49,778 nucleotides of DNA from Bifidobacterium breve. GTDB lineage: Bacteria > Actinomycetota > Actinomycetes > Nanopelagicales > Nanopelagicaceae. Positions 1 to 49,778 of this stretch are shown one piece after another (positions within the stretch are counted from its first letter, which is position 1; each line of letters begins with the position of its first letter). The stretch covers positions 1 to 49,778 of the forward strand of contig CAMCVO010000010.1 of NCBI GenBank assembly GCA_945881945.1, in the 5' to 3' direction. Below the pieces are notes generated by a model. The model did no database searches and was not told where the DNA came from. It was given only the letters and a program-made list of their open reading frames with translations. Position numbers and translations under genes: made by a program.

Positions 1-27
1 GAACCACTTAACTGTACCTGTTGCCAT
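1..27 (-). CDS. Cold-shock protein, N-terminal fragment (cut by left edge)
   Basis: Read on the minus strand, the first 27 bases give an ATG start and the peptide MATGTVKWF, the characteristic opening of small CspA-type cold-shock proteins (single-stranded nucleic-acid-binding OB folds, RNA chaperones). A purine-rich AAAGGA ribosome-binding site sits about 10 bases upstream of the ATG. Only nine codons lie in the window; the remainder runs off the left edge, so the paralogue cannot be named. The nearest gene is divergent, so this gene has its own promoter in the 28-264 gap. Confidence 0.8.
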
Positions 28-264
28 TTAGCTTTTTTCCTTTGGTTATGTTGGACGCTAGTAAATTTAACAAGCGCCGGTCTTTCTTCTTATACAGCTA
101 GACCCAATCAACAAACCGTAGAGCGGGTACTGCCAAGCGTCGGACTAGTGGAAAGTCTAACCTGCTATTGGCTATTTGCGAAAAGAGATGTATAAATCTC
201 TTACTGCATAAGGCACTGGTGGGCTGGGGAAGGTCACACCGAGTGATCCCAAAGGCAGGTACTA
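28..264. promoter_or_regulatory. Divergent intergenic region / cold-shock gene 5' leader
   Basis: No gene is seen. A TATAAG hexamer on the minus strand (94-89) is a possible -10 for the cold-shock gene and would give a leader of about 55 nt; a good -35 is not obvious. Two stem-loops can be drawn: a perfect 7-bp stem at 183-202 and a bulged 8-bp stem at 214-245 next to the DUF3145 start. Cold-shock mRNAs often have structured leaders (established knowledge); whether these hairpins belong to either transcript is not known. Confidence 0.35.
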
Positions 265-768
265 GTGAGTAAATCTCTTCCTTACGGTGGGCGAATACTT
301 ATTTATTCAACCCCGGCTGCTCTTACCCAACATATTGAGTGGGCGATAAATCAAAAGCTGGGCCAGGTCGTAACTCTTACCTGGGTAAACCAACCCTTAA
401 ATCCATCCAGCCTGGCGATGGAGTTTGAGTACAAACATCAACACCCTGTGGCAGCACTGATTGCAACTGCACTTAAGGGCTGGTGTTACATTAGATTTGA
501 AATCACTGAGATAAATAAAAATACCAATGATGCAACCTTGTTTCGGGTGAGCCCAGATTTAGGTTTGCATCAAGCATCTCTTGCCTCAAATGGGGATGTA
601 GTACTAAATGAAAATCAGGTTAATACCATCTTAAAAAACTCTATGACTCATGATCGATTAATAAACAACCTTGAGAACGCACTGGGTAATCAATGGGAGG
701 CAGAGCTTGAGCCGTATCGATTGGCACTTGCGTCCGGGCTGAAAGATATTGTTAGCAAAAGTGGTTAA
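265..768 (+). CDS. DUF3145 family protein
   Basis: 167 aa from a GTG start; an in-frame TGA at 244-246 excludes any longer form. The pattern matches the actinobacterial DUF3145 family by recall: YSTPAALTQHIEWA near the start, ALKGWCYIRFE around residue 70, SPDLGLHQA near residue 97 and the C-terminal NQWEAELEPYRLA. There is no signal peptide or membrane segment, so it is cytoplasmic. The biochemical role of the family is not established. It lies nine bases upstream of the SIMPL gene on the same strand, probably one transcript. Confidence 0.85.
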   Translation: MSKSLPYGGRILIYSTPAALTQHIEWAINQKLGQVVTLTWVNQPLNPSSLAMEFEYKHQHPVAALIATALKGWCYIRFEITEINKNTNDATLFRVSPDLGLHQASLASNGDVVLNENQVNTILKNSMTHDRLINNLENALGNQWEAELEPYRLALASGLKDIVSKSG

Positions 769-777
769 GATAAAGGT

Positions 778-1521
778 ATGAAATTTGAAGCCAGTGATCG
801 AATCAAATTTGCTACCGGTATTTTAGCTGCGGCAATTTTATCCTCTGGCTTAACCCTTGGTCTTTTCCAAGTTGGCTCAGGACTTGCTGCCCGTGCTGGT
901 AATTCAATTACGGTAACTGGAACTGCCTCTGAGAATGCAACTGCAGATAATGCGGTGTGGAGTTTAAATTTAAATGAATCACAACCAACACTTGCAGCCT
1001 CAGTTAAAAAAATTGATTCCTCAGCTGAGGGCCTTAAGAAGTATTTGTTAACTGGTGGGATAAGCAGTGAGCAGATTGAGCTTGGACCGATTAACTCCAA
1101 TGCCGTGCCTGAGTACATAAATGGCAATCCAACTGGTCGCATCATTGCTTATCAGGCTTATCGCACTGTAACTGTTAGAACTAAGGATGTTCAGCTGGTG
1201 GCACAGTTGAGTAATAACATTGGAACACTTCTTGCAACTGGTGTGAATGTTGGAAATTATGGACCTTCTTACTACCTTTCAACATTAGATGATATGCGTC
1301 CAAAATTATTAGCCGCTGCCATGCAAGATGCCAAGGCAAGGGCTGAGGCAATTACCGAAGCTGTTGGTGGGCAGGTTGGCGCATTGCTATCAGTTTCTAC
1401 CGGACCAACACAGGTAACTACTAAGAACTCACTAGATCGTGCAGCTGGTGGTGTTTATGATCTCTCCACCATCGAAAAGACGGTCAATGTCACACTCTCT
1501 GCCAGTTTTAAGACTAACTAG
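778..1521 (+). CDS. SIMPL domain (DUF541) membrane-anchored protein
   Basis: 247 aa. Residues 10-32 form one hydrophobic segment (signal anchor), after which SITVTGTASENATADNAVWS begins the SIMPL domain and a second conserved part (MRPKLLAAAMQDAKARAEAI, about residues 178-197) follows. SIMPL proteins are periplasmic or extracytoplasmic with poorly defined roles in stress and envelope processes. The start is ATG close behind DUF3145. The 3' end overlaps the convergent SGNH hydrolase gene by eight bases, so the two transcripts must overlap at their ends. Confidence 0.85.
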   Translation: MKFEASDRIKFATGILAAAILSSGLTLGLFQVGSGLAARAGNSITVTGTASENATADNAVWSLNLNESQPTLAASVKKIDSSAEGLKKYLLTGGISSEQIELGPINSNAVPEYINGNPTGRIIAYQAYRTVTVRTKDVQLVAQLSNNIGTLLATGVNVGNYGPSYYLSTLDDMRPKLLAAAMQDAKARAEAITEAVGGQVGALLSVSTGPTQVTTKNSLDRAAGGVYDLSTIEKTVNVTLSASFKTN

Positions 1522-2365
1522 CGTTTTTTAATTTTAAATTCTCATTTTCTAATTTAGCAAGAAATTTTAGTTCCCCATTTTTCTTCTGGGGGTTAATAAC
1601 CTCAGTGGTAATTTTAATTAGCTCAAATAACATCAGGATCAGTGCAGCAGGAAGCAGATCAATCGATCGTTTAAAAAACCAAGGAGTTCCATTTCTTAGC
1701 AACCATCTAATCTTTTCAGCCTTGCTCTTCTGCACCAAGGTCAGCTGATAAGGCATTGCAACAGCCCAACCGCGCTGGCGTAATTGATGAGCCACCTGCC
1801 GGGCAAGTAGAAAATGGCCCTTAGGGCCAGGATGCATTCGATCTATATGCCAATTATTTTTATCATGAACTGAGGCAATAGATCTTGTTTTAATCGTAAT
1901 TATTTCAAACTCAGCTGCAACCTTTTGATAGACCGCATTAACTGCGTTAACTCTTCGGCTCAAAATCCGCTGCATCAATTTTGGCAGACGTAGCAGTTGA
2001 TTTGGATCATGCAACTCAACCATAATGATTTCACTTCCAATATTTTGCAGATTTTGGCAGGTATTTTTTAAATTCTTATACAACTCAATAGGATCAAAAC
2101 CATTTCGCAATAAATCATTTCCCCCGACAATAACTGCACAGATATCAGGACTTAAGGACAATGCCTTAGGCAATTGGATACTTACAACCTCACTTGATTT
2201 TGCGCCAGGGCGTGAGAGATTGATGTAATCACACCCATCATGAAACGCCTCTGATAAAAATCCGGCCCAGCCACGAAACTTTCCCTCTTGAATCTCATCC
2301 CCAGTGCCAAAAGCTGCACTATCACCTAGCACTACAAAGGTTGGGTGATTTCGGACTAACTCCAT
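1514..2365 (-). CDS. SGNH/GDSL-family hydrolase
   Basis: Block I is VVLGDSAAFG with the catalytic Ser, block III is GGNDLL, and block V is DRMHPGPKGH with the Asp-His pair, so this is an SGNH esterase/lipase-type hydrolase. A hydrophobic stretch near the C-terminus (LLPAALILMLFELI) suggests membrane association. The ATG at 2365 lies one base after the stop of the upstream glycosyltransferase (TAG, C, ATG), which favours coupled translation; an in-frame ATG at 2419 would add 18 residues but overlap that gene by 53 bases. The position in a glycosyltransferase operon suggests glycolipid or glycan deacylation (inference). Confidence 0.82.
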   Translation of the reverse strand: MELVRNHPTFVVLGDSAAFGTGDEIQEGKFRGWAGFLSEAFHDGCDYINLSRPGAKSSEVVSIQLPKALSLSPDICAVIVGGNDLLRNGFDPIELYKNLKNTCQNLQNIGSEIIMVELHDPNQLLRLPKLMQRILSRRVNAVNAVYQKVAAEFEIITIKTRSIASVHDKNNWHIDRMHPGPKGHFLLARQVAHQLRQRGWAVAMPYQLTLVQKSKAEKIRWLLRNGTPWFFKRSIDLLPAALILMLFELIKITTEVINPQKKNGELKFLAKLENENLKLKNAS

Positions 2366-2366
2366 G

Positions 2367-3527
2367 CTATGCAGCAGCCAATCTCTCGCTACCATCACCG
2401 GTGATCTCTTTACTGCCATGTAATTGCAACATTTTACTTACGGTGTTAGACCAGTCAAATTGTTCTGCTTGAGTTCGCGCTGATTTTCGGCGGGAACTAT
2501 CACGCAGTACATTTGCAATTGCATTGGCAAAGGACTGGCCATCATCAGCTGCTACAGCACCTGCCGGTTGTGGACAGGAGAGGTTTAAAATTTCACCAAC
2601 CGCGCTGCTAGCCGATGCCACTACAGGAGTGCCGCTAGCTAATGATTCAAGTGCTGAAAGACAAAAAGTTTCAAGTGGGCCGGGTGCTATTACCACATCA
2701 GCTGCTGCTAGATAGCTAGCAACTTTCTTGCGATCTGCCACATAACCCACCATTTCGATCGGTAGATTTAAACTTTGCTTTCTAATGTTTTTCCACAGCG
2801 GGCCACCACCAACAATTACTAATCTCACATCTACACCTGCACTAATTAGTTTTTCAACAGCCTGCACACTTCGACCTGGTTCTTTTTCAGGAGACAACCT
2901 TCCGCAGTGCACCAATAAATACCGAGCGCCATTTAATAACTGATTACGCAACTCTAAATTACGATTTGTGGGGTTAAACTCTGTTAAATCAACCCCCAAT
3001 GAGATTTTGTGCAGATTCCTAACACCAATTTTCTCAAACTCACGCGCTGCATAATTTGTAGTTGCAATTACGCAATCAAAGGCAGCAGATAATTTTCGGT
3101 TATGCCAGTTAACTAGAGAATTTCTTAGTTGCTGGGGCAAAAGGGGTAGGTATTTTTCAGCAAGCCCAGCTAACGTCTCATGTGAAAAGACCACACTTGG
3201 GACCTTTTGCTTTCTTGCCCATCTTCCTACCTTAAGGAGGGTAAATCGGTCGGAGACCTCAATTCGATCAGGGTTTAAAAACTCCAAAAGATTAAGTAAC
3301 TGTTTGTTACTCCTAATAACCTGGTAGCCACCACTTCCCACCAGATGGATGCTGGGAAGACTTACTTTTGTGCCAAATGGGGTTTGCTCCTTAATGTATT
3401 TGGGCCCAGGAACAATATAGAAAAACTCATGACCATTTTTTTGGTATCCGCTACCTAATTCATGCAAGGTAGTTTTAATGCCCCCAGAGTTTGGGCCATA
3501 AAAATTGGCGATGTGGACAATTCTCAT
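2367..3527 (-). CDS. GT4-family glycosyltransferase
   Basis: 386 aa with two Rossmann halves. The N-terminal loop IANFYGPNSGGIKT and the C-terminal GPLETFCLSALESLASGTPV (the E-x7-E signature of GT-B family 4 retaining transferases) define it; RYLLVHCGRLSPEKEPG is the nucleotide-sugar-binding strand-loop. The start overlaps the upstream mgtA-type gene by four bases (ATGA). The paired GT4 genes plus SGNH hydrolase look like a small envelope glycolipid operon. The sugar donor and acceptor cannot be read from the sequence. Confidence 0.85.
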   Translation of the reverse strand: MRIVHIANFYGPNSGGIKTTLHELGSGYQKNGHEFFYIVPGPKYIKEQTPFGTKVSLPSIHLVGSGGYQVIRSNKQLLNLLEFLNPDRIEVSDRFTLLKVGRWARKQKVPSVVFSHETLAGLAEKYLPLLPQQLRNSLVNWHNRKLSAAFDCVIATTNYAAREFEKIGVRNLHKISLGVDLTEFNPTNRNLELRNQLLNGARYLLVHCGRLSPEKEPGRSVQAVEKLISAGVDVRLVIVGGGPLWKNIRKQSLNLPIEMVGYVADRKKVASYLAAADVVIAPGPLETFCLSALESLASGTPVVASASSAVGEILNLSCPQPAGAVAADDGQSFANAIANVLRDSSRRKSARTQAEQFDWSNTVSKMLQLHGSKEITGDGSERLAAA

Positions 3528-4672
3528 GCCACACCAATTACTTCTGCTTTATCTTGTTCTGCTTGCACAATTACTGCCAGGTAATGTTGTCGTAACTGCT
3601 CAATAATTACCGGCCAGCTTCGGTCAATTACAGATTGACGTGCAAATTGGGACATCTGCTGATGGTCTGCCTGAGAGAAATGATTTGAAACTGTCGCTAG
3701 CAACTGCTGCCTATTGCCAGTATCAATTACATAACCATTTTGATTATGTGAGATTAAGCCTGCAGCCCCGCCTAGTGTTGGCACAATTGCTGGCAAACCA
3801 CTTGCTAAGGCTTCCTGTACTGCTTGGCAAAATGTCTCATTTGGACCTGGATGAACAAATAAGTCAAAGCTGGCATACATTTTTGCGAGCTCAGATCCAG
3901 ACTTAAATCCTAAAAATAAAGCGCCGGGTAATTGCTGTTCTAGTTTTTTACGATTTGTACCTTCGCCCACAATCACCAAGGAGATATCTTCACGGTTACA
4001 CAATGGGGCAAGATCGGCAACACACTTTTCAGCTGAGAGTCTTCCGACATAGCCAATTATCTTTCGCTCACTATTTCCTTGGCGCCAGATAGTTTGTAGT
4101 TGTTCATCTTTTGCATCTGGGTTAAACAATTCAGAGTCAACTCCTCTTTGCCAAAGGTGAACATTTGGCACCCCTGCAAGATGAAGATCTAGCGCTACTG
4201 TTTTTGAAGGAGCAAGAGTTCGATCAGTTTGGGAATGGATTTTGTAGAGAATTTTCTGTAGTGAATTTTTTGCCAGAGCAAAACCATGTTGTTTGGCAAA
4301 ACCACCCAACTCAGTTTGATAGACCGAAACAGTGGGTATGGCCAATCGCTTGGCAACCTTTGCAGCATATGCACCCAAGGCAAAGGGAGAGGCTAGATGG
4401 ATAACATCAGGGGCAAAGCCATCAATTAGATACTGCAATCTTTTTTGCGGCAAAGCCATAGGTAAATCAACTGGTAGAAAGTTTTGTGCTGCAATTGCTG
4501 GGGTGGTCCGCACCTGATGACCAAAGTATGATGTAGGAGTATTTTGCCCATTTGGGGCGATTACTAAAGCTTGATCAAATTGTGGATCTAAATTCTCAAG
4601 GATTCGTAGAACTGAGTTGGTGACTCCATTTACCGAGGGCAAAAATGACTCTGTGACTATGCAAACTCTCAT
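3524..4672 (-). CDS. mgtA: GT4 mannosyltransferase, MgtA-like
   Basis: 382 aa. The opening RVCIVTESFLPSVNGVTNSV, the segment SVYQTELGGFAKQHG, APSKTVALDLHLAGVPNVHL and the donor-site GPNETFCQAVQEALASGLPA closely follow mycobacterial MgtA (Rv0557), a GDP-mannose-dependent alpha-mannosyltransferase acting on glycolipid acceptors, as recalled. It is cytoplasmic with likely peripheral membrane association. First gene of a three-gene minus-strand operon, divergent from etfBA with 110 bases between. Acceptor specificity in this organism is inference. Confidence 0.8.
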   Translation of the reverse strand: MRVCIVTESFLPSVNGVTNSVLRILENLDPQFDQALVIAPNGQNTPTSYFGHQVRTTPAIAAQNFLPVDLPMALPQKRLQYLIDGFAPDVIHLASPFALGAYAAKVAKRLAIPTVSVYQTELGGFAKQHGFALAKNSLQKILYKIHSQTDRTLAPSKTVALDLHLAGVPNVHLWQRGVDSELFNPDAKDEQLQTIWRQGNSERKIIGYVGRLSAEKCVADLAPLCNREDISLVIVGEGTNRKKLEQQLPGALFLGFKSGSELAKMYASFDLFVHPGPNETFCQAVQEALASGLPAIVPTLGGAAGLISHNQNGYVIDTGNRQQLLATVSNHFSQADHQQMSQFARQSVIDRSWPVIIEQLRQHYLAVIVQAEQDKAEVIGVA

Positions 4673-4734
4673 AGAGATCAGGGTGAGCCACTCAGAAAGC
4701 CTTAAGTAAAGATTGAGGTTAAGTGTTGGTTAAG

Positions 4735-4763
4735 TTGCGGCAAAGAATAGCCACCTTTACTAC
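4735..4763 (+). promoter_or_regulatory. Candidate sigma-70-type promoter for etfBA
   Basis: TTGCGG at 4735-4740 and TACTAC at 4758-4763 are separated by exactly 17 bases; transcription from about 4770 would give a leader of roughly 13 nt containing an AAGG ribosome-binding site just before the ATG at 4783. The -10 is weak, and the region also has to serve the divergent mannosyltransferase gene. Confidence 0.4.
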
Positions 4764-4782
4764 TGCCTAGTAACATAAGGCC

Positions 4783-5592
4783 ATGAAGATCGCAATCTGT
4801 ATCAAACAAGTTCCAGACTCTTGGGCTGAGAAAAAAATGGCTGGTGGGGTATTAGATCGCGCCGGTGTTGATGCAGTTTTAAATGATTTAGATGAGTATG
4901 CAGTTGAAGAGGCGCTGCGAATTGTGGAGGCAAACTCTCCAACTAAAGAGGCTGGTGAGGGCAGTGGCCACACCATCACCTTAATTTCAATGGGACCTGA
5001 GCGAGCAACTGAGGCAATAAGAAAAGCACTCTCTATGGGCGCAGATGATGCAATCTTGGTAACTGATCCATCCCTTGCTGGCTCTGACGCACTCGCTACC
5101 TCCTTAGTTTTATCTGAGGTAATAAAAAAAGGTAATTACGATTTAGTTTTATGTGGCACCGAGAGCACAGATGCTCGAATGAGTGTTATTCCAGCGATGA
5201 TCTCCCAACGTCTTGGTTGGGCGCAATTAACCTTTGCCGGCAAGGTAGCGGTTAATCCAGCTGCAAATACTGTTGAGATTGAGCGAGTGACTGAGTTTGG
5301 TAACCAAGTAATGAGTGCAAAGTTTCCAGCTGTGCTCTCCGTAGTTGAGAAGATAAATGAACCACGCTACCCATCATTTAAAGGAATTATGGCTGCTAAG
5401 AAAAAGCCAATTACAAATATGTCATTAGCAGATACTGGTGTTGGATCCTCCGATGTTGGCTCTGCTGCTGCTTGGAGTAATGTTAAAGAGGCACTTCCTC
5501 GGCCACCACGGGGTGCGGGTGTGAAATTAACTGATGAAGGTAATGGCGGGGAAAAGTTAGTTGAATTCCTAGTAGAGAAGAGATTGGCATGA
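4783..5592 (+). CDS. etfB: Electron transfer flavoprotein, beta subunit
   Basis: 269 aa, normal EtfB length. It opens MKIAICIKQVPDSWAE and carries the beta-subunit pattern NDLDEYAVEEALR, then AIRKALSMGADDAILVTD and LVLCGTESTDARMSVIPAMI. With EtfA it forms the soluble heterodimer that takes electrons from acyl-CoA and related flavin dehydrogenases to the membrane quinone pool. The stop overlaps the etfA start (ATGA). The start is supported by a short leader with an AAGG site. Confidence 0.95.
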   Translation: MKIAICIKQVPDSWAEKKMAGGVLDRAGVDAVLNDLDEYAVEEALRIVEANSPTKEAGEGSGHTITLISMGPERATEAIRKALSMGADDAILVTDPSLAGSDALATSLVLSEVIKKGNYDLVLCGTESTDARMSVIPAMISQRLGWAQLTFAGKVAVNPAANTVEIERVTEFGNQVMSAKFPAVLSVVEKINEPRYPSFKGIMAAKKKPITNMSLADTGVGSSDVGSAAAWSNVKEALPRPPRGAGVKLTDEGNGGEKLVEFLVEKRLA

Positions 5593-6533
5593 GTGAGGTT
5601 ATATTTTTAGTAGATCACTCTGCTGGCAAAATTACTAAGGCAGCTGGTGAGCTTGCCACCTATGCCAAATCAATTGGTGACTCAGTTGCGGTGGTTTTTG
5701 CAGATAATGCCCAACCAATTGTTGATCAGTTAAATACTTTTCCAGTAGATAAGGTAATTACTATCGCTGGTGAGTTTGATAAGTATGGCCCAGCAGCAAT
5801 TGCCGATGGTCTTGCCCAACTTCTTACCGATAGAAAACCTGCAGCAGTATTAATCACCTCAACTGCCAATGGCAAAGAGATCGCTGCCAGAGCCTCGGTA
5901 ATTACCGGTAGTGGAATTATCACCGATGCAGTAAATGTTGATAAGGATTTAATTACCACCCAATCTGTATTTGGTGGCTCAACAACTGTGCATGCAACAG
6001 TTACTAAAGGTGTTCCAATCATTACTTTACGAGCAAACTCAATTGAGGCAACAGGTGCCACATCATCTGCTGCGGTAGAAATCTTTGCTGCCACAATTTC
6101 AGAGGCGGCAAAACTTGCGCCAATTACCTCATCAACTCCAGTAGTAAAAGGTGGCAGACCAGATTTAACTGAAGCTTCAATTGTGGTTTCAGGTGGACGT
6201 GGAACTAATGGAGATTTCAAACCAGTTGAGGCGTTAGCTGATGCGCTAGGGGCAGCAGTTGGTGCATCCCGTGCTGCAACTGATGCTGGTTGGTATCCGC
6301 ACTCAAATCAGGTTGGCCAAACTGGTAAAACTGTTTCACCACAACTCTATGTTGCAGCAGGTATCTCAGGTGCAATTCAACACCGTGCTGGTATGCAAAC
6401 TAGTAAAACAATTGTGGCGATCAATAAGGATCCAGAGGCGCCAATCCTAGAAATCGCAGATTTTGCGGTGGTTGGTGATTTATTTAATGTTTTGCCACAA
6501 GCTACTGCTCAAATTATTGCTCGCAAGGGGTAA
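5589..6533 (+). CDS. etfA: Electron transfer flavoprotein, alpha subunit
   Basis: 314 aa. The C-terminal FAD domain is diagnostic: SGGRG at 201-205, the strand ending in QVGQTGKTVSPQLYVAAG (from 241) and GISGAIQH at 258-265, followed by NKDPEAPILEIADFAVVGD. The N-terminal domain binds EtfB. It is translationally coupled to etfB by a four-base overlap. The etfBA to cysteine desulfurase to mnmA to ligA order recurs in actinobacteria (established from memory). Confidence 0.95.
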   Translation: MSEVIFLVDHSAGKITKAAGELATYAKSIGDSVAVVFADNAQPIVDQLNTFPVDKVITIAGEFDKYGPAAIADGLAQLLTDRKPAAVLITSTANGKEIAARASVITGSGIITDAVNVDKDLITTQSVFGGSTTVHATVTKGVPIITLRANSIEATGATSSAAVEIFAATISEAAKLAPITSSTPVVKGGRPDLTEASIVVSGGRGTNGDFKPVEALADALGAAVGASRAATDAGWYPHSNQVGQTGKTVSPQLYVAAGISGAIQHRAGMQTSKTIVAINKDPEAPILEIADFAVVGDLFNVLPQATAQIIARKG

Positions 6534-6570
6534 TTACTCCGCTATCGGTAGCCCCCTTTAGACTTAGCAA

Positions 6571-7724
6571 GTGAGTATCTATTTTGATCATGCCGCAACT
6601 ACTCCTATCTCAGATTTGTCACTTACTGCATTAACAAATCAGGCAAAGAAATTAGGCAATGCCTCATCCTTACACTCTGCCGGCAGATCTGTTCGAAAAG
6701 ATTTAGAGGCTGCCAGGGAGGAGATAGCAAAGGCAATTGATTGTGCGCCAAGTGAGGTGATTTTTACCGCCACCGGTACTGAAGCAAATAACTTAGCAAT
6801 TAAAGGTTTGTACTGGAAAGCGGTTAAAGAGGGTAAGAATCTAGTCATTACCTCAACCTTTGAACACCATGCGGTTATGGATCCGATTTTATGGTTAGCC
6901 GAGCATGAAGGTGCAAAGGTAATTGAGATTGATGTTGATAAAAATGGGATGGTTGATCTTGATAAGTTAAAGCAAGTAGTAATTGATAATAAAGGCAAGA
7001 TTGCATTTATCTCAATTATGCATTCAAATAATGAGGTTGGAACTCTGCAAGATATTGCACAGATAGTAAAAGTAGCTGGTGATATTCCAGTTCATTCAGA
7101 TTGTGTCCAAAGTTTTGGCAAGGTTGAGTTATCTTTTAAAGAGTTAGGTTTAACCGCTGCAACTATAAGTGCTCATAAAATTGGTGGACCATTAGGGGTG
7201 GCAGCTTTAATTTTAAAGCGAGGGTTAGATATTGAACCCATTTTGCATGGCGGCGGCCAAGAGCGAGATATTAGAAGCGGCACATTTAACGCACCCAGCA
7301 TCTTAGCTTTTGCAGCTGCTGCTACGGAGAGTGCATCACAATTTAAAGATCGATCAGTTGTAGTCCGTAAGTTAAAGCAATCACTAATTGAGGTGGTTGA
7401 GAAAAATGTTTCAGATGCTTGGGTTAATGGTGATCAAACCAACTCCTTGCCTGGAATAGTTTCAATCACCTTTCCAAGGAGTGATTCAGAGGGATTACTA
7501 CTTCTGCTAGATAGTGAAGGAATTGCCTGTTCAACTGGTTCAGCCTGCAGCGCTGGCGTGCAACGGCCAAGCCATGTTTTGCTTGCAATGGGATTGTCAG
7601 AGGATGAAACTACTTCAACATTAAGGTTTTCACTTAGCCACTCAAATACAATTGCAGAGATTGAAAAACTCGGTGCAGTAATTGCATCGGTGGTAGAGCG
7701 ATCAAGGGCAGCATCAGGGAAAAA

Positions 7725-7728
<4 letters not shown>
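6571..7728 (+). CDS. Cysteine desulfurase (IscS/NifS class)
   Basis: 385 aa from GTG; the protein opens with the class I motif YFDHAATTP. The PLP lysine is K203 in SAHKIGGPLG, and the active-site Cys is C326 in STGSACSAG, the IscS/NifS-type loop. It removes sulfur from cysteine as an enzyme persulfide. Its four-base overlap with mnmA strongly suggests that sulfur transfer to tRNA thiolation is its main local role; Fe-S cluster supply is also possible. Confidence 0.93.
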
Positions 7729-10848
<3,120 letters not shown>

Positions 10849-10852
10849 GCGC

Positions 10853-10972
10853 ATGATGTTCCTTAGTGAAGAGTTAAGAGCGCTTCCAATGCCACCAGTT
10901 GCCTTTGGCCTGGTCACCTTTGCAATTCTTTCATTACTGCTTTATTTAACACTTCGTATTGACCGGGATTAA
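10853..10972 (+). CDS. 39-aa single-pass membrane protein upstream of nadD
   Basis: A short frame opens with ATG-ATG and encodes 39 residues: a Pro-rich N-terminus (LRALPMPPVAFG), one hydrophobic helix (LVTFAILSLLLYLTLR) and a charged tail IDRD. It starts four bases after the ligA stop, and its TAA overlaps the proposed nadD start. Small membrane proteins with this P-x-P-P plus helix plus Arg/Asp layout sit upstream of nadD in other actinobacteria (from memory). The function is unknown. Confidence 0.6.
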   Translation: MMFLSEELRALPMPPVAFGLVTFAILSLLLYLTLRIDRD

Positions 10973-10974
10973 TT

Positions 10975-11553
10975 ATTGTCGCGGTAAGTAAAGAGTTTGG
11001 GATAGTTGGCGGAACCTTTGATCCAATTCACCTTGGACATCTTCACCTGATTAAAGAGATCTCAAGTAGATTTGAAAAAGTACTAGTAATTCCATCTGGC
11101 ACACCATGGCTAAAGGAAAATCCACCGGTGGCAAGTGCTGAACAAAGATTTCAAATGGCAGATCTTGCAGTTACCTCAATGGGGTTAAGTGAAAAGGTTG
11201 AGGTTCTACCAATTGAGGTACGAAGAGGCGGTAATAGTTACACCATTGATACCGTGGGAGAGTTAAAACAAATCTATCCAAATACTAATTTCACCTTAGT
11301 TCTAGGCTCTGATGCAGCTAGCAAGTTAGATAAGTGGCACAGATCAAAGGAGCTATTAGAGCAGATTAAGGTTTTGGTAGTTAAGCGACCAGGGGCTAAG
11401 CCCTCTGAGTTTGAGGAGATTTCGATAAAAGCTTTAGATATATCATCGACAATTGTTAGGCAATCAATCGCTAAGCGAGAAAATGTCAGTGCATTATTAC
11501 CAGCAAAGGTAGTTACCTACATCAGAGAGTATGGTTTATATGGCAGTCGGTAA
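10975..11553 (+). CDS. nadD: Nicotinate-nucleotide adenylyltransferase NadD
   Basis: The frame encodes the nucleotidyltransferase signature GIVGGTFDPIHLGHLHLI and later ISSTIVRQSI, so it makes NaAD from NaMN and ATP. The first ATG/GTG/TTG in frame is GTG 11128, which would delete the GGTFDPIHLGH active site. The frame is open back to a TGA at 10960-10962, and the only start-like codons before the motif are ATT at 10972 and 10975 and ATA at 11002. I place the start at ATT 10975, giving 192 aa. The 3' end overlaps rsfS, and the order nadD-rsfS-gpgP matches mycobacteria. Confidence 0.85.
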   Translation: MVAVSKEFGIVGGTFDPIHLGHLHLIKEISSRFEKVLVIPSGTPWLKENPPVASAEQRFQMADLAVTSMGLSEKVEVLPIEVRRGGNSYTIDTVGELKQIYPNTNFTLVLGSDAASKLDKWHRSKELLEQIKVLVVKRPGAKPSEFEEISIKALDISSTIVRQSIAKRENVSALLPAKVVTYIREYGLYGSR

Positions 11554-11905
11554 GCGCACCATTGAGTTAACAAAAATTGCAGCTAATGCACTTGCAGATA
11601 AGTTAGGTAGTGAGATTGTAGCGATTGATCTATCTGAGCAATTAGTTTTAAATCAGGTCTTTTTACTTGTGACTGGAAATAATGAGCCACAGCTACAGGC
11701 ATTATCTGATGAGGTGCAAAAGAAACTTGCTGAGGCAGGTGAAAAGCCCGCCCGAAAAGAGGGAAGTGGTGCTTGGATTTTGCTTGATTACACAGATTTG
11801 GTTGTACACATCCAAAGTACCGAGCTTCGCAATTACTACATGTTAGATCGACTCTGGAATGATTGCCCAAAGATTGATTTAGGTTTAGTGAAGGTAGATA
11901 GGTAA
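11540..11905 (+). CDS. rsfS: Ribosomal silencing factor RsfS
   Basis: 121 aa from ATG 11540 (an upstream in-frame start would add three residues). Family marks are LADKLGSEIVAIDLSEQ near the start, then EGSGAWILLDYTDLVVHI and YYMLDRLWNDCP. RsfS binds ribosomal protein uL14 and blocks subunit joining during starvation. It overlaps the end of nadD by 14 bases, and its TAA shares one base with the gpgP ATG, so the three genes are translationally linked. Confidence 0.93.
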   Translation: MAVGKRTIELTKIAANALADKLGSEIVAIDLSEQLVLNQVFLLVTGNNEPQLQALSDEVQKKLAEAGEKPARKEGSGAWILLDYTDLVVHIQSTELRNYYMLDRLWNDCPKIDLGLVKVDR

Positions 11906-12567
11906 TGAGTAACTCACCATCACCACTTCAAGTAGTTCTCTGGCGTCATGGTCAAACTGATTGGAATGTTGAAAATCGCTTTCAAGGCCACTCCGATATC
12001 CCACTTAATAAGGTTGGTGAGTACCAAGTTACTCAAGCCGCGGAAGTTTTAGCCGGACTTAATCCAAATCGAATTATCTCTAGTGATTCAATCCGCGCCC
12101 AATCAACTGCAGCAGCACTTGCAAAATTAACCAATTTAACAGTTGAGATCAATCCTGGGCTTAGAGAGACAAATGGCGGAATGTGGGAGGGCAAGACTGG
12201 AAATGAGAATCGAGCCACACACGGAGAGTTATTTACTAATTGGTATGAAGGTGGCGATGAGCCAGCAGGAGTAACTGGTGAGCGGCGAAGTGAGGTAGCA
12301 AAGCGAGCGGTCTCAGTAATTGAAAAAGAAACTGCAAATTTCACCGGCACAATTGTTTTTGTTACTCATGGCGGAACGGTAAGAAGTATTTTAGGTTCCA
12401 TACTTAAATTACCAATTGCGCAATGGGGTGTAATTGGTGGCTTATCAAATGCATGTTGGTCGGTATTGGAGTTAACAAAACATCGCACCGGATCTCGCTG
12501 GTATTTAGCAGAACACAATGCTGGCTCATTACCCGAGCCTGTCTTTGGTGATGATGCGGTTAATTAG
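11905..12567 (+). CDS. gpgP: Histidine phosphatase, glucosyl-3-phosphoglycerate phosphatase-like
   Basis: 220 aa. LWRHGQTDWN holds the catalytic RHG (14-16), LRETNGGMWEGKT the acid region, and FVTHGGTVRSI the second histidine. By position directly after nadD-rsfS and by overall pattern it resembles mycobacterial GpgP (Rv2419c), which dephosphorylates glucosyl-3-phosphoglycerate on the route to methylglucose lipopolysaccharides or glucosylglycerate. Another broad-specificity phosphatase role cannot be excluded. Confidence 0.75.
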   Translation: MSNSPSPLQVVLWRHGQTDWNVENRFQGHSDIPLNKVGEYQVTQAAEVLAGLNPNRIISSDSIRAQSTAAALAKLTNLTVEINPGLRETNGGMWEGKTGNENRATHGELFTNWYEGGDEPAGVTGERRSEVAKRAVSVIEKETANFTGTIVFVTHGGTVRSILGSILKLPIAQWGVIGGLSNACWSVLELTKHRTGSRWYLAEHNAGSLPEPVFGDDAVN

Positions 12568-12594
12568 ATAAGGTTGGCCCTTACTTCAAATAGC

Positions 12595-12667
12595 GGGGCT
12601 GTGGCGCAGCTGGTAGCGCACTTGCATGGCATGCAAGGGGTCAGGGGTTCAAATCCCCTCAGCTCCA
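12595..12667 (+). tRNA. tRNA-Ala (anticodon GGC)
   Basis: A 73-base cloverleaf: acceptor GGGGCTG pairs with CAGCTCC with one G-T pair; the D arm contains GCGCAGCTGGTAGCGC; the anticodon stem CTTGC/GCAAG encloses the loop ATGGCAT, giving anticodon GGC; the T arm is GGGGTTCAAATCCCC; the discriminator is A. CCA is not encoded, so the tRNA needs CCA-adding enzyme. It lies between gpgP and the SDR gene. Confidence 0.95.
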
Positions 12668-12694
12668 CTTTATAAAAAGGAAATTTAAGGAGCA

Positions 12695-13630
12695 ATGGTG
12701 CCAAAGGTATTAACGTTGCCAGATAAATGGAACGCATCTGATATTCCAGATTTAACTGGCAAGAGATTCTTAATAACTGGCGCCACCTCTGGCATTGGTT
12801 TATCAGCTGCAACTGAGCTTGCTCGTCGAAATGCCCATGTTGTAATTACTGCCCGTAGTGCAGATAAGGCACGGGATGCGATAAAGAAAATTGGGCCTGG
12901 TTTAGTTGATTACATACTTCTTGATTTAACCGATTTAGAGTCAGTCAAACGCTCCGCTGCTCGAGTTGATCGAGCCTTTGATGTGGTTGTACTTAATGCC
13001 GGCGTGATGGCAACACCATTTACAAAAACTGTTGATGGCTTTGAATTACAGATGGGTACTAACCATCTTGGCCACTTTGCCTTTGCTGGTTTGATTAAGG
13101 ATCAAATCAAAGACCGCTTAGTTGTAGTTTCATCCTTTGCCCACAAACTAGGCAACTTTGGCGATAACAGCTTGGATGCAATTCGCAACATCTGCCTTGG
13201 AATTGGAAAGTATCAAAAGTGGCAGGTATATGGTGCTAGTAAATTAGCTAATCTTTTATTTGTATCTGAAATTGAACGGCTTAGAATTCAAAATAATTGG
13301 TCATTTATTCCAATTGCAGTTCACCCAGGTTATGCAGATACCAACCTGCAAGCTGTTGCCTCTCAGATGCGTGGGGCTAAAATTGAAGAGCAAATTACGA
13401 TGCAGATAAACAAGATATTTGCCCAGCCATCATCCCAAGGAGCACTACCAACTCTTGCTGCATCTGTTTATCCAGAGTTGATTGGCGCTAGCTTTATCGG
13501 ACCTAATGGGTTTTTAGAGATGCGTGGCACGCCAAAATTAACTCGCGCAAAAGCACTTGCCTATGATCAATCTTTGGCGAAAAACTTATGGCAGGTAAGC
13601 CAAGAGTTAACCAAGGTAAGTTGGTCCTAA
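12695..13630 (+). CDS. Short-chain dehydrogenase, retinol dehydrogenase-like
   Basis: 311 aa with a strong AAGGAG site before the [11 protein letters not shown] at 28-35 binds NAD(P), VVLNAGVM is the NAG motif, and [11 protein letters not shown] supplies the catalytic Tyr-x3-Lys. [11 protein letters not shown] is typical of the retinol dehydrogenase/protochlorophyllide reductase-like branch. The substrate is unknown. Its TAA shares a base with the leuS ATG, so leuS translation may depend on it. Confidence 0.85.
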
Positions 13631-16089
13631 TGATTCATGAGGCGTATGACTTTAAAGCGGTGCAGGATAAGTGGCTGCCAATTTGGGACAAATTAGCACC
13701 ATTTAAATCTGGCAAAGATGATGATAAACGTCCTAAAAAATATGTATTAGATATGTTCCCTTATCCATCTGGGGATCTGCACATGGGACATGCTGAGGCT
13801 TACGCATTAGGTGATGTGATTGCCAGATACTGGTTGCAAAAAGGATTTAATGTCATGCATCCAATTGGTTGGGATGCATTTGGTTTACCGGCGGAAAATG
13901 CTGCGATAAAGCGCAATGCTGATCCAAGAGCTTGGACCTATGAAAATATTGATGTTCAAAAAGCTTCAATGCGCAGATATGCCTGCTCATTTGATTGGGA
14001 CCGAGTACTTCACACATGTGATCCTGAGTATTACAAATGGAATCAATGGTTGTTTTTACAGATGTTTGAAAAGGGTTTGGCATACCGAAAAGATTCAGCT
14101 GTTAATTGGTGCCCAGATTGCCAAACTGTATTAGCAAATGAACAGGTTGTAGCCGGACTTTGTGAAAGATGTGACAGCGCAGTAACAAAGAAGAAGTTAA
14201 ATCAGTGGTATTTAAAGATTACCGATTACGCAGATCGCCTGCTCGATGATATGGATCAGCTAGAGGGCAAGTGGCCAGAAAAAGTCTTGCAAATGCAACG
14301 CAATTGGATTGGTAGATCAACAGGTGCCCAAGTTGATTTTGCAGTTGATGGATTAGAGCAAACCATCACTGTTTACACCACCAGGCCAGATACTTTGTAT
14401 GGCGCAACATTTATGGTGGTGGCCGCTGACTCTGAGTTAGCTGCAAAGTTAGTTGCTGGCACCTCAGTGGAGGCAGAGTTTAAAAAGTATGTTGAAAGTG
14501 TCAAGGCCGCCTCTGATATTGATCGATTAGCAACAGATCGAGTGAAAAGTGGTGTCTTTTTAAATCGATATGCGATTAATCCAGTAAATGGAGAAAAGAT
14601 TCCAATTTGGGCCTCTGATTATGTATTGGCTGATTATGGAACTGGTGCAATCATGGCAGTTCCAGCACATGATCAGCGAGATTTAGATTTTGCAAAAGCA
14701 ATGAAACTGCCAGTAAGAGTTGTAATTGATACTGGCTTAGAAGATCCAAATACTTCAGGTATTGCTACTGATGGAGATGGCAAGGTAATTAACTCTGGAT
14801 CTATCACTGGCTTAGCCAAGGATGAGGCAATAAGTAAAATCATTTCAGAGCTTGCAGCTAAAAAGCTTGGAAAAGCAACTAAGAATTACCGCCTTCGTGA
14901 TTGGTTGATCTCCCGCCAGCGTTTTTGGGGAACGCCAATTCCAATTATTCATTGCGATAGTTGTGGTTTAGTTCCAGTTCCACAATCTCAATTACCAGTT
15001 GAGTTACCAGATGCTAAAGGTTTGGATTTAAAACCAAAGGGAACCTCACCATTAGGTGCAGCATCTGATTGGGTAAATGTTGCATGCCCTAAGTGCAACG
15101 CCCCTGCCAAACGAGATGCTGACACCATGGATACCTTTGTCGACTCCTCTTGGTACTTCCTGCGTTACACATCAGTTAACAATCATGATGTGGCCTTTGA
15201 TAAAAAATCAGTTGAAACTTGGCTGCCAGTAGATCAATATGTTGGTGGTGTAACCCATGCAATCTTGCACCTTTTATACTCCCGTTTTTTCACCAAGGTA
15301 TTACATGATCTTGGACTTCTAAACTTCACCGAACCATTTACTCGTCTTTTAAATCAAGGAATGGTGTTAATGGATGGCTCAGCAATGAGTAAGAGCCGGG
15401 GAAATCTGGTTAAGTTATCTGATGAGTTAGATAAGCATGGCGTGGATGCGATTCGAGTATCGATGGTATTTGCCGCACCCCCTGAGGATGATGTTGATTG
15501 GGCAGATGTTTCACCTGCTGGCTCATTAAAGTTTTTAAACCGGGCTTGGCGAATTAGCCAAGATGTAAGTAGCAAAGCTGGGGTTGATTTTAAAAGTGGC
15601 AATATTGAATTGAGGAAGGTAACTCATAAATCACTTTCTGATATTGAGTTAGCGGTTGAATCCTTTAGATTTAACGTAGCAATTGCCAGAGTTATGGAGT
15701 TGGTAAATGCCACGAGAAAAGCAATTGATTCCGGGTGTGGTCCAACAGATCCTGCAGTTCGTGAGGCAGCTGAGGCTATTGCTATCGCTCTTTCACTAGT
15801 TGCCCCTTACACCGCTGAAGATATGTGGGAAAAGCTTGGACACAAACCTGCAATTGCAAATGCTGGCTGGCCAGTAATTGATAAATCATTACTAGGTGTT
15901 GATAATGTGATTGCAATATTGCAGGTAAATGGCAAGATCAAAGATCGTATTGAGGTCTCACCTAATATCTCCAAAGAGGAGCTAGAAAAATTAGGCAGAG
16001 AAAATGCTGAGATTAAGAGTGCGCTAGCTGGATTGCAGGTAAGTAAGGTAATTACCGTTGCGCCTAAATTAGTAAATTTTGTAGTTTAA
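13630..16089 (+). CDS. leuS: Leucyl-tRNA synthetase
   Basis: 819 aa from ATG 13630, overlapping the SDR stop by one base; an in-frame start 42 bases upstream would sit inside the SDR gene. The HIGH motif is HMGH at 51-54 in [14 protein letters not shown], the KMSKS motif is AMSKS at 585-589, and the CP1 editing region holds [14 protein letters not shown] and [13 protein letters not shown]. Zinc-type Cys pairs lie around CPDCQTV and CDSCGL. Activates leucine and charges tRNA-Leu. Confidence 0.96.
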
Positions 16090-16140
16090 ATTACACCTAC
16101 CCATCTACTTATAACCTTTTTTCAAGGCTAATCTTTGCCT

Positions 16141-16677
16141 ATGAAAAAGTTGGCGGTAATTTTCCTCTTCTCATTTATTGCGCCAAATGCCTATGCCGCA
16201 GACTCTGGCGGATCAGCTCCTGCCTCCACTCCAGCGCCAGTTGTAGCGACTACTCCAACGCCAACTCCCAAGTATGAGGTAGTAACTCCGGCTACAACTC
16301 CGATGCCATCTGCACCGACAAAAAATTTAACCACCGATTTAACCGCGATACGAAGTTTAATTGCTAGCAAAAATTTCTCATCAGCTCTTGCAGCATTAAA
16401 AATTGCCGATAGAAATTACCCAAATAATGCTGATATCAATAACTTATTGGGTTATAGCGCTAGAAATTTAAAGCAAAATAAGGCTGCCGCCACCTACTAC
16501 ACGAAAGCGTTGCGGATAAATCCAAATCACCTAGGCGCTCTTGAGTACCAGGGTGAGTTGTTTATGGTGACAAAGAAAATAAGTGCAGCAAAAAGTAATT
16601 TAGCTAAACTAAAGCGCCTATGCGGAGTTAACTGCGAAGAGTATTTAGATCTTAAGAAGGCAATAGGTAATAAGTAG
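16141..16677 (+). CDS. Secreted tetratricopeptide-repeat protein
   Basis: 178 aa from ATG 16141 (a TTG two codons upstream is less likely). A Sec signal ends at NAYA-ADS near residue 20, followed by a Pro/Thr-rich linker (ASTPAPVVATTPTPTPK). The C-terminal half has helical TPR units (YPNNADINNLLGYSARNLKQ, then AATYYTKALRINPNHLGALE). A Cys pair near the end (RLCGVNCEEY) may form a disulfide outside the cell. It probably acts as an extracytoplasmic scaffold; no partner is identified. Confidence 0.75.
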   Translation: MKKLAVIFLFSFIAPNAYAADSGGSAPASTPAPVVATTPTPTPKYEVVTPATTPMPSAPTKNLTTDLTAIRSLIASKNFSSALAALKIADRNYPNNADINNLLGYSARNLKQNKAAATYYTKALRINPNHLGALEYQGELFMVTKKISAAKSNLAKLKRLCGVNCEEYLDLKKAIGNK

Positions 16678-16679
16678 CC

Positions 16680-17477
16680 TTGCTCTTTCTACTTAGAGCA
16701 AGTCATATAGGGCCAACTGCTGCAGTAACCTTTATTTCATTTTTATTAGCCACCTCATTATGGTGGGAGGGACCTGCCTATGTGATTGCCTTTGGCGTAT
16801 TTCTAGGTCAACTTCTTGTTGGCTGGAGTAATGATTTAAATGATTATCAAGATGATTTAAAACATAATCGCACCTCAAAGCCACTAGTAAGTGGTGGGGT
16901 AAGTAGTAAGCAGTTGCTAATTGCAGTAAAGATCTGCGCACCCTTTGCAATAATCTTTAATCTCTTCGGACCCCTTGGTATTAAAGGTGGCTTAATTTAT
17001 TTATTTGGCGTAGGTATGGGTGTGGCTTATAACTTCTACTTTAAATCCACACTCTTCTCACCCCTGCCATACGCACTAGCCTTTGCAGCCTTAGTTTCAT
17101 CCATAGTTATCTCAACTGATCGAACCCCACCAATTTGGTTGATTACCTGCGGAGCACTCCTTGGTGTAGCAGCACACTTTGCAAATGTGCTTAAGGATAT
17201 AGATCAAGATCTTGAATCAAAGATCAAGGGATTACCGCAGCGATTGGGCAAGAGAGCATCCCGCATAATCTGTGCCAGCTTATTAATTGGCACAACATTG
17301 ATCCTGCACTCACTTGTTGGCAATACGCCATTATTAGTAATCGGGCTAATAGCAGCAGCAATTACTAGCATCGCACCTGACTCAGTAATCTTTAAGTCTT
17401 TGATTATTACCGTAATTATTGATCTAATCTTGTTGTTAAATGCAGTTGATTCTGAACTTGGTAGCTTAATTATTTAA
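16680..17477 (+). CDS. UbiA-family prenyltransferase
   Basis: 265 aa from TTG, two bases after the preceding stop. Several hydrophobic helices surround the two Asp-rich motifs: NDLNDYQDDLKHNRTSKPLV near residues 55-75 and KDIDQDLESKIKGLPQRLG near 178-196. UbiA enzymes transfer polyprenyl groups to aromatic or lipid acceptors (menaquinone, heme O, lipids). No menaquinone genes are adjacent, so the acceptor cannot be named. Confidence 0.82.
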   Translation: MLFLLRASHIGPTAAVTFISFLLATSLWWEGPAYVIAFGVFLGQLLVGWSNDLNDYQDDLKHNRTSKPLVSGGVSSKQLLIAVKICAPFAIIFNLFGPLGIKGGLIYLFGVGMGVAYNFYFKSTLFSPLPYALAFAALVSSIVISTDRTPPIWLITCGALLGVAAHFANVLKDIDQDLESKIKGLPQRLGKRASRIICASLLIGTTLILHSLVGNTPLLVIGLIAAAITSIAPDSVIFKSLIITVIIDLILLLNAVDSELGSLII

Positions 17478-17516
17478 ATACTTGCCTTATTAAGGTATTA
17501 CTAAGAGTATTGCCGT

Positions 17517-18146
17517 ATGAGACAGATAGTAGTAATCACACTTCTACTCACACTCCTTTCACCTGCCAACACTCAAGCTGCTCCAATAGAAGCTCTTGTT
17601 GCATTAAATAATTTAGAGGTAAAGGGCAGAGCGCCTAAGACTGGGTATGCCAGATCCCAATTTCCACACTGGTCAGATCCAGATCGAAATGGTTGTGATG
17701 CCAGAAATGACACCCTAAAACGAGATCTTACAAATATTACTTACAAGGTAGGAACTAGAGATTGCAAGGTGATTGCTGGGCAATTACTAGATCCATTTAG
17801 TGGCAAGGTAATTACCTTCTCTACCACCAAGGTGGTAATTGATATTGATCATGTGGTGGCGCTATCTAATGCTTGGCAAACTGGGGCGGCCTACTTTGAT
17901 AAAAATAAGCGCAGCCAAATTGCCAATGATCCACTTAATTTATTGGCAGTTGACTCAAAATTAAATCGTCAAAAAGGTGATGGGGATGCTGCTACCTGGC
18001 TGCCACCTTCTAAAGCATTTCGTTGTGAGTATGTGGCTAGGCAAGTTGCAGTCAAAGCAAAGTATGGGTTATGGGTAACAAAGCCAGAGAAGGTGGCAAT
18101 AGACAAAATCTTATCAACCTGTGTTGGCCAAAAACTGCCGGCTTAA
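17517..18146 (+). CDS. Secreted HNH nuclease, DUF1524 family
   Basis: 209 aa. A signal peptide ends at TQAA-PIE near residue 22. The catalytic part has VIDIDHVVALSNAWQTGA (His-containing beta strand) and NDPLNLLAVDSKLNRQKGDG, with ATWLPP after it, matching secreted DUF1524/HNH nucleases of actinobacteria. The two Cys in DRNGCDARND and TRDCKV may form a disulfide. Likely scavenges extracellular DNA for nucleotides or phosphate (inference). Confidence 0.82.
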   Translation: MRQIVVITLLLTLLSPANTQAAPIEALVALNNLEVKGRAPKTGYARSQFPHWSDPDRNGCDARNDTLKRDLTNITYKVGTRDCKVIAGQLLDPFSGKVITFSTTKVVIDIDHVVALSNAWQTGAAYFDKNKRSQIANDPLNLLAVDSKLNRQKGDGDAATWLPPSKAFRCEYVARQVAVKAKYGLWVTKPEKVAIDKILSTCVGQKLPA

Positions 18147-18168
18147 TCTTTATCGGTAGAGTAAGAGC

Positions 18169-18897
18169 ATGTGTGGAAGGTATGCGTTAAATATCTCAGG
18201 AGATGATTTAGCTCTTGAGTTTGCAGCAGGTAATGCCAATGTGGCGCTGATACCAAGTAATTGGAATATCTCACCCACCACACCAATTCCATTTATTGCT
18301 GCCGATAATCTGGCAGGAGATAGTCGAACTATTCAGATGGGAAGGTGGGGATTAATTCCATCCTGGGCAAAGGATGCCAGTAGGCAAGTGAATGCAATTA
18401 ATGCCAGAGTGGAATCAATTGCACAAAAGCCAACCTTTAAGAGCGCCTTTAAATCAAGAAGATGTTTGATTCCAGCTACTGGATATTATGAGTGGGCAAC
18501 TGAGCTTGGCCAATACAAACCAAAGCAGCCTTTTTATATCTCAAATAAGGATAAGAGCTCAATTGCAATCGCTGGTATTTATGAGCAATGGATTAATCCC
18601 CAGACATCATCTCCAATTACCACCGCTGCCATTATTACCAGAGAGGTAGTTGGGATATTAAAACCAATTCATCACCGGATGCCGGTGATCTTGCCAAAGA
18701 GTTTATGGAGTGACTGGCTTAGTAATAAATCTTTATCACCACAAGAGGTGGATGATTACTTAAAGATGATTGATATAAAGCAGGCAGATGCGGGCTTAAC
18801 CTTTTGGCCAGTATCTGATGAGGTTAATAATGCAAGAAATACTGGGCAGGCGTTGGCAGCACAAATAGAGCTACCGCCCTCTGGCACACTTTTTTAA
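18169..18897 (+). CDS. SRAP (SOS response-associated peptidase), YedK/HMCES family
   Basis: 242 aa. C2 after the initiator Met is the residue that crosslinks to abasic sites in single-stranded DNA; N78 in INARVES, E108 in GYYEW and H169 in HHRMPVIL complete the known active site. YedK/HMCES shields abasic sites from nucleases and error-prone synthesis. It lies just upstream of a LexA-boxed promoter and dnaE2, which fits a DNA-damage role. No LexA box was seen ahead of this gene itself. Confidence 0.93.
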   Translation: MCGRYALNISGDDLALEFAAGNANVALIPSNWNISPTTPIPFIAADNLAGDSRTIQMGRWGLIPSWAKDASRQVNAINARVESIAQKPTFKSAFKSRRCLIPATGYYEWATELGQYKPKQPFYISNKDKSSIAIAGIYEQWINPQTSSPITTAAIITREVVGILKPIHHRMPVILPKSLWSDWLSNKSLSPQEVDDYLKMIDIKQADAGLTFWPVSDEVNNARNTGQALAAQIELPPSGTLF

Positions 18898-18921
18898 CAC
18901 CCGTCACCTTCAGTTGCCAAC

Positions 18922-18967
18922 TTGCCACTGTCAGTGGGGTTTAGTATCTTATCGAACAAATGTTCGA
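18922..18967 (+). promoter_or_regulatory. LexA-controlled promoter with SOS box
   Basis: TTGCCA (18922-18927), a 17-base spacer and TATCTT (18945-18950) are followed at once by TCGAACAAATGTTCGA (18952-18967), a perfect 6+6 palindrome of the actinobacterial SOS-box type GAAC-N4-GTTC. The box overlaps both the predicted transcription start and the ATG at 18960, so bound LexA would block RNA polymerase directly. There is no Shine-Dalgarno sequence, suggesting a leaderless or near-leaderless mRNA. Confidence 0.88.
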
Positions 18968-19268
18968 ACGCAAATCAAGTGATGATTTAAGCCAAAACCA
19001 GTTGGCCAAGATCTGCCTGACTACCCAAGGCGGGCAACCTGTTGAGTTTATTTACCAAGGGGTGCGCTTTCATATCAGTGAGGTATTAACCACCTGGCTG
19101 CAAAGTAATCCTTGGTGGCAAAAAATTAACTCTGATCAGATTAATGAAGAGGTAAGTAGGTATTGGCAGGTGGAGGCAGCTCCCATTGGCGCACTCACCA
19201 CCTTTGAGATTGAGTTTAACCAAAGTGATAACTCTTGGCAGATCCGACCAAGCTCTAGAGGCAAATAA
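18960..19268 (+). CDS. DUF6504 family protein, first gene of SOS operon
   Basis: 102 aa. Its ATG lies inside the LexA box, so the first residues MFER are partly dictated by the operator. The core GGQPVEFIYQGVRFHISEVL ... WWQ ... SRYWQVEAA ... TFEIEFNQSDNSWQI matches the small DUF6504 proteins normally encoded between imuB and dnaE2 in actinobacteria (from memory). The role is not known; a mutasome accessory is a reasonable guess. It is two bases upstream of dnaE2. Confidence 0.75.
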   Translation: MFERKSSDDLSQNQLAKICLTTQGGQPVEFIYQGVRFHISEVLTTWLQSNPWWQKINSDQINEEVSRYWQVEAAPIGALTTFEIEFNQSDNSWQIRPSSRGK

Positions 19269-19270
19269 AA

Positions 19271-22200
19271 ATGGTTACACCATTTACCCATCTATCTGTC
19301 TGCTCTAACTACTCCTTTAAGTATGGGGTTAACCACCCAGAGGATTTAGTAGCTAAAGCTGCCCAATTAAATATGAGCGCCTTAGCATTAACCGATATTG
19401 ATAATTTAGCTGGCGCAGTTAGATTTGCCCAAAGTTGTGAGAGCTATGGGATTAACCCAATTCTTGGCATCAATATTGGCTTTATGCAAAAGCAATCTCG
19501 AATTACCTTACTTGCCAAAGGTGGCAAGTTATCATCTTTATATCGGTTAGTAACCGCCATTAATACCAACACCAGTGACGGGGTGTTAACTGTTGAGTTA
19601 TTAGAAAGATTTAATCAATACTCATCTGATCTAATCGCACTCTTTGGCATAAACTCTGGGTTAATTACCAATCTAATTGGCAGAAAGGAGGGAGCAGCTT
19701 TAAGTATCTACCAGTTAGCAAAGAGCTACTTTGATCAGGTAGTAATTGAGTGCACTAGCCACCTTGAGCGGGCGGGAAATTTAAGATCAACTGCAAATGC
19801 GGCAAAATCCCTAACCTTTGCCAATAAACATCAAATACCTGCGGTAATTACCAATTCAGTTAGATTTTTAGATCGAACAGATGGGCCGGTGGCAGATCTA
19901 CTAGATGCCAGTCGCAAACTATCCCTAATAAGTGATGCCACCACTGAGCGAAGCAATGGTGAGGCTTACCTAAAAGATAGCCAAGATATGAGTTATCTTG
20001 CAGATCAGATATCAAGACAGGCTGGGCTCTTTGATGGGTATCAATTAATAAAAACCACCCAAGATATTGCTCAAATCTGCCAATTAAAGCCAAGGGGTGA
20101 GATTGGCCTTGGCGGTGTTCATCTGCCTGAGCCAAAGTTATTTAATGCAAGTAACCAGGTGCAGTTATTGGCACAACTTGAGCAAAAGGCGGCAGCAAAT
20201 ATTGATTACTACTACCCAACTGATTTAAAGAAGGTTGCAGCTAGCAGGTTAGAGCAGGAGATAAACACAATTGGTCAATTAGGTTTTACCTCCTACTTTC
20301 TTACCGTCGCTGGCATTGTTGATTCAGCAAGATCACTTGGCATAAGAGTTGCCGCCCGGGGAAGTGCGGCGGGATCGCTAACTTGTCATCTACTTGGTAT
20401 CTCTGAGGTTGATCCAATTAGTAATGGTTTGCTGATGGAGCGGTTTTGCTCATTAGAGCGAAATGAGTTACCAGATATTGATATTGATGTTGAGTCAGAT
20501 CGAAGGTATGAGATCTATGACTTAATCTTTAAAAGGTATGGCGATAGCAATTGGGCAAAGGTTGGCAATCAAGGGCAGTGTGCCACAGTTTCAATGGTGG
20601 AGCGATACCGCGCTCGCCATGCAATCAGAGATGCTGGAAACGCGTTAGGTGCAGATCGAACCCAGATTGATCTACTAGCAAAATCTATGCCACATATCAG
20701 CGCTAGAAATATTGGCAATGCAATCAAGCAATTACCTGAGTTAAAAAGATTAGATCTTTCCTCCCCATTAATTAAAGCAACAATTAACTTGGCAATGCGG
20801 CTAGATAAGCTGCCTCGTCATCTATCGATGCATCCATGTGCAGTAGTAATCTCCGATGATCGGTTACTAGATTTTTCACCCATCTTAATTAACCAAAGTA
20901 ATTACCCAATGCTCTCCTTTGATAAGGATGATGTGGAAGGGCTTGGCTTTTTAAAGTTAGATGTATTGGGGGTGCGAATGCAATCTGCAATTGCCTACAC
21001 CATAAATGAGATTAAAGAGGTTGAAGATGAAAGCTTAGATATCAACAAGATTGCCTTAGATGACAAGTTAACCTTTGATCTAATTAAATCCACTAGAACG
21101 CTAGGTTTATTTCAGGTCGAAAGCCCAGGACAGCGGGAGTTAGTTGGCAAGTTAGTTCCTGATCAATTTAATGATTTAGTAATTGGTATCTCACTCTTTC
21201 GCCCAGGTCCAATTAAATCTGAGATGATCACACCCTTTTTAAATGCTAGATCTGGTGTGATAGAGGCAAATCTAATTCATGATGATTTAGCACCGATTCT
21301 TGCGCAAACCAAAGGAGTAGTGGTCTTTCATGAGCAGGTAATTGAAATAATTGCCAAGTTAACTGGCTCCACCTTTGGCGCAGCTGATCAGATGCGCAGA
21401 AATTTAGGCAGCAAAGAGGGGATGCAGGAGGTTTGTGATTGGTTTTACCAGCGAGCAGCAAAGTGTGGTTACTCAAAATCAGTTGTTGATTACACCTGGC
21501 AGATCTTGCGAGATTTTGCCTCCTTTGGTTTTTGTAAAGCACATGCATCTGCCTTTGCCATGACTACCTATCAATCAGCGTATTTAAAGACCCATCACAC
21601 CGCAGCTTTTTTAGCGGCAGTTTTAACTCATGAACCTGGGATGTATCCAAAGCGATTGATAATTGATGAGGCTAGGCAGTGGGGGATAAAGATCTTGCCA
21701 GTTGATATTAATAAATCAGATACCAGTTATCGAGTTGAGAAAGTAGCAGCAGGTGAAAAAGAGAGCTACCTATACACCGCACCAGATACTAAAAGCACCG
21801 GTGAGAGATTAACTCTGCCAGATGCTTCTAGTTATGGAATTAGAGTATCCCTGGCAGATATTGCCGGCATATCTACTGGTGAGATTAAATCAATAATTGC
21901 CAATCGCCCCTATATCGATCTAGCTGATTTTACCTATCGCTCCGGTGCTCACTGGCCAACTACCCAGGTATTAGTTGAGATTGGCGCCTTTGATCTACTC
22001 CATGGAATTGGTAGGGAGAGTAAGTTAAATAGACGAGATCTTTATATTCATCTGCAGGAGTTAAAACAATTAAACTCTGGCAAAGCAGCTGCTGGTCAAT
22101 TATCCCTTGCCTTATCACCAGGTGAGATAGATAGCTTAGGGCTTCCTGATATTACAAAAAGTGAACAAATTAGTAGTGAGTTACAAAATCTAGGCTTAGA

Positions 22201-22600
22201 TATTACCGAGCACCTACTTAAACAGTACGCCCCATTTTTAGATGCCCTTAAGGTTTGCAAATCAAGTGATCTAATTAGGGTCAGATCAAATCAAGAAGTG
22301 TTAGTTGTTGGGGTAAAGGTGGCGCTGCAATCACCACCAATTAGAAGTGGCAAACGAGTTTTATTTCTAACCATAGATGATGGCTTTGGCTGTAGTGATC
22401 TAACTTTTTTTGAAGATACCCAACAAAGTTATGCCCATATTATTAAGGCAAATAACTTAATCCTGGCAAAGGGTGTAGTTAGAAGAACTGGGGCTAGGGG
22501 AGTATCAATTAGAGCATCTGCTGCTTGGCCACTTGAGCAGCTGTATGAGAAATGGGTATCAGATCAGATTTTAAGTCAGCGAAGTACTTCAACAACTTAG
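19271..22600 (+). CDS. dnaE2: Error-prone DNA polymerase III alpha subunit DnaE2
   Basis: 1109 aa. The polymerase active site is NELPDIDIDVES near residues 398-409, with VAARGSAAGSLTCHLLGISE just before. The C-terminal OB region VLVVGVKVALQSPPIRSGKR is DnaE2-like, and the length is shorter than replicative DnaE1. The N-terminal PHP domain (HLSVCSNYSFKYG, ALTDIDNLAG) has lost the usual metal-binding histidines, so it should lack PHP nuclease activity. Co-transcribed with DUF6504 under LexA; no imuA or imuB is in the window. Confidence 0.9.
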   Translation: MVTPFTHLSVCSNYSFKYGVNHPEDLVAKAAQLNMSALALTDIDNLAGAVRFAQSCESYGINPILGINIGFMQKQSRITLLAKGGKLSSLYRLVTAINTNTSDGVLTVELLERFNQYSSDLIALFGINSGLITNLIGRKEGAALSIYQLAKSYFDQVVIECTSHLERAGNLRSTANAAKSLTFANKHQIPAVITNSVRFLDRTDGPVADLLDASRKLSLISDATTERSNGEAYLKDSQDMSYLADQISRQAGLFDGYQLIKTTQDIAQICQLKPRGEIGLGGVHLPEPKLFNASNQVQLLAQLEQKAAANIDYYYPTDLKKVAASRLEQEINTIGQLGFTSYFLTVAGIVDSARSLGIRVAARGSAAGSLTCHLLGISEVDPISNGLLMERFCSLERNELPDIDIDVESDRRYEIYDLIFKRYGDSNWAKVGNQGQCATVSMVERYRARHAIRDAGNALGADRTQIDLLAKSMPHISARNIGNAIKQLPELKRLDLSSPLIKATINLAMRLDKLPRHLSMHPCAVVISDDRLLDFSPILINQSNYPMLSFDKDDVEGLGFLKLDVLGVRMQSAIAYTINEIKEVEDESLDINKIALDDKLTFDLIKSTRTLGLFQVESPGQRELVGKLVPDQFNDLVIGISLFRPGPIKSEMITPFLNARSGVIEANLIHDDLAPILAQTKGVVVFHEQVIEIIAKLTGSTFGAADQMRRNLGSKEGMQEVCDWFYQRAAKCGYSKSVVDYTWQILRDFASFGFCKAHASAFAMTTYQSAYLKTHHTAAFLAAVLTHEPGMYPKRLIIDEARQWGIKILPVDINKSDTSYRVEKVAAGEKESYLYTAPDTKSTGERLTLPDASSYGIRVSLADIAGISTGEIKSIIANRPYIDLADFTYRSGAHWPTTQVLVEIGAFDLLHGIGRESKLNRRDLYIHLQELKQLNSGKAAAGQLSLALSPGEIDSLGLPDITKSEQISSELQNLGLDITEHLLKQYAPFLDALKVCKSSDLIRVRSNQEVLVVGVKVALQSPPIRSGKRVLFLTIDDGFGCSDLTFFEDTQQSYAHIIKANNLILAKGVVRRTGARGVSIRASAAWPLEQLYEKWVSDQILSQRSTSTT

Positions 22601-22683
22601 AGGATTTAACTCTCTATTAAAATTTAAAAATCCTCAATCAGTTCAAGATCATCTCTTTTTAAGCTGGGGTAAAAATTCACCCC
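22600..22683 (+). terminator. Two weak hairpins after dnaE2
   Basis: An 8-bp inverted repeat GAGGATTT/AAATCCTC spans 22600-22635 with a 20-base loop, and GGGGT/ACCCC at 22666-22683 is followed by TTATTT. Either could end the SOS operon; neither has a strong U tract. The rest of the 241-base gap shows no gene. Confidence 0.35.
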
Positions 22684-22841
22684 TTATTTACCAAATTACC
22701 CAGTAAATATGCTCAAAGGTAGGCAACCTCACCCTTAATAGGGGGAAATCGCAGTCAGCACAGCCAGTGATTAATACCAACAACAGTTAAAATTGTCCTA
22801 TCCCAGATCAGATAGATACTGGATAACAGATGGAGAAGTAA

Positions 22842-23219
22842 ATGAGTGAGAAGGATCTAATCAAGCTTTGGAATCAAACACGTTCACAAATAATTTCTGC
22901 CCAAATGCAGCCAGTACTAGTACTTATCGCTGCCTTTGTTTTATCTACCCTTGGTTACTTTGATAAGGCAACAGATAGCGCTAAGTATTTTGCATTAGTG
23001 GTAATTGCTATCACCGGAATCTTGACCACAGTAAACCAATATGCAGCTATCCGTGAGGGTGAATCAATCTGCGAGGAGCTATCAAAGGTCGCAAAGACTG
23101 GTCCATTAGCTAAGAAGATTGCTGGTTCAAAGAACTTTGTCTCACTAACAGGTGCGGTAATTGTGGTTGCCGATATTGCAGTATTTGTCTTTGCATATAT
23201 GGCAATCTTTGGGATGTAG
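22842..23219 (+). CDS. Hypothetical membrane protein
   Basis: 125 aa; no family recognised. It has a charged N-terminus (MSEKDLIKLWNQTRSQI), then hydrophobic segments at about 24-38, 49-63 and 100-123, with a soluble loop between the last two (REGESICEELSKVAKTGPLA). A GGAGAAG-type ribosome-binding site precedes the ATG. It is followed without a gap by a possible 41-aa membrane peptide. Likely an inner-membrane protein with three helices. Confidence 0.6.
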   Translation: MSEKDLIKLWNQTRSQIISAQMQPVLVLIAAFVLSTLGYFDKATDSAKYFALVVIAITGILTTVNQYAAIREGESICEELSKVAKTGPLAKKIAGSKNFVSLTGAVIVVADIAVFVFAYMAIFGM

Positions 23220-23345
23220 TTGAACAACCTACTTATCTGGCTAGCACCCCTAGTTATAACTCTAGGGGTGTTTGTCTATGTCTATGAGCGGCCAAAAAAA
23301 CCTAAGGCAAAGAGCACTGGCCGTGGTGGAGATTTCGCCGAGTAG
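23220..23345 (+). CDS. Possible 41-aa single-pass membrane peptide
   Basis: A TTG codon immediately after the preceding stop opens a 41-codon frame: one hydrophobic helix (NLLIWLAPLVITLGVFVYVY) followed by a basic tail (ERPKKPKAKSTGRGGDFAE). The composition is that of a genuine small membrane protein. Against it: there is no separate ribosome-binding site, and a perfect hairpin lies inside the frame. Translational coupling to the upstream gene would be needed. Confidence 0.45.
   Translation: MNNLLIWLAPLVITLGVFVYVYERPKKPKAKSTGRGGDFAE
23245..23270 (+). terminator. Perfect 9-bp hairpin (terminator-like)
   Basis: CACCCCTAG and CTAGGGGTG form a perfect 9-bp stem around an 8-base loop, followed by TTTGTCT. 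This would suit a rho-independent terminator for the membrane-protein gene, although the U tract is short and the stem lies inside the possible 41-codon frame. Confidence 0.5.
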
Positions 23346-23377
23346 TAATTGCAGCAGCTACAACTTAAGAGCTTAAA

Positions 23378-23725
23378 ATGAGTGAATTAATTGTTATCTA
23401 TGATGGTCAATGTGATCTATGCAAGAGATCAATCACCTGGGTTAAAAAGGGATTACCAATTGATGCCATCTCCTACCAAGATGGTGATTTAGCAAGCTTT
23501 GGTTTAACCACCACTCAATGCGCTAAATCGGTATATGTGATCGATGGTCAAAGTCAGTACAACGGCGCTGATGCAGTGGCGCTCCTTCTTAAAAAGCGTG
23601 GCAATAAAGTTTTAGCAAAGCTATTGAGCGCCTCTGGCCCAATTGGCAGGTGGGGCTACCTTTGGGTAGCAAACCACCGCTCCTCATTGCTAGTGCGCAC
23701 ACTTACTCGATTGATTAGGGTTTAA
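23378..23725 (+). CDS. DCC-family (DUF393) thiol-disulfide oxidoreductase-like protein
   Basis: 115 aa. YDGQCDLCKRSITWVKK carries the family motif with C12 and C15 as a CxxC pair, followed by the weaker conserved SVYVIDG and YNGADAVALLLKK. DUF393 proteins have a thioredoxin-like fold; their partners are mostly unknown. There is no signal peptide, so it is cytoplasmic. It stands alone between two membrane-protein genes. Confidence 0.82.
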   Translation: MSELIVIYDGQCDLCKRSITWVKKGLPIDAISYQDGDLASFGLTTTQCAKSVYVIDGQSQYNGADAVALLLKKRGNKVLAKLLSASGPIGRWGYLWVANHRSSLLVRTLTRLIRV

Positions 23726-23782
23726 CCTTTTTTCCAAGCGTGGCATCCTCAAAGAGCTTAAGTGGTGGATCTATATTTGATC

Positions 23783-24256
23783 ATGGCTAATAACACAGAT
23801 AAGAAATATGTTGAAACATCAATAATTCCAATTAAGTATGTTGACTTAGTTGAGGATATCTTTCACGCGATCTTGGCGCTCTCCCTATTTGTAATTGGCA
23901 TTGGTGCTTTCTTCTACTCAATAAAGAGATTAATTGAGACCGCACCCTTTTTCCCAAATGGCATGATTCAAGGTGTTAATGACATCCTATTTATTGTAAT
24001 TATTTTAGAGATCCTACGTACTGTTATCTCACGCTTTACCGATGGTGTTTATCAATTAGATAAGTTTTTAATTATTGGGGTAATTGCTGCGGTTCGACAT
24101 ATTTTAACTGTTGGCGCCTCATTAACCTTAACCGCCCAAAAAACAGATGAGGCCTTCAGACGTGCCCTATATGAGTTAGGCCTAAATGCCTTAGTTGTTA
24201 TCGCCTTAGTATTTGCAATCTTTTTATCAAAGGCTGCCCACCGCAATAAAGGCTAA
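23783..24256 (+). CDS. PsiE-like (phosphate-starvation-inducible) membrane protein
   Basis: 157 aa from ATG 23783; an upstream in-frame start adds seven poor residues. There are four hydrophobic segments with the family-like stretches LVEDIFHAILALSLFVIG and DILFIVIILEILRTVI, then DKFLIIGVIAAVRHILTVGA, which match PsiE-type proteins. Function unknown beyond membrane location; no PHO box was recognised upstream. Its end overlaps the convergent tspO gene by four bases. Confidence 0.7.
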   Translation: MANNTDKKYVETSIIPIKYVDLVEDIFHAILALSLFVIGIGAFFYSIKRLIETAPFFPNGMIQGVNDILFIVIILEILRTVISRFTDGVYQLDKFLIIGVIAAVRHILTVGASLTLTAQKTDEAFRRALYELGLNALVVIALVFAIFLSKAAHRNKG

Positions 24257-24714
24257 TTTAACTTAGCGTAGTTATAACTTAAGTAGGTAGCGGTTATTAC
24301 CCATACTTGGTAGATGGTTGTGGCAAAAAACAATGGCACAGATGCTTGATAGATAAAGTAGAGCATTGGCAGGGTTAATAAGGCAACGACTGCCAGTGCG
24401 ATTGAGGCGGCGTATAAATTATGTGGCCGGTAGAACTGATACGCCCAGGTGAGAGCTGCTGCTACTGAAAGTGCAAAGATTGAAAGGTAAACAATTGCAT
24501 TTGTGGTGCTTAATTTGTTGGCAACTGCAACTGAGGCAAATCCTAAAATCACAAAGTTATATGGCCAGATAAGACCAAAGATAAAATCAGGTGGCTGCCA
24601 AGGTGGTTGATTAAGTGAGCGATACCAATTATCACCTGTGTTAACCCAAAGACCTGAGCCAATGACATAGACAAACACAATTACTACACCAATTACTGAA
24701 AGTAGTGATTTCAT
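24253..24714 (-). CDS. tspO: TspO/MBR family tryptophan-rich sensor protein
   Basis: 153 aa with five hydrophobic helices. WYRSLNQPPWQPPDFIFG (from residue 30) and IWPYNF are the TspO signature, and ALTWAYQFYRPHNLYAASIA carries the second conserved half. TspO binds tetrapyrroles and is linked to photo-oxidative and stress responses. It sits five bases after the photolyase gene on the same strand, forming a three-gene operon with DUF2256. Confidence 0.92.
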   Translation of the reverse strand: MKSLLSVIGVVIVFVYVIGSGLWVNTGDNWYRSLNQPPWQPPDFIFGLIWPYNFVILGFASVAVANKLSTTNAIVYLSIFALSVAAALTWAYQFYRPHNLYAASIALAVVALLTLPMLYFIYQASVPLFFATTIYQVWVITATYLSYNYAKLN

Positions 24715-24719
24715 ATTGA

Positions 24720-26192
24720 TTAGATTAGACCCTTATCTAATCCAGCAAGCACCTCTTTGGCCCGTTTCTTAACCTCAGCCATATCCTTTAATCTTTTAAT
24801 CCCAAATAACTGTTGTGCCATCCGATGATTTCCCACAAACTCCTCATGATTGCGATCTAGAAAATCCCAATACAAGGTGGTGAAAGGGCAGGCGTTATCG
24901 CCAGTTCTAAGCTTTGGGTCATAAACACACCCTTTGCAGTAATTACTCATCTTTGAAATATAAGCACCCCCTGCTGCATATGGCTTGGTCATCATCACAC
25001 CATTATCGGCGTGGACTCCCATGCCAATTACATTTGGCACCATTACCCAATCAGTTGCATCAATAAATACCCGCCGCATCCAGGATAAAAACTCTTGGGG
25101 ATTTGTGCCAGTAATTAGGGCCAAGTTACTTAGCAACATAAGACGTGGAATGTGGTGAACCCATCCTCTGGTATTTATATCTTCTAGATTACTTTTAATG
25201 CAATTCATCTTTGTCTTATCTGCATCCTCAAATAGCGGAGGTAATTTTCGCTTTGCATTTAAGTTATTTAACTCTTTGTAGTCTTGACCCAAATGCCAGT
25301 ACATCCCATTTACATACTCACGCCAGCCAATAATCTGCCTGATAAACCCTTCAGCAGAAGCGATTGGAATATCTCCTTTTTCAAATCTTTTAAGAGCTAC
25401 ATCAATTACCTCAGAGGGGTGAAGCAGCCCATTATTTAGATATGGACTTAGGAGTGAGTGGTGAAGTGACCAGTTATCAACCGTCATCGCATCCTCATAT
25501 GGGCCAAAGAGTGCGAAGTGATTATCTAAGAAGTTTTTTAATACCCTCTTTGCACCATCCCTTGTGGTGGCAAAATCAGTTACTGGTTTTATACCTAAAT
25601 CATTTGCAATCTTGGTATCAATCTCATCTGCTTTATGTTGTAGGTAGGGTGGGAAGATATAACCCTTAGGAAGTGGTGAGCGGTTCTCCTTATCAAAATT
25701 CCAGGCACCGCCAACTGGCTTACCCTTTTCAACTAAGATATTTAATCTAATCCGCTGAGCGCGATAAAAAGACTCCATTAAGTAACTCTTTTGCGAACCG
25801 GCCCACTGGGTAAAGAGCTTTTCAGGAGTTAAGAAGAAATCATTCTCAACAAAGGTAACGCCAAAATCGGAAAGTGATTGTTTTAATCTAAATGAGCTAG
25901 GTGTGGCAGCGATGATTGGCAGATTTGGATACTTTTTTAATACCTCTGTTAAACCATCAACTGTGGTGGCGCCCTTTTGATAAATAACGGTATAACCATC
26001 ATCTTGTAATGATTTAACAAAGTGGGCAGCAGAAGATAGTAAAAAGTAGAGCCGCACCTTGCTACCAAACTCAGGGGTGAGCATTCGCTTACTCTCCACC
26101 AAAACAATTAGATCATCCCTAGAATTTGATTTCTTTAACGCACCATATCCAGCATTTAATTGATCATGGCTGACATAGATGATTCGCTTCAC
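24720..26192 (-). CDS. Cryptochrome/photolyase-related protein (FeS-BCP/PhrB type)
   Basis: 490 aa from GTG 26192, whose GTGA overlaps the DUF2256 stop; an ATG at 26204 would overlap by 16 bases. It opens [12 protein letters not shown] (the DPRP-type antenna domain), and the C-terminal FAD domain has [29 protein letters not shown] and [12 protein letters not shown]. Cys in MNCIKS, NYCKGC and NACPFT fit the four ligands of the [4Fe-4S] cluster of this class, known for (6-4) photolyase activity. Light-driven DNA repair is the likely job; photoreceptor use is possible. Confidence 0.9.
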
Positions 26193-26323
26193 TTGCCACC
26201 ACATCTTTTTGAGCAGTACTTAACATTTTCCCAATTTTTTGCCCACTTTTTTCGCCACTCAAACTCTAATTTGCAGGTAAGACAAACCTTTGGCTTAAAG
26301 CCATTTTTAATCTTTGCCCGCAT
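26189..26323 (-). CDS. DUF2256 small zinc-type protein
   Basis: A 44-aa frame: a basic N-terminus, C14 and C17 in [15 protein letters not shown], then [14 protein letters not shown] with C37 and C41. This is the DUF2256 pattern, a one-domain treble-clef-like zinc protein often encoded beside, or fused to, photolyase-related proteins (from memory). The stop TGA overlaps the photolyase GTG start, so translation is coupled. It is the first gene of the operon, and its promoter must lie in the 26324-26366 gap. Confidence 0.85.
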
Positions 26324-26366
26324 GGGGTCAATGTTAGGCGCAAAGACTCAGTAATTTCTGACCTTA

Positions 26367-27116
26367 GTGTGGTTGAATCTGTGGATGTGGATGCCGATTT
26401 TAGTAGCAGCTTTTTTAGTTGCCTCAATCACACCGGCGTTAGCCCATCAACCAGTTGCCATTACCGATGCTCACACCTCAGCCAAGGCTGGTCCAATAAT
26501 GGTAGATGGCACAATCTCCTTTGCAATGCGAGTTAACTTCACCAAAGCAAATCAAGAACGTGGTTTTCGTATCTCCTTAGCCGAGGATGAGTTATTAAAT
26601 TTTGAGTATTTGATTATTGATCGCGCTCCAGAGAATAGATTAGCTACTAGTAAATTACCGGTAGTGACAATTACCGCACCAGATGGCACAAAGCAGGTTA
26701 TTAAGTTAAATGAGCGAAGTAAGTTTTATGAGCCATATGGCAGAACCAATTACCTCTTCTTATCAAGATTTTCCGAAACTGCTAAAGCAGGAATATATGA
26801 GTTCTCAATTAAATCAAAGGGCAGGACTGGAATTACCGTATCTACTGGCAGTAAAGAGGAGCCAGGTGAGGTTTATCAACCAAAGCAGTGTCCGGTAGCT
26901 CAACTTACATCTCCAGTAGTAATTACTAATGCTCAAGCAGCTACCTTGGTTGGGATGAAAAAGCAGAGCGCGATCTCCTGCGTTCAATCACTTAATGGCA
27001 TTACTCGAATCGCTCAAGAGGATGGTGAGTCCTTTCCACTCACTAGAGATTATCGAACTGAGCGAGTGGATTTAACAATTGCAAAAGGAGTAGTGACTAA
27101 AGTTTCAGTAGGTTAG
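26367..27116 (+). CDS. Secreted protein with I78-like C-terminal domain
   Basis: 249 aa from GTG (ATG 26385 is an alternative). The signal peptide ends ITPALA-HQP near residue 26. The middle region (residues 40-165) is a beta-rich domain not recognised. The last ~60 residues, LVGMKKQSAISC ... ITRIAQEDGESFPLTRDYRT ... VDLTIAKGVVTKVSVG, follow the peptidase inhibitor I78 layout (G at the start, TxDYRxxR core, final VG). Two Cys (QCPVAQ and ISCVQ) could form a disulfide. Divergent from the photolyase operon. Confidence 0.6.
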   Translation: MWLNLWMWMPILVAAFLVASITPALAHQPVAITDAHTSAKAGPIMVDGTISFAMRVNFTKANQERGFRISLAEDELLNFEYLIIDRAPENRLATSKLPVVTITAPDGTKQVIKLNERSKFYEPYGRTNYLFLSRFSETAKAGIYEFSIKSKGRTGITVSTGSKEEPGEVYQPKQCPVAQLTSPVVITNAQAATLVGMKKQSAISCVQSLNGITRIAQEDGESFPLTRDYRTERVDLTIAKGVVTKVSVG

Positions 27117-28129
27117 AGCTTATTTGGCCAGGTATCACTTAACTTATAACCAAGTGGGTATGGATCAGTTGGATCCAAAGTGTGTTGATGATGTCCAGTA
27201 ATCCAAGCTTGGCCTGCGATAGATGGAATTATTCCTGATTTATCACCAACGCTAATCTCCTGCTCAATCTTGCACTCAAATTGAGAATCAATAATTGATC
27301 GACCAATCATTAGATCATTAAGTTTTGCAACACCTTTTTTGTGTAAAAGTGCCAATCTAGCTGAGCAGCCAGTGCCAGTTGGTGAGCGATCTATTTTGCC
27401 TGGCTGAATCGCCACCGCATTTTTACTTATCGCCACTCCGTTTTCATAAAAGATAGGAAGTGCGATTTGGGTAAAGGAGAAGTGGCGCCAATCAGGATTT
27501 GTTGGATGTTCAAACTGTAATTGCTCATTGGCAGCAGCGGTGATCTTCATTCCCACCTTGGCTAAATCTGCCGCCTCATCTGCCTTTATTTCAAAACCTA
27601 ATTTAACTGCATCGGTGATAACAAAACTATCCCCACCAAATGCGGTGTCAACTTCAATACTGCCCAAACCATCTACTTCAAGACGGGCATTTAATTGCCC
27701 AGCAAAGGATGCAATGTTTTTTACAACTACCTTAGTTACCTTCCCGGCTTTGCAGTGGGCAGTTACATAAACCAGACCACCTGGTGCCTGCATTACTAAG
27801 TTAGTAATTGGCTCAACCATCTTTACGATGCCCCGCTCTAAGACAACAGTTGCAACACAGATTGAGTTTGATCCAGACATTGGGGGAGTGTCCTCTGGCT
27901 CCATGATGATAAATGCAACCGCAGCTGCAGGATCTGTTGGTGGCACAAGAAGATTTACATGACGAAAAACTCCACCACGGGGTTCATTTAAAATAAATTT
28001 TCGAAGTGATTGATCATTTGCAATAAATCTAGATTGCTCCCAGATGTTTTTACCTGGGATCGCATCAACGCCACCAATGATTACATCCCCAACCTCACCT
28101 TCGGCGTGGGCTGAGATCACCTCAATCAT
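27113..28129 (-). CDS. Proline racemase/hydroxyproline epimerase family enzyme (Ser/Cys type)
   Basis: 338 aa. ISAHAEGEVGDVIIGG opens the fold and DRSPTGTGCSARLA holds the second catalytic Cys, C255. At the first catalytic position the usual MCGH is replaced by MSGS with S85. The Ser/Cys pair is known from subgroups acting on hydroxyprolines (epimerase or dehydratase), but the exact reaction cannot be read here. It converges with the I78-like gene, overlapping by four bases. Confidence 0.8.
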   Translation of the reverse strand: MIEVISAHAEGEVGDVIIGGVDAIPGKNIWEQSRFIANDQSLRKFILNEPRGGVFRHVNLLVPPTDPAAAVAFIIMEPEDTPPMSGSNSICVATVVLERGIVKMVEPITNLVMQAPGGLVYVTAHCKAGKVTKVVVKNIASFAGQLNARLEVDGLGSIEVDTAFGGDSFVITDAVKLGFEIKADEAADLAKVGMKITAAANEQLQFEHPTNPDWRHFSFTQIALPIFYENGVAISKNAVAIQPGKIDRSPTGTGCSARLALLHKKGVAKLNDLMIGRSIIDSQFECKIEQEISVGDKSGIIPSIAGQAWITGHHQHTLDPTDPYPLGYKLSDTWPNKL

Positions 28130-28217
28130 TTTCCTATCCTAACCATTAACACCACCAATCAGTTCAACTACTGGCATATGATCTGACCTAAGGCTTTGCT
28201 AATAAGGGTGGTATTTC

Positions 28218-28811
28218 ATGAAGTTTATTGTGGTTGGTTCAACTGGGTTAATTGGTTCATATGTGGCAAAGACATTAAGTAAATATGGCACAGTGGTTGG
28301 CGTATCTAGAACTACTGATATCAAAGTTGATGTTAAAAATCCTGCCTCCATTAAGGCGATGTATGAAAAGGTGGGAAAGGTTGATGCGGTGGCATCATGT
28401 ATTGGCAAGGTTGTTTATAAGCCAATAACTGAGATCTCATATGATGATTATTTAATTAGTTTTAAAGATAAGGCACTTGGCCAGGTTGAATTAGTTCGAG
28501 TAGGGATTGATTACTTAATTGATGGCGGCTCATTTACCTTAATGACTGGGGTATTAGCCAGAGATCCAATTCCAGCAGCCTCTGCTGCTGCCTTAGCAAA
28601 TGGCGCAGTTGAATCCTTTACCTTGGCTGCAGCAATTGATCTACCAAGAGGGTTGCGAATAAATACAGTTAGTCCAAATGTATTAACTGAGGCTACAAGT
28701 TATCATGCAAAATTTGCTGGCTACCACCAGGTGAGCGCGCAATCTGTGGCAGATGCCTACGTTAAATCAATCTTAGGAAAGCAGAGCGGTCAGATCTATA
28801 AATTAGATTGA
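28218..28811 (+). CDS. Short SDR-family (NAD(P)-dependent) protein
   Basis: 197 aa. VVGSTGLIGSYVAKTLSKYG is the nucleotide-binding Rossmann start, DAVASCIGKV stands in for the NAG region, and INTVSPNVL matches the SDR N-x-x-x-P strand. The classical Tyr-x3-Lys is not present at the expected place (PAASAAALANGAVESFTLAA), so chemistry may be atypical or absent. Divergent from the racemase gene across 88 bases; the end overlaps the next minus-strand gene by nine bases. Confidence 0.75.
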   Translation: MKFIVVGSTGLIGSYVAKTLSKYGTVVGVSRTTDIKVDVKNPASIKAMYEKVGKVDAVASCIGKVVYKPITEISYDDYLISFKDKALGQVELVRVGIDYLIDGGSFTLMTGVLARDPIPAASAAALANGAVESFTLAAAIDLPRGLRINTVSPNVLTEATSYHAKFAGYHQVSAQSVADAYVKSILGKQSGQIYKLD

Positions 28812-29360
28812 TTTTTCAGCCAAATTAGCTCTAACCATATCGCACAGTACTTTTTGATCAACCTTCCAATCATTAGGTAGTGCAATAGTTTTTTTAGTTA
28901 CCCGATACTGCTTAAAGTGGGGGGCAAACTTTTTTAATACCTTCTCACTCCAAGGTGCGATTGAGATGTGGTTTTTTGATGAGGATACGCCAAATACATA
29001 TTGATCCCCATTTTTTAACATCGGCTGATTCCAAGCGATCACCAACTTCAACTTGGGGTGTTTTTTCTTAATCGCAGCAAAGATTGCCTTGATTAACTTT
29101 GCCTGCTTTGGATCTAAGGATTTGTAGTAAGCAGCAACTGATTCATACCTAGCGGCTGATTTTGAACCCCTTGAGTACATAACTAAAGCATTGGCGTGGG
29201 CTTGCGAAAAACCGTAATTCTCTTTCAAATGTGCAATTTGTTCTGGATACTTTTTACCCTCTAGTTTTTTCATTACTGAATACCAGTAACTCATCTTCTC
29301 ACCGTAGCGTTTTTCAATAAGCGGAAAATAAGAGGTGCGGTCGGTGTTAGTAATTGCCAT
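28803..29360 (-). CDS. DUF4287 plus DUF1801 domain protein
   Basis: 185 aa. The N-terminal part, YWYSVMKKLEGKKYPEQIAH followed by GFSQAHANALVMYSRG, matches DUF4287; the C-terminal part, LKLVIAWNQPMLKNGDQYVF ... HISIAPWS, matches the YdhG/frataxin-like DUF1801 fold. The fusion is common and its role unknown. It is six bases downstream of the cysteine desulfurase-like gene on the same strand. Confidence 0.75.
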   Translation of the reverse strand: MAITNTDRTSYFPLIEKRYGEKMSYWYSVMKKLEGKKYPEQIAHLKENYGFSQAHANALVMYSRGSKSAARYESVAAYYKSLDPKQAKLIKAIFAAIKKKHPKLKLVIAWNQPMLKNGDQYVFGVSSSKNHISIAPWSEKVLKKFAPHFKQYRVTKKTIALPNDWKVDQKVLCDMVRANLAEKSI

Positions 29361-29365
29361 CGAAA

Positions 29366-30574
29366 TTACCTCTTCGCTAAATACTCTTCTAAACCAGAAA
29401 TTAACCGATCAACATCATCCTTGGTTGAGTAGGGAGCAAGTCCTGCTCTGATTGCCCCAGCATCTCCTAAACCAAGGGCACGGGAAACCTCAAGGGCGTA
29501 GAAGTTATTTGCTGGCAGATTTATCTTTTTACCTGCCATAAATTTATAAAGATCAGCTGCTACAACATCTTTTAAATTAAAATAGGCAGTTGGTGTGTGA
29601 TTTTTCGCCTTTGAGTAGATAGTTATGCCTGGTAATTTTGTAAGTCCAGCTAAAAGGTAATCAAAGAGTGATTGTTCATACTCTTCCAAAGCGTTAAGGG
29701 AGGTTACTAAACGCTCTCTTCTACTTCCTGATGCTGATTTATCAAAACTAGCTACATAATCAATTGCAGCACTAACCCCGGCCATTAACTCATAGGGCAA
29801 GGTGCCAAACTCAAACCGCTCCGGTACCACCATGCTGGAGGGGAGTAATTTGTCATTACTTAATGTTTCAAGAAGGGTGGGATCTGCTACAAATGATGCG
29901 CAGTGTGGACCAAGAAGTTTGTATGAGGAGAATCCATAGAAATCTATTGGCAGATTTTTAAAATCAATTACCGCATGGGGGGTCAGGTGAACACCATCTA
30001 CTAAAAAGAGTGAACCATTTGCTCTAACCGCACTTCCAATTGCTTTGATATCAGGTCTAGTTCCTAAGGTATTTGAGGCTCCAGTTACCGCCACAAACTT
30101 TGTCTTATTACTTAGTAAATCTGTTACAGATTGGGTATCTAACTCACCTGTTTGGGTATTTACCTTCGCCCACCTAACAGCTACACCCTTTGCCTCTGCT
30201 GCTTGAATCCAGGGCCTGATATTTGAATCATGATCTAATTGCGAAACAATTATTTCATCCCCAGCACTCCAGCTTTTAGCTAATGTTCTTGAGAAGTCAT
30301 AGGTTAATTGGGTCCAACTTCTGCCATAAACCACACCCTTTGGATCACAATTTAATAGATCAGCAACTGCATTTCGGTAACCAATTACACAATCTTCTGC
30401 ATTTTGCTCAGAGATAGTGGTAGTTCCACGGTTTGATAATGGCTGCACAATCGCCTTTGCAATCGCATCTCCAACAATCTGTGGGGTTTGGGTGCCACCT
30501 GGGCCATCAAAGTAGGCAATACCTGAGTTTAAGGATGGAAAATCTTTGCGAACTTGATCTACCTGATAGGACAT
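29366..30574 (-). CDS. Cysteine desulfurase-like PLP enzyme lacking the usual Cys
   Basis: 402 aa of the class V aminotransferase fold. YFDGPGGTQTP opens it, VSQLDHDSNIRPW and FLVDGVHLTPH are the cofactor region, and YGFSSYKLLGPH carries the PLP lysine. In the C-terminal part where SufS/IscS have their sulfur-accepting Cys, this protein reads NNFYALEVSRALGLGDAGA, without Cys. It resembles the VC1184-like group of desulfurase-like proteins. The reaction is unknown; a C-S lyase or racemase activity is possible. Confidence 0.82.
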   Translation of the reverse strand: MSYQVDQVRKDFPSLNSGIAYFDGPGGTQTPQIVGDAIAKAIVQPLSNRGTTTISEQNAEDCVIGYRNAVADLLNCDPKGVVYGRSWTQLTYDFSRTLAKSWSAGDEIIVSQLDHDSNIRPWIQAAEAKGVAVRWAKVNTQTGELDTQSVTDLLSNKTKFVAVTGASNTLGTRPDIKAIGSAVRANGSLFLVDGVHLTPHAVIDFKNLPIDFYGFSSYKLLGPHCASFVADPTLLETLSNDKLLPSSMVVPERFEFGTLPYELMAGVSAAIDYVASFDKSASGSRRERLVTSLNALEEYEQSLFDYLLAGLTKLPGITIYSKAKNHTPTAYFNLKDVVAADLYKFMAGKKINLPANNFYALEVSRALGLGDAGAIRAGLAPYSTKDDVDRLISGLEEYLAKR

Positions 30575-30643
30575 TGTTCAACCCTATCCCAACAACTGTG
30601 ATCAAACCAGTAGTAAAGATAAGAAAGGTAGTATTTAGCCAAG

Positions 30644-31378
30644 ATGAAAAATCATGGCTCACTGGCTTTAGTCGGTTCTGGCGAGTACCTGCCACAGATG
30701 AAGGAGTTTGAACAATCCTTAATCAATGATGGCTTGGCAAATAATAAAAAACCAATTTATATACAGATCCCAACCGCTGCAGCAAGAGAGAGTGAAAACC
30801 GAATTAATTACTGGAGATCACTTGGGGAGGTAGCTGCAAAATCCCTTGGCGTAACCCAATCTTTTTTGCCAATCTTCACAAGGGATGATGCTAATAACCC
30901 AGAGTTACTAAAAAATGTTGATGATGCAGCATTGATTTATCTATCTGGTGGAGATCCGCATTACTTAGCAGATGCCCTGCGGGATACCTTGTTATGGGAT
31001 TTGATATTAAAAAATTGGCAATCAGGTGGCTCACTTGCTGGCTGCAGCGCAGGGGCGATGGCATTTAGTGGCTATGTGCCTCACTTTAGATTAAGTAGAG
31101 CACAGCCAACCCAAGGCTTTGGTTTATTGAAAGAGGTAAGAGTAATTCCACACTTTGATAAGTTTTTTAAATGGATTCCAGATTCAGCTGCTAAGCACCT
31201 ACTTGATCTGCCAGGGGATTCAACCTTGATTGGCATTGATGAAGATACCGCTGTAGTAAGAAGAGCTAATCAAGATTGGCAGGTGTGGGGTAAAGGTAAG
31301 TTACATCTTTTAAAGGGGCAAACACCAGGACAGTTTGGCGCAGGTGAGTTTGTTAAATTAGGTGGAGATATCCTCTGA
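30644..31378 (+). CDS. Peptidase S51 / cyanophycinase-like protein
   Basis: 244 aa. GSGEYLP at the start, LSGGDPHYLADAL, and the nucleophile elbow SLAGCSAGAMAFSG with the catalytic Ser are the S51 class I glutamine amidotransferase-like features; LIGIDEDTAVV is the usual later strand. There is no signal peptide, so it is a cytoplasmic dipeptidase E/cyanophycinase-type hydrolase. No cyanophycin synthetase is in the window, so a role in peptide turnover is more likely. Confidence 0.87.
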   Translation: MKNHGSLALVGSGEYLPQMKEFEQSLINDGLANNKKPIYIQIPTAAARESENRINYWRSLGEVAAKSLGVTQSFLPIFTRDDANNPELLKNVDDAALIYLSGGDPHYLADALRDTLLWDLILKNWQSGGSLAGCSAGAMAFSGYVPHFRLSRAQPTQGFGLLKEVRVIPHFDKFFKWIPDSAAKHLLDLPGDSTLIGIDEDTAVVRRANQDWQVWGKGKLHLLKGQTPGQFGAGEFVKLGGDIL

Positions 31379-31795
31379 TACATCGGTAACAGCTGCTGCT
31401 ACCACCCCTAATTTTTCATCCTCCACACTTAATCGATAGGTCATTCGAAAATCATCATTTAAGCCAACTACCGTAATTTTCTGCACCAGTCGCTCATTTT
31501 CAATCTCACAACTATCAAAGGTGTAACCCTTATTGGTAATTAATAAAACATACTGCTGGGAAATAATCTCGGTAAAGCGATCTAAATCAATCGTCTCTTG
31601 AAATGATTTTGCAGCAAAGCTATACGCCTTTTGCCAATTTTGATCAGCGATTGCATCAATTTGGCCAGAGATATGATCCTTCGCTAATAACTGTTGAGAT
31701 GGTGAACAAGAGCCATCCATTAAGTTGGAAAGTGCAGGTGAGCTAGCGCAGCCAGATAAGAGCAAGAGCAGGGTTAGCGCCAGTACTGCTTTCAT
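31358..31795 (-). CDS. Lipoprotein, DUF4864-like
   Basis: 145 aa with a lipoprotein signal: LALTLLLLLSGC, lipidated Cys at residue 15. The mature part (HISGQIDAIADQNWQKAYSF ... DRFTEIISQQY) looks like the small NTF2-type DUF4864 domain; that assignment is tentative. It is a surface-anchored protein of unknown function. The 3' end overlaps the S51 peptidase gene by 21 bases in convergent orientation. Confidence 0.65.
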   Translation of the reverse strand: MKAVLALTLLLLLSGCASSPALSNLMDGSCSPSQQLLAKDHISGQIDAIADQNWQKAYSFAAKSFQETIDLDRFTEIISQQYVLLITNKGYTFDSCEIENERLVQKITVVGLNDDFRMTYRLSVEDEKLGVVAAAVTDVSEDIST

Positions 31796-32197
31796 ACTTC
31801 TCCAATTAGGTAGTTAGAGTGTGAAAAAAAGGGAAGGTTAAAACACTCATTATTGTAATGCGCACTTTGTGCACAAGCTTGATGACAGCAGAAACCGCCG
31901 ATGTGATAGGGAGACATCGGCGGTTGCTGATCAGATTCGCCCTAGGAGGCATTTTCATAACCGCATTGGCCACCCAACCTTGCGGTCAGGAGTCGATTGG
32001 CCCTGCAGGGATATCAAACAGGATGGCTAGAAACTCATTGGGTGGAACAGGTGAACGAGATAAGTCATAAAAGTTAATTTTATTTCGCAAAAACTCGTTA
32101 AGGATTTGTTCATGAAGTTGGTGGCTAAAGTTTTAATTCAATTAGCCAACCAGACACAAATACGAGGTTGACTCTCATCAAACCATTAAGGAGAAAA
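31796..32197 (+). other. 402-base gene-free stretch with GC-rich hairpin island
   Basis: 31861-32040 is about 53% G+C by count, well above the roughly 40% of its surroundings. It holds a perfect 12-bp stem (AACCGCCGATGT at 31893-31904, 9-base loop, ACATCGGCGGTT at 31914-31925), a second hairpin built on ACCGCA/TGCGGT with TTGG/CCAA inside, and the palindrome CCCTGCAGGG. A 70-codon open frame covers it but has no recognisable protein. It could be a structured RNA or a remnant of transferred DNA. The last 130 bases are the nucleotidase leader. Confidence 0.5.
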
Positions 32198-34192
32198 ATG
32201 CGAAAAATAACCATCTTTTTTACCACAATCGCTCTACTTCTAACCCAACTGCTTGCGATAAATCTTCTTACCCCCGCAAATGCAGCTGAGCCAAGAAGTG
32301 CGGTGACCTTAACTTTGTTACACAACAATGATGGTGAATCATCATTAGCTGCAGATTCGATCTATAAAACTTCTGCCGGTGATCTAAGAGTTGGCAGCAC
32401 AGCAGCATTTGCTTCAGTATTCAATCGCGAGATAGCTTCAGCAAGGACTGCTGGAAATGCAGTTCTATCTGTTTATGCCGGTGACTCTTTCCTACCCAGC
32501 AAAAACCTGATCTGCAGTGAGCCAGGAAGTGCTACATCCACCAAGCCAGTACTGGATGCGGTTGCGCAGGCAAAGATGCCTTATGACGTGCATGTATTAG
32601 GAAATCATGAGTTTGATTATGGCACCCCATTTCTAGCTAGATATATCAAAGCATTTGGTGCAAATGGGAAGCCATCCCACCCATTTATCTCAGCTAACTT
32701 AGATTTCAAACAAAATACAGATTTAAAATCAATGGTTGGCCGTTCAACTATGACCAAAGGATCAATTGCCAAAGGCAAAGTGCTTGGCAAGAGTTACATT
32801 CACATCGATCCAGTGACTAAGCATCGATTTGGCGTTGTCTCAGCTGTTACCTGGTCACTTAGAACCATCTCAAGTCCAGGGACTGTCAAACTAACCTCAA
32901 GTGACTTAGAGTCAACTGCCAAGGTGGTACAAAAAGAGATTAATGCCTTACAAAAAATGGGTGTTAACAAAATTATCCTAGTAAGCCACCTACAAGCTGC
33001 AGCAAATGATCGTGCATTAGTTGCGCTGCTAAAAGGTGTTGATGTGGCAGTAGCAGGCGGTGGCGATGAGCTACTAGAAAACTCTGGTATTGAGGATCGC
33101 TTAGAGTTAATTCCAGGTGAGTCAAAGCCAGTAGGTGAGTACCCACTCTCCCTAACTGATATCAACGGCGAAGAGGTGCCATTAGTAACCACCAGCGGTA
33201 ACTACAAATACCTTGGCCGGGTCGATTTAGTATTTGATGAACGCGGAAACTTAGATGGCATTAACCCATTAACCTCTTATCCACGCAGAGTTGTTCCAGC
33301 AAGTGCGGTAGCAACCGCTGCTGGTATATCTGATGCGGTAACACCAGATGCGAGCATTACTAATTTAGTAGACACGCCATTAACTACCTGTCTAGCCGGC
33401 TTTACTACTCCAATTGCAGCAAGCAACACTGTATTTAATACCGATCGTGGAAGTGCAACTGTGTTGGGAGTAAGAACTGGTGAAACTAATGGCGGTAACT
33501 TAGTAGCAGATGCCTTTGCCTACAGTTACAACCAACGGTATGAGAAAGCTGGATTACCTAAGCCATCTACCTCCGCACCACTTATTGCAATTCAAAATGG
33601 TGGCGGTATTAGACAAAACCCAGCAATTACATTGCCAGAAAATGGCAAGGTTGGTGAGATTACTCGAGGAAACACCTTTGATCTACTGCCATTTGGAAAT
33701 ACCTTGGTAGCAATGACTGGTGTTACGCCAAGCCAACTTAAGTCAATCTTTGAACGATCCTGTTCAATCTCAACCTCAGGTGGTGGACAATTCTTGCAAG
33801 TCGCAGGTATCAAAGTAGTCTGCTTGCGAAGTGGCACCGCGCAGGTTGTCTCCAATCCGTCAGCAGGTGCTTCAGTTGGTGAGATTACAACTGAGGGAAC
33901 TAGAGTTAAATCAATTACATTATCTGATGGTCGAGCGTTAGTTACAGCAGGAACACCAGTTGCTGGCGCTCCAAATGTAACTATTGTTACCAACAACTTC
34001 ACTGCAGATGGTGGGGATAATTACCCAACATTGGCAGCGTTGAAAAAGTCAGCCTTTGGTATTGATTATGAGGTTGCACTTTACGATTACCTAAGATCCT
34101 TCCCAGCCTCAAGCTCTGGATTACCAACCATTCCTGATTCAGATGCCAGGTATAAATCCCTAACAGGTGAGGGCCGTATCACCTGGGAGTGA
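32198..34192 (+). CDS. Secreted bifunctional metallophosphatase/5'-nucleotidase (UshA-like)
   Basis: 664 aa from ATG 32198 behind AAGGAG; an upstream in-frame start is less good. The signal peptide ends PANA-AEP near residue 30. Metal-site motifs run in order: LLHNNDGESS, VYAGDSFLPS, VLGNHEFDYG and VSHLQAAANDR; the C-terminal nucleotide-binding domain has IAIQNGGGIRQNP and NNFTADGGDNYP. It hydrolyses nucleotides outside the cell to nucleoside and phosphate. A strong terminator follows. Confidence 0.92.
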   Translation: MRKITIFFTTIALLLTQLLAINLLTPANAAEPRSAVTLTLLHNNDGESSLAADSIYKTSAGDLRVGSTAAFASVFNREIASARTAGNAVLSVYAGDSFLPSKNLICSEPGSATSTKPVLDAVAQAKMPYDVHVLGNHEFDYGTPFLARYIKAFGANGKPSHPFISANLDFKQNTDLKSMVGRSTMTKGSIAKGKVLGKSYIHIDPVTKHRFGVVSAVTWSLRTISSPGTVKLTSSDLESTAKVVQKEINALQKMGVNKIILVSHLQAAANDRALVALLKGVDVAVAGGGDELLENSGIEDRLELIPGESKPVGEYPLSLTDINGEEVPLVTTSGNYKYLGRVDLVFDERGNLDGINPLTSYPRRVVPASAVATAAGISDAVTPDASITNLVDTPLTTCLAGFTTPIAASNTVFNTDRGSATVLGVRTGETNGGNLVADAFAYSYNQRYEKAGLPKPSTSAPLIAIQNGGGIRQNPAITLPENGKVGEITRGNTFDLLPFGNTLVAMTGVTPSQLKSIFERSCSISTSGGGQFLQVAGIKVVCLRSGTAQVVSNPSAGASVGEITTEGTRVKSITLSDGRALVTAGTPVAGAPNVTIVTNNFTADGGDNYPTLAALKKSAFGIDYEVALYDYLRSFPASSSGLPTIPDSDARYKSLTGEGRITWE

Positions 34193-34212
34193 TTTAAAGC
34201 AAGACCCTGACT

Positions 34213-34251
34213 AAAGGCGCTAGCTACAGAAAATGTAGTTAGCGCCTTTCT
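34213..34251 (+). terminator. Strong hairpin terminator after 5'-nucleotidase gene
   Basis: AAAGGCGCTAGCTACA pairs with TGTAGTTAGCGCCTTT (16 bp with one G-T pair) around a five-base loop GAAAA, followed by CTAATCCTATTTT. It lies between the nucleotidase and the sugar dehydrogenase. Confidence 0.8.
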
Positions 34252-34322
34252 AATCCTATTTTCAGCAAAGATTAGTAATATCTACACAACTTAAGTTTAT
34301 TTAAGAGAGGTAGATACCAGCA

Positions 34323-35453
34323 ATGAAGCCAAGGGTGCAAGCTATTGCAGCAATCACATTGGTATTTGCCATGAACACATCCCTTGCCTCTGCTCAGTTA
34401 ATTGCGCCAAAGTTATCGATATCAACTATTGCAACTGAAAATCTACAAGTAGTTGGCTCAAATGGTGTTCGAGGCGCAGCAGCTGCGGTATTGGATGAGA
34501 ATCAATTGCTACTTGGTGGTGGTCAAAAAGGCTCACACCTTTACTTATTTAATCTATCCACAAAAAGTGATCAATTACTTGGACGGGTTATTCCAGCAAG
34601 TGAGCGAATAAATGATGCCAGATTTGCAATAACCGATATTGCAGTTTTATCAAAGAGTGCAACCTCAGCCAATCTTCTTATCTCCTACCCTTCACTTCGC
34701 AAAAATGGCAACTGCGTAGTGGTTAAGTTAGATTCCTATCAATTAACACTTGGTAGTAAGCCAACGATCACCAAGGGTAAAAATTGGTTTACCTCCAAAC
34801 CATGTGTGCCCATCTCTGCAGTTCAACATGCAGCTGGCAGGCTAGCTGTGATTGATAACAAAACAACATATTTAACCGTTGGAGATCTTGGCTATCCCAA
34901 AATTGGTAGCAAGAGTGCTAGAGGAGATTTAGGAAGTATATTTAAGGTAAGTGCAAGTAAAATAGAGAAGATCTCAACTGGTCATCGCAATCAACAGGGA
35001 ATTGAATTGATCAGCAATGATCTTTACATCTCAGAGCATGGACCACGTGGCGGGGATGAGTTGAATTTAATTAAAAAGGGTGCAGATTATGGCTGGCCAA
35101 TTGTTACCTATGGCCAGGCTTACTCATCTGGTGATTATGTAAGACCGACTAGAGCTGGAACGCATGATGGTTTTCAATTGCCACTTTATAACTGGGTGCC
35201 ATCGGTTGCACCAACTGAGTTGGTGCAACTGCCAGCAACAGGAAAATGGGGGGCTTGGTCATCCCAATTAGTTATGGCGACATTAAAAGAGCAGGCTTTA
35301 ATCTTTATTCAATTAAGTAGCAAAGATAAAGTAGGACAGGTGGCATCGGTAGATGTGGGAGATCGCATCCGAGATTTAGAGTTACTGCCAGATGGCAGAT
35401 TGGTAGCCACCACTGATAGTGGCAATCTGCTACTTATCAGTGGCGGTCAGTAA
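34323..35453 (+). CDS. Secreted PQQ-dependent sugar dehydrogenase-like beta-propeller
   Basis: 376 aa with a signal peptide ending SLASA-QLI near residue 24. The glucose/sorbosone dehydrogenase signature is clear: ISTGHRNQQGIELI, YISEHGPRGGDELNLI and KGADYGWPIVTYG. Members oxidise aldose sugars in the periplasm or outside the cell with PQQ. No PQQ biosynthesis genes are seen here, so the cofactor may come from outside. Convergent with the heliorhodopsin gene, six bases between stops. Confidence 0.88.
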   Translation: MKPRVQAIAAITLVFAMNTSLASAQLIAPKLSISTIATENLQVVGSNGVRGAAAAVLDENQLLLGGGQKGSHLYLFNLSTKSDQLLGRVIPASERINDARFAITDIAVLSKSATSANLLISYPSLRKNGNCVVVKLDSYQLTLGSKPTITKGKNWFTSKPCVPISAVQHAAGRLAVIDNKTTYLTVGDLGYPKIGSKSARGDLGSIFKVSASKIEKISTGHRNQQGIELISNDLYISEHGPRGGDELNLIKKGADYGWPIVTYGQAYSSGDYVRPTRAGTHDGFQLPLYNWVPSVAPTELVQLPATGKWGAWSSQLVMATLKEQALIFIQLSSKDKVGQVASVDVGDRIRDLELLPDGRLVATTDSGNLLLISGGQ

Positions 35454-35459
35454 TTTAAT

Positions 35460-36227
35460 TTAAACTGGTGGTATCAGGGTATTGGCAAAGATCTGCCAAG
35501 AAAGAGCAGATTTTGCTACCAAAGATAAGGTTATGTAGGTTGCCTCACCACGAAGGTAATTACTCCACTTACCAATCTTTTTGTACTGCAAAAATTGCAC
35601 AAGTGCAAAGGAGTTAAAGAACAAAAAGATAGTTAGCACAATTACATAGACAAATGCTGGTGCCTTAGTCTCACCAGCCCCTCCTATGCCAAATACATAA
35701 AAGCAAAGTGCTAGCCAAGGAATGATTCCAGTAATGCAACCAAAGATATATGGCAGCCAGCCGCCACTTCCTGGGTTCTCATACTTCTCCTGTAACCAGC
35801 CAAATAGAATCATTGAGGCGTTAACCCCAAAGATTGAGATAATTGCGGTGATATCTGCAACTCCAGTTACCTGAGCAATTAAAACGATCATTACCGATGA
35901 GCTAATTGAGTACTCAACCCATCTAAAGTAATTTCGTTGTAAGCCAAGTCCTGCCTTATATCTTGGATAAAACTTAGGGGAGGCAACAATAAAATGAGCC
36001 AGCGCAGATAAGCCAAGGAAGATGGCAACTGTTAATCCAATTGGGGTTTCAAATAAGGTAACTGGATCGGCATATGTAGTTCCTGGTGGACCTGACATAT
36101 AGGTAGCAGTTATTGGTAGTGAGAAATCACTACTTAGGGCAAGGACTGCAATCATTTGAGCTAGATGTAATAGCCCAGCGTAGATATTGGTTTTACGTAA
36201 TCTTTCAACTGTTAATGGTTTACTCAT
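35460..36227 (-). CDS. Heliorhodopsin
   Basis: 255 aa, seven hydrophobic helices. RKTNIYAGLLHLAQMIAVLA (helix 1), FRWVEYSISSSVM with counterion E105 (helix 3) and SLVAKSALSWQIFANTL with the retinal Schiff-base lysine K239 (helix 7) are the heliorhodopsin pattern; E105/K239 correspond to E107/K241 of HeR-48C12. Its membrane orientation is inverted compared with type 1 rhodopsins. It is a retinal photoreceptor without known ion pumping; its signalling partner is unknown. It appears monocistronic. Confidence 0.95.
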   Translation of the reverse strand: MSKPLTVERLRKTNIYAGLLHLAQMIAVLALSSDFSLPITATYMSGPPGTTYADPVTLFETPIGLTVAIFLGLSALAHFIVASPKFYPRYKAGLGLQRNYFRWVEYSISSSVMIVLIAQVTGVADITAIISIFGVNASMILFGWLQEKYENPGSGGWLPYIFGCITGIIPWLALCFYVFGIGGAGETKAPAFVYVIVLTIFLFFNSFALVQFLQYKKIGKWSNYLRGEATYITLSLVAKSALSWQIFANTLIPPV

Positions 36228-36383
36228 AGTAAGAGCATACCGATCACAAAGGCTTAAATCAGCGCTGACGGTGAGGTTTCCACAATTTAATTTTGGCTGT
36301 GGATAGCCAAACTACCCTCCAAACTTTTTTACTAGCCTCGGTGTTTCTTAAAAAAATAAAAGAAGAGTAGGTAGATGCGGTAA

Positions 36384-36653
36384 TTGACAGATAATTTTGT
36401 GGCGCATAATATACTGCCTAGCCAGGTTAGATTTACCCAATCAGCCAGGAAGCATCGAATTGGAAGAGCGCGAGCACTCTACGTGTTGGAGCACTACCTG
36501 CCGATGGCAGTAATAGATGGAAAAAAATCAGATCAAAGTTTTCGCTGGATTGGCAAAGATGATCGAGGTATTGAGTTAGAGGTTATCGCGGTAGCAACAC
36601 CGCAATACCTGCTGGTGATTCATGTTATGCCTTACCAATATAGGAGGAAGTGA
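36384..36653 (+). CDS. Toxin-like protein of a putative toxin-antitoxin pair
   Basis: 89 aa from TTG 36384 (GTG 36399 is an alternative). The core VRFTQSARKHRIGRARALYV ... FRWIGKDDRGIELEVIAV ... YLLVIHVMP resembles the RelE/BrnT-like small proteins found with ribbon-helix-helix partners in actinobacteria. It is translationally coupled to the next gene (TGATG). Toxin activity is inferred from pairing and general pattern only. Confidence 0.6.
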   Translation: MTDNFVAHNILPSQVRFTQSARKHRIGRARALYVLEHYLPMAVIDGKKSDQSFRWIGKDDRGIELEVIAVATPQYLLVIHVMPYQYRRK

Positions 36654-36943
36654 TGGCAAGAGGTAGTAAGTATCGCCTTGGTAAAGATGTAGATCTTAAG
36701 AAGGAGGTGGTTCGCGACCTATCTGGTCGACGCATTACCGATCGACGGGTTAAACAAATTGTTAAAGAGGTTAGACGCAAAAGCGCAGGTAGACCATCAT
36801 TGAGTAAACCAAATGTGATCTCTCCAGAGGTAAAGGCTCGAGTTCCAATTCAATTAAAGAGGGCATTAGATCGAAAAGCTTTGCAAAGCGGCAGAAGTAC
36901 ATCAGAACTTATAAGAACAGCACTTGAGAGGTATCTACTTTGA
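36653..36943 (+). CDS. Ribbon-helix-helix antitoxin-like protein
   Basis: 96 aa from ATG 36653 with a perfect AGGAGG site 8-13 bases ahead (GTG 36650 is also possible). A basic N-terminus (KKEVVRDLSGRRITDRRVKQ) precedes a C-terminal CopG/RHH DNA-binding domain: KARVPIQLKRALDRKALQSG and STSELIRTALERYL. It would neutralise the upstream toxin-like protein and autoregulate the pair. Its stop overlaps the DoxX start. Confidence 0.75.
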   Translation: MARGSKYRLGKDVDLKKEVVRDLSGRRITDRRVKQIVKEVRRKSAGRPSLSKPNVISPEVKARVPIQLKRALDRKALQSGRSTSELIRTALERYLL

Positions 36944-37353
36944 TTAAGAGGTTACTGCAGTTAACTCTGGGTGCTTTTCTAACCTCAGCTGGTGCCTCCC
37001 ACCTTGATTCAAATAGGCAAGAGTTTTTAGCCCAGGTTCCTACTTATCTGCCACTTGATCCTGATTTTGTAGTTGTCGCCTCTGGTGTGGTTGAGATAGC
37101 ACTGGGTATCGCCTTAATTACCACCACCTTTTTTCTCACCCAATACCGCAAGGTAATTGGTTTATTAGTTGGCTTATTTTTCATACTTATCTTTGCCGGA
37201 AATATAAATCAGTATCTTAATCAGATAGATGCCTTTGGCTTAGATACAGATCAAAAGCGATTACTTAGATTGTTTTTTCAACCACCCTTAGTTATCTGGG
37301 CCTTATGGAGCACCGGGGCAGGTACTTACTTAAGAAAAGCTTTTAAAAGATAG
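36940..37353 (+). CDS. DoxX-like membrane protein
   Basis: 137 aa from TTG 36940 (TTGA overlap with the antitoxin stop). Four hydrophobic helices with LTLGAFLTSAGASHLDSNRQ, FVVVASGVVEIALGIALIT and a second half VIGLLVGLFFILIFAGNINQ fit the DoxX/DoxD-type family. The family is membrane-bound with varied redox-related roles. The overlap with the toxin-antitoxin pair implies one transcript, although the functions need not be linked. Confidence 0.7.
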   Translation: MIKRLLQLTLGAFLTSAGASHLDSNRQEFLAQVPTYLPLDPDFVVVASGVVEIALGIALITTTFFLTQYRKVIGLLVGLFFILIFAGNINQYLNQIDAFGLDTDQKRLLRLFFQPPLVIWALWSTGAGTYLRKAFKR

Positions 37354-37357
37354 GGCC

Positions 37358-37828
37358 TTACTTCTTTTCTTTATTTTTCTTAGTAGCAAAGGCAAAGAGG
37401 GCAAGGGCGGCAACTAGCGCTCCTGCTCCCACGCCGTATTCAATAATCTCATCTGCTCGATTGGCATCAACAAAGATTCCAACAAAGACCACCGCAATAA
37501 TGGCAACTACTACCCCAATTAGCTTTGATTTTAAATCATCTAGATCATCAACTCTAAGCCAGGCCGGCACCTTAATCTCCGTATCAATAAATAACTCATA
37601 CAAGCCGTAACCAATAACTAACAAAACGGTGCCAAGCAAAATGGCATCAACCGCTGTTAGCACATCAACAATGCTTTGCTTTAAGGATGATCCATCAAAG
37701 ATCGCCTCACTTACCACCACCACCATCTCAATTGAGCCCTGCACCATCAAAAGTAGGGCGCCTAAGATCGCAGCAAATGATGGAATGACCACCGCATACC
37801 GGGTTACCTCTAAAGCTCTTTTAATCAT
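37358..37828 (-). CDS. YqhA family (UPF0114) membrane protein
   Basis: 156 aa from ATG 37828. The longer frame to 37912 would overlap the divergent DUF805 gene and adds 28 non-conserved residues. MIKRALEVTRYAVVIPSF and LLLMVQGSIEMVVVVSEAI are the YqhA opening; two more helices follow and a Lys-rich tail (ATKKNKEKK) ends it. Function unknown. It converges with the DoxX-like gene. Confidence 0.78.
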   Translation of the reverse strand: MIKRALEVTRYAVVIPSFAAILGALLLMVQGSIEMVVVVSEAIFDGSSLKQSIVDVLTAVDAILLGTVLLVIGYGLYELFIDTEIKVPAWLRVDDLDDLKSKLIGVVVAIIAVVFVGIFVDANRADEIIEYGVGAGALVAALALFAFATKKNKEKK

Positions 37829-37878
37829 AAGGATGATGGTAGCGCTGATTTTGGCAAAGTGTGGGGTAGTTTTATGTA

Positions 37879-38193
37879 GTGGAACAAAATCAACCAGCAT
37901 TTTGGCTGGCATTAAAGGATGGCTTAAACCGTTACGCCGATTTTTCTGGGGTATCTACTAGATCCCAGTACTGGTACTTTATTTTAACTACCAATATCGC
38001 AGCAATAATTGGCCAGTTATCCTTTGGCGATCTTGCTGGCAACATCATCGCCTTTGGCACATTAATTCCAACCCTGGCAGTTGCGGTAAGACGGGTTCAT
38101 GATGTTGGCAAGAGTGGTTGGTTTATCCTGGTTCCGATCTATAACATCATCTTGTTTGTTACCCCAAGTGCGCCAAGAGAGTTCAATCTCTAA
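37879..38193 (+). CDS. DUF805 family membrane protein
   Basis: 104 aa from GTG. LNRYADFSGVSTRSQYWYFI and VRRVHDVGKSGWFILVPIYN are the DUF805 hallmarks, with three short hydrophobic segments. It is an inner-membrane protein of unknown function. The last line, TPSAPREFNL, lacks the usual GT-x-G-x-N-x-Y tail and ends early. Divergent from yqhA. Confidence 0.8.
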   Translation: MEQNQPAFWLALKDGLNRYADFSGVSTRSQYWYFILTTNIAAIIGQLSFGDLAGNIIAFGTLIPTLAVAVRRVHDVGKSGWFILVPIYNIILFVTPSAPREFNL

Positions 38194-38261
38194 GTAAGGC
38201 CAACGCCTTTATCTAACGCTTAGATTTACCAATCCCAACTCCCCTGGAGTAAGATCTGCAC

Positions 38262-38391
38262 TGTTGTATTTCGGGGTCGGTGTAATTCCGAACCGGCAGT
38301 TAAAGTCTGCGACCCAACCAAAGCCATTGGTTGGTGGATTGGGTGAAATTCCTAAACCGACGGTTAAAGTCCGGATGAGAGAGATTCAACA
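38262..38391 (+). ncRNA. FMN riboswitch (RFN element)
   Basis: The conserved FMN aptamer is directly legible: TTTCGGGGTCGGTGTAATTC, CCGGCAGTTAAAGTCTGCGA, then GGGTGAAATTCC, CCGACGGTTAAAGTCCGGAT and GAGAGA. P1 can close through TGTTG (38262-38266) with CAACA (38387-38391). It senses FMN in the leader of the riboflavin operon, lowering expression when flavin is plentiful. Confidence 0.95.
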
Positions 38392-38395
38392 TCGA

Positions 38396-38480
38396 TTTGG
38401 GCATGCGTAATTTGCGCATTTAGCCCAAAGCCTTGCCATCCCGAAAAACGCAACATCAAGTTTTTCATTCGGGAGAGGCA
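38396..38480 (+). promoter_or_regulatory. Riboswitch expression platform with SD-sequestering stem
   Basis: A first hairpin pairs TTTGGGC (38396-38402) with GCCCAAA (38423-38429), with ATGCG/CGCAT inside. A second pairs TCCCGAA (38439-38445) with TTCGGGA (38468-38474) and TGCC (38434-38437) with GGCA (38477-38480), burying the ribosome-binding site GGGAGAGG (38471-38478) of ribD. No U tract follows, so control is probably translational. Confidence 0.75.
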
Positions 38481-38490
38481 GTAACTAACA

Positions 38491-39519
38491 GTGTTAGCTA
38501 CAAAAGGTGTTAGCTCAATCCACCAAGAGTGGATACACCATGCCATCACCATCTCAAAGCAAGGCCTATCTCACACCTATCCAAACCCAATAGTTGGCGC
38601 AGTTTTAGTTGATCAAGATAATAAATTAATCTCTCAAGGAGTTCACCTAGGGGCAGAGCATGCTGAGGTGATCGCTCTTAACAATGCCAGAGATACTTTC
38701 ACGGGTGATCTATCAAAGGCAACCTTGTATCTATCCCTTGAGCCATGTAATCACATTGGTAAAAATCCAGCTTGTAGCCAGGTAATAATTAAAAGTGGAA
38801 TAAAGAAGGTTTACTTCGCACTCTTTGATCCAAACCCAATCGCCCAAGGTGGGGCAAAGGCATTGCAAGATGCTGGTATTGAAGTTGAGGCCGGCATACT
38901 TACTGAGTATGCATCCGATACCAACCGTGATTGGTTAACCAAGATTAAATTAAATCGGCCAAGGATTATCTTAAAAATAGCAGCCACCTTAGATGGCAAG
39001 ATTGCAGCAGCAGATCAATCATCAAAATGGATAACCTCTGAGCAATCAAGGGATGATGTGGCAAAGCTGCGCTCGCAAGTTGATGCAATTATTACCTCAA
39101 CTGGAACTGTATTAGCAGATGACCCAGAGTTAACAAGTAAGGGGATTGGAAAAGATCCTGCGATCTTTGTTGTTGGACAACGCGCAATCTCACCTACCTC
39201 TAAATTAATAAAAAGAGGAGCTGATCTAACCCTGATTAAAGATTACGAAGTAGATAACTTAATAACAGCGCTAAATAAGCGCGGCTTTAATCGTGTAATG
39301 GTTGAGGCAGGTCCTGTCCTAATCTCTGCCCTTCTTAAAGCAAATGTTGTGGATGAGGTAATTTTCTATCAAGCACCAACTGTGTTAGGGGATGGAGTTA
39401 GCTTTGTTTCTCCTCTTGGTATCAACACAATTAATGATCGAATAGATTTTGAGGTTCAAGAGGTTGAAAAGATTGGCAGTGATATCAAGACCACCCTTTA
39501 TGCAAAGGTGGTTAAGTAA
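38491..39519 (+). CDS. ribD: Bifunctional pyrimidine deaminase/reductase RibD
   Basis: 342 aa from GTG, about 12 bases after GGGAGAGG. The N-terminal deaminase has HAEVIAL and LEPCNHIGKNPAC as zinc ligands; the C-terminal reductase begins at NRPRIILKIAATLDGKIAA and includes VMVEAGPVLISALL. It catalyses the second and third steps from the GTP cyclohydrolase product to ribityl-uracil. First gene under the FMN riboswitch; its stop shares a base with ribE. Confidence 0.95.
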   Translation: MLATKGVSSIHQEWIHHAITISKQGLSHTYPNPIVGAVLVDQDNKLISQGVHLGAEHAEVIALNNARDTFTGDLSKATLYLSLEPCNHIGKNPACSQVIIKSGIKKVYFALFDPNPIAQGGAKALQDAGIEVEAGILTEYASDTNRDWLTKIKLNRPRIILKIAATLDGKIAAADQSSKWITSEQSRDDVAKLRSQVDAIITSTGTVLADDPELTSKGIGKDPAIFVVGQRAISPTSKLIKRGADLTLIKDYEVDNLITALNKRGFNRVMVEAGPVLISALLKANVVDEVIFYQAPTVLGDGVSFVSPLGINTINDRIDFEVQEVEKIGSDIKTTLYAKVVK

Positions 39520-40130
39520 TGTTTACCGGCTTAATTTCATCCCTCGGGGTAGTAGAGGCGATTACTAAGGGCGATGAGTATGCAAAATTAACCATTAAAG
39601 ATGCCAATATCTGTGGGCAGATACAAATTGGCGACTCTGTATCGGTAAATGGCACCTGTCTATCTGTAACTGAGTTTGATAATCAATTTTTTAGCGTTGA
39701 TGTGATGGTGCAGAGCTTAAAGCTCACTGCAATTGGCTCATTAAGTAAAGGTGATCTAGTAAATCTAGAGCTAGCAACAAAGGCGGGTGAGCCCCTAGGT
39801 GGTCATATTGTGCAGGGACATGTTGATTGCATTGGCAAGGTAGTTGAGATCAAAGAGGCTGAAAAGTGGTTAGCACTTACCGTAACAATTCCAGAAGAGA
39901 AAATGCGTTATGTAGTTCCCCAAGGATCAATTGCAATTGATGGGGTGTCCCTGACCGTAGGTGAGATTGATGATAGTAAAAACACAATTACTGTTTGGTT
40001 AATCCCACAAACTCTAGAGTTAACAAATTTAGGGAAAAAATCTCCAGCAGATGTAGTAAATATTGAGGTTGATATCTTGGCTAAGTATGTGGAGCGGTTA
40101 GTAAATAAAGCACCAGCAGGTGATAAATGA
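39519..40130 (+). CDS. ribE: Riboflavin synthase alpha chain
   Basis: 203 aa, the usual length. MFTGLISSLGVVEAI is the family start, and the two homologous halves are visible: GDSVSVNGTCLSVTEF in the first, and GSIAIDGVSLTVGEI in the second. LGGHIVQGHVDCIGKV marks the junction. It dismutates two lumazine molecules into riboflavin. Coupled to ribD (TAATG) and to ribBA (ATGA). Confidence 0.95.
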   Translation: MFTGLISSLGVVEAITKGDEYAKLTIKDANICGQIQIGDSVSVNGTCLSVTEFDNQFFSVDVMVQSLKLTAIGSLSKGDLVNLELATKAGEPLGGHIVQGHVDCIGKVVEIKEAEKWLALTVTIPEEKMRYVVPQGSIAIDGVSLTVGEIDDSKNTITVWLIPQTLELTNLGKKSPADVVNIEVDILAKYVERLVNKAPAGDK

Positions 40131-41335
40131 GTGATTTTAAAGATGCGCTAGCTGATTTTAAGGCGGGTAAATTTGTAATTGTTACCGACTCTAAGGATCG
40201 AGAGGATGAGGGTGATCTAATTGCGCAAGCAAGTGGTATTACAACGGAGCAGATTGCATTTATGGTCCGTCACACCTCAGGGGTGATCTGTGCTGCCCTA
40301 ACAGGAGATATTGCTAGGCAGTTAAAGCTGCCGATGATGGTGGCAAATAATGAGGATAACCACAACACCGCATTTACCGTATCTGTTGATTTAAAAGAGA
40401 ATCGCACAACAGGAATTAGTGCAAAGGAGCGAGCAAATACCTTGCGGGCACTAGCAAGTGAGTATGCAAGAAGTGATCAATTCTTACGCCCAGGACATAT
40501 TTTTCCACTAGTTGCAGTAGATGGTGGGGTAAGTGAGCGGGCAGGACATACTGAAGCAGGAGTTGCACTTTGTAATTTAACCAACACATATCCAGTTGCT
40601 GTGATCTGTGAGTTGGTAAATGATGATGGCACAATGATGCGTGGTGATTTACTAACCCAATTTGCAAAAGAACATGGCATTAAGAAGATCTCAATTGAGG
40701 AGATTATTGAAAACTCACCAAAGATTGAGATTAAAAAAGCACCTTCTGGCTTTACCTGGGCAAAGCTGCCAATGGCAGATAAGGATTGGCAGATTACTAC
40801 CTACCGCTCAAAGAGCGGAGCAGATCATGCAGTCTTATCCTTTGGAAAAATCACTGGTGAGAATCTATTAACCCGTATTCACTCTGAGTGTTTAACAGGT
40901 GATGTATTTGGCTCAGATCGATGTGATTGTGGGGCTCAGTTAGCACTATCAATTGATCAGATTGAAAGAGCAGGCTCAGGTTTGATTATCTACCTAAAAG
41001 ATCATGAGGGGCGTGGAATTGGGCTAGCAGAAAAGGTTAAGGCGTATGGCTTACAAGATTCTGGTCTTGATACGGTGGCGGCAAATATATCCCTAGGACA
41101 TTTAGCAGATGAGAGAAGTTACATTGATGCAGTTGCAATCATTAAATCACTCGGCATAAATAGCATTTGCCTGCTTACAAACAACCCAGCAAAGACAGAG
41201 GCCTTAGATCAGGCAGGGATTAAGTACTCAAGGGTTGAGTTAATCACCACGCCAAATATTCATAATCAAGCTTATTTAAATAGCAAAGCGCAATTACTTA
41301 AACACAAATTAGGAGGATCAGTTGATGTTAAATAA
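40127..41335 (+). CDS. ribBA: Bifunctional DHBP synthase / GTP cyclohydrolase II
   Basis: 402 aa. The N-terminal half has the DHBP synthase residues DSKDREDEGDLIAQA, FMVRHTSGVICAAL and RAGHTEAGVALC; the C-terminal half has the cyclohydrolase II zinc site ECLTGDVFGSDRCDCGAQL and DHEGRGIGLAEKV. It supplies both precursors of the riboflavin pathway. Overlaps ribE by four bases and ribH by eleven. Confidence 0.96.
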   Translation: MSDFKDALADFKAGKFVIVTDSKDREDEGDLIAQASGITTEQIAFMVRHTSGVICAALTGDIARQLKLPMMVANNEDNHNTAFTVSVDLKENRTTGISAKERANTLRALASEYARSDQFLRPGHIFPLVAVDGGVSERAGHTEAGVALCNLTNTYPVAVICELVNDDGTMMRGDLLTQFAKEHGIKKISIEEIIENSPKIEIKKAPSGFTWAKLPMADKDWQITTYRSKSGADHAVLSFGKITGENLLTRIHSECLTGDVFGSDRCDCGAQLALSIDQIERAGSGLIIYLKDHEGRGIGLAEKVKAYGLQDSGLDTVAANISLGHLADERSYIDAVAIIKSLGINSICLLTNNPAKTEALDQAGIKYSRVELITTPNIHNQAYLNSKAQLLKHKLGGSVDVK

Positions 41336-41780
41336 TGCACCCAAGATTGAGATTGGTAATCACCCAAAGCTTGTTGCCCAAGTTATATCATCCTCCTGGC
41401 ACCCAGAGATTTGCCAATTATTAATCGATGGCGCAGTTAAGGGATTAAAAAGTGGTGGTATTGAAAAGATAAAGATCTCCTACGTTGCCGGCTCCTTTGA
41501 ATTACCACTTGCTGCTCAATTAGCATTAGATAAGGGTGCTGATCTTGTAGTAGTTGTTGGTTTAGTTTTAAGGGGTGAGACCCCACACTTTGATTACATC
41601 TGCCAGGGTGTAACCCAAGGTGTTATGGATGTGTCATTAAGTAGATCAAAACCAGTTGGCTTTGGTGTTTTAATGTGTGATGATTTATCTCAAGCAGTTG
41701 CCCGTGCTGGGGGAGAAAACTCTAAAGAGGATAAAGGATTTGATGCAGCGATCGCTGCCCTCACCCTCTTAAACAATTAA
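41325..41780 (+). CDS. ribH: Lumazine synthase RibH
   Basis: 151 aa from ATG 41325, with AGGAGG about eight bases upstream inside ribBA. VAQVISSSWHPEICQLLIDG, SYVAGSFELPLAAQ, VLRGETPHFDYI and FGVLMCDDLSQAVAR are the family marks. It joins ribityl-uracil and DHBP to lumazine, the substrate of RibE. Last gene of the riboflavin operon; a minus-strand gene converges 11 bases downstream. Confidence 0.95.
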   Translation: MLNNAPKIEIGNHPKLVAQVISSSWHPEICQLLIDGAVKGLKSGGIEKIKISYVAGSFELPLAAQLALDKGADLVVVVGLVLRGETPHFDYICQGVTQGVMDVSLSRSKPVGFGVLMCDDLSQAVARAGGENSKEDKGFDAAIAALTLLNN

Positions 41781-41791
41781 GCTCTAAAGGA

Positions 41792-42382
41792 TTACCTACC
41801 AAGCTTTGGGGTTAAACCAACAACAGTAATCTTTCCCTTGCTATCTGCTTTGACCAGCACACCTTCACCTGAATCAACCCCAACCCCTGTAACTGCGCCA
41901 ATATTTATAAAATGTCCAACTAAAACTAACAACCCAGATTTATCTCGCCAATCAACAATCTGCCTTTTAACCCTGACAGTTTGAATTGCTTTAGCAGGAT
42001 CAGCCGATTCAAATAAGGAATCTAGATTGGAATTTAACCTTACCCTGCCAATATCTAGTAATTGCGCAGTCTGCTTTGCCCGGCACCACCTAGAGGATTC
42101 AACCCGGGTGATCTTTATATCCCGCCGCTTAAGCCAATCACCAACAGCTTTGGCATCCTCCCTTCCTACGGAGGAGAGATTTCGCTGGGTTGAGCAATCA
42201 TTTAATTTAAAGTTCTCAGGATCTCCAACCCCAGGAGCTAATGTATGGCGAAGCAGTAATACATAACCCTTTGGATTTGTCCCTTGCAACCTATCCCAGA
42301 TCGCCAACTCATTTGCATAGACATTTTGGGATAAAAGGCAGCTCAGTAATATCAAGATCACCGAGTGCTTAAGCTGTTTCAT
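41792..42382 (-). CDS. Secreted histidine phosphatase family protein
   Basis: 196 aa. The signal peptide ends NVYA-NEL near residue 24. YVLLLRHTLAPG carries the RH of the phosphatase motif (RHT in place of RHG), SSRWCRAKQTAQLL the second Arg, and LVLVGHFINIGA the second His. It is an extracytoplasmic phosphatase-like protein of unknown substrate, divergent from the HExxH protein gene across 38 bases. Confidence 0.75.
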   Translation of the reverse strand: MKQLKHSVILILLSCLLSQNVYANELAIWDRLQGTNPKGYVLLLRHTLAPGVGDPENFKLNDCSTQRNLSSVGREDAKAVGDWLKRRDIKITRVESSRWCRAKQTAQLLDIGRVRLNSNLDSLFESADPAKAIQTVRVKRQIVDWRDKSGLLVLVGHFINIGAVTGVGVDSGEGVLVKADSKGKITVVGLTPKLGR

Positions 42383-42420
42383 TATCTGGCCTAGTTTACT
42401 TTGTTGCTACTCTTTCTGAC

Positions 42421-43557
42421 ATGAAAAGGTTGTTGATTGGATTACTAGTGGCCTGCCTCACCGCTCTAATTAATCCATCCCCAGCAAGTGCTGCCATCAA
42501 GGCAGGTGGTAGCTGTAAAAAAGTTGGCCAAATCACAATCTCCTCTGGTGTTACATACAGCTGCACTAAAAGTGGTAAAAAATCTGTGTGGCGAAAATCT
42601 GCACCAAAGGCTGCGGCTGTAGTCAATTTTGAGCCATGGAGCACAAATATTGACTCTAAAACTTTAAGTGATCAAGCACAACGTAACTTTTTAAGTTGGG
42701 CAAAGGATAGGGTTGCAGTAGCAACAAATCACACCCAAATTATTCAAGCAAATCCCAATACCAACCGGGTATCAATACTTAAAAAATCTGATGATTTAGG
42801 CGCCCGCTTATTTGGTAGCTACTTTGCGCAAGGCTCAAAGACAATTATTGGCGCCACCGAGAGTTGGACTAATGAACAACTAGCCAACAGTGGTTGGCAA
42901 ACAAAGTGCAATGTACCTTCAATGCCAGGAGTAACTTATTGTTTAGACCGCAGTAAACACCAGGGTTATGTGGTTAGTACAGAGTTAACCTACAATCCAA
43001 GAAATCCTGGCAGTGATGGTGGAGCCTTACTAGCCCATGAGTATTTTCACCTAGTTCAAGCAAATCTCTCTGCCACCAGTACTGGGGTGCAAATAAAAAG
43101 TGATCAATCTGATTCTGTAAATGCATTTCCAGCCTGGTTTATTGAGGGCACAGCAGATTTTGTAGGTTTTGCAGTGGGTGCACTTTCCCAAAATGCTAGT
43201 TACTGGGATGGCAGAGCCGCCATGCTCTCATATGCACCACCAAGGGAGTCGACAAATAGGAATTCAATAGCAGATTATGAGCTGCGCACCTGCTGCGGCA
43301 ACGACACCCCAACCTATCCTTACAACATTGGGCAGGTAGCATCTGAGTACATCATTGCCTCAGTTGGTTTTCAAAAAATGTTAGATATTTTCACCGATTA
43401 TGCCAGCTCTAGAAACTTTGAAAAAAGCTTTGAGAAGGTAACTGGGATATCAAAAATTAGCTTTTATGAAAAGTTTGATCAGATCAGAACCAAGGTTGGG
43501 CTGCCAGCTATTTCCTGGCGATTAGATGGGTTAACTAACAAAAAAATTACTGGGTAG
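42421..43557 (+). CDS. Secreted protein with HExxH metallopeptidase-like motif
   Basis: 378 aa. A signal peptide ends SPASA-AIK near residue 24. A short Cys-bearing module follows (GGSCKKVGQ ... GVTYSCTKSGKKSVW), of a type common in secreted actinobacterial proteins. HEYFH at 206-210 in LLAHEYFHLVQ and a downstream acidic motif WFIEGTADF (about 235-243) fit a gluzincin-like zinc site. Four further Cys (TKCN, TYCL, TCCG) suggest disulfides. No specific peptidase family is recognised. Confidence 0.65.
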   Translation: MKRLLIGLLVACLTALINPSPASAAIKAGGSCKKVGQITISSGVTYSCTKSGKKSVWRKSAPKAAAVVNFEPWSTNIDSKTLSDQAQRNFLSWAKDRVAVATNHTQIIQANPNTNRVSILKKSDDLGARLFGSYFAQGSKTIIGATESWTNEQLANSGWQTKCNVPSMPGVTYCLDRSKHQGYVVSTELTYNPRNPGSDGGALLAHEYFHLVQANLSATSTGVQIKSDQSDSVNAFPAWFIEGTADFVGFAVGALSQNASYWDGRAAMLSYAPPRESTNRNSIADYELRTCCGNDTPTYPYNIGQVASEYIIASVGFQKMLDIFTDYASSRNFEKSFEKVTGISKISFYEKFDQIRTKVGLPAISWRLDGLTNKKITG

Positions 43558-43755
43558 TTTTAGTAACCAATCGCCCACAGAATGCTGTGTTTATGCTGAG
43601 TATTTATCTTTTATCTCTATTGAAATTGAATCCAAGGGGTTTTTAACCTTAAATCTTGTGAAAGTGATTGAACTCATCTCAGTAACTGGTCAGTATTATC
43701 AATGGCTGCATTAAGGTTTTGCTACAAGGGTAAGACTTATCTAAGGAGAGAATAA

Positions 43756-44307
43756 ATGAAGGTTATGCGTAAAGGCATATTAGCCTCACTAGCGGTTGTA
43801 ACAGCATTAGCGCTTGCAGCTTGCAGTAGTGATTCTGATACCTCAGCTGAAGATAGCGCACCAGAAACAGCGGTTGGAACAATTGTTGAGGTTGCAACAG
43901 GTGCTGGTGGTTTTGACACATTAGTAGCAGCGGTTATCGCAGCTGATCTTGTGGATACATTAAATAGCGCAGGTCCATTTACCGTTTTTGCACCAACAAA
44001 TGATGCCTTCGCAGCCCTACCAGAGGGAGTTTTAGATGCACTATTGCTGCCAAAAAATAAAGCAGTATTAGCAAAGATCCTTACCTACCATGTTGTATCT
44101 GGCCAGGTAATGGCAGCAGATGTAACAGATGGTGATGTTGCAACTGTTGAGGGTCAAACAGTAAAACTATCCACAATGGGTGGAGTAACTGTTAATGGCG
44201 CACCTGTAGTTTCTGCAGATGTAATGGCATCAAATGGTGTTATTCATGCAATTGATGGCGTACTTCTGCCAGCAGATATTGATCTAAGTAAGCTTCCAAG
44301 GAAGTAG
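43756..44307 (+). CDS. Fasciclin-domain lipoprotein
   Basis: 183 aa behind AAGGAGAG. The lipobox LALAAC places the lipidated Cys at residue 23, followed by an acidic linker. The FAS1 domain has [45 protein letters not shown] and [14 protein letters not shown]. It is a surface-anchored adhesion-type protein, single FAS1 domain as in bacterial MPT70-like proteins. A strong terminator follows. Confidence 0.92.
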
Positions 44308-44325
44308 ATCAAGGGGTAAGTAAAT

Positions 44326-44372
44326 AAAAGCAGCTCCCCGCCTAGCTTTCCTGTAGGCGGTGAGCTGCTTTT
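44326..44372 (+). terminator. Hairpin terminator after fasciclin gene
   Basis: AAAAGCAGCTC pairs with GAGCTGCTTTT, with CCGCCTA/TAGGCGG inside, followed by GCTTTTGTC. The stem is long and nearly symmetric with flanking A and T runs, so it may work in both directions, also ending the convergent AhpD-like gene's transcript. Confidence 0.85.
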
Positions 44373-44420
44373 GCTTTTGTCAAAGTAATAACAGATTGAA
44401 ACGTACCCCGTGACCCAACC

Positions 44421-45029
44421 TTAGGAATGAGACCAATCATCTGGGTTATCAGAATTATTCGGAGATAATCCAATTATGTCGCCATCAGTTGAACAACCAA
44501 GCCCAAGAACGGTTCGATTGGCATAAGCGAAGTAAGAGACCACTTGATTTATTTCAAGTATTTCACCATCCTCATAGCCTGCGTTTCTAAGTTCAATCAC
44601 CATCGATTGAGTTGCCTTTGGCGGTGCGGCCGTCAAAGCCTGTGCGTAAACCATGGCAAGTTTTTCTCTTGCAGATAATGGCGCCTTATTAATATCACGT
44701 CCAATGATTGCCGCCTTGATTGCCTCTGATTTTGCATCATCAGCTACTAAACGCTTCATCCCCGCAAAGTGATGTTGGAAGCAGTAATCACAATCATTAA
44801 GTGCACTGACCCACACGCCAAGTGCTTCCAGGAACCATTTTGGGATTGTGTTACCTGAATGATGCAATACATACTTATAGATGGCCATATGGCCCTCCAT
44901 GGAGTGCGGGCGAAGTGAATGCATCATCATAATATTGTCAACGTTGTTATCAGGACCTTTTATGCGCTCGTAAAGTTCCTTCAAGCGCCCACTGGCCTCT
45001 TCATATGGGACGGTATCAATCCAAGACAT
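44421..45029 (-). CDS. AhpD-like carboxymuconolactone decarboxylase family protein
   Basis: 202 aa. The AhpD-type redox site is NDCDYCFQHH with C80, C83 and a following His; WIDTVPYEEASGRLKELY is the usual start of the peroxidase-related enzyme subgroup, and LSAREKLAMVYAQALTAAPP the second conserved part. It is a cytoplasmic, probable peroxidase or thiol-disulfide enzyme. A GGAGCTTTT sequence precedes the ATG. It is the last clearly core gene before the accessory region. Confidence 0.87.
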   Translation of the reverse strand: MSWIDTVPYEEASGRLKELYERIKGPDNNVDNIMMMHSLRPHSMEGHMAIYKYVLHHSGNTIPKWFLEALGVWVSALNDCDYCFQHHFAGMKRLVADDAKSEAIKAAIIGRDINKAPLSAREKLAMVYAQALTAAPPKATQSMVIELRNAGYEDGEILEINQVVSYFAYANRTVLGLGCSTDGDIIGLSPNNSDNPDDWSHS

Positions 45030-45574
45030 AAAAGCTCCTAAAATTTATTCAAGTTGAAGAGTTTAATAAAACAGTAAGTGCTCACTGATGCAGAGTCACC
45101 TGGACGGTTGTTCATTATCTGCAACCTTGCTCAGTAAGACACATCGTGCGTACTAATCACCATAAAGATACCGCCCCGGACTACCTTAATCAAGGGGTGA
45201 AGATGATTTTTTCATAGAACTGCTTACTAATTTCTCACTAAAAACCACTAAGACTCAATAACTCTATAAAGCTATATAAACGAAAGATTGCTTACTAATT
45301 GCAACTGATAATAATTTAAGATGCTTCTAGAACGATCATGATCTGGCGGAGCTAGCAACTGGGTTAGCCGATTGACTAACCTAGTTGCTAACATTTAGCC
45401 ATAGAGATTAAACAGCTTGTTAATTTTTGATCCGCTTTGGATCATGTCTTAAGCTTTTATCTCTACTAATGCTCGGGGTCTGTCCCCGGCACACTATTAG
45501 TTTAATTATTCGTTTTGTTCCAATATGTCCGATTTAAAATGAGAGTGTTTTCTAGGGATTATAAATGTTTCTAA
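45030..45574 (+). other. Hairpin-rich gene-free stretch before the SOS-linked cluster
   Basis: No gene is recognised in this stretch. Three hairpins follow one another: AGCAACT-GGTTAG paired with CTAACC-AGTTGCT (45354-45389); TGATCC/GGATCA (about 45428-45444); and CTAAT/ATTAG enclosing CGGGG/CCCCG (45466-45500), followed by TTTAATTATT, which is terminator-like. The part before 45350 is AT-rich with no clear structure. It may be the edge of an inserted segment or encode a small RNA. Confidence 0.4.
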
Positions 45575-45590
45575 TCGAACGAATGTTCGA
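45560..45590 (+). promoter_or_regulatory. Second LexA (SOS) box with -10 element
   Basis: TCGAACGAATGTTCGA at 45575-45590 is a perfect 6+6 palindrome differing from the dnaE2 box in one central base. TATAAA at 45560-45565 is a likely -10, placing the start of transcription within or just before the box. The -35 is poor. As in the dnaE2 promoter, an ATG lies inside the box (45583). Confidence 0.85.
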
Positions 45591-45595
45591 ATTAT

Positions 45596-46624
45596 GTGCT
45601 AACCTCCATCTTCTCAAAACTGCCCCTTCATTTGGACCAGCAAATGTCAGGAGCAGATAGTAATTTAATCGCCCCTACGAAGCACCCTGCTTCACGAAAG
45701 GACGTGGTGAGTAAAGAGAGCAAAACCAATGAAAATGAGTTATGGGAAAACATCCCGAACTCAAGTGGCGTAGATAGAGCTGAAAAATTAATTTCGCTAA
45801 GCCATATTGCATATGATCGTGGAGATTATAGATCTGCTTTAGCACTTTGTGAAAGTGCAAAAGATATTTATATTTCTCATAAAAACGAGGTCACGACCGG
45901 CACCATGTTACATGTTTATGAAGGTATCACCTGGTCATTAAAAAAATTAAATCGTGATGGTGAGGCCGCTGAGGCTGCGCTAATCGCTGCAAAAAGCTTT
46001 GTAGATGATGATAGATCAGCTGCTGCTTCAATGTTGAGAGATGCGGGACGGTCATTTTTTAACGCAGGAGATTTTGAAAACTCCTTAGAGTGCTACAAAC
46101 AGATTTTTAGCAAGGTAGATCCGGAAATAACAGAGTGGTTAATTGGATCTGATCACTACAATTGCGCAACCGCCAGTATTGAATTAAGAAAATACGAGGA
46201 AGCAATCTCTGATTTACTTAAAGCACGCCAGTGCTTCAAAGAGGAGAAACAACCAGAAAATGTCTATATCTGCGATGAATACCTGTCTAGGGTTTACACA
46301 GACCTTGGGAATGGCGTGGAAGCTGTGATGTATGGACAACGAGCGCTCGATTTTGCGGTATTGTCAAAAAATCCTATTCATGAAAGCACAGCTAACTATC
46401 AATTGGGTTGTGCAAAAGTATTGATGGGCGAGACTGATTTGGCACTTGAGCTCTTGAATACAGCACTTACAATTAATGCTAACCAAGCTGAGCCAGATTG
46501 GGATCTGACAGTACGAGCCAATAAGCAGATTGCTCAGGTTTTAACTATTAAAGGCAAGACAAGCGCTGCTGAGGATATTCTGCGAAGAATTAGAACTTTA
46601 GAAGAGACAATTTGTGACAATTAA
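45596..46624 (+). CDS. SOS-boxed tetratricopeptide-repeat protein
   Basis: 342 aa from GTG 45596, five bases after the LexA box. Weak N-terminal conservation and the lack of a ribosome-binding site make GTG 45704/45707, preceded by AAAGGA, a good alternative start. TPR-type helix pairs run from about residue 60 to the end (AYDRGDYRSALALCESAKDI, FNAGDFENSLECYKQIF, LRKYEEAISDLLKARQCF, MGETDLALELLNTALTI). No signal peptide, so cytoplasmic; TPR arrays of this kind bind protein or peptide partners. Its 3' end overlaps the next gene by 11 bases. Confidence 0.75.
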   Translation: MLTSIFSKLPLHLDQQMSGADSNLIAPTKHPASRKDVVSKESKTNENELWENIPNSSGVDRAEKLISLSHIAYDRGDYRSALALCESAKDIYISHKNEVTTGTMLHVYEGITWSLKKLNRDGEAAEAALIAAKSFVDDDRSAAASMLRDAGRSFFNAGDFENSLECYKQIFSKVDPEITEWLIGSDHYNCATASIELRKYEEAISDLLKARQCFKEEKQPENVYICDEYLSRVYTDLGNGVEAVMYGQRALDFAVLSKNPIHESTANYQLGCAKVLMGETDLALELLNTALTINANQAEPDWDLTVRANKQIAQVLTIKGKTSAAEDILRRIRTLEETICDN

Positions 46625-47096
46625 GACCAAGGCGATTATTGGCGTAAGTGCCATAATGATGTTTATTGCAATTGCGGCAGTACTTCCTAATCAACTTATT
46701 AATAAAGCAGTGAATAATGGCAATTTTAGGGAAGCTGTTATTTCGGATGAAGTTTCAACATTTGATTGTGAAATTCCGGTTCACAAGCCCAACTACATTT
46801 CTCTTACCTGCGCTGATGGTGGAATTGCGGTAAAGGAGATCCGATGGCAAAGTTGGAATCCAAAAGAAGCAATTGGTACTGGGGTATACATGGAAAATGA
46901 CTGCCTGCCTGATTGTGCCAGCGGAAAGTTTCAGCAAACTGCGGTAGAGATTTCTCTCAGGAGTTTAATTCAGTATAAATCAGATTTTTACCTAAAAGAT
47001 CTGGTGATTAATACAACAAACGGCAACACTTTCCCTAGTGGCACTACTTCAATTAAGGTGGACTTAATGGAATATTTGCTTTCAGTAGAAAGTTAG
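46614..47096 (+). CDS. Membrane-anchored or secreted Cys-containing protein
   Basis: 160 aa from GTG, overlapping the TPR gene by 11 bases. One hydrophobic segment (AIIGVSAIMMFIAIAAVLP) anchors it, and the rest is outside. The body has STFDCEIP, YISLTCADGG, IRWQSWNPKEAIGTGVYMEN and DCLPDCASGKF: four Cys likely in two disulfides. Extracellular actinobacterial proteins share this W-x-x-W ... G-x-G ... C-x-P-x-CA-x-G pattern (from memory). Function unknown. Confidence 0.65.
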   Translation: MTIKTKAIIGVSAIMMFIAIAAVLPNQLINKAVNNGNFREAVISDEVSTFDCEIPVHKPNYISLTCADGGIAVKEIRWQSWNPKEAIGTGVYMENDCLPDCASGKFQQTAVEISLRSLIQYKSDFYLKDLVINTTNGNTFPSGTTSIKVDLMEYLLSVES

Positions 47097-47105
47097 GGCT
47101 AACTT

Positions 47106-47423
47106 GTGAGCGAGATTGAACATGCAAATTCTAAGCTTCAATTCTTATTAACTGAGAGTCAATTAGCTGACATTTACTCATCGATTAACTCTGCAATTGG
47201 AGCGTATACACTAAGAACTCAGTTACTCCTTTCTAAGCCAGAAAAGAAGTTTATTTCCTTAGATGAAGTCTATGAAGATTGCTTTGTTCTTTCACTAAGT
47301 AAAAAAGATGTGGGATTTTTAATTGGAACAATTTCAACTAATAGGGACATTAATGGGAGCCTGTGCGCAGAAAAGGTTCGTGACGGTCTTGAGCGGGGCT
47401 CGGCAAAACGAAAAGGTAAATAG
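47106..47423 (+). CDS. Hypothetical small protein in SOS-linked cluster
   Basis: 105 aa from GTG, nine bases after the preceding stop. Not recognised. The predicted content is helical and soluble (LQFLLTESQLADIYSSINSA, LDEVYEDCFVLSLSKKDVG), ending in a basic tail (ERGSAKRKGK). The position suggests the same transcript as the TPR and anchored proteins. No catalytic motif is visible. Confidence 0.5.
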   Translation: MSEIEHANSKLQFLLTESQLADIYSSINSAIGAYTLRTQLLLSKPEKKFISLDEVYEDCFVLSLSKKDVGFLIGTISTNRDINGSLCAEKVRDGLERGSAKRKGK

Positions 47424-47473
47424 GTCCTGTTCGACGTATTGTCACGGCCTAGCTTTAAATGTAAGGTCTGAGA

Positions 47474-47929
47474 ATGAGCGACATGACTGACCAGGATCTC
47501 TCTGAGGTGAGTTACACGCGACATGCAGCATTCTGGATCAATGGGAATGTCCCCGTTGAACAGCAAAGCGAAGTCAGCGGTGCAATTCAAGAGTTTTTCT
47601 ATCCGCATTTTAGAGATTACATACATGCAAACCCCAGCAATAGAGAGAACATAAGACTGGCGATTGAAAAGTATTTATATGAGGAAGATCCGATGGGCAT
47701 TTGCTTAAAAGACGCTAAGAATGTTGATGAATACCGCCCGGAGGCAGATTTAATTGCTTGGCTGCTTTTGACGGGCTCATTAAATCCTAAAACTCTCTGG
47801 GCGCTTTGGATACTGCAATTTCATGAGGGTATATCACCATATAAAGGCGAGCAGGATCCAAAAATTCTCGCCATGATTGAATCACTAAATCAAATTTACA
47901 TAGCCAGTAAAAGTAAGGATTTTAGGTAG
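47474..47929 (+). CDS. Hypothetical soluble protein in SOS-linked cluster
   Basis: 151 aa from ATG with a modest AAGG site. Not recognised. It has an acidic, aromatic-rich sequence (TRHAAFWINGNVPVEQQSEV, IQEFFYPHFRDYIHA, YRPEADLIAWLLLTGS, ALWILQFHEGISPYKGEQ). There is no signal peptide and no Cys pair. It is separated by 50 bases from the preceding gene, so it may or may not be co-transcribed. Confidence 0.55.
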   Translation: MSDMTDQDLSEVSYTRHAAFWINGNVPVEQQSEVSGAIQEFFYPHFRDYIHANPSNRENIRLAIEKYLYEEDPMGICLKDAKNVDEYRPEADLIAWLLLTGSLNPKTLWALWILQFHEGISPYKGEQDPKILAMIESLNQIYIASKSKDFR

Positions 47930-47950
47930 AGTATTTGAGTAAGTTAGTGG

Positions 47951-48439
47951 TTACGAAGCACATACTTGATTATGGAATTTACACCACGTAATTGCATCAC
48001 TACTACTTTGGCCTTGTAAATATTCACCACACTGTTGGCATAAACAGTGATAGTTATACATACCTAGACCACCTACATGTGTGTAGTCGTAGATAAATGC
48101 AGCAACCTGACCTTTAAAGGTGGGAAGTTGCCTATGTCCTGTACTTTTTTGTACCAGGTCTAAATTTAAAACTCCAAGTTTTTCTAATACTTCTGGCTTC
48201 ATATCACTTTTATTCTTAATGGGTACTGCTAGGCCACAGGTACAGCGCATCTCTTCACCGCAGTAATTAACATACGCAAAATGCCACTGCTGGCCTTGCC
48301 AGCTTTTTAGATTTGCATAATGTAGCCAGGCTTTAAACTTATAGTAAGCATTTGGTGATTTTTCCTCATCCTGTGCTTTTTTCAGTTTTTCCAATACAGA
48401 ATCAGTTACAGATGTGTCCACATACTTTTTTTTAGACAT
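47951..48439 (-). CDS. Cys-rich, probable zinc-binding protein
   Basis: 162 aa from ATG 48439; longer frames to 48529 would cover a hairpin. Not recognised by family. Cys clusters look like metal ligands: NYCGEEMRCTCG, NYHCLCQQCGEY and WCKFHNQVC, with nearby His. A helical N-terminal part (SVLEKLKKAQDEEKSPNAYY) and an aromatic segment (KFKAWLHYANLKSWQGQQWH) precede them. It points against the plus-strand cluster and may be an independent accessory gene. Confidence 0.6.
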   Translation of the reverse strand: MSKKKYVDTSVTDSVLEKLKKAQDEEKSPNAYYKFKAWLHYANLKSWQGQQWHFAYVNYCGEEMRCTCGLAVPIKNKSDMKPEVLEKLGVLNLDLVQKSTGHRQLPTFKGQVAAFIYDYTHVGGLGMYNYHCLCQQCGEYLQGQSSSDAITWCKFHNQVCAS

Positions 48440-48951
48440 AGTTAAATAAGTCCTAACTGGACCAGTGTTTGATTGGCCCGCACTTCTAGCGGTGACTTTC
48501 ATCGCTAGCAGGTCTTCCTCTAGGACCACCGTGCGCGGTTAGCGCGGTTGGTGCCAAACTAGCTAAAGGGCTAGAGCATCTGGCTTCTTTGACCTATCCG
48601 TAATTATATATCAACACAATGTCGGTGGTATGGAGTAACCTCAAATAACTAAGAAAAGAGGTGAAGTAAAAAAGTCTTGAATCAACATACTAAGTACTTT
48701 GTCCAGACTCATGTTTATGGCAGCTGTTATCAAAGTAAAGAAACACTTTCCAAAATTGCCAATCTTGTTTGGAGGGGCTGGTGGCTTCATTCCTGACACT
48801 ATAGCTCCACAAGTTTGGCCTAAGACGGCAGTTACACTTGCTCAGATTTGAATCTGATGCTCGTATACCCATAATCCTCGAGCTAACTTATGCAACACTT
48901 TAGACAACATTTCAAATAAGATGGTGATCTAGCCTGACAGGAAAATTTCTT
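48440..48951. other. Gene-poor stretch between zinc-type protein and right-edge gene
   Basis: An imperfect 10-bp inverted repeat CTAGCGGTGA/TCATCGCTAG with one wobble pair lies near 48486-48509, just upstream of the minus-strand gene, and GCGC repeats follow near 48530-48560. A 46-codon frame (48711-48851) is listed separately. No promoter pair or LexA box was recognised for the gene at the right edge. Confidence 0.35.
48711..48851 (+). CDS. Possible 46-aa peptide
   Basis: A frame opening ATG-TTT-ATG encodes 46 residues with a basic amphipathic start (AAVIKVKKHFPKLP) and a hydrophobic glycine-rich part (ILFGGAGGFIPDTIAPQVW). There is no ribosome-binding site. It could be a small membrane-active peptide, a gene remnant or chance; I cannot tell which. 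Confidence 0.25.
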   Translation: MFMAAVIKVKKHFPKLPILFGGAGGFIPDTIAPQVWPKTAVTLAQI

Positions 48952-49778
48952 ATGCCTAGACCACAAACAGTATTCTCAGAATTACAAATTGCATTAGCCA
49001 TTGTAGATGAAGACTGGTCTCGCATTAAAAATGTAGATCGTGAATCTAAAAGCCTCTACCAAGAAGAGCTTCGCCGCCGGCTCTCTTCAGACAAAAAATC
49101 TGTTGACGAGTTGAAGAGAACTGGCGGGAAAATTAAAAAGTGGCTTTCAACTCGTAAAGCTCCCAGTAACTTTTCGGTGACCTGGACCGGTAAAGAAAAA
49201 CTCAAAGAGTATGGCGCAGTAGGACATGATTTACATGTTGATTCACTGGATTTAAGAATTTCGGTAAAAGAGAACGCTCAACTATTTCAAAACCCCTCGC
49301 CATTTAAAGTTTTTGAAAAATGGCCAAAGGGAATTTTTGAGCAGTCTCGGGATAGTGATTGGTTTATCCACACCGCACCAGAGGAGTTAAACAACTACTA
49401 CTTAAAGTGTTCAGGGGCTAAATTCTCTGGTTACAAAGACATTACCTCTTATTATCAAAATGTGGGAGGAAAGGGGGAGCGAAAGAAATTTTCAACTTAT
49501 GTTGCAGATCTGCATTCATCTTCTAATTCTGTAGTTTTGTCTGCCTATGATCTATTATGTCGAAAAGTCAGTAACAAATCTGCTGAGATATTTAATTCAA
49601 ATATAGCTTCATCACTCACCGGCGGTAATAAACAGCTTTCAAACAATAAGTCGTTAGCTAAGTTGTTTGCTTTTTACTTCAGGTTGGATAGTAATCGCTA
49701 CACATTGTGTGGGACTGAGAACTCCACGAGTTTTGCTGTTGAGGTGAGTGACCTGAAAAACTGGGAGGAACATTTTGA
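48952..49778 (+). CDS. Large unrecognised protein, cut by right edge
   Basis: At least 275 codons from ATG 48952 (AGGA about ten bases upstream) with no stop before the window ends. Not recognised. There is a helical, charged N-terminus (SRIKNVDRESKSLYQEELRR, KKSVDELKRTGGKIKKWLST). The region VDSLDLRISVKENAQLFQN followed by PSPFKVFEKWP is reminiscent of PD-(D/E)XK-type restriction-like nucleases, with Asp ahead of a hydrophobic-x-V-K strand; this is a weak resemblance. Rich in Lys, Ser and Asn. Could be a nuclease, or the C-terminal part may decide. Confidence 0.6.
   Translation, partial: MPRPQTVFSELQIALAIVDEDWSRIKNVDRESKSLYQEELRRRLSSDKKSVDELKRTGGKIKKWLSTRKAPSNFSVTWTGKEKLKEYGAVGHDLHVDSLDLRISVKENAQLFQNPSPFKVFEKWPKGIFEQSRDSDWFIHTAPEELNNYYLKCSGAKFSGYKDITSYYQNVGGKGERKKFSTYVADLHSSSNSVVLSAYDLLCRKVSNKSAEIFNSNIASSLTGGNKQLSNNKSLAKLFAFYFRLDSNRYTLCGTENSTSFAVEVSDLKNWEEHF

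Follow-up and report, generated by a model that had tools for sequence, protein, structure and literature searches.

A predicted LexA- and PafBC-controlled operon pairs a TPR protein with an exported or anchored cysteine-rich protein in a streamlined actinobacterium

Introduction

The actinobacterial LexA motif is tCGAAC-N4-GNNCGa (PMC9380542), and a second damage-response element, RecA-NDp (consensus tTGTCRgtg-N8-TannnT; PMC5656591), is the site through which PafBC acts (PMC5656591; PMC8223512). In the mycobacterial recA promoter the two controls stand in tandem, with the LexA-dependent promoter P2 distal and the PafBC-dependent P1 proximal (PMC5656591). The operon described here lies on a contig of 49,778 nucleotides (CAMCVO010000010.1, assembly GCA_945881945.1), the whole of which is referred to as the window. 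Similar to mycobacterial recA (PMC5656591), it presents a LexA box first and a RecA-NDp-type element nearer the start codon, whereas the controlled gene belongs to an accessory TPR/exported-protein unit and encodes no repair enzyme.

Defence modules gated by a damage or ssDNA signal, a possible role considered below for this operon, are exemplified by the WYL-regulated systems CapW/CBASS and BrxR/BREX and by damage-activated AbpAB (PMC9122588, PMC9122589, PMC9122601, PMC10732053). In contrast to these, the operon is predicted to be regulated by LexA and PafBC of the host itself, and it encodes no CapW/CBASS, BrxR/BREX or AbpAB protein.

The SOS division inhibitors YneA, ChiZ/Rv2719c, DivS and SidA resemble the exported partner found here in being small, exported or single-pass, and under LexA control, but the partner has no LysM or known inhibitor domain, is coupled to a TPR gene and is patchily distributed. 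The TPR protein itself resembles in fold the LGN/Pins- and Rap-type superhelices (Z 27 and 19-21, respectively), although identity to these is low (about 12-18%) and no GoLoco, HTH or phosphatase partner is seen at the operon; a shared repeat fold of this kind shows no function. A literature search, in which subscription journals were thinly covered, returned no paper describing such an operon.

Results

A perfect LexA box and its conservation

The box upstream of the TPR gene (Table 1) lies exactly where the initial annotation had placed it and proved, on motif comparison, to be a perfect rather than a near-perfect match. A whole-genome pattern count gave three perfect TCGAACN4GTTCGA sites in 1,099,572 bp, while ~0.06 are expected by chance from the base composition; the remaining two precede recA (contig C23, position 409) and DUF6504-dnaE2 (window position 18952). 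The genome encodes both lexA and recA, each with a LexA operator (one perfect box for recA; two one-mismatch boxes for lexA, common to a divergent LysM gene), and its four strong LexA sites are those of recA, lexA, dnaE2 and the TPR/exported-protein operon.

Table 1. Coordinates of the operon and its leader elements in the window
Feature	Coordinates	Strand	Basis and remarks
LexA box TCGAACGAATGTTCGA	45575..45590	+	Perfect match; one of three perfect sites in the genome
Probable -10 (TAACCT) of the predicted LexA-repressed promoter	45600..45605	+	Inferred from orthologue alignment
RecA-NDp / PafBC-type promoter element, degenerate, ATGTCAGGA-N8-TAATTT	45644..45666	+	Consensus match and conservation in relatives
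TPR protein, about 305 aa	45707..46624	+	Pfam TPR_12, E 7.5e-19; GTG at 45707 favoured as start over that at 45596
Exported or single-pass anchored protein, 160 aa, four invariant Cys	46614..47096	+	No Pfam family
Third gene, 105 aa	47106..47423	+	9 nt gap after partner; unrelated genes in other genomes
151 aa gene, possible fourth operon member	47474..47929	+	50 nt gap, same strand

A comparison of orthologous loci, fixed in advance as a test of SOS control, detected a LexA box, at 0-1 mismatch, before the orthologue in 20 genomes from three genera (G000, the genome of the window; G268, with two copies; G257, G239, G265, G216, G259, G241, G301, G303, G302, G306, G191, G283, G258, G255, G215, G285, G152 and G213). 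An equally good box occurred in one of 3,420 shuffled leaders and in none of the 25 leaders of an order-wide TPR paralogue. On a maximum-likelihood tree the LexA label requires 5 changes, compared to 17.8 when shuffled, a clustering that is inflated by near-copies among the sequences; the 5 changes indicate that the box has undergone gains and losses. In the orthologue footprint alignment, the probable -10 hexamer aligns with a conserved TGTGnTACTCT block immediately 3' of the box. Searches for sigma-70 promoters and terminators gave nothing exceeding the shuffled background, and no inverted repeats were found in the leader.

The LysM-like gene divergent from lexA (114 aa; contig C6, locus L004, 1567-1911) shares with it both LexA boxes as well as a near match to RecA-NDp, and likely encodes a division inhibitor of the YneA/ChiZ type.

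A second, PafBC-type element in the leader

The RecA-NDp-type element sits between the LexA box and the TPR start codon, and agrees with the consensus in its spacing and at every strong position, with 3 mismatches at weak positions. Given these mismatches, PafBC control of the operon in G000 itself is only suggested. Orthologue leaders share TGTCAGTGAC-N6-GTAACTT 3' of the LexA box according to the leader alignment, and a RecA-NDp match with 0-1 mismatch is present at about 17 loci, while none of 3,420 shuffled leaders was equally good. The element is kept even at loci that have no LexA box (G260, G282, G226, G073, G234 and L184). Whole-genome counts of one-mismatch RecA-NDp sites were not above the reversed control, and single sites in G000 are therefore not evidence; what counts is conservation across relatives.

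The recA gene of G000 carries the same two elements, a LexA box followed by CGTCAGTG-N8-TACCTT, as does dnaE2, where they abut one another. At the latter locus (18929-19268) the perfect LexA box overlaps the apparent start codon of DUF6504, and no imuB gene was seen between the SRAP gene and dnaE2. Two tandem WYL-domain genes (contig C2, 76185 and 77089) resemble pafB-pafC and, from their arrangement, should encode PafB and PafC. The SOS control proposed by the initial annotation, which had missed the PafBC-type element, is strengthened by the conservation of the box and remains a prediction from sequence; we regard control of the operon by DNA damage as highly probable.

Elsewhere in the window, a perfect RecA-NDp match, TGTCGGTGGTATGGAGTAACCT, occurs at 48620-48641 (+) with no long plus-strand ORF before 48952, and may be a promoter, either for a gene since lost or for the 275 aa gene at the contig end (48952-49776). 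A SAM-IV riboswitch (RF00634, 48.8 bits) at 48475-48594 (-) leads a small Cys-rich gene at 47951-48439 (-). SAM-IV elements number only 1-3 per genome; diverged copies adjoin the TPR locus in G260, G255, G282 and G079, with similar sequence in about ten more.

The TPR protein

The longest TPR ORF spans 45596-46624 from a GTG at 45596, but the real start is probably the GTG at 45707, about 116 nt 3' of the LexA box, because a Shine-Dalgarno-like AAAGGA precedes it and the orthologue alignment begins there. Structure prediction with AlphaFold2 produced a confident TPR superhelix (pLDDT 91.7, 15 helices). The closest folds were LGN/Pins and designed TPR superhelices (Z 22-27; LGN/Pins 27), followed by RapI, NprR and RapH (Z 19-21). 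This is a peptide-binding fold, and it does not reveal the client. The protein matched no HTH family.

The exported partner and its coupling to the TPR gene

In the partner, a short basic N-terminus and one hydrophobic segment are followed by a domain; residues C52, C66, C97, C101, P59, D68, W78, W81 and P99 are invariant in the homologue alignment. The N-terminus is compatible with a signal anchor and equally with a signal peptide that is cleaved off. The initial description of a membrane-anchored four-Cys protein whose gene overlaps the TPR gene accordingly stands for the overlap and the cysteines, while the anchoring is uncertain. No Pfam family was matched at a meaningful E-value in any of 18 partner homologues, and a LysM domain is absent. 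The partner model reached a pLDDT of 67.5 and its best matches (E 0.32 in Foldseek; Z 6.8, to YceI) were below chance level, so that no fold was assigned, and a match to a PDB antibody was set aside as chance, with domain E-values above 1. Many genomes of the order, and other actinobacterial families too, contain standalone relatives of the Cys-rich domain, which identifies it as a general exported domain.

The TPR and partner frames overlap by 11 nt in the window. Such overlaps, usually of 4 nt and ranging from 1 to 53 nt, occur in 13 of 14 same-strand pairs and additionally at L184; in G085 the two genes are separated by an inserted one. The dN/dS values of the pair (0.035-0.14) indicate that both proteins are maintained and functional. 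Joint conservation of the two genes in relatives, likewise set beforehand as a test, was borne out, and the partner is missing beside LexA-controlled TPR genes in G241, G191, G283, G255 and probably G301. The two proteins probably act in one pathway; direct contact between them is doubtful, since the cytoplasmic tail of the partner amounts to a few residues only.

In genus g37 (G080 and G085) a gene for a trypsin-like protease lies 5' of the TPR gene. The corresponding loci, L129 and L130, have a SAM-IV-like element, a Cys-rich gene, the protease gene, the TPR gene and the Cys-rich partner gene in one direction, an array that is continuous in G080 and interrupted in G085 and that has no LexA box.

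Variable downstream genes

The 105-aa ORF reported after the partner gene is present. The only clearly co-located relative of its product is a weak one (E 0.001) in G234, about 0.8 kb from a TPR-family gene that carries a perfect RecA-NDp site. In other genomes the third position is taken by different genes: in G260 the product is a SHOCT protein, in L184 a weak match to Swt1-like HEPN proteins (E 0.022), in G152 a protein with a GreA/GreB C-terminal domain, in G285 a 408 aa protein with no assignment and in G303 a ResIII-type helicase. A ResIII-type helicase gene also lies directly 3' of the partner gene in G180, on a contig that begins at the partner gene, leaving the TPR gene out of view. 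The 151 aa gene matched no family and has a clear relative in G068 only, with weak matches to a gene of 373 aa that lies around position 3300 in complete genomes.

Distribution and genomic neighbourhood

The order-wide TPR paralogue shares about 29% identity with the window protein. At E 1e-20 it was present in 253 of 296 genomes, and among the good ones in 104 of 108, in a fixed housekeeping neighbourhood that includes IMP dehydrogenase and a SpoU methylase. The window protein belongs to a separate, patchy clade: among 24 congeneric genomes none has a close (1:1) copy, and the relatives at 46-54% identity come from two other genera and from one pond bin labelled Microbacteriaceae, many of the genomes compared being draft bins. 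The same freshwater-type operon was additionally seen in the public bins L185, L188, L190 and L191. Its small genome and freshwater relatives suggest that the organism probably belongs to Candidatus Nanopelagicales.

Across relatives the pair shifts between unrelated genomic contexts. Neighbours include genes for a NERD-UvrD helicase, T5orf172, a PbeA/DrmD-like helicase, a MORC-like ATPase and a PD-T4-6-like kinase, although islands gather unrelated genes and such association is weak evidence. In the PADLOC defence library the TPR proteins matched weak generic TPR models only (best E 9e-6; window copy 7.9e-4), the partner matched none, and no model of a known anti-phage system was matched by both proteins. 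No relatives were found in viral contigs, plasmids or phages. An origin from a phage or plasmid was dropped from consideration, with no relatives there and only weak, TPR-like PHROGs matches.

Discussion

The combined results suggest an accessory damage-response operon, likely a protective or growth-arresting module triggered by damage or phage and not a part of core repair, and we give this reading about an even chance of being correct. Under the proposed mechanism, LexA would keep the distal promoter shut until ssDNA, built up through replication damage or through phage attack and its degradation, led to RecA-driven cleavage of LexA and opened it, while PafBC would act independently as activator of the proximal promoter, which parallels the control of recA in mycobacteria. 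The cytoplasmic superhelix of 7-8 repeats may then serve as a peptide-binding adaptor for the changeable third protein or another client, and the exported or anchored partner would act at the cell envelope. Four features make a protective or arresting role appear likeliest: the patchy distribution, the changing neighbourhoods, the frequent proximity of restriction- and helicase-type defence genes and the variability of the third gene.

A defence-type role, one of the guesses offered at the outset, is mildly favoured by the neighbourhood and the patchiness and finds no PADLOC match beyond the weak generic TPR models; we hold it tentatively, as a real possibility somewhat short of an even one. 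More speculatively, and rather improbably on present indications, the locus may represent an as yet unreported class of modular immunity or growth-arrest systems in which host LexA and PafBC switch on a TPR adaptor and an exported Cys-rich partner, the two working together with a swappable third-gene effector.

One alternative is an accessory for envelope stress or repair that takes no part in phage defence: damage would induce remodelling of the surface, for example as protection from light or reactive oxygen, and the Cys-rich partner would be an extracytoplasmic binding protein. The standalone relatives of the Cys-rich domain across the order and in other actinobacterial families fit such a role, as does the near-universal TPR paralogue, but the patchiness, the changing neighbourhoods and the changeable third genes are left unexplained, and we consider it unlikely.

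The chief rival, of much the same low probability, is an SOS division checkpoint, with the partner acting on septal wall synthesis in the manner of YneA, ChiZ, DivS and SidA and the TPR protein as its cytoplasmic regulator. Damage control, a small exported or anchored protein and a translational coupling that looks obligatory are all in keeping with such a checkpoint. The genome, however, already has a YneA/ChiZ-like arrangement in the LysM gene divergent from lexA, the partner has neither a LysM domain nor a Pfam family, the patchy distribution does not suit a core checkpoint, and in some genomes a LexA-controlled TPR gene has no partner beside it. We favour the accessory protective module over the division checkpoint, and consider a lysis module or a Rap-type regulator less probable.

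In ICEBs1-type elements, Rap proteins coupled to the SOS response are known, and a Rap/RRNPP-like TPR protein could sense a peptide and gate a damage-inducible mobile element. The fold does resemble RapI, NprR and RapH, but LGN/Pins and designed TPRs come closer (Z 22-27), and a match to Rap is to be expected of any TPR array; moreover, no integrase or phage gene was recognized in the locus, viral contigs and plasmids yielded nothing, and no short phr-like gene was recognized, the adjacent gene encoding the 160 aa Cys protein. We consider this reading very improbable. Nothing supports the lysis or release module that was also put forward initially: viral contigs, phages and plasmids yielded no relatives, and the family scan of the locus turned up no phage lysis gene.

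The SOS regulons of streamlined actinobacteria are very small, and here one of the four strong LexA sites is predicted to drive an accessory pair. As an accessory damage-response unit, the operon offers a comparative example in which LexA and PafBC control appear to be joined on a gene outside DNA repair, and makes a promising candidate, either as a checkpoint for damage or as a defence module gated by it.
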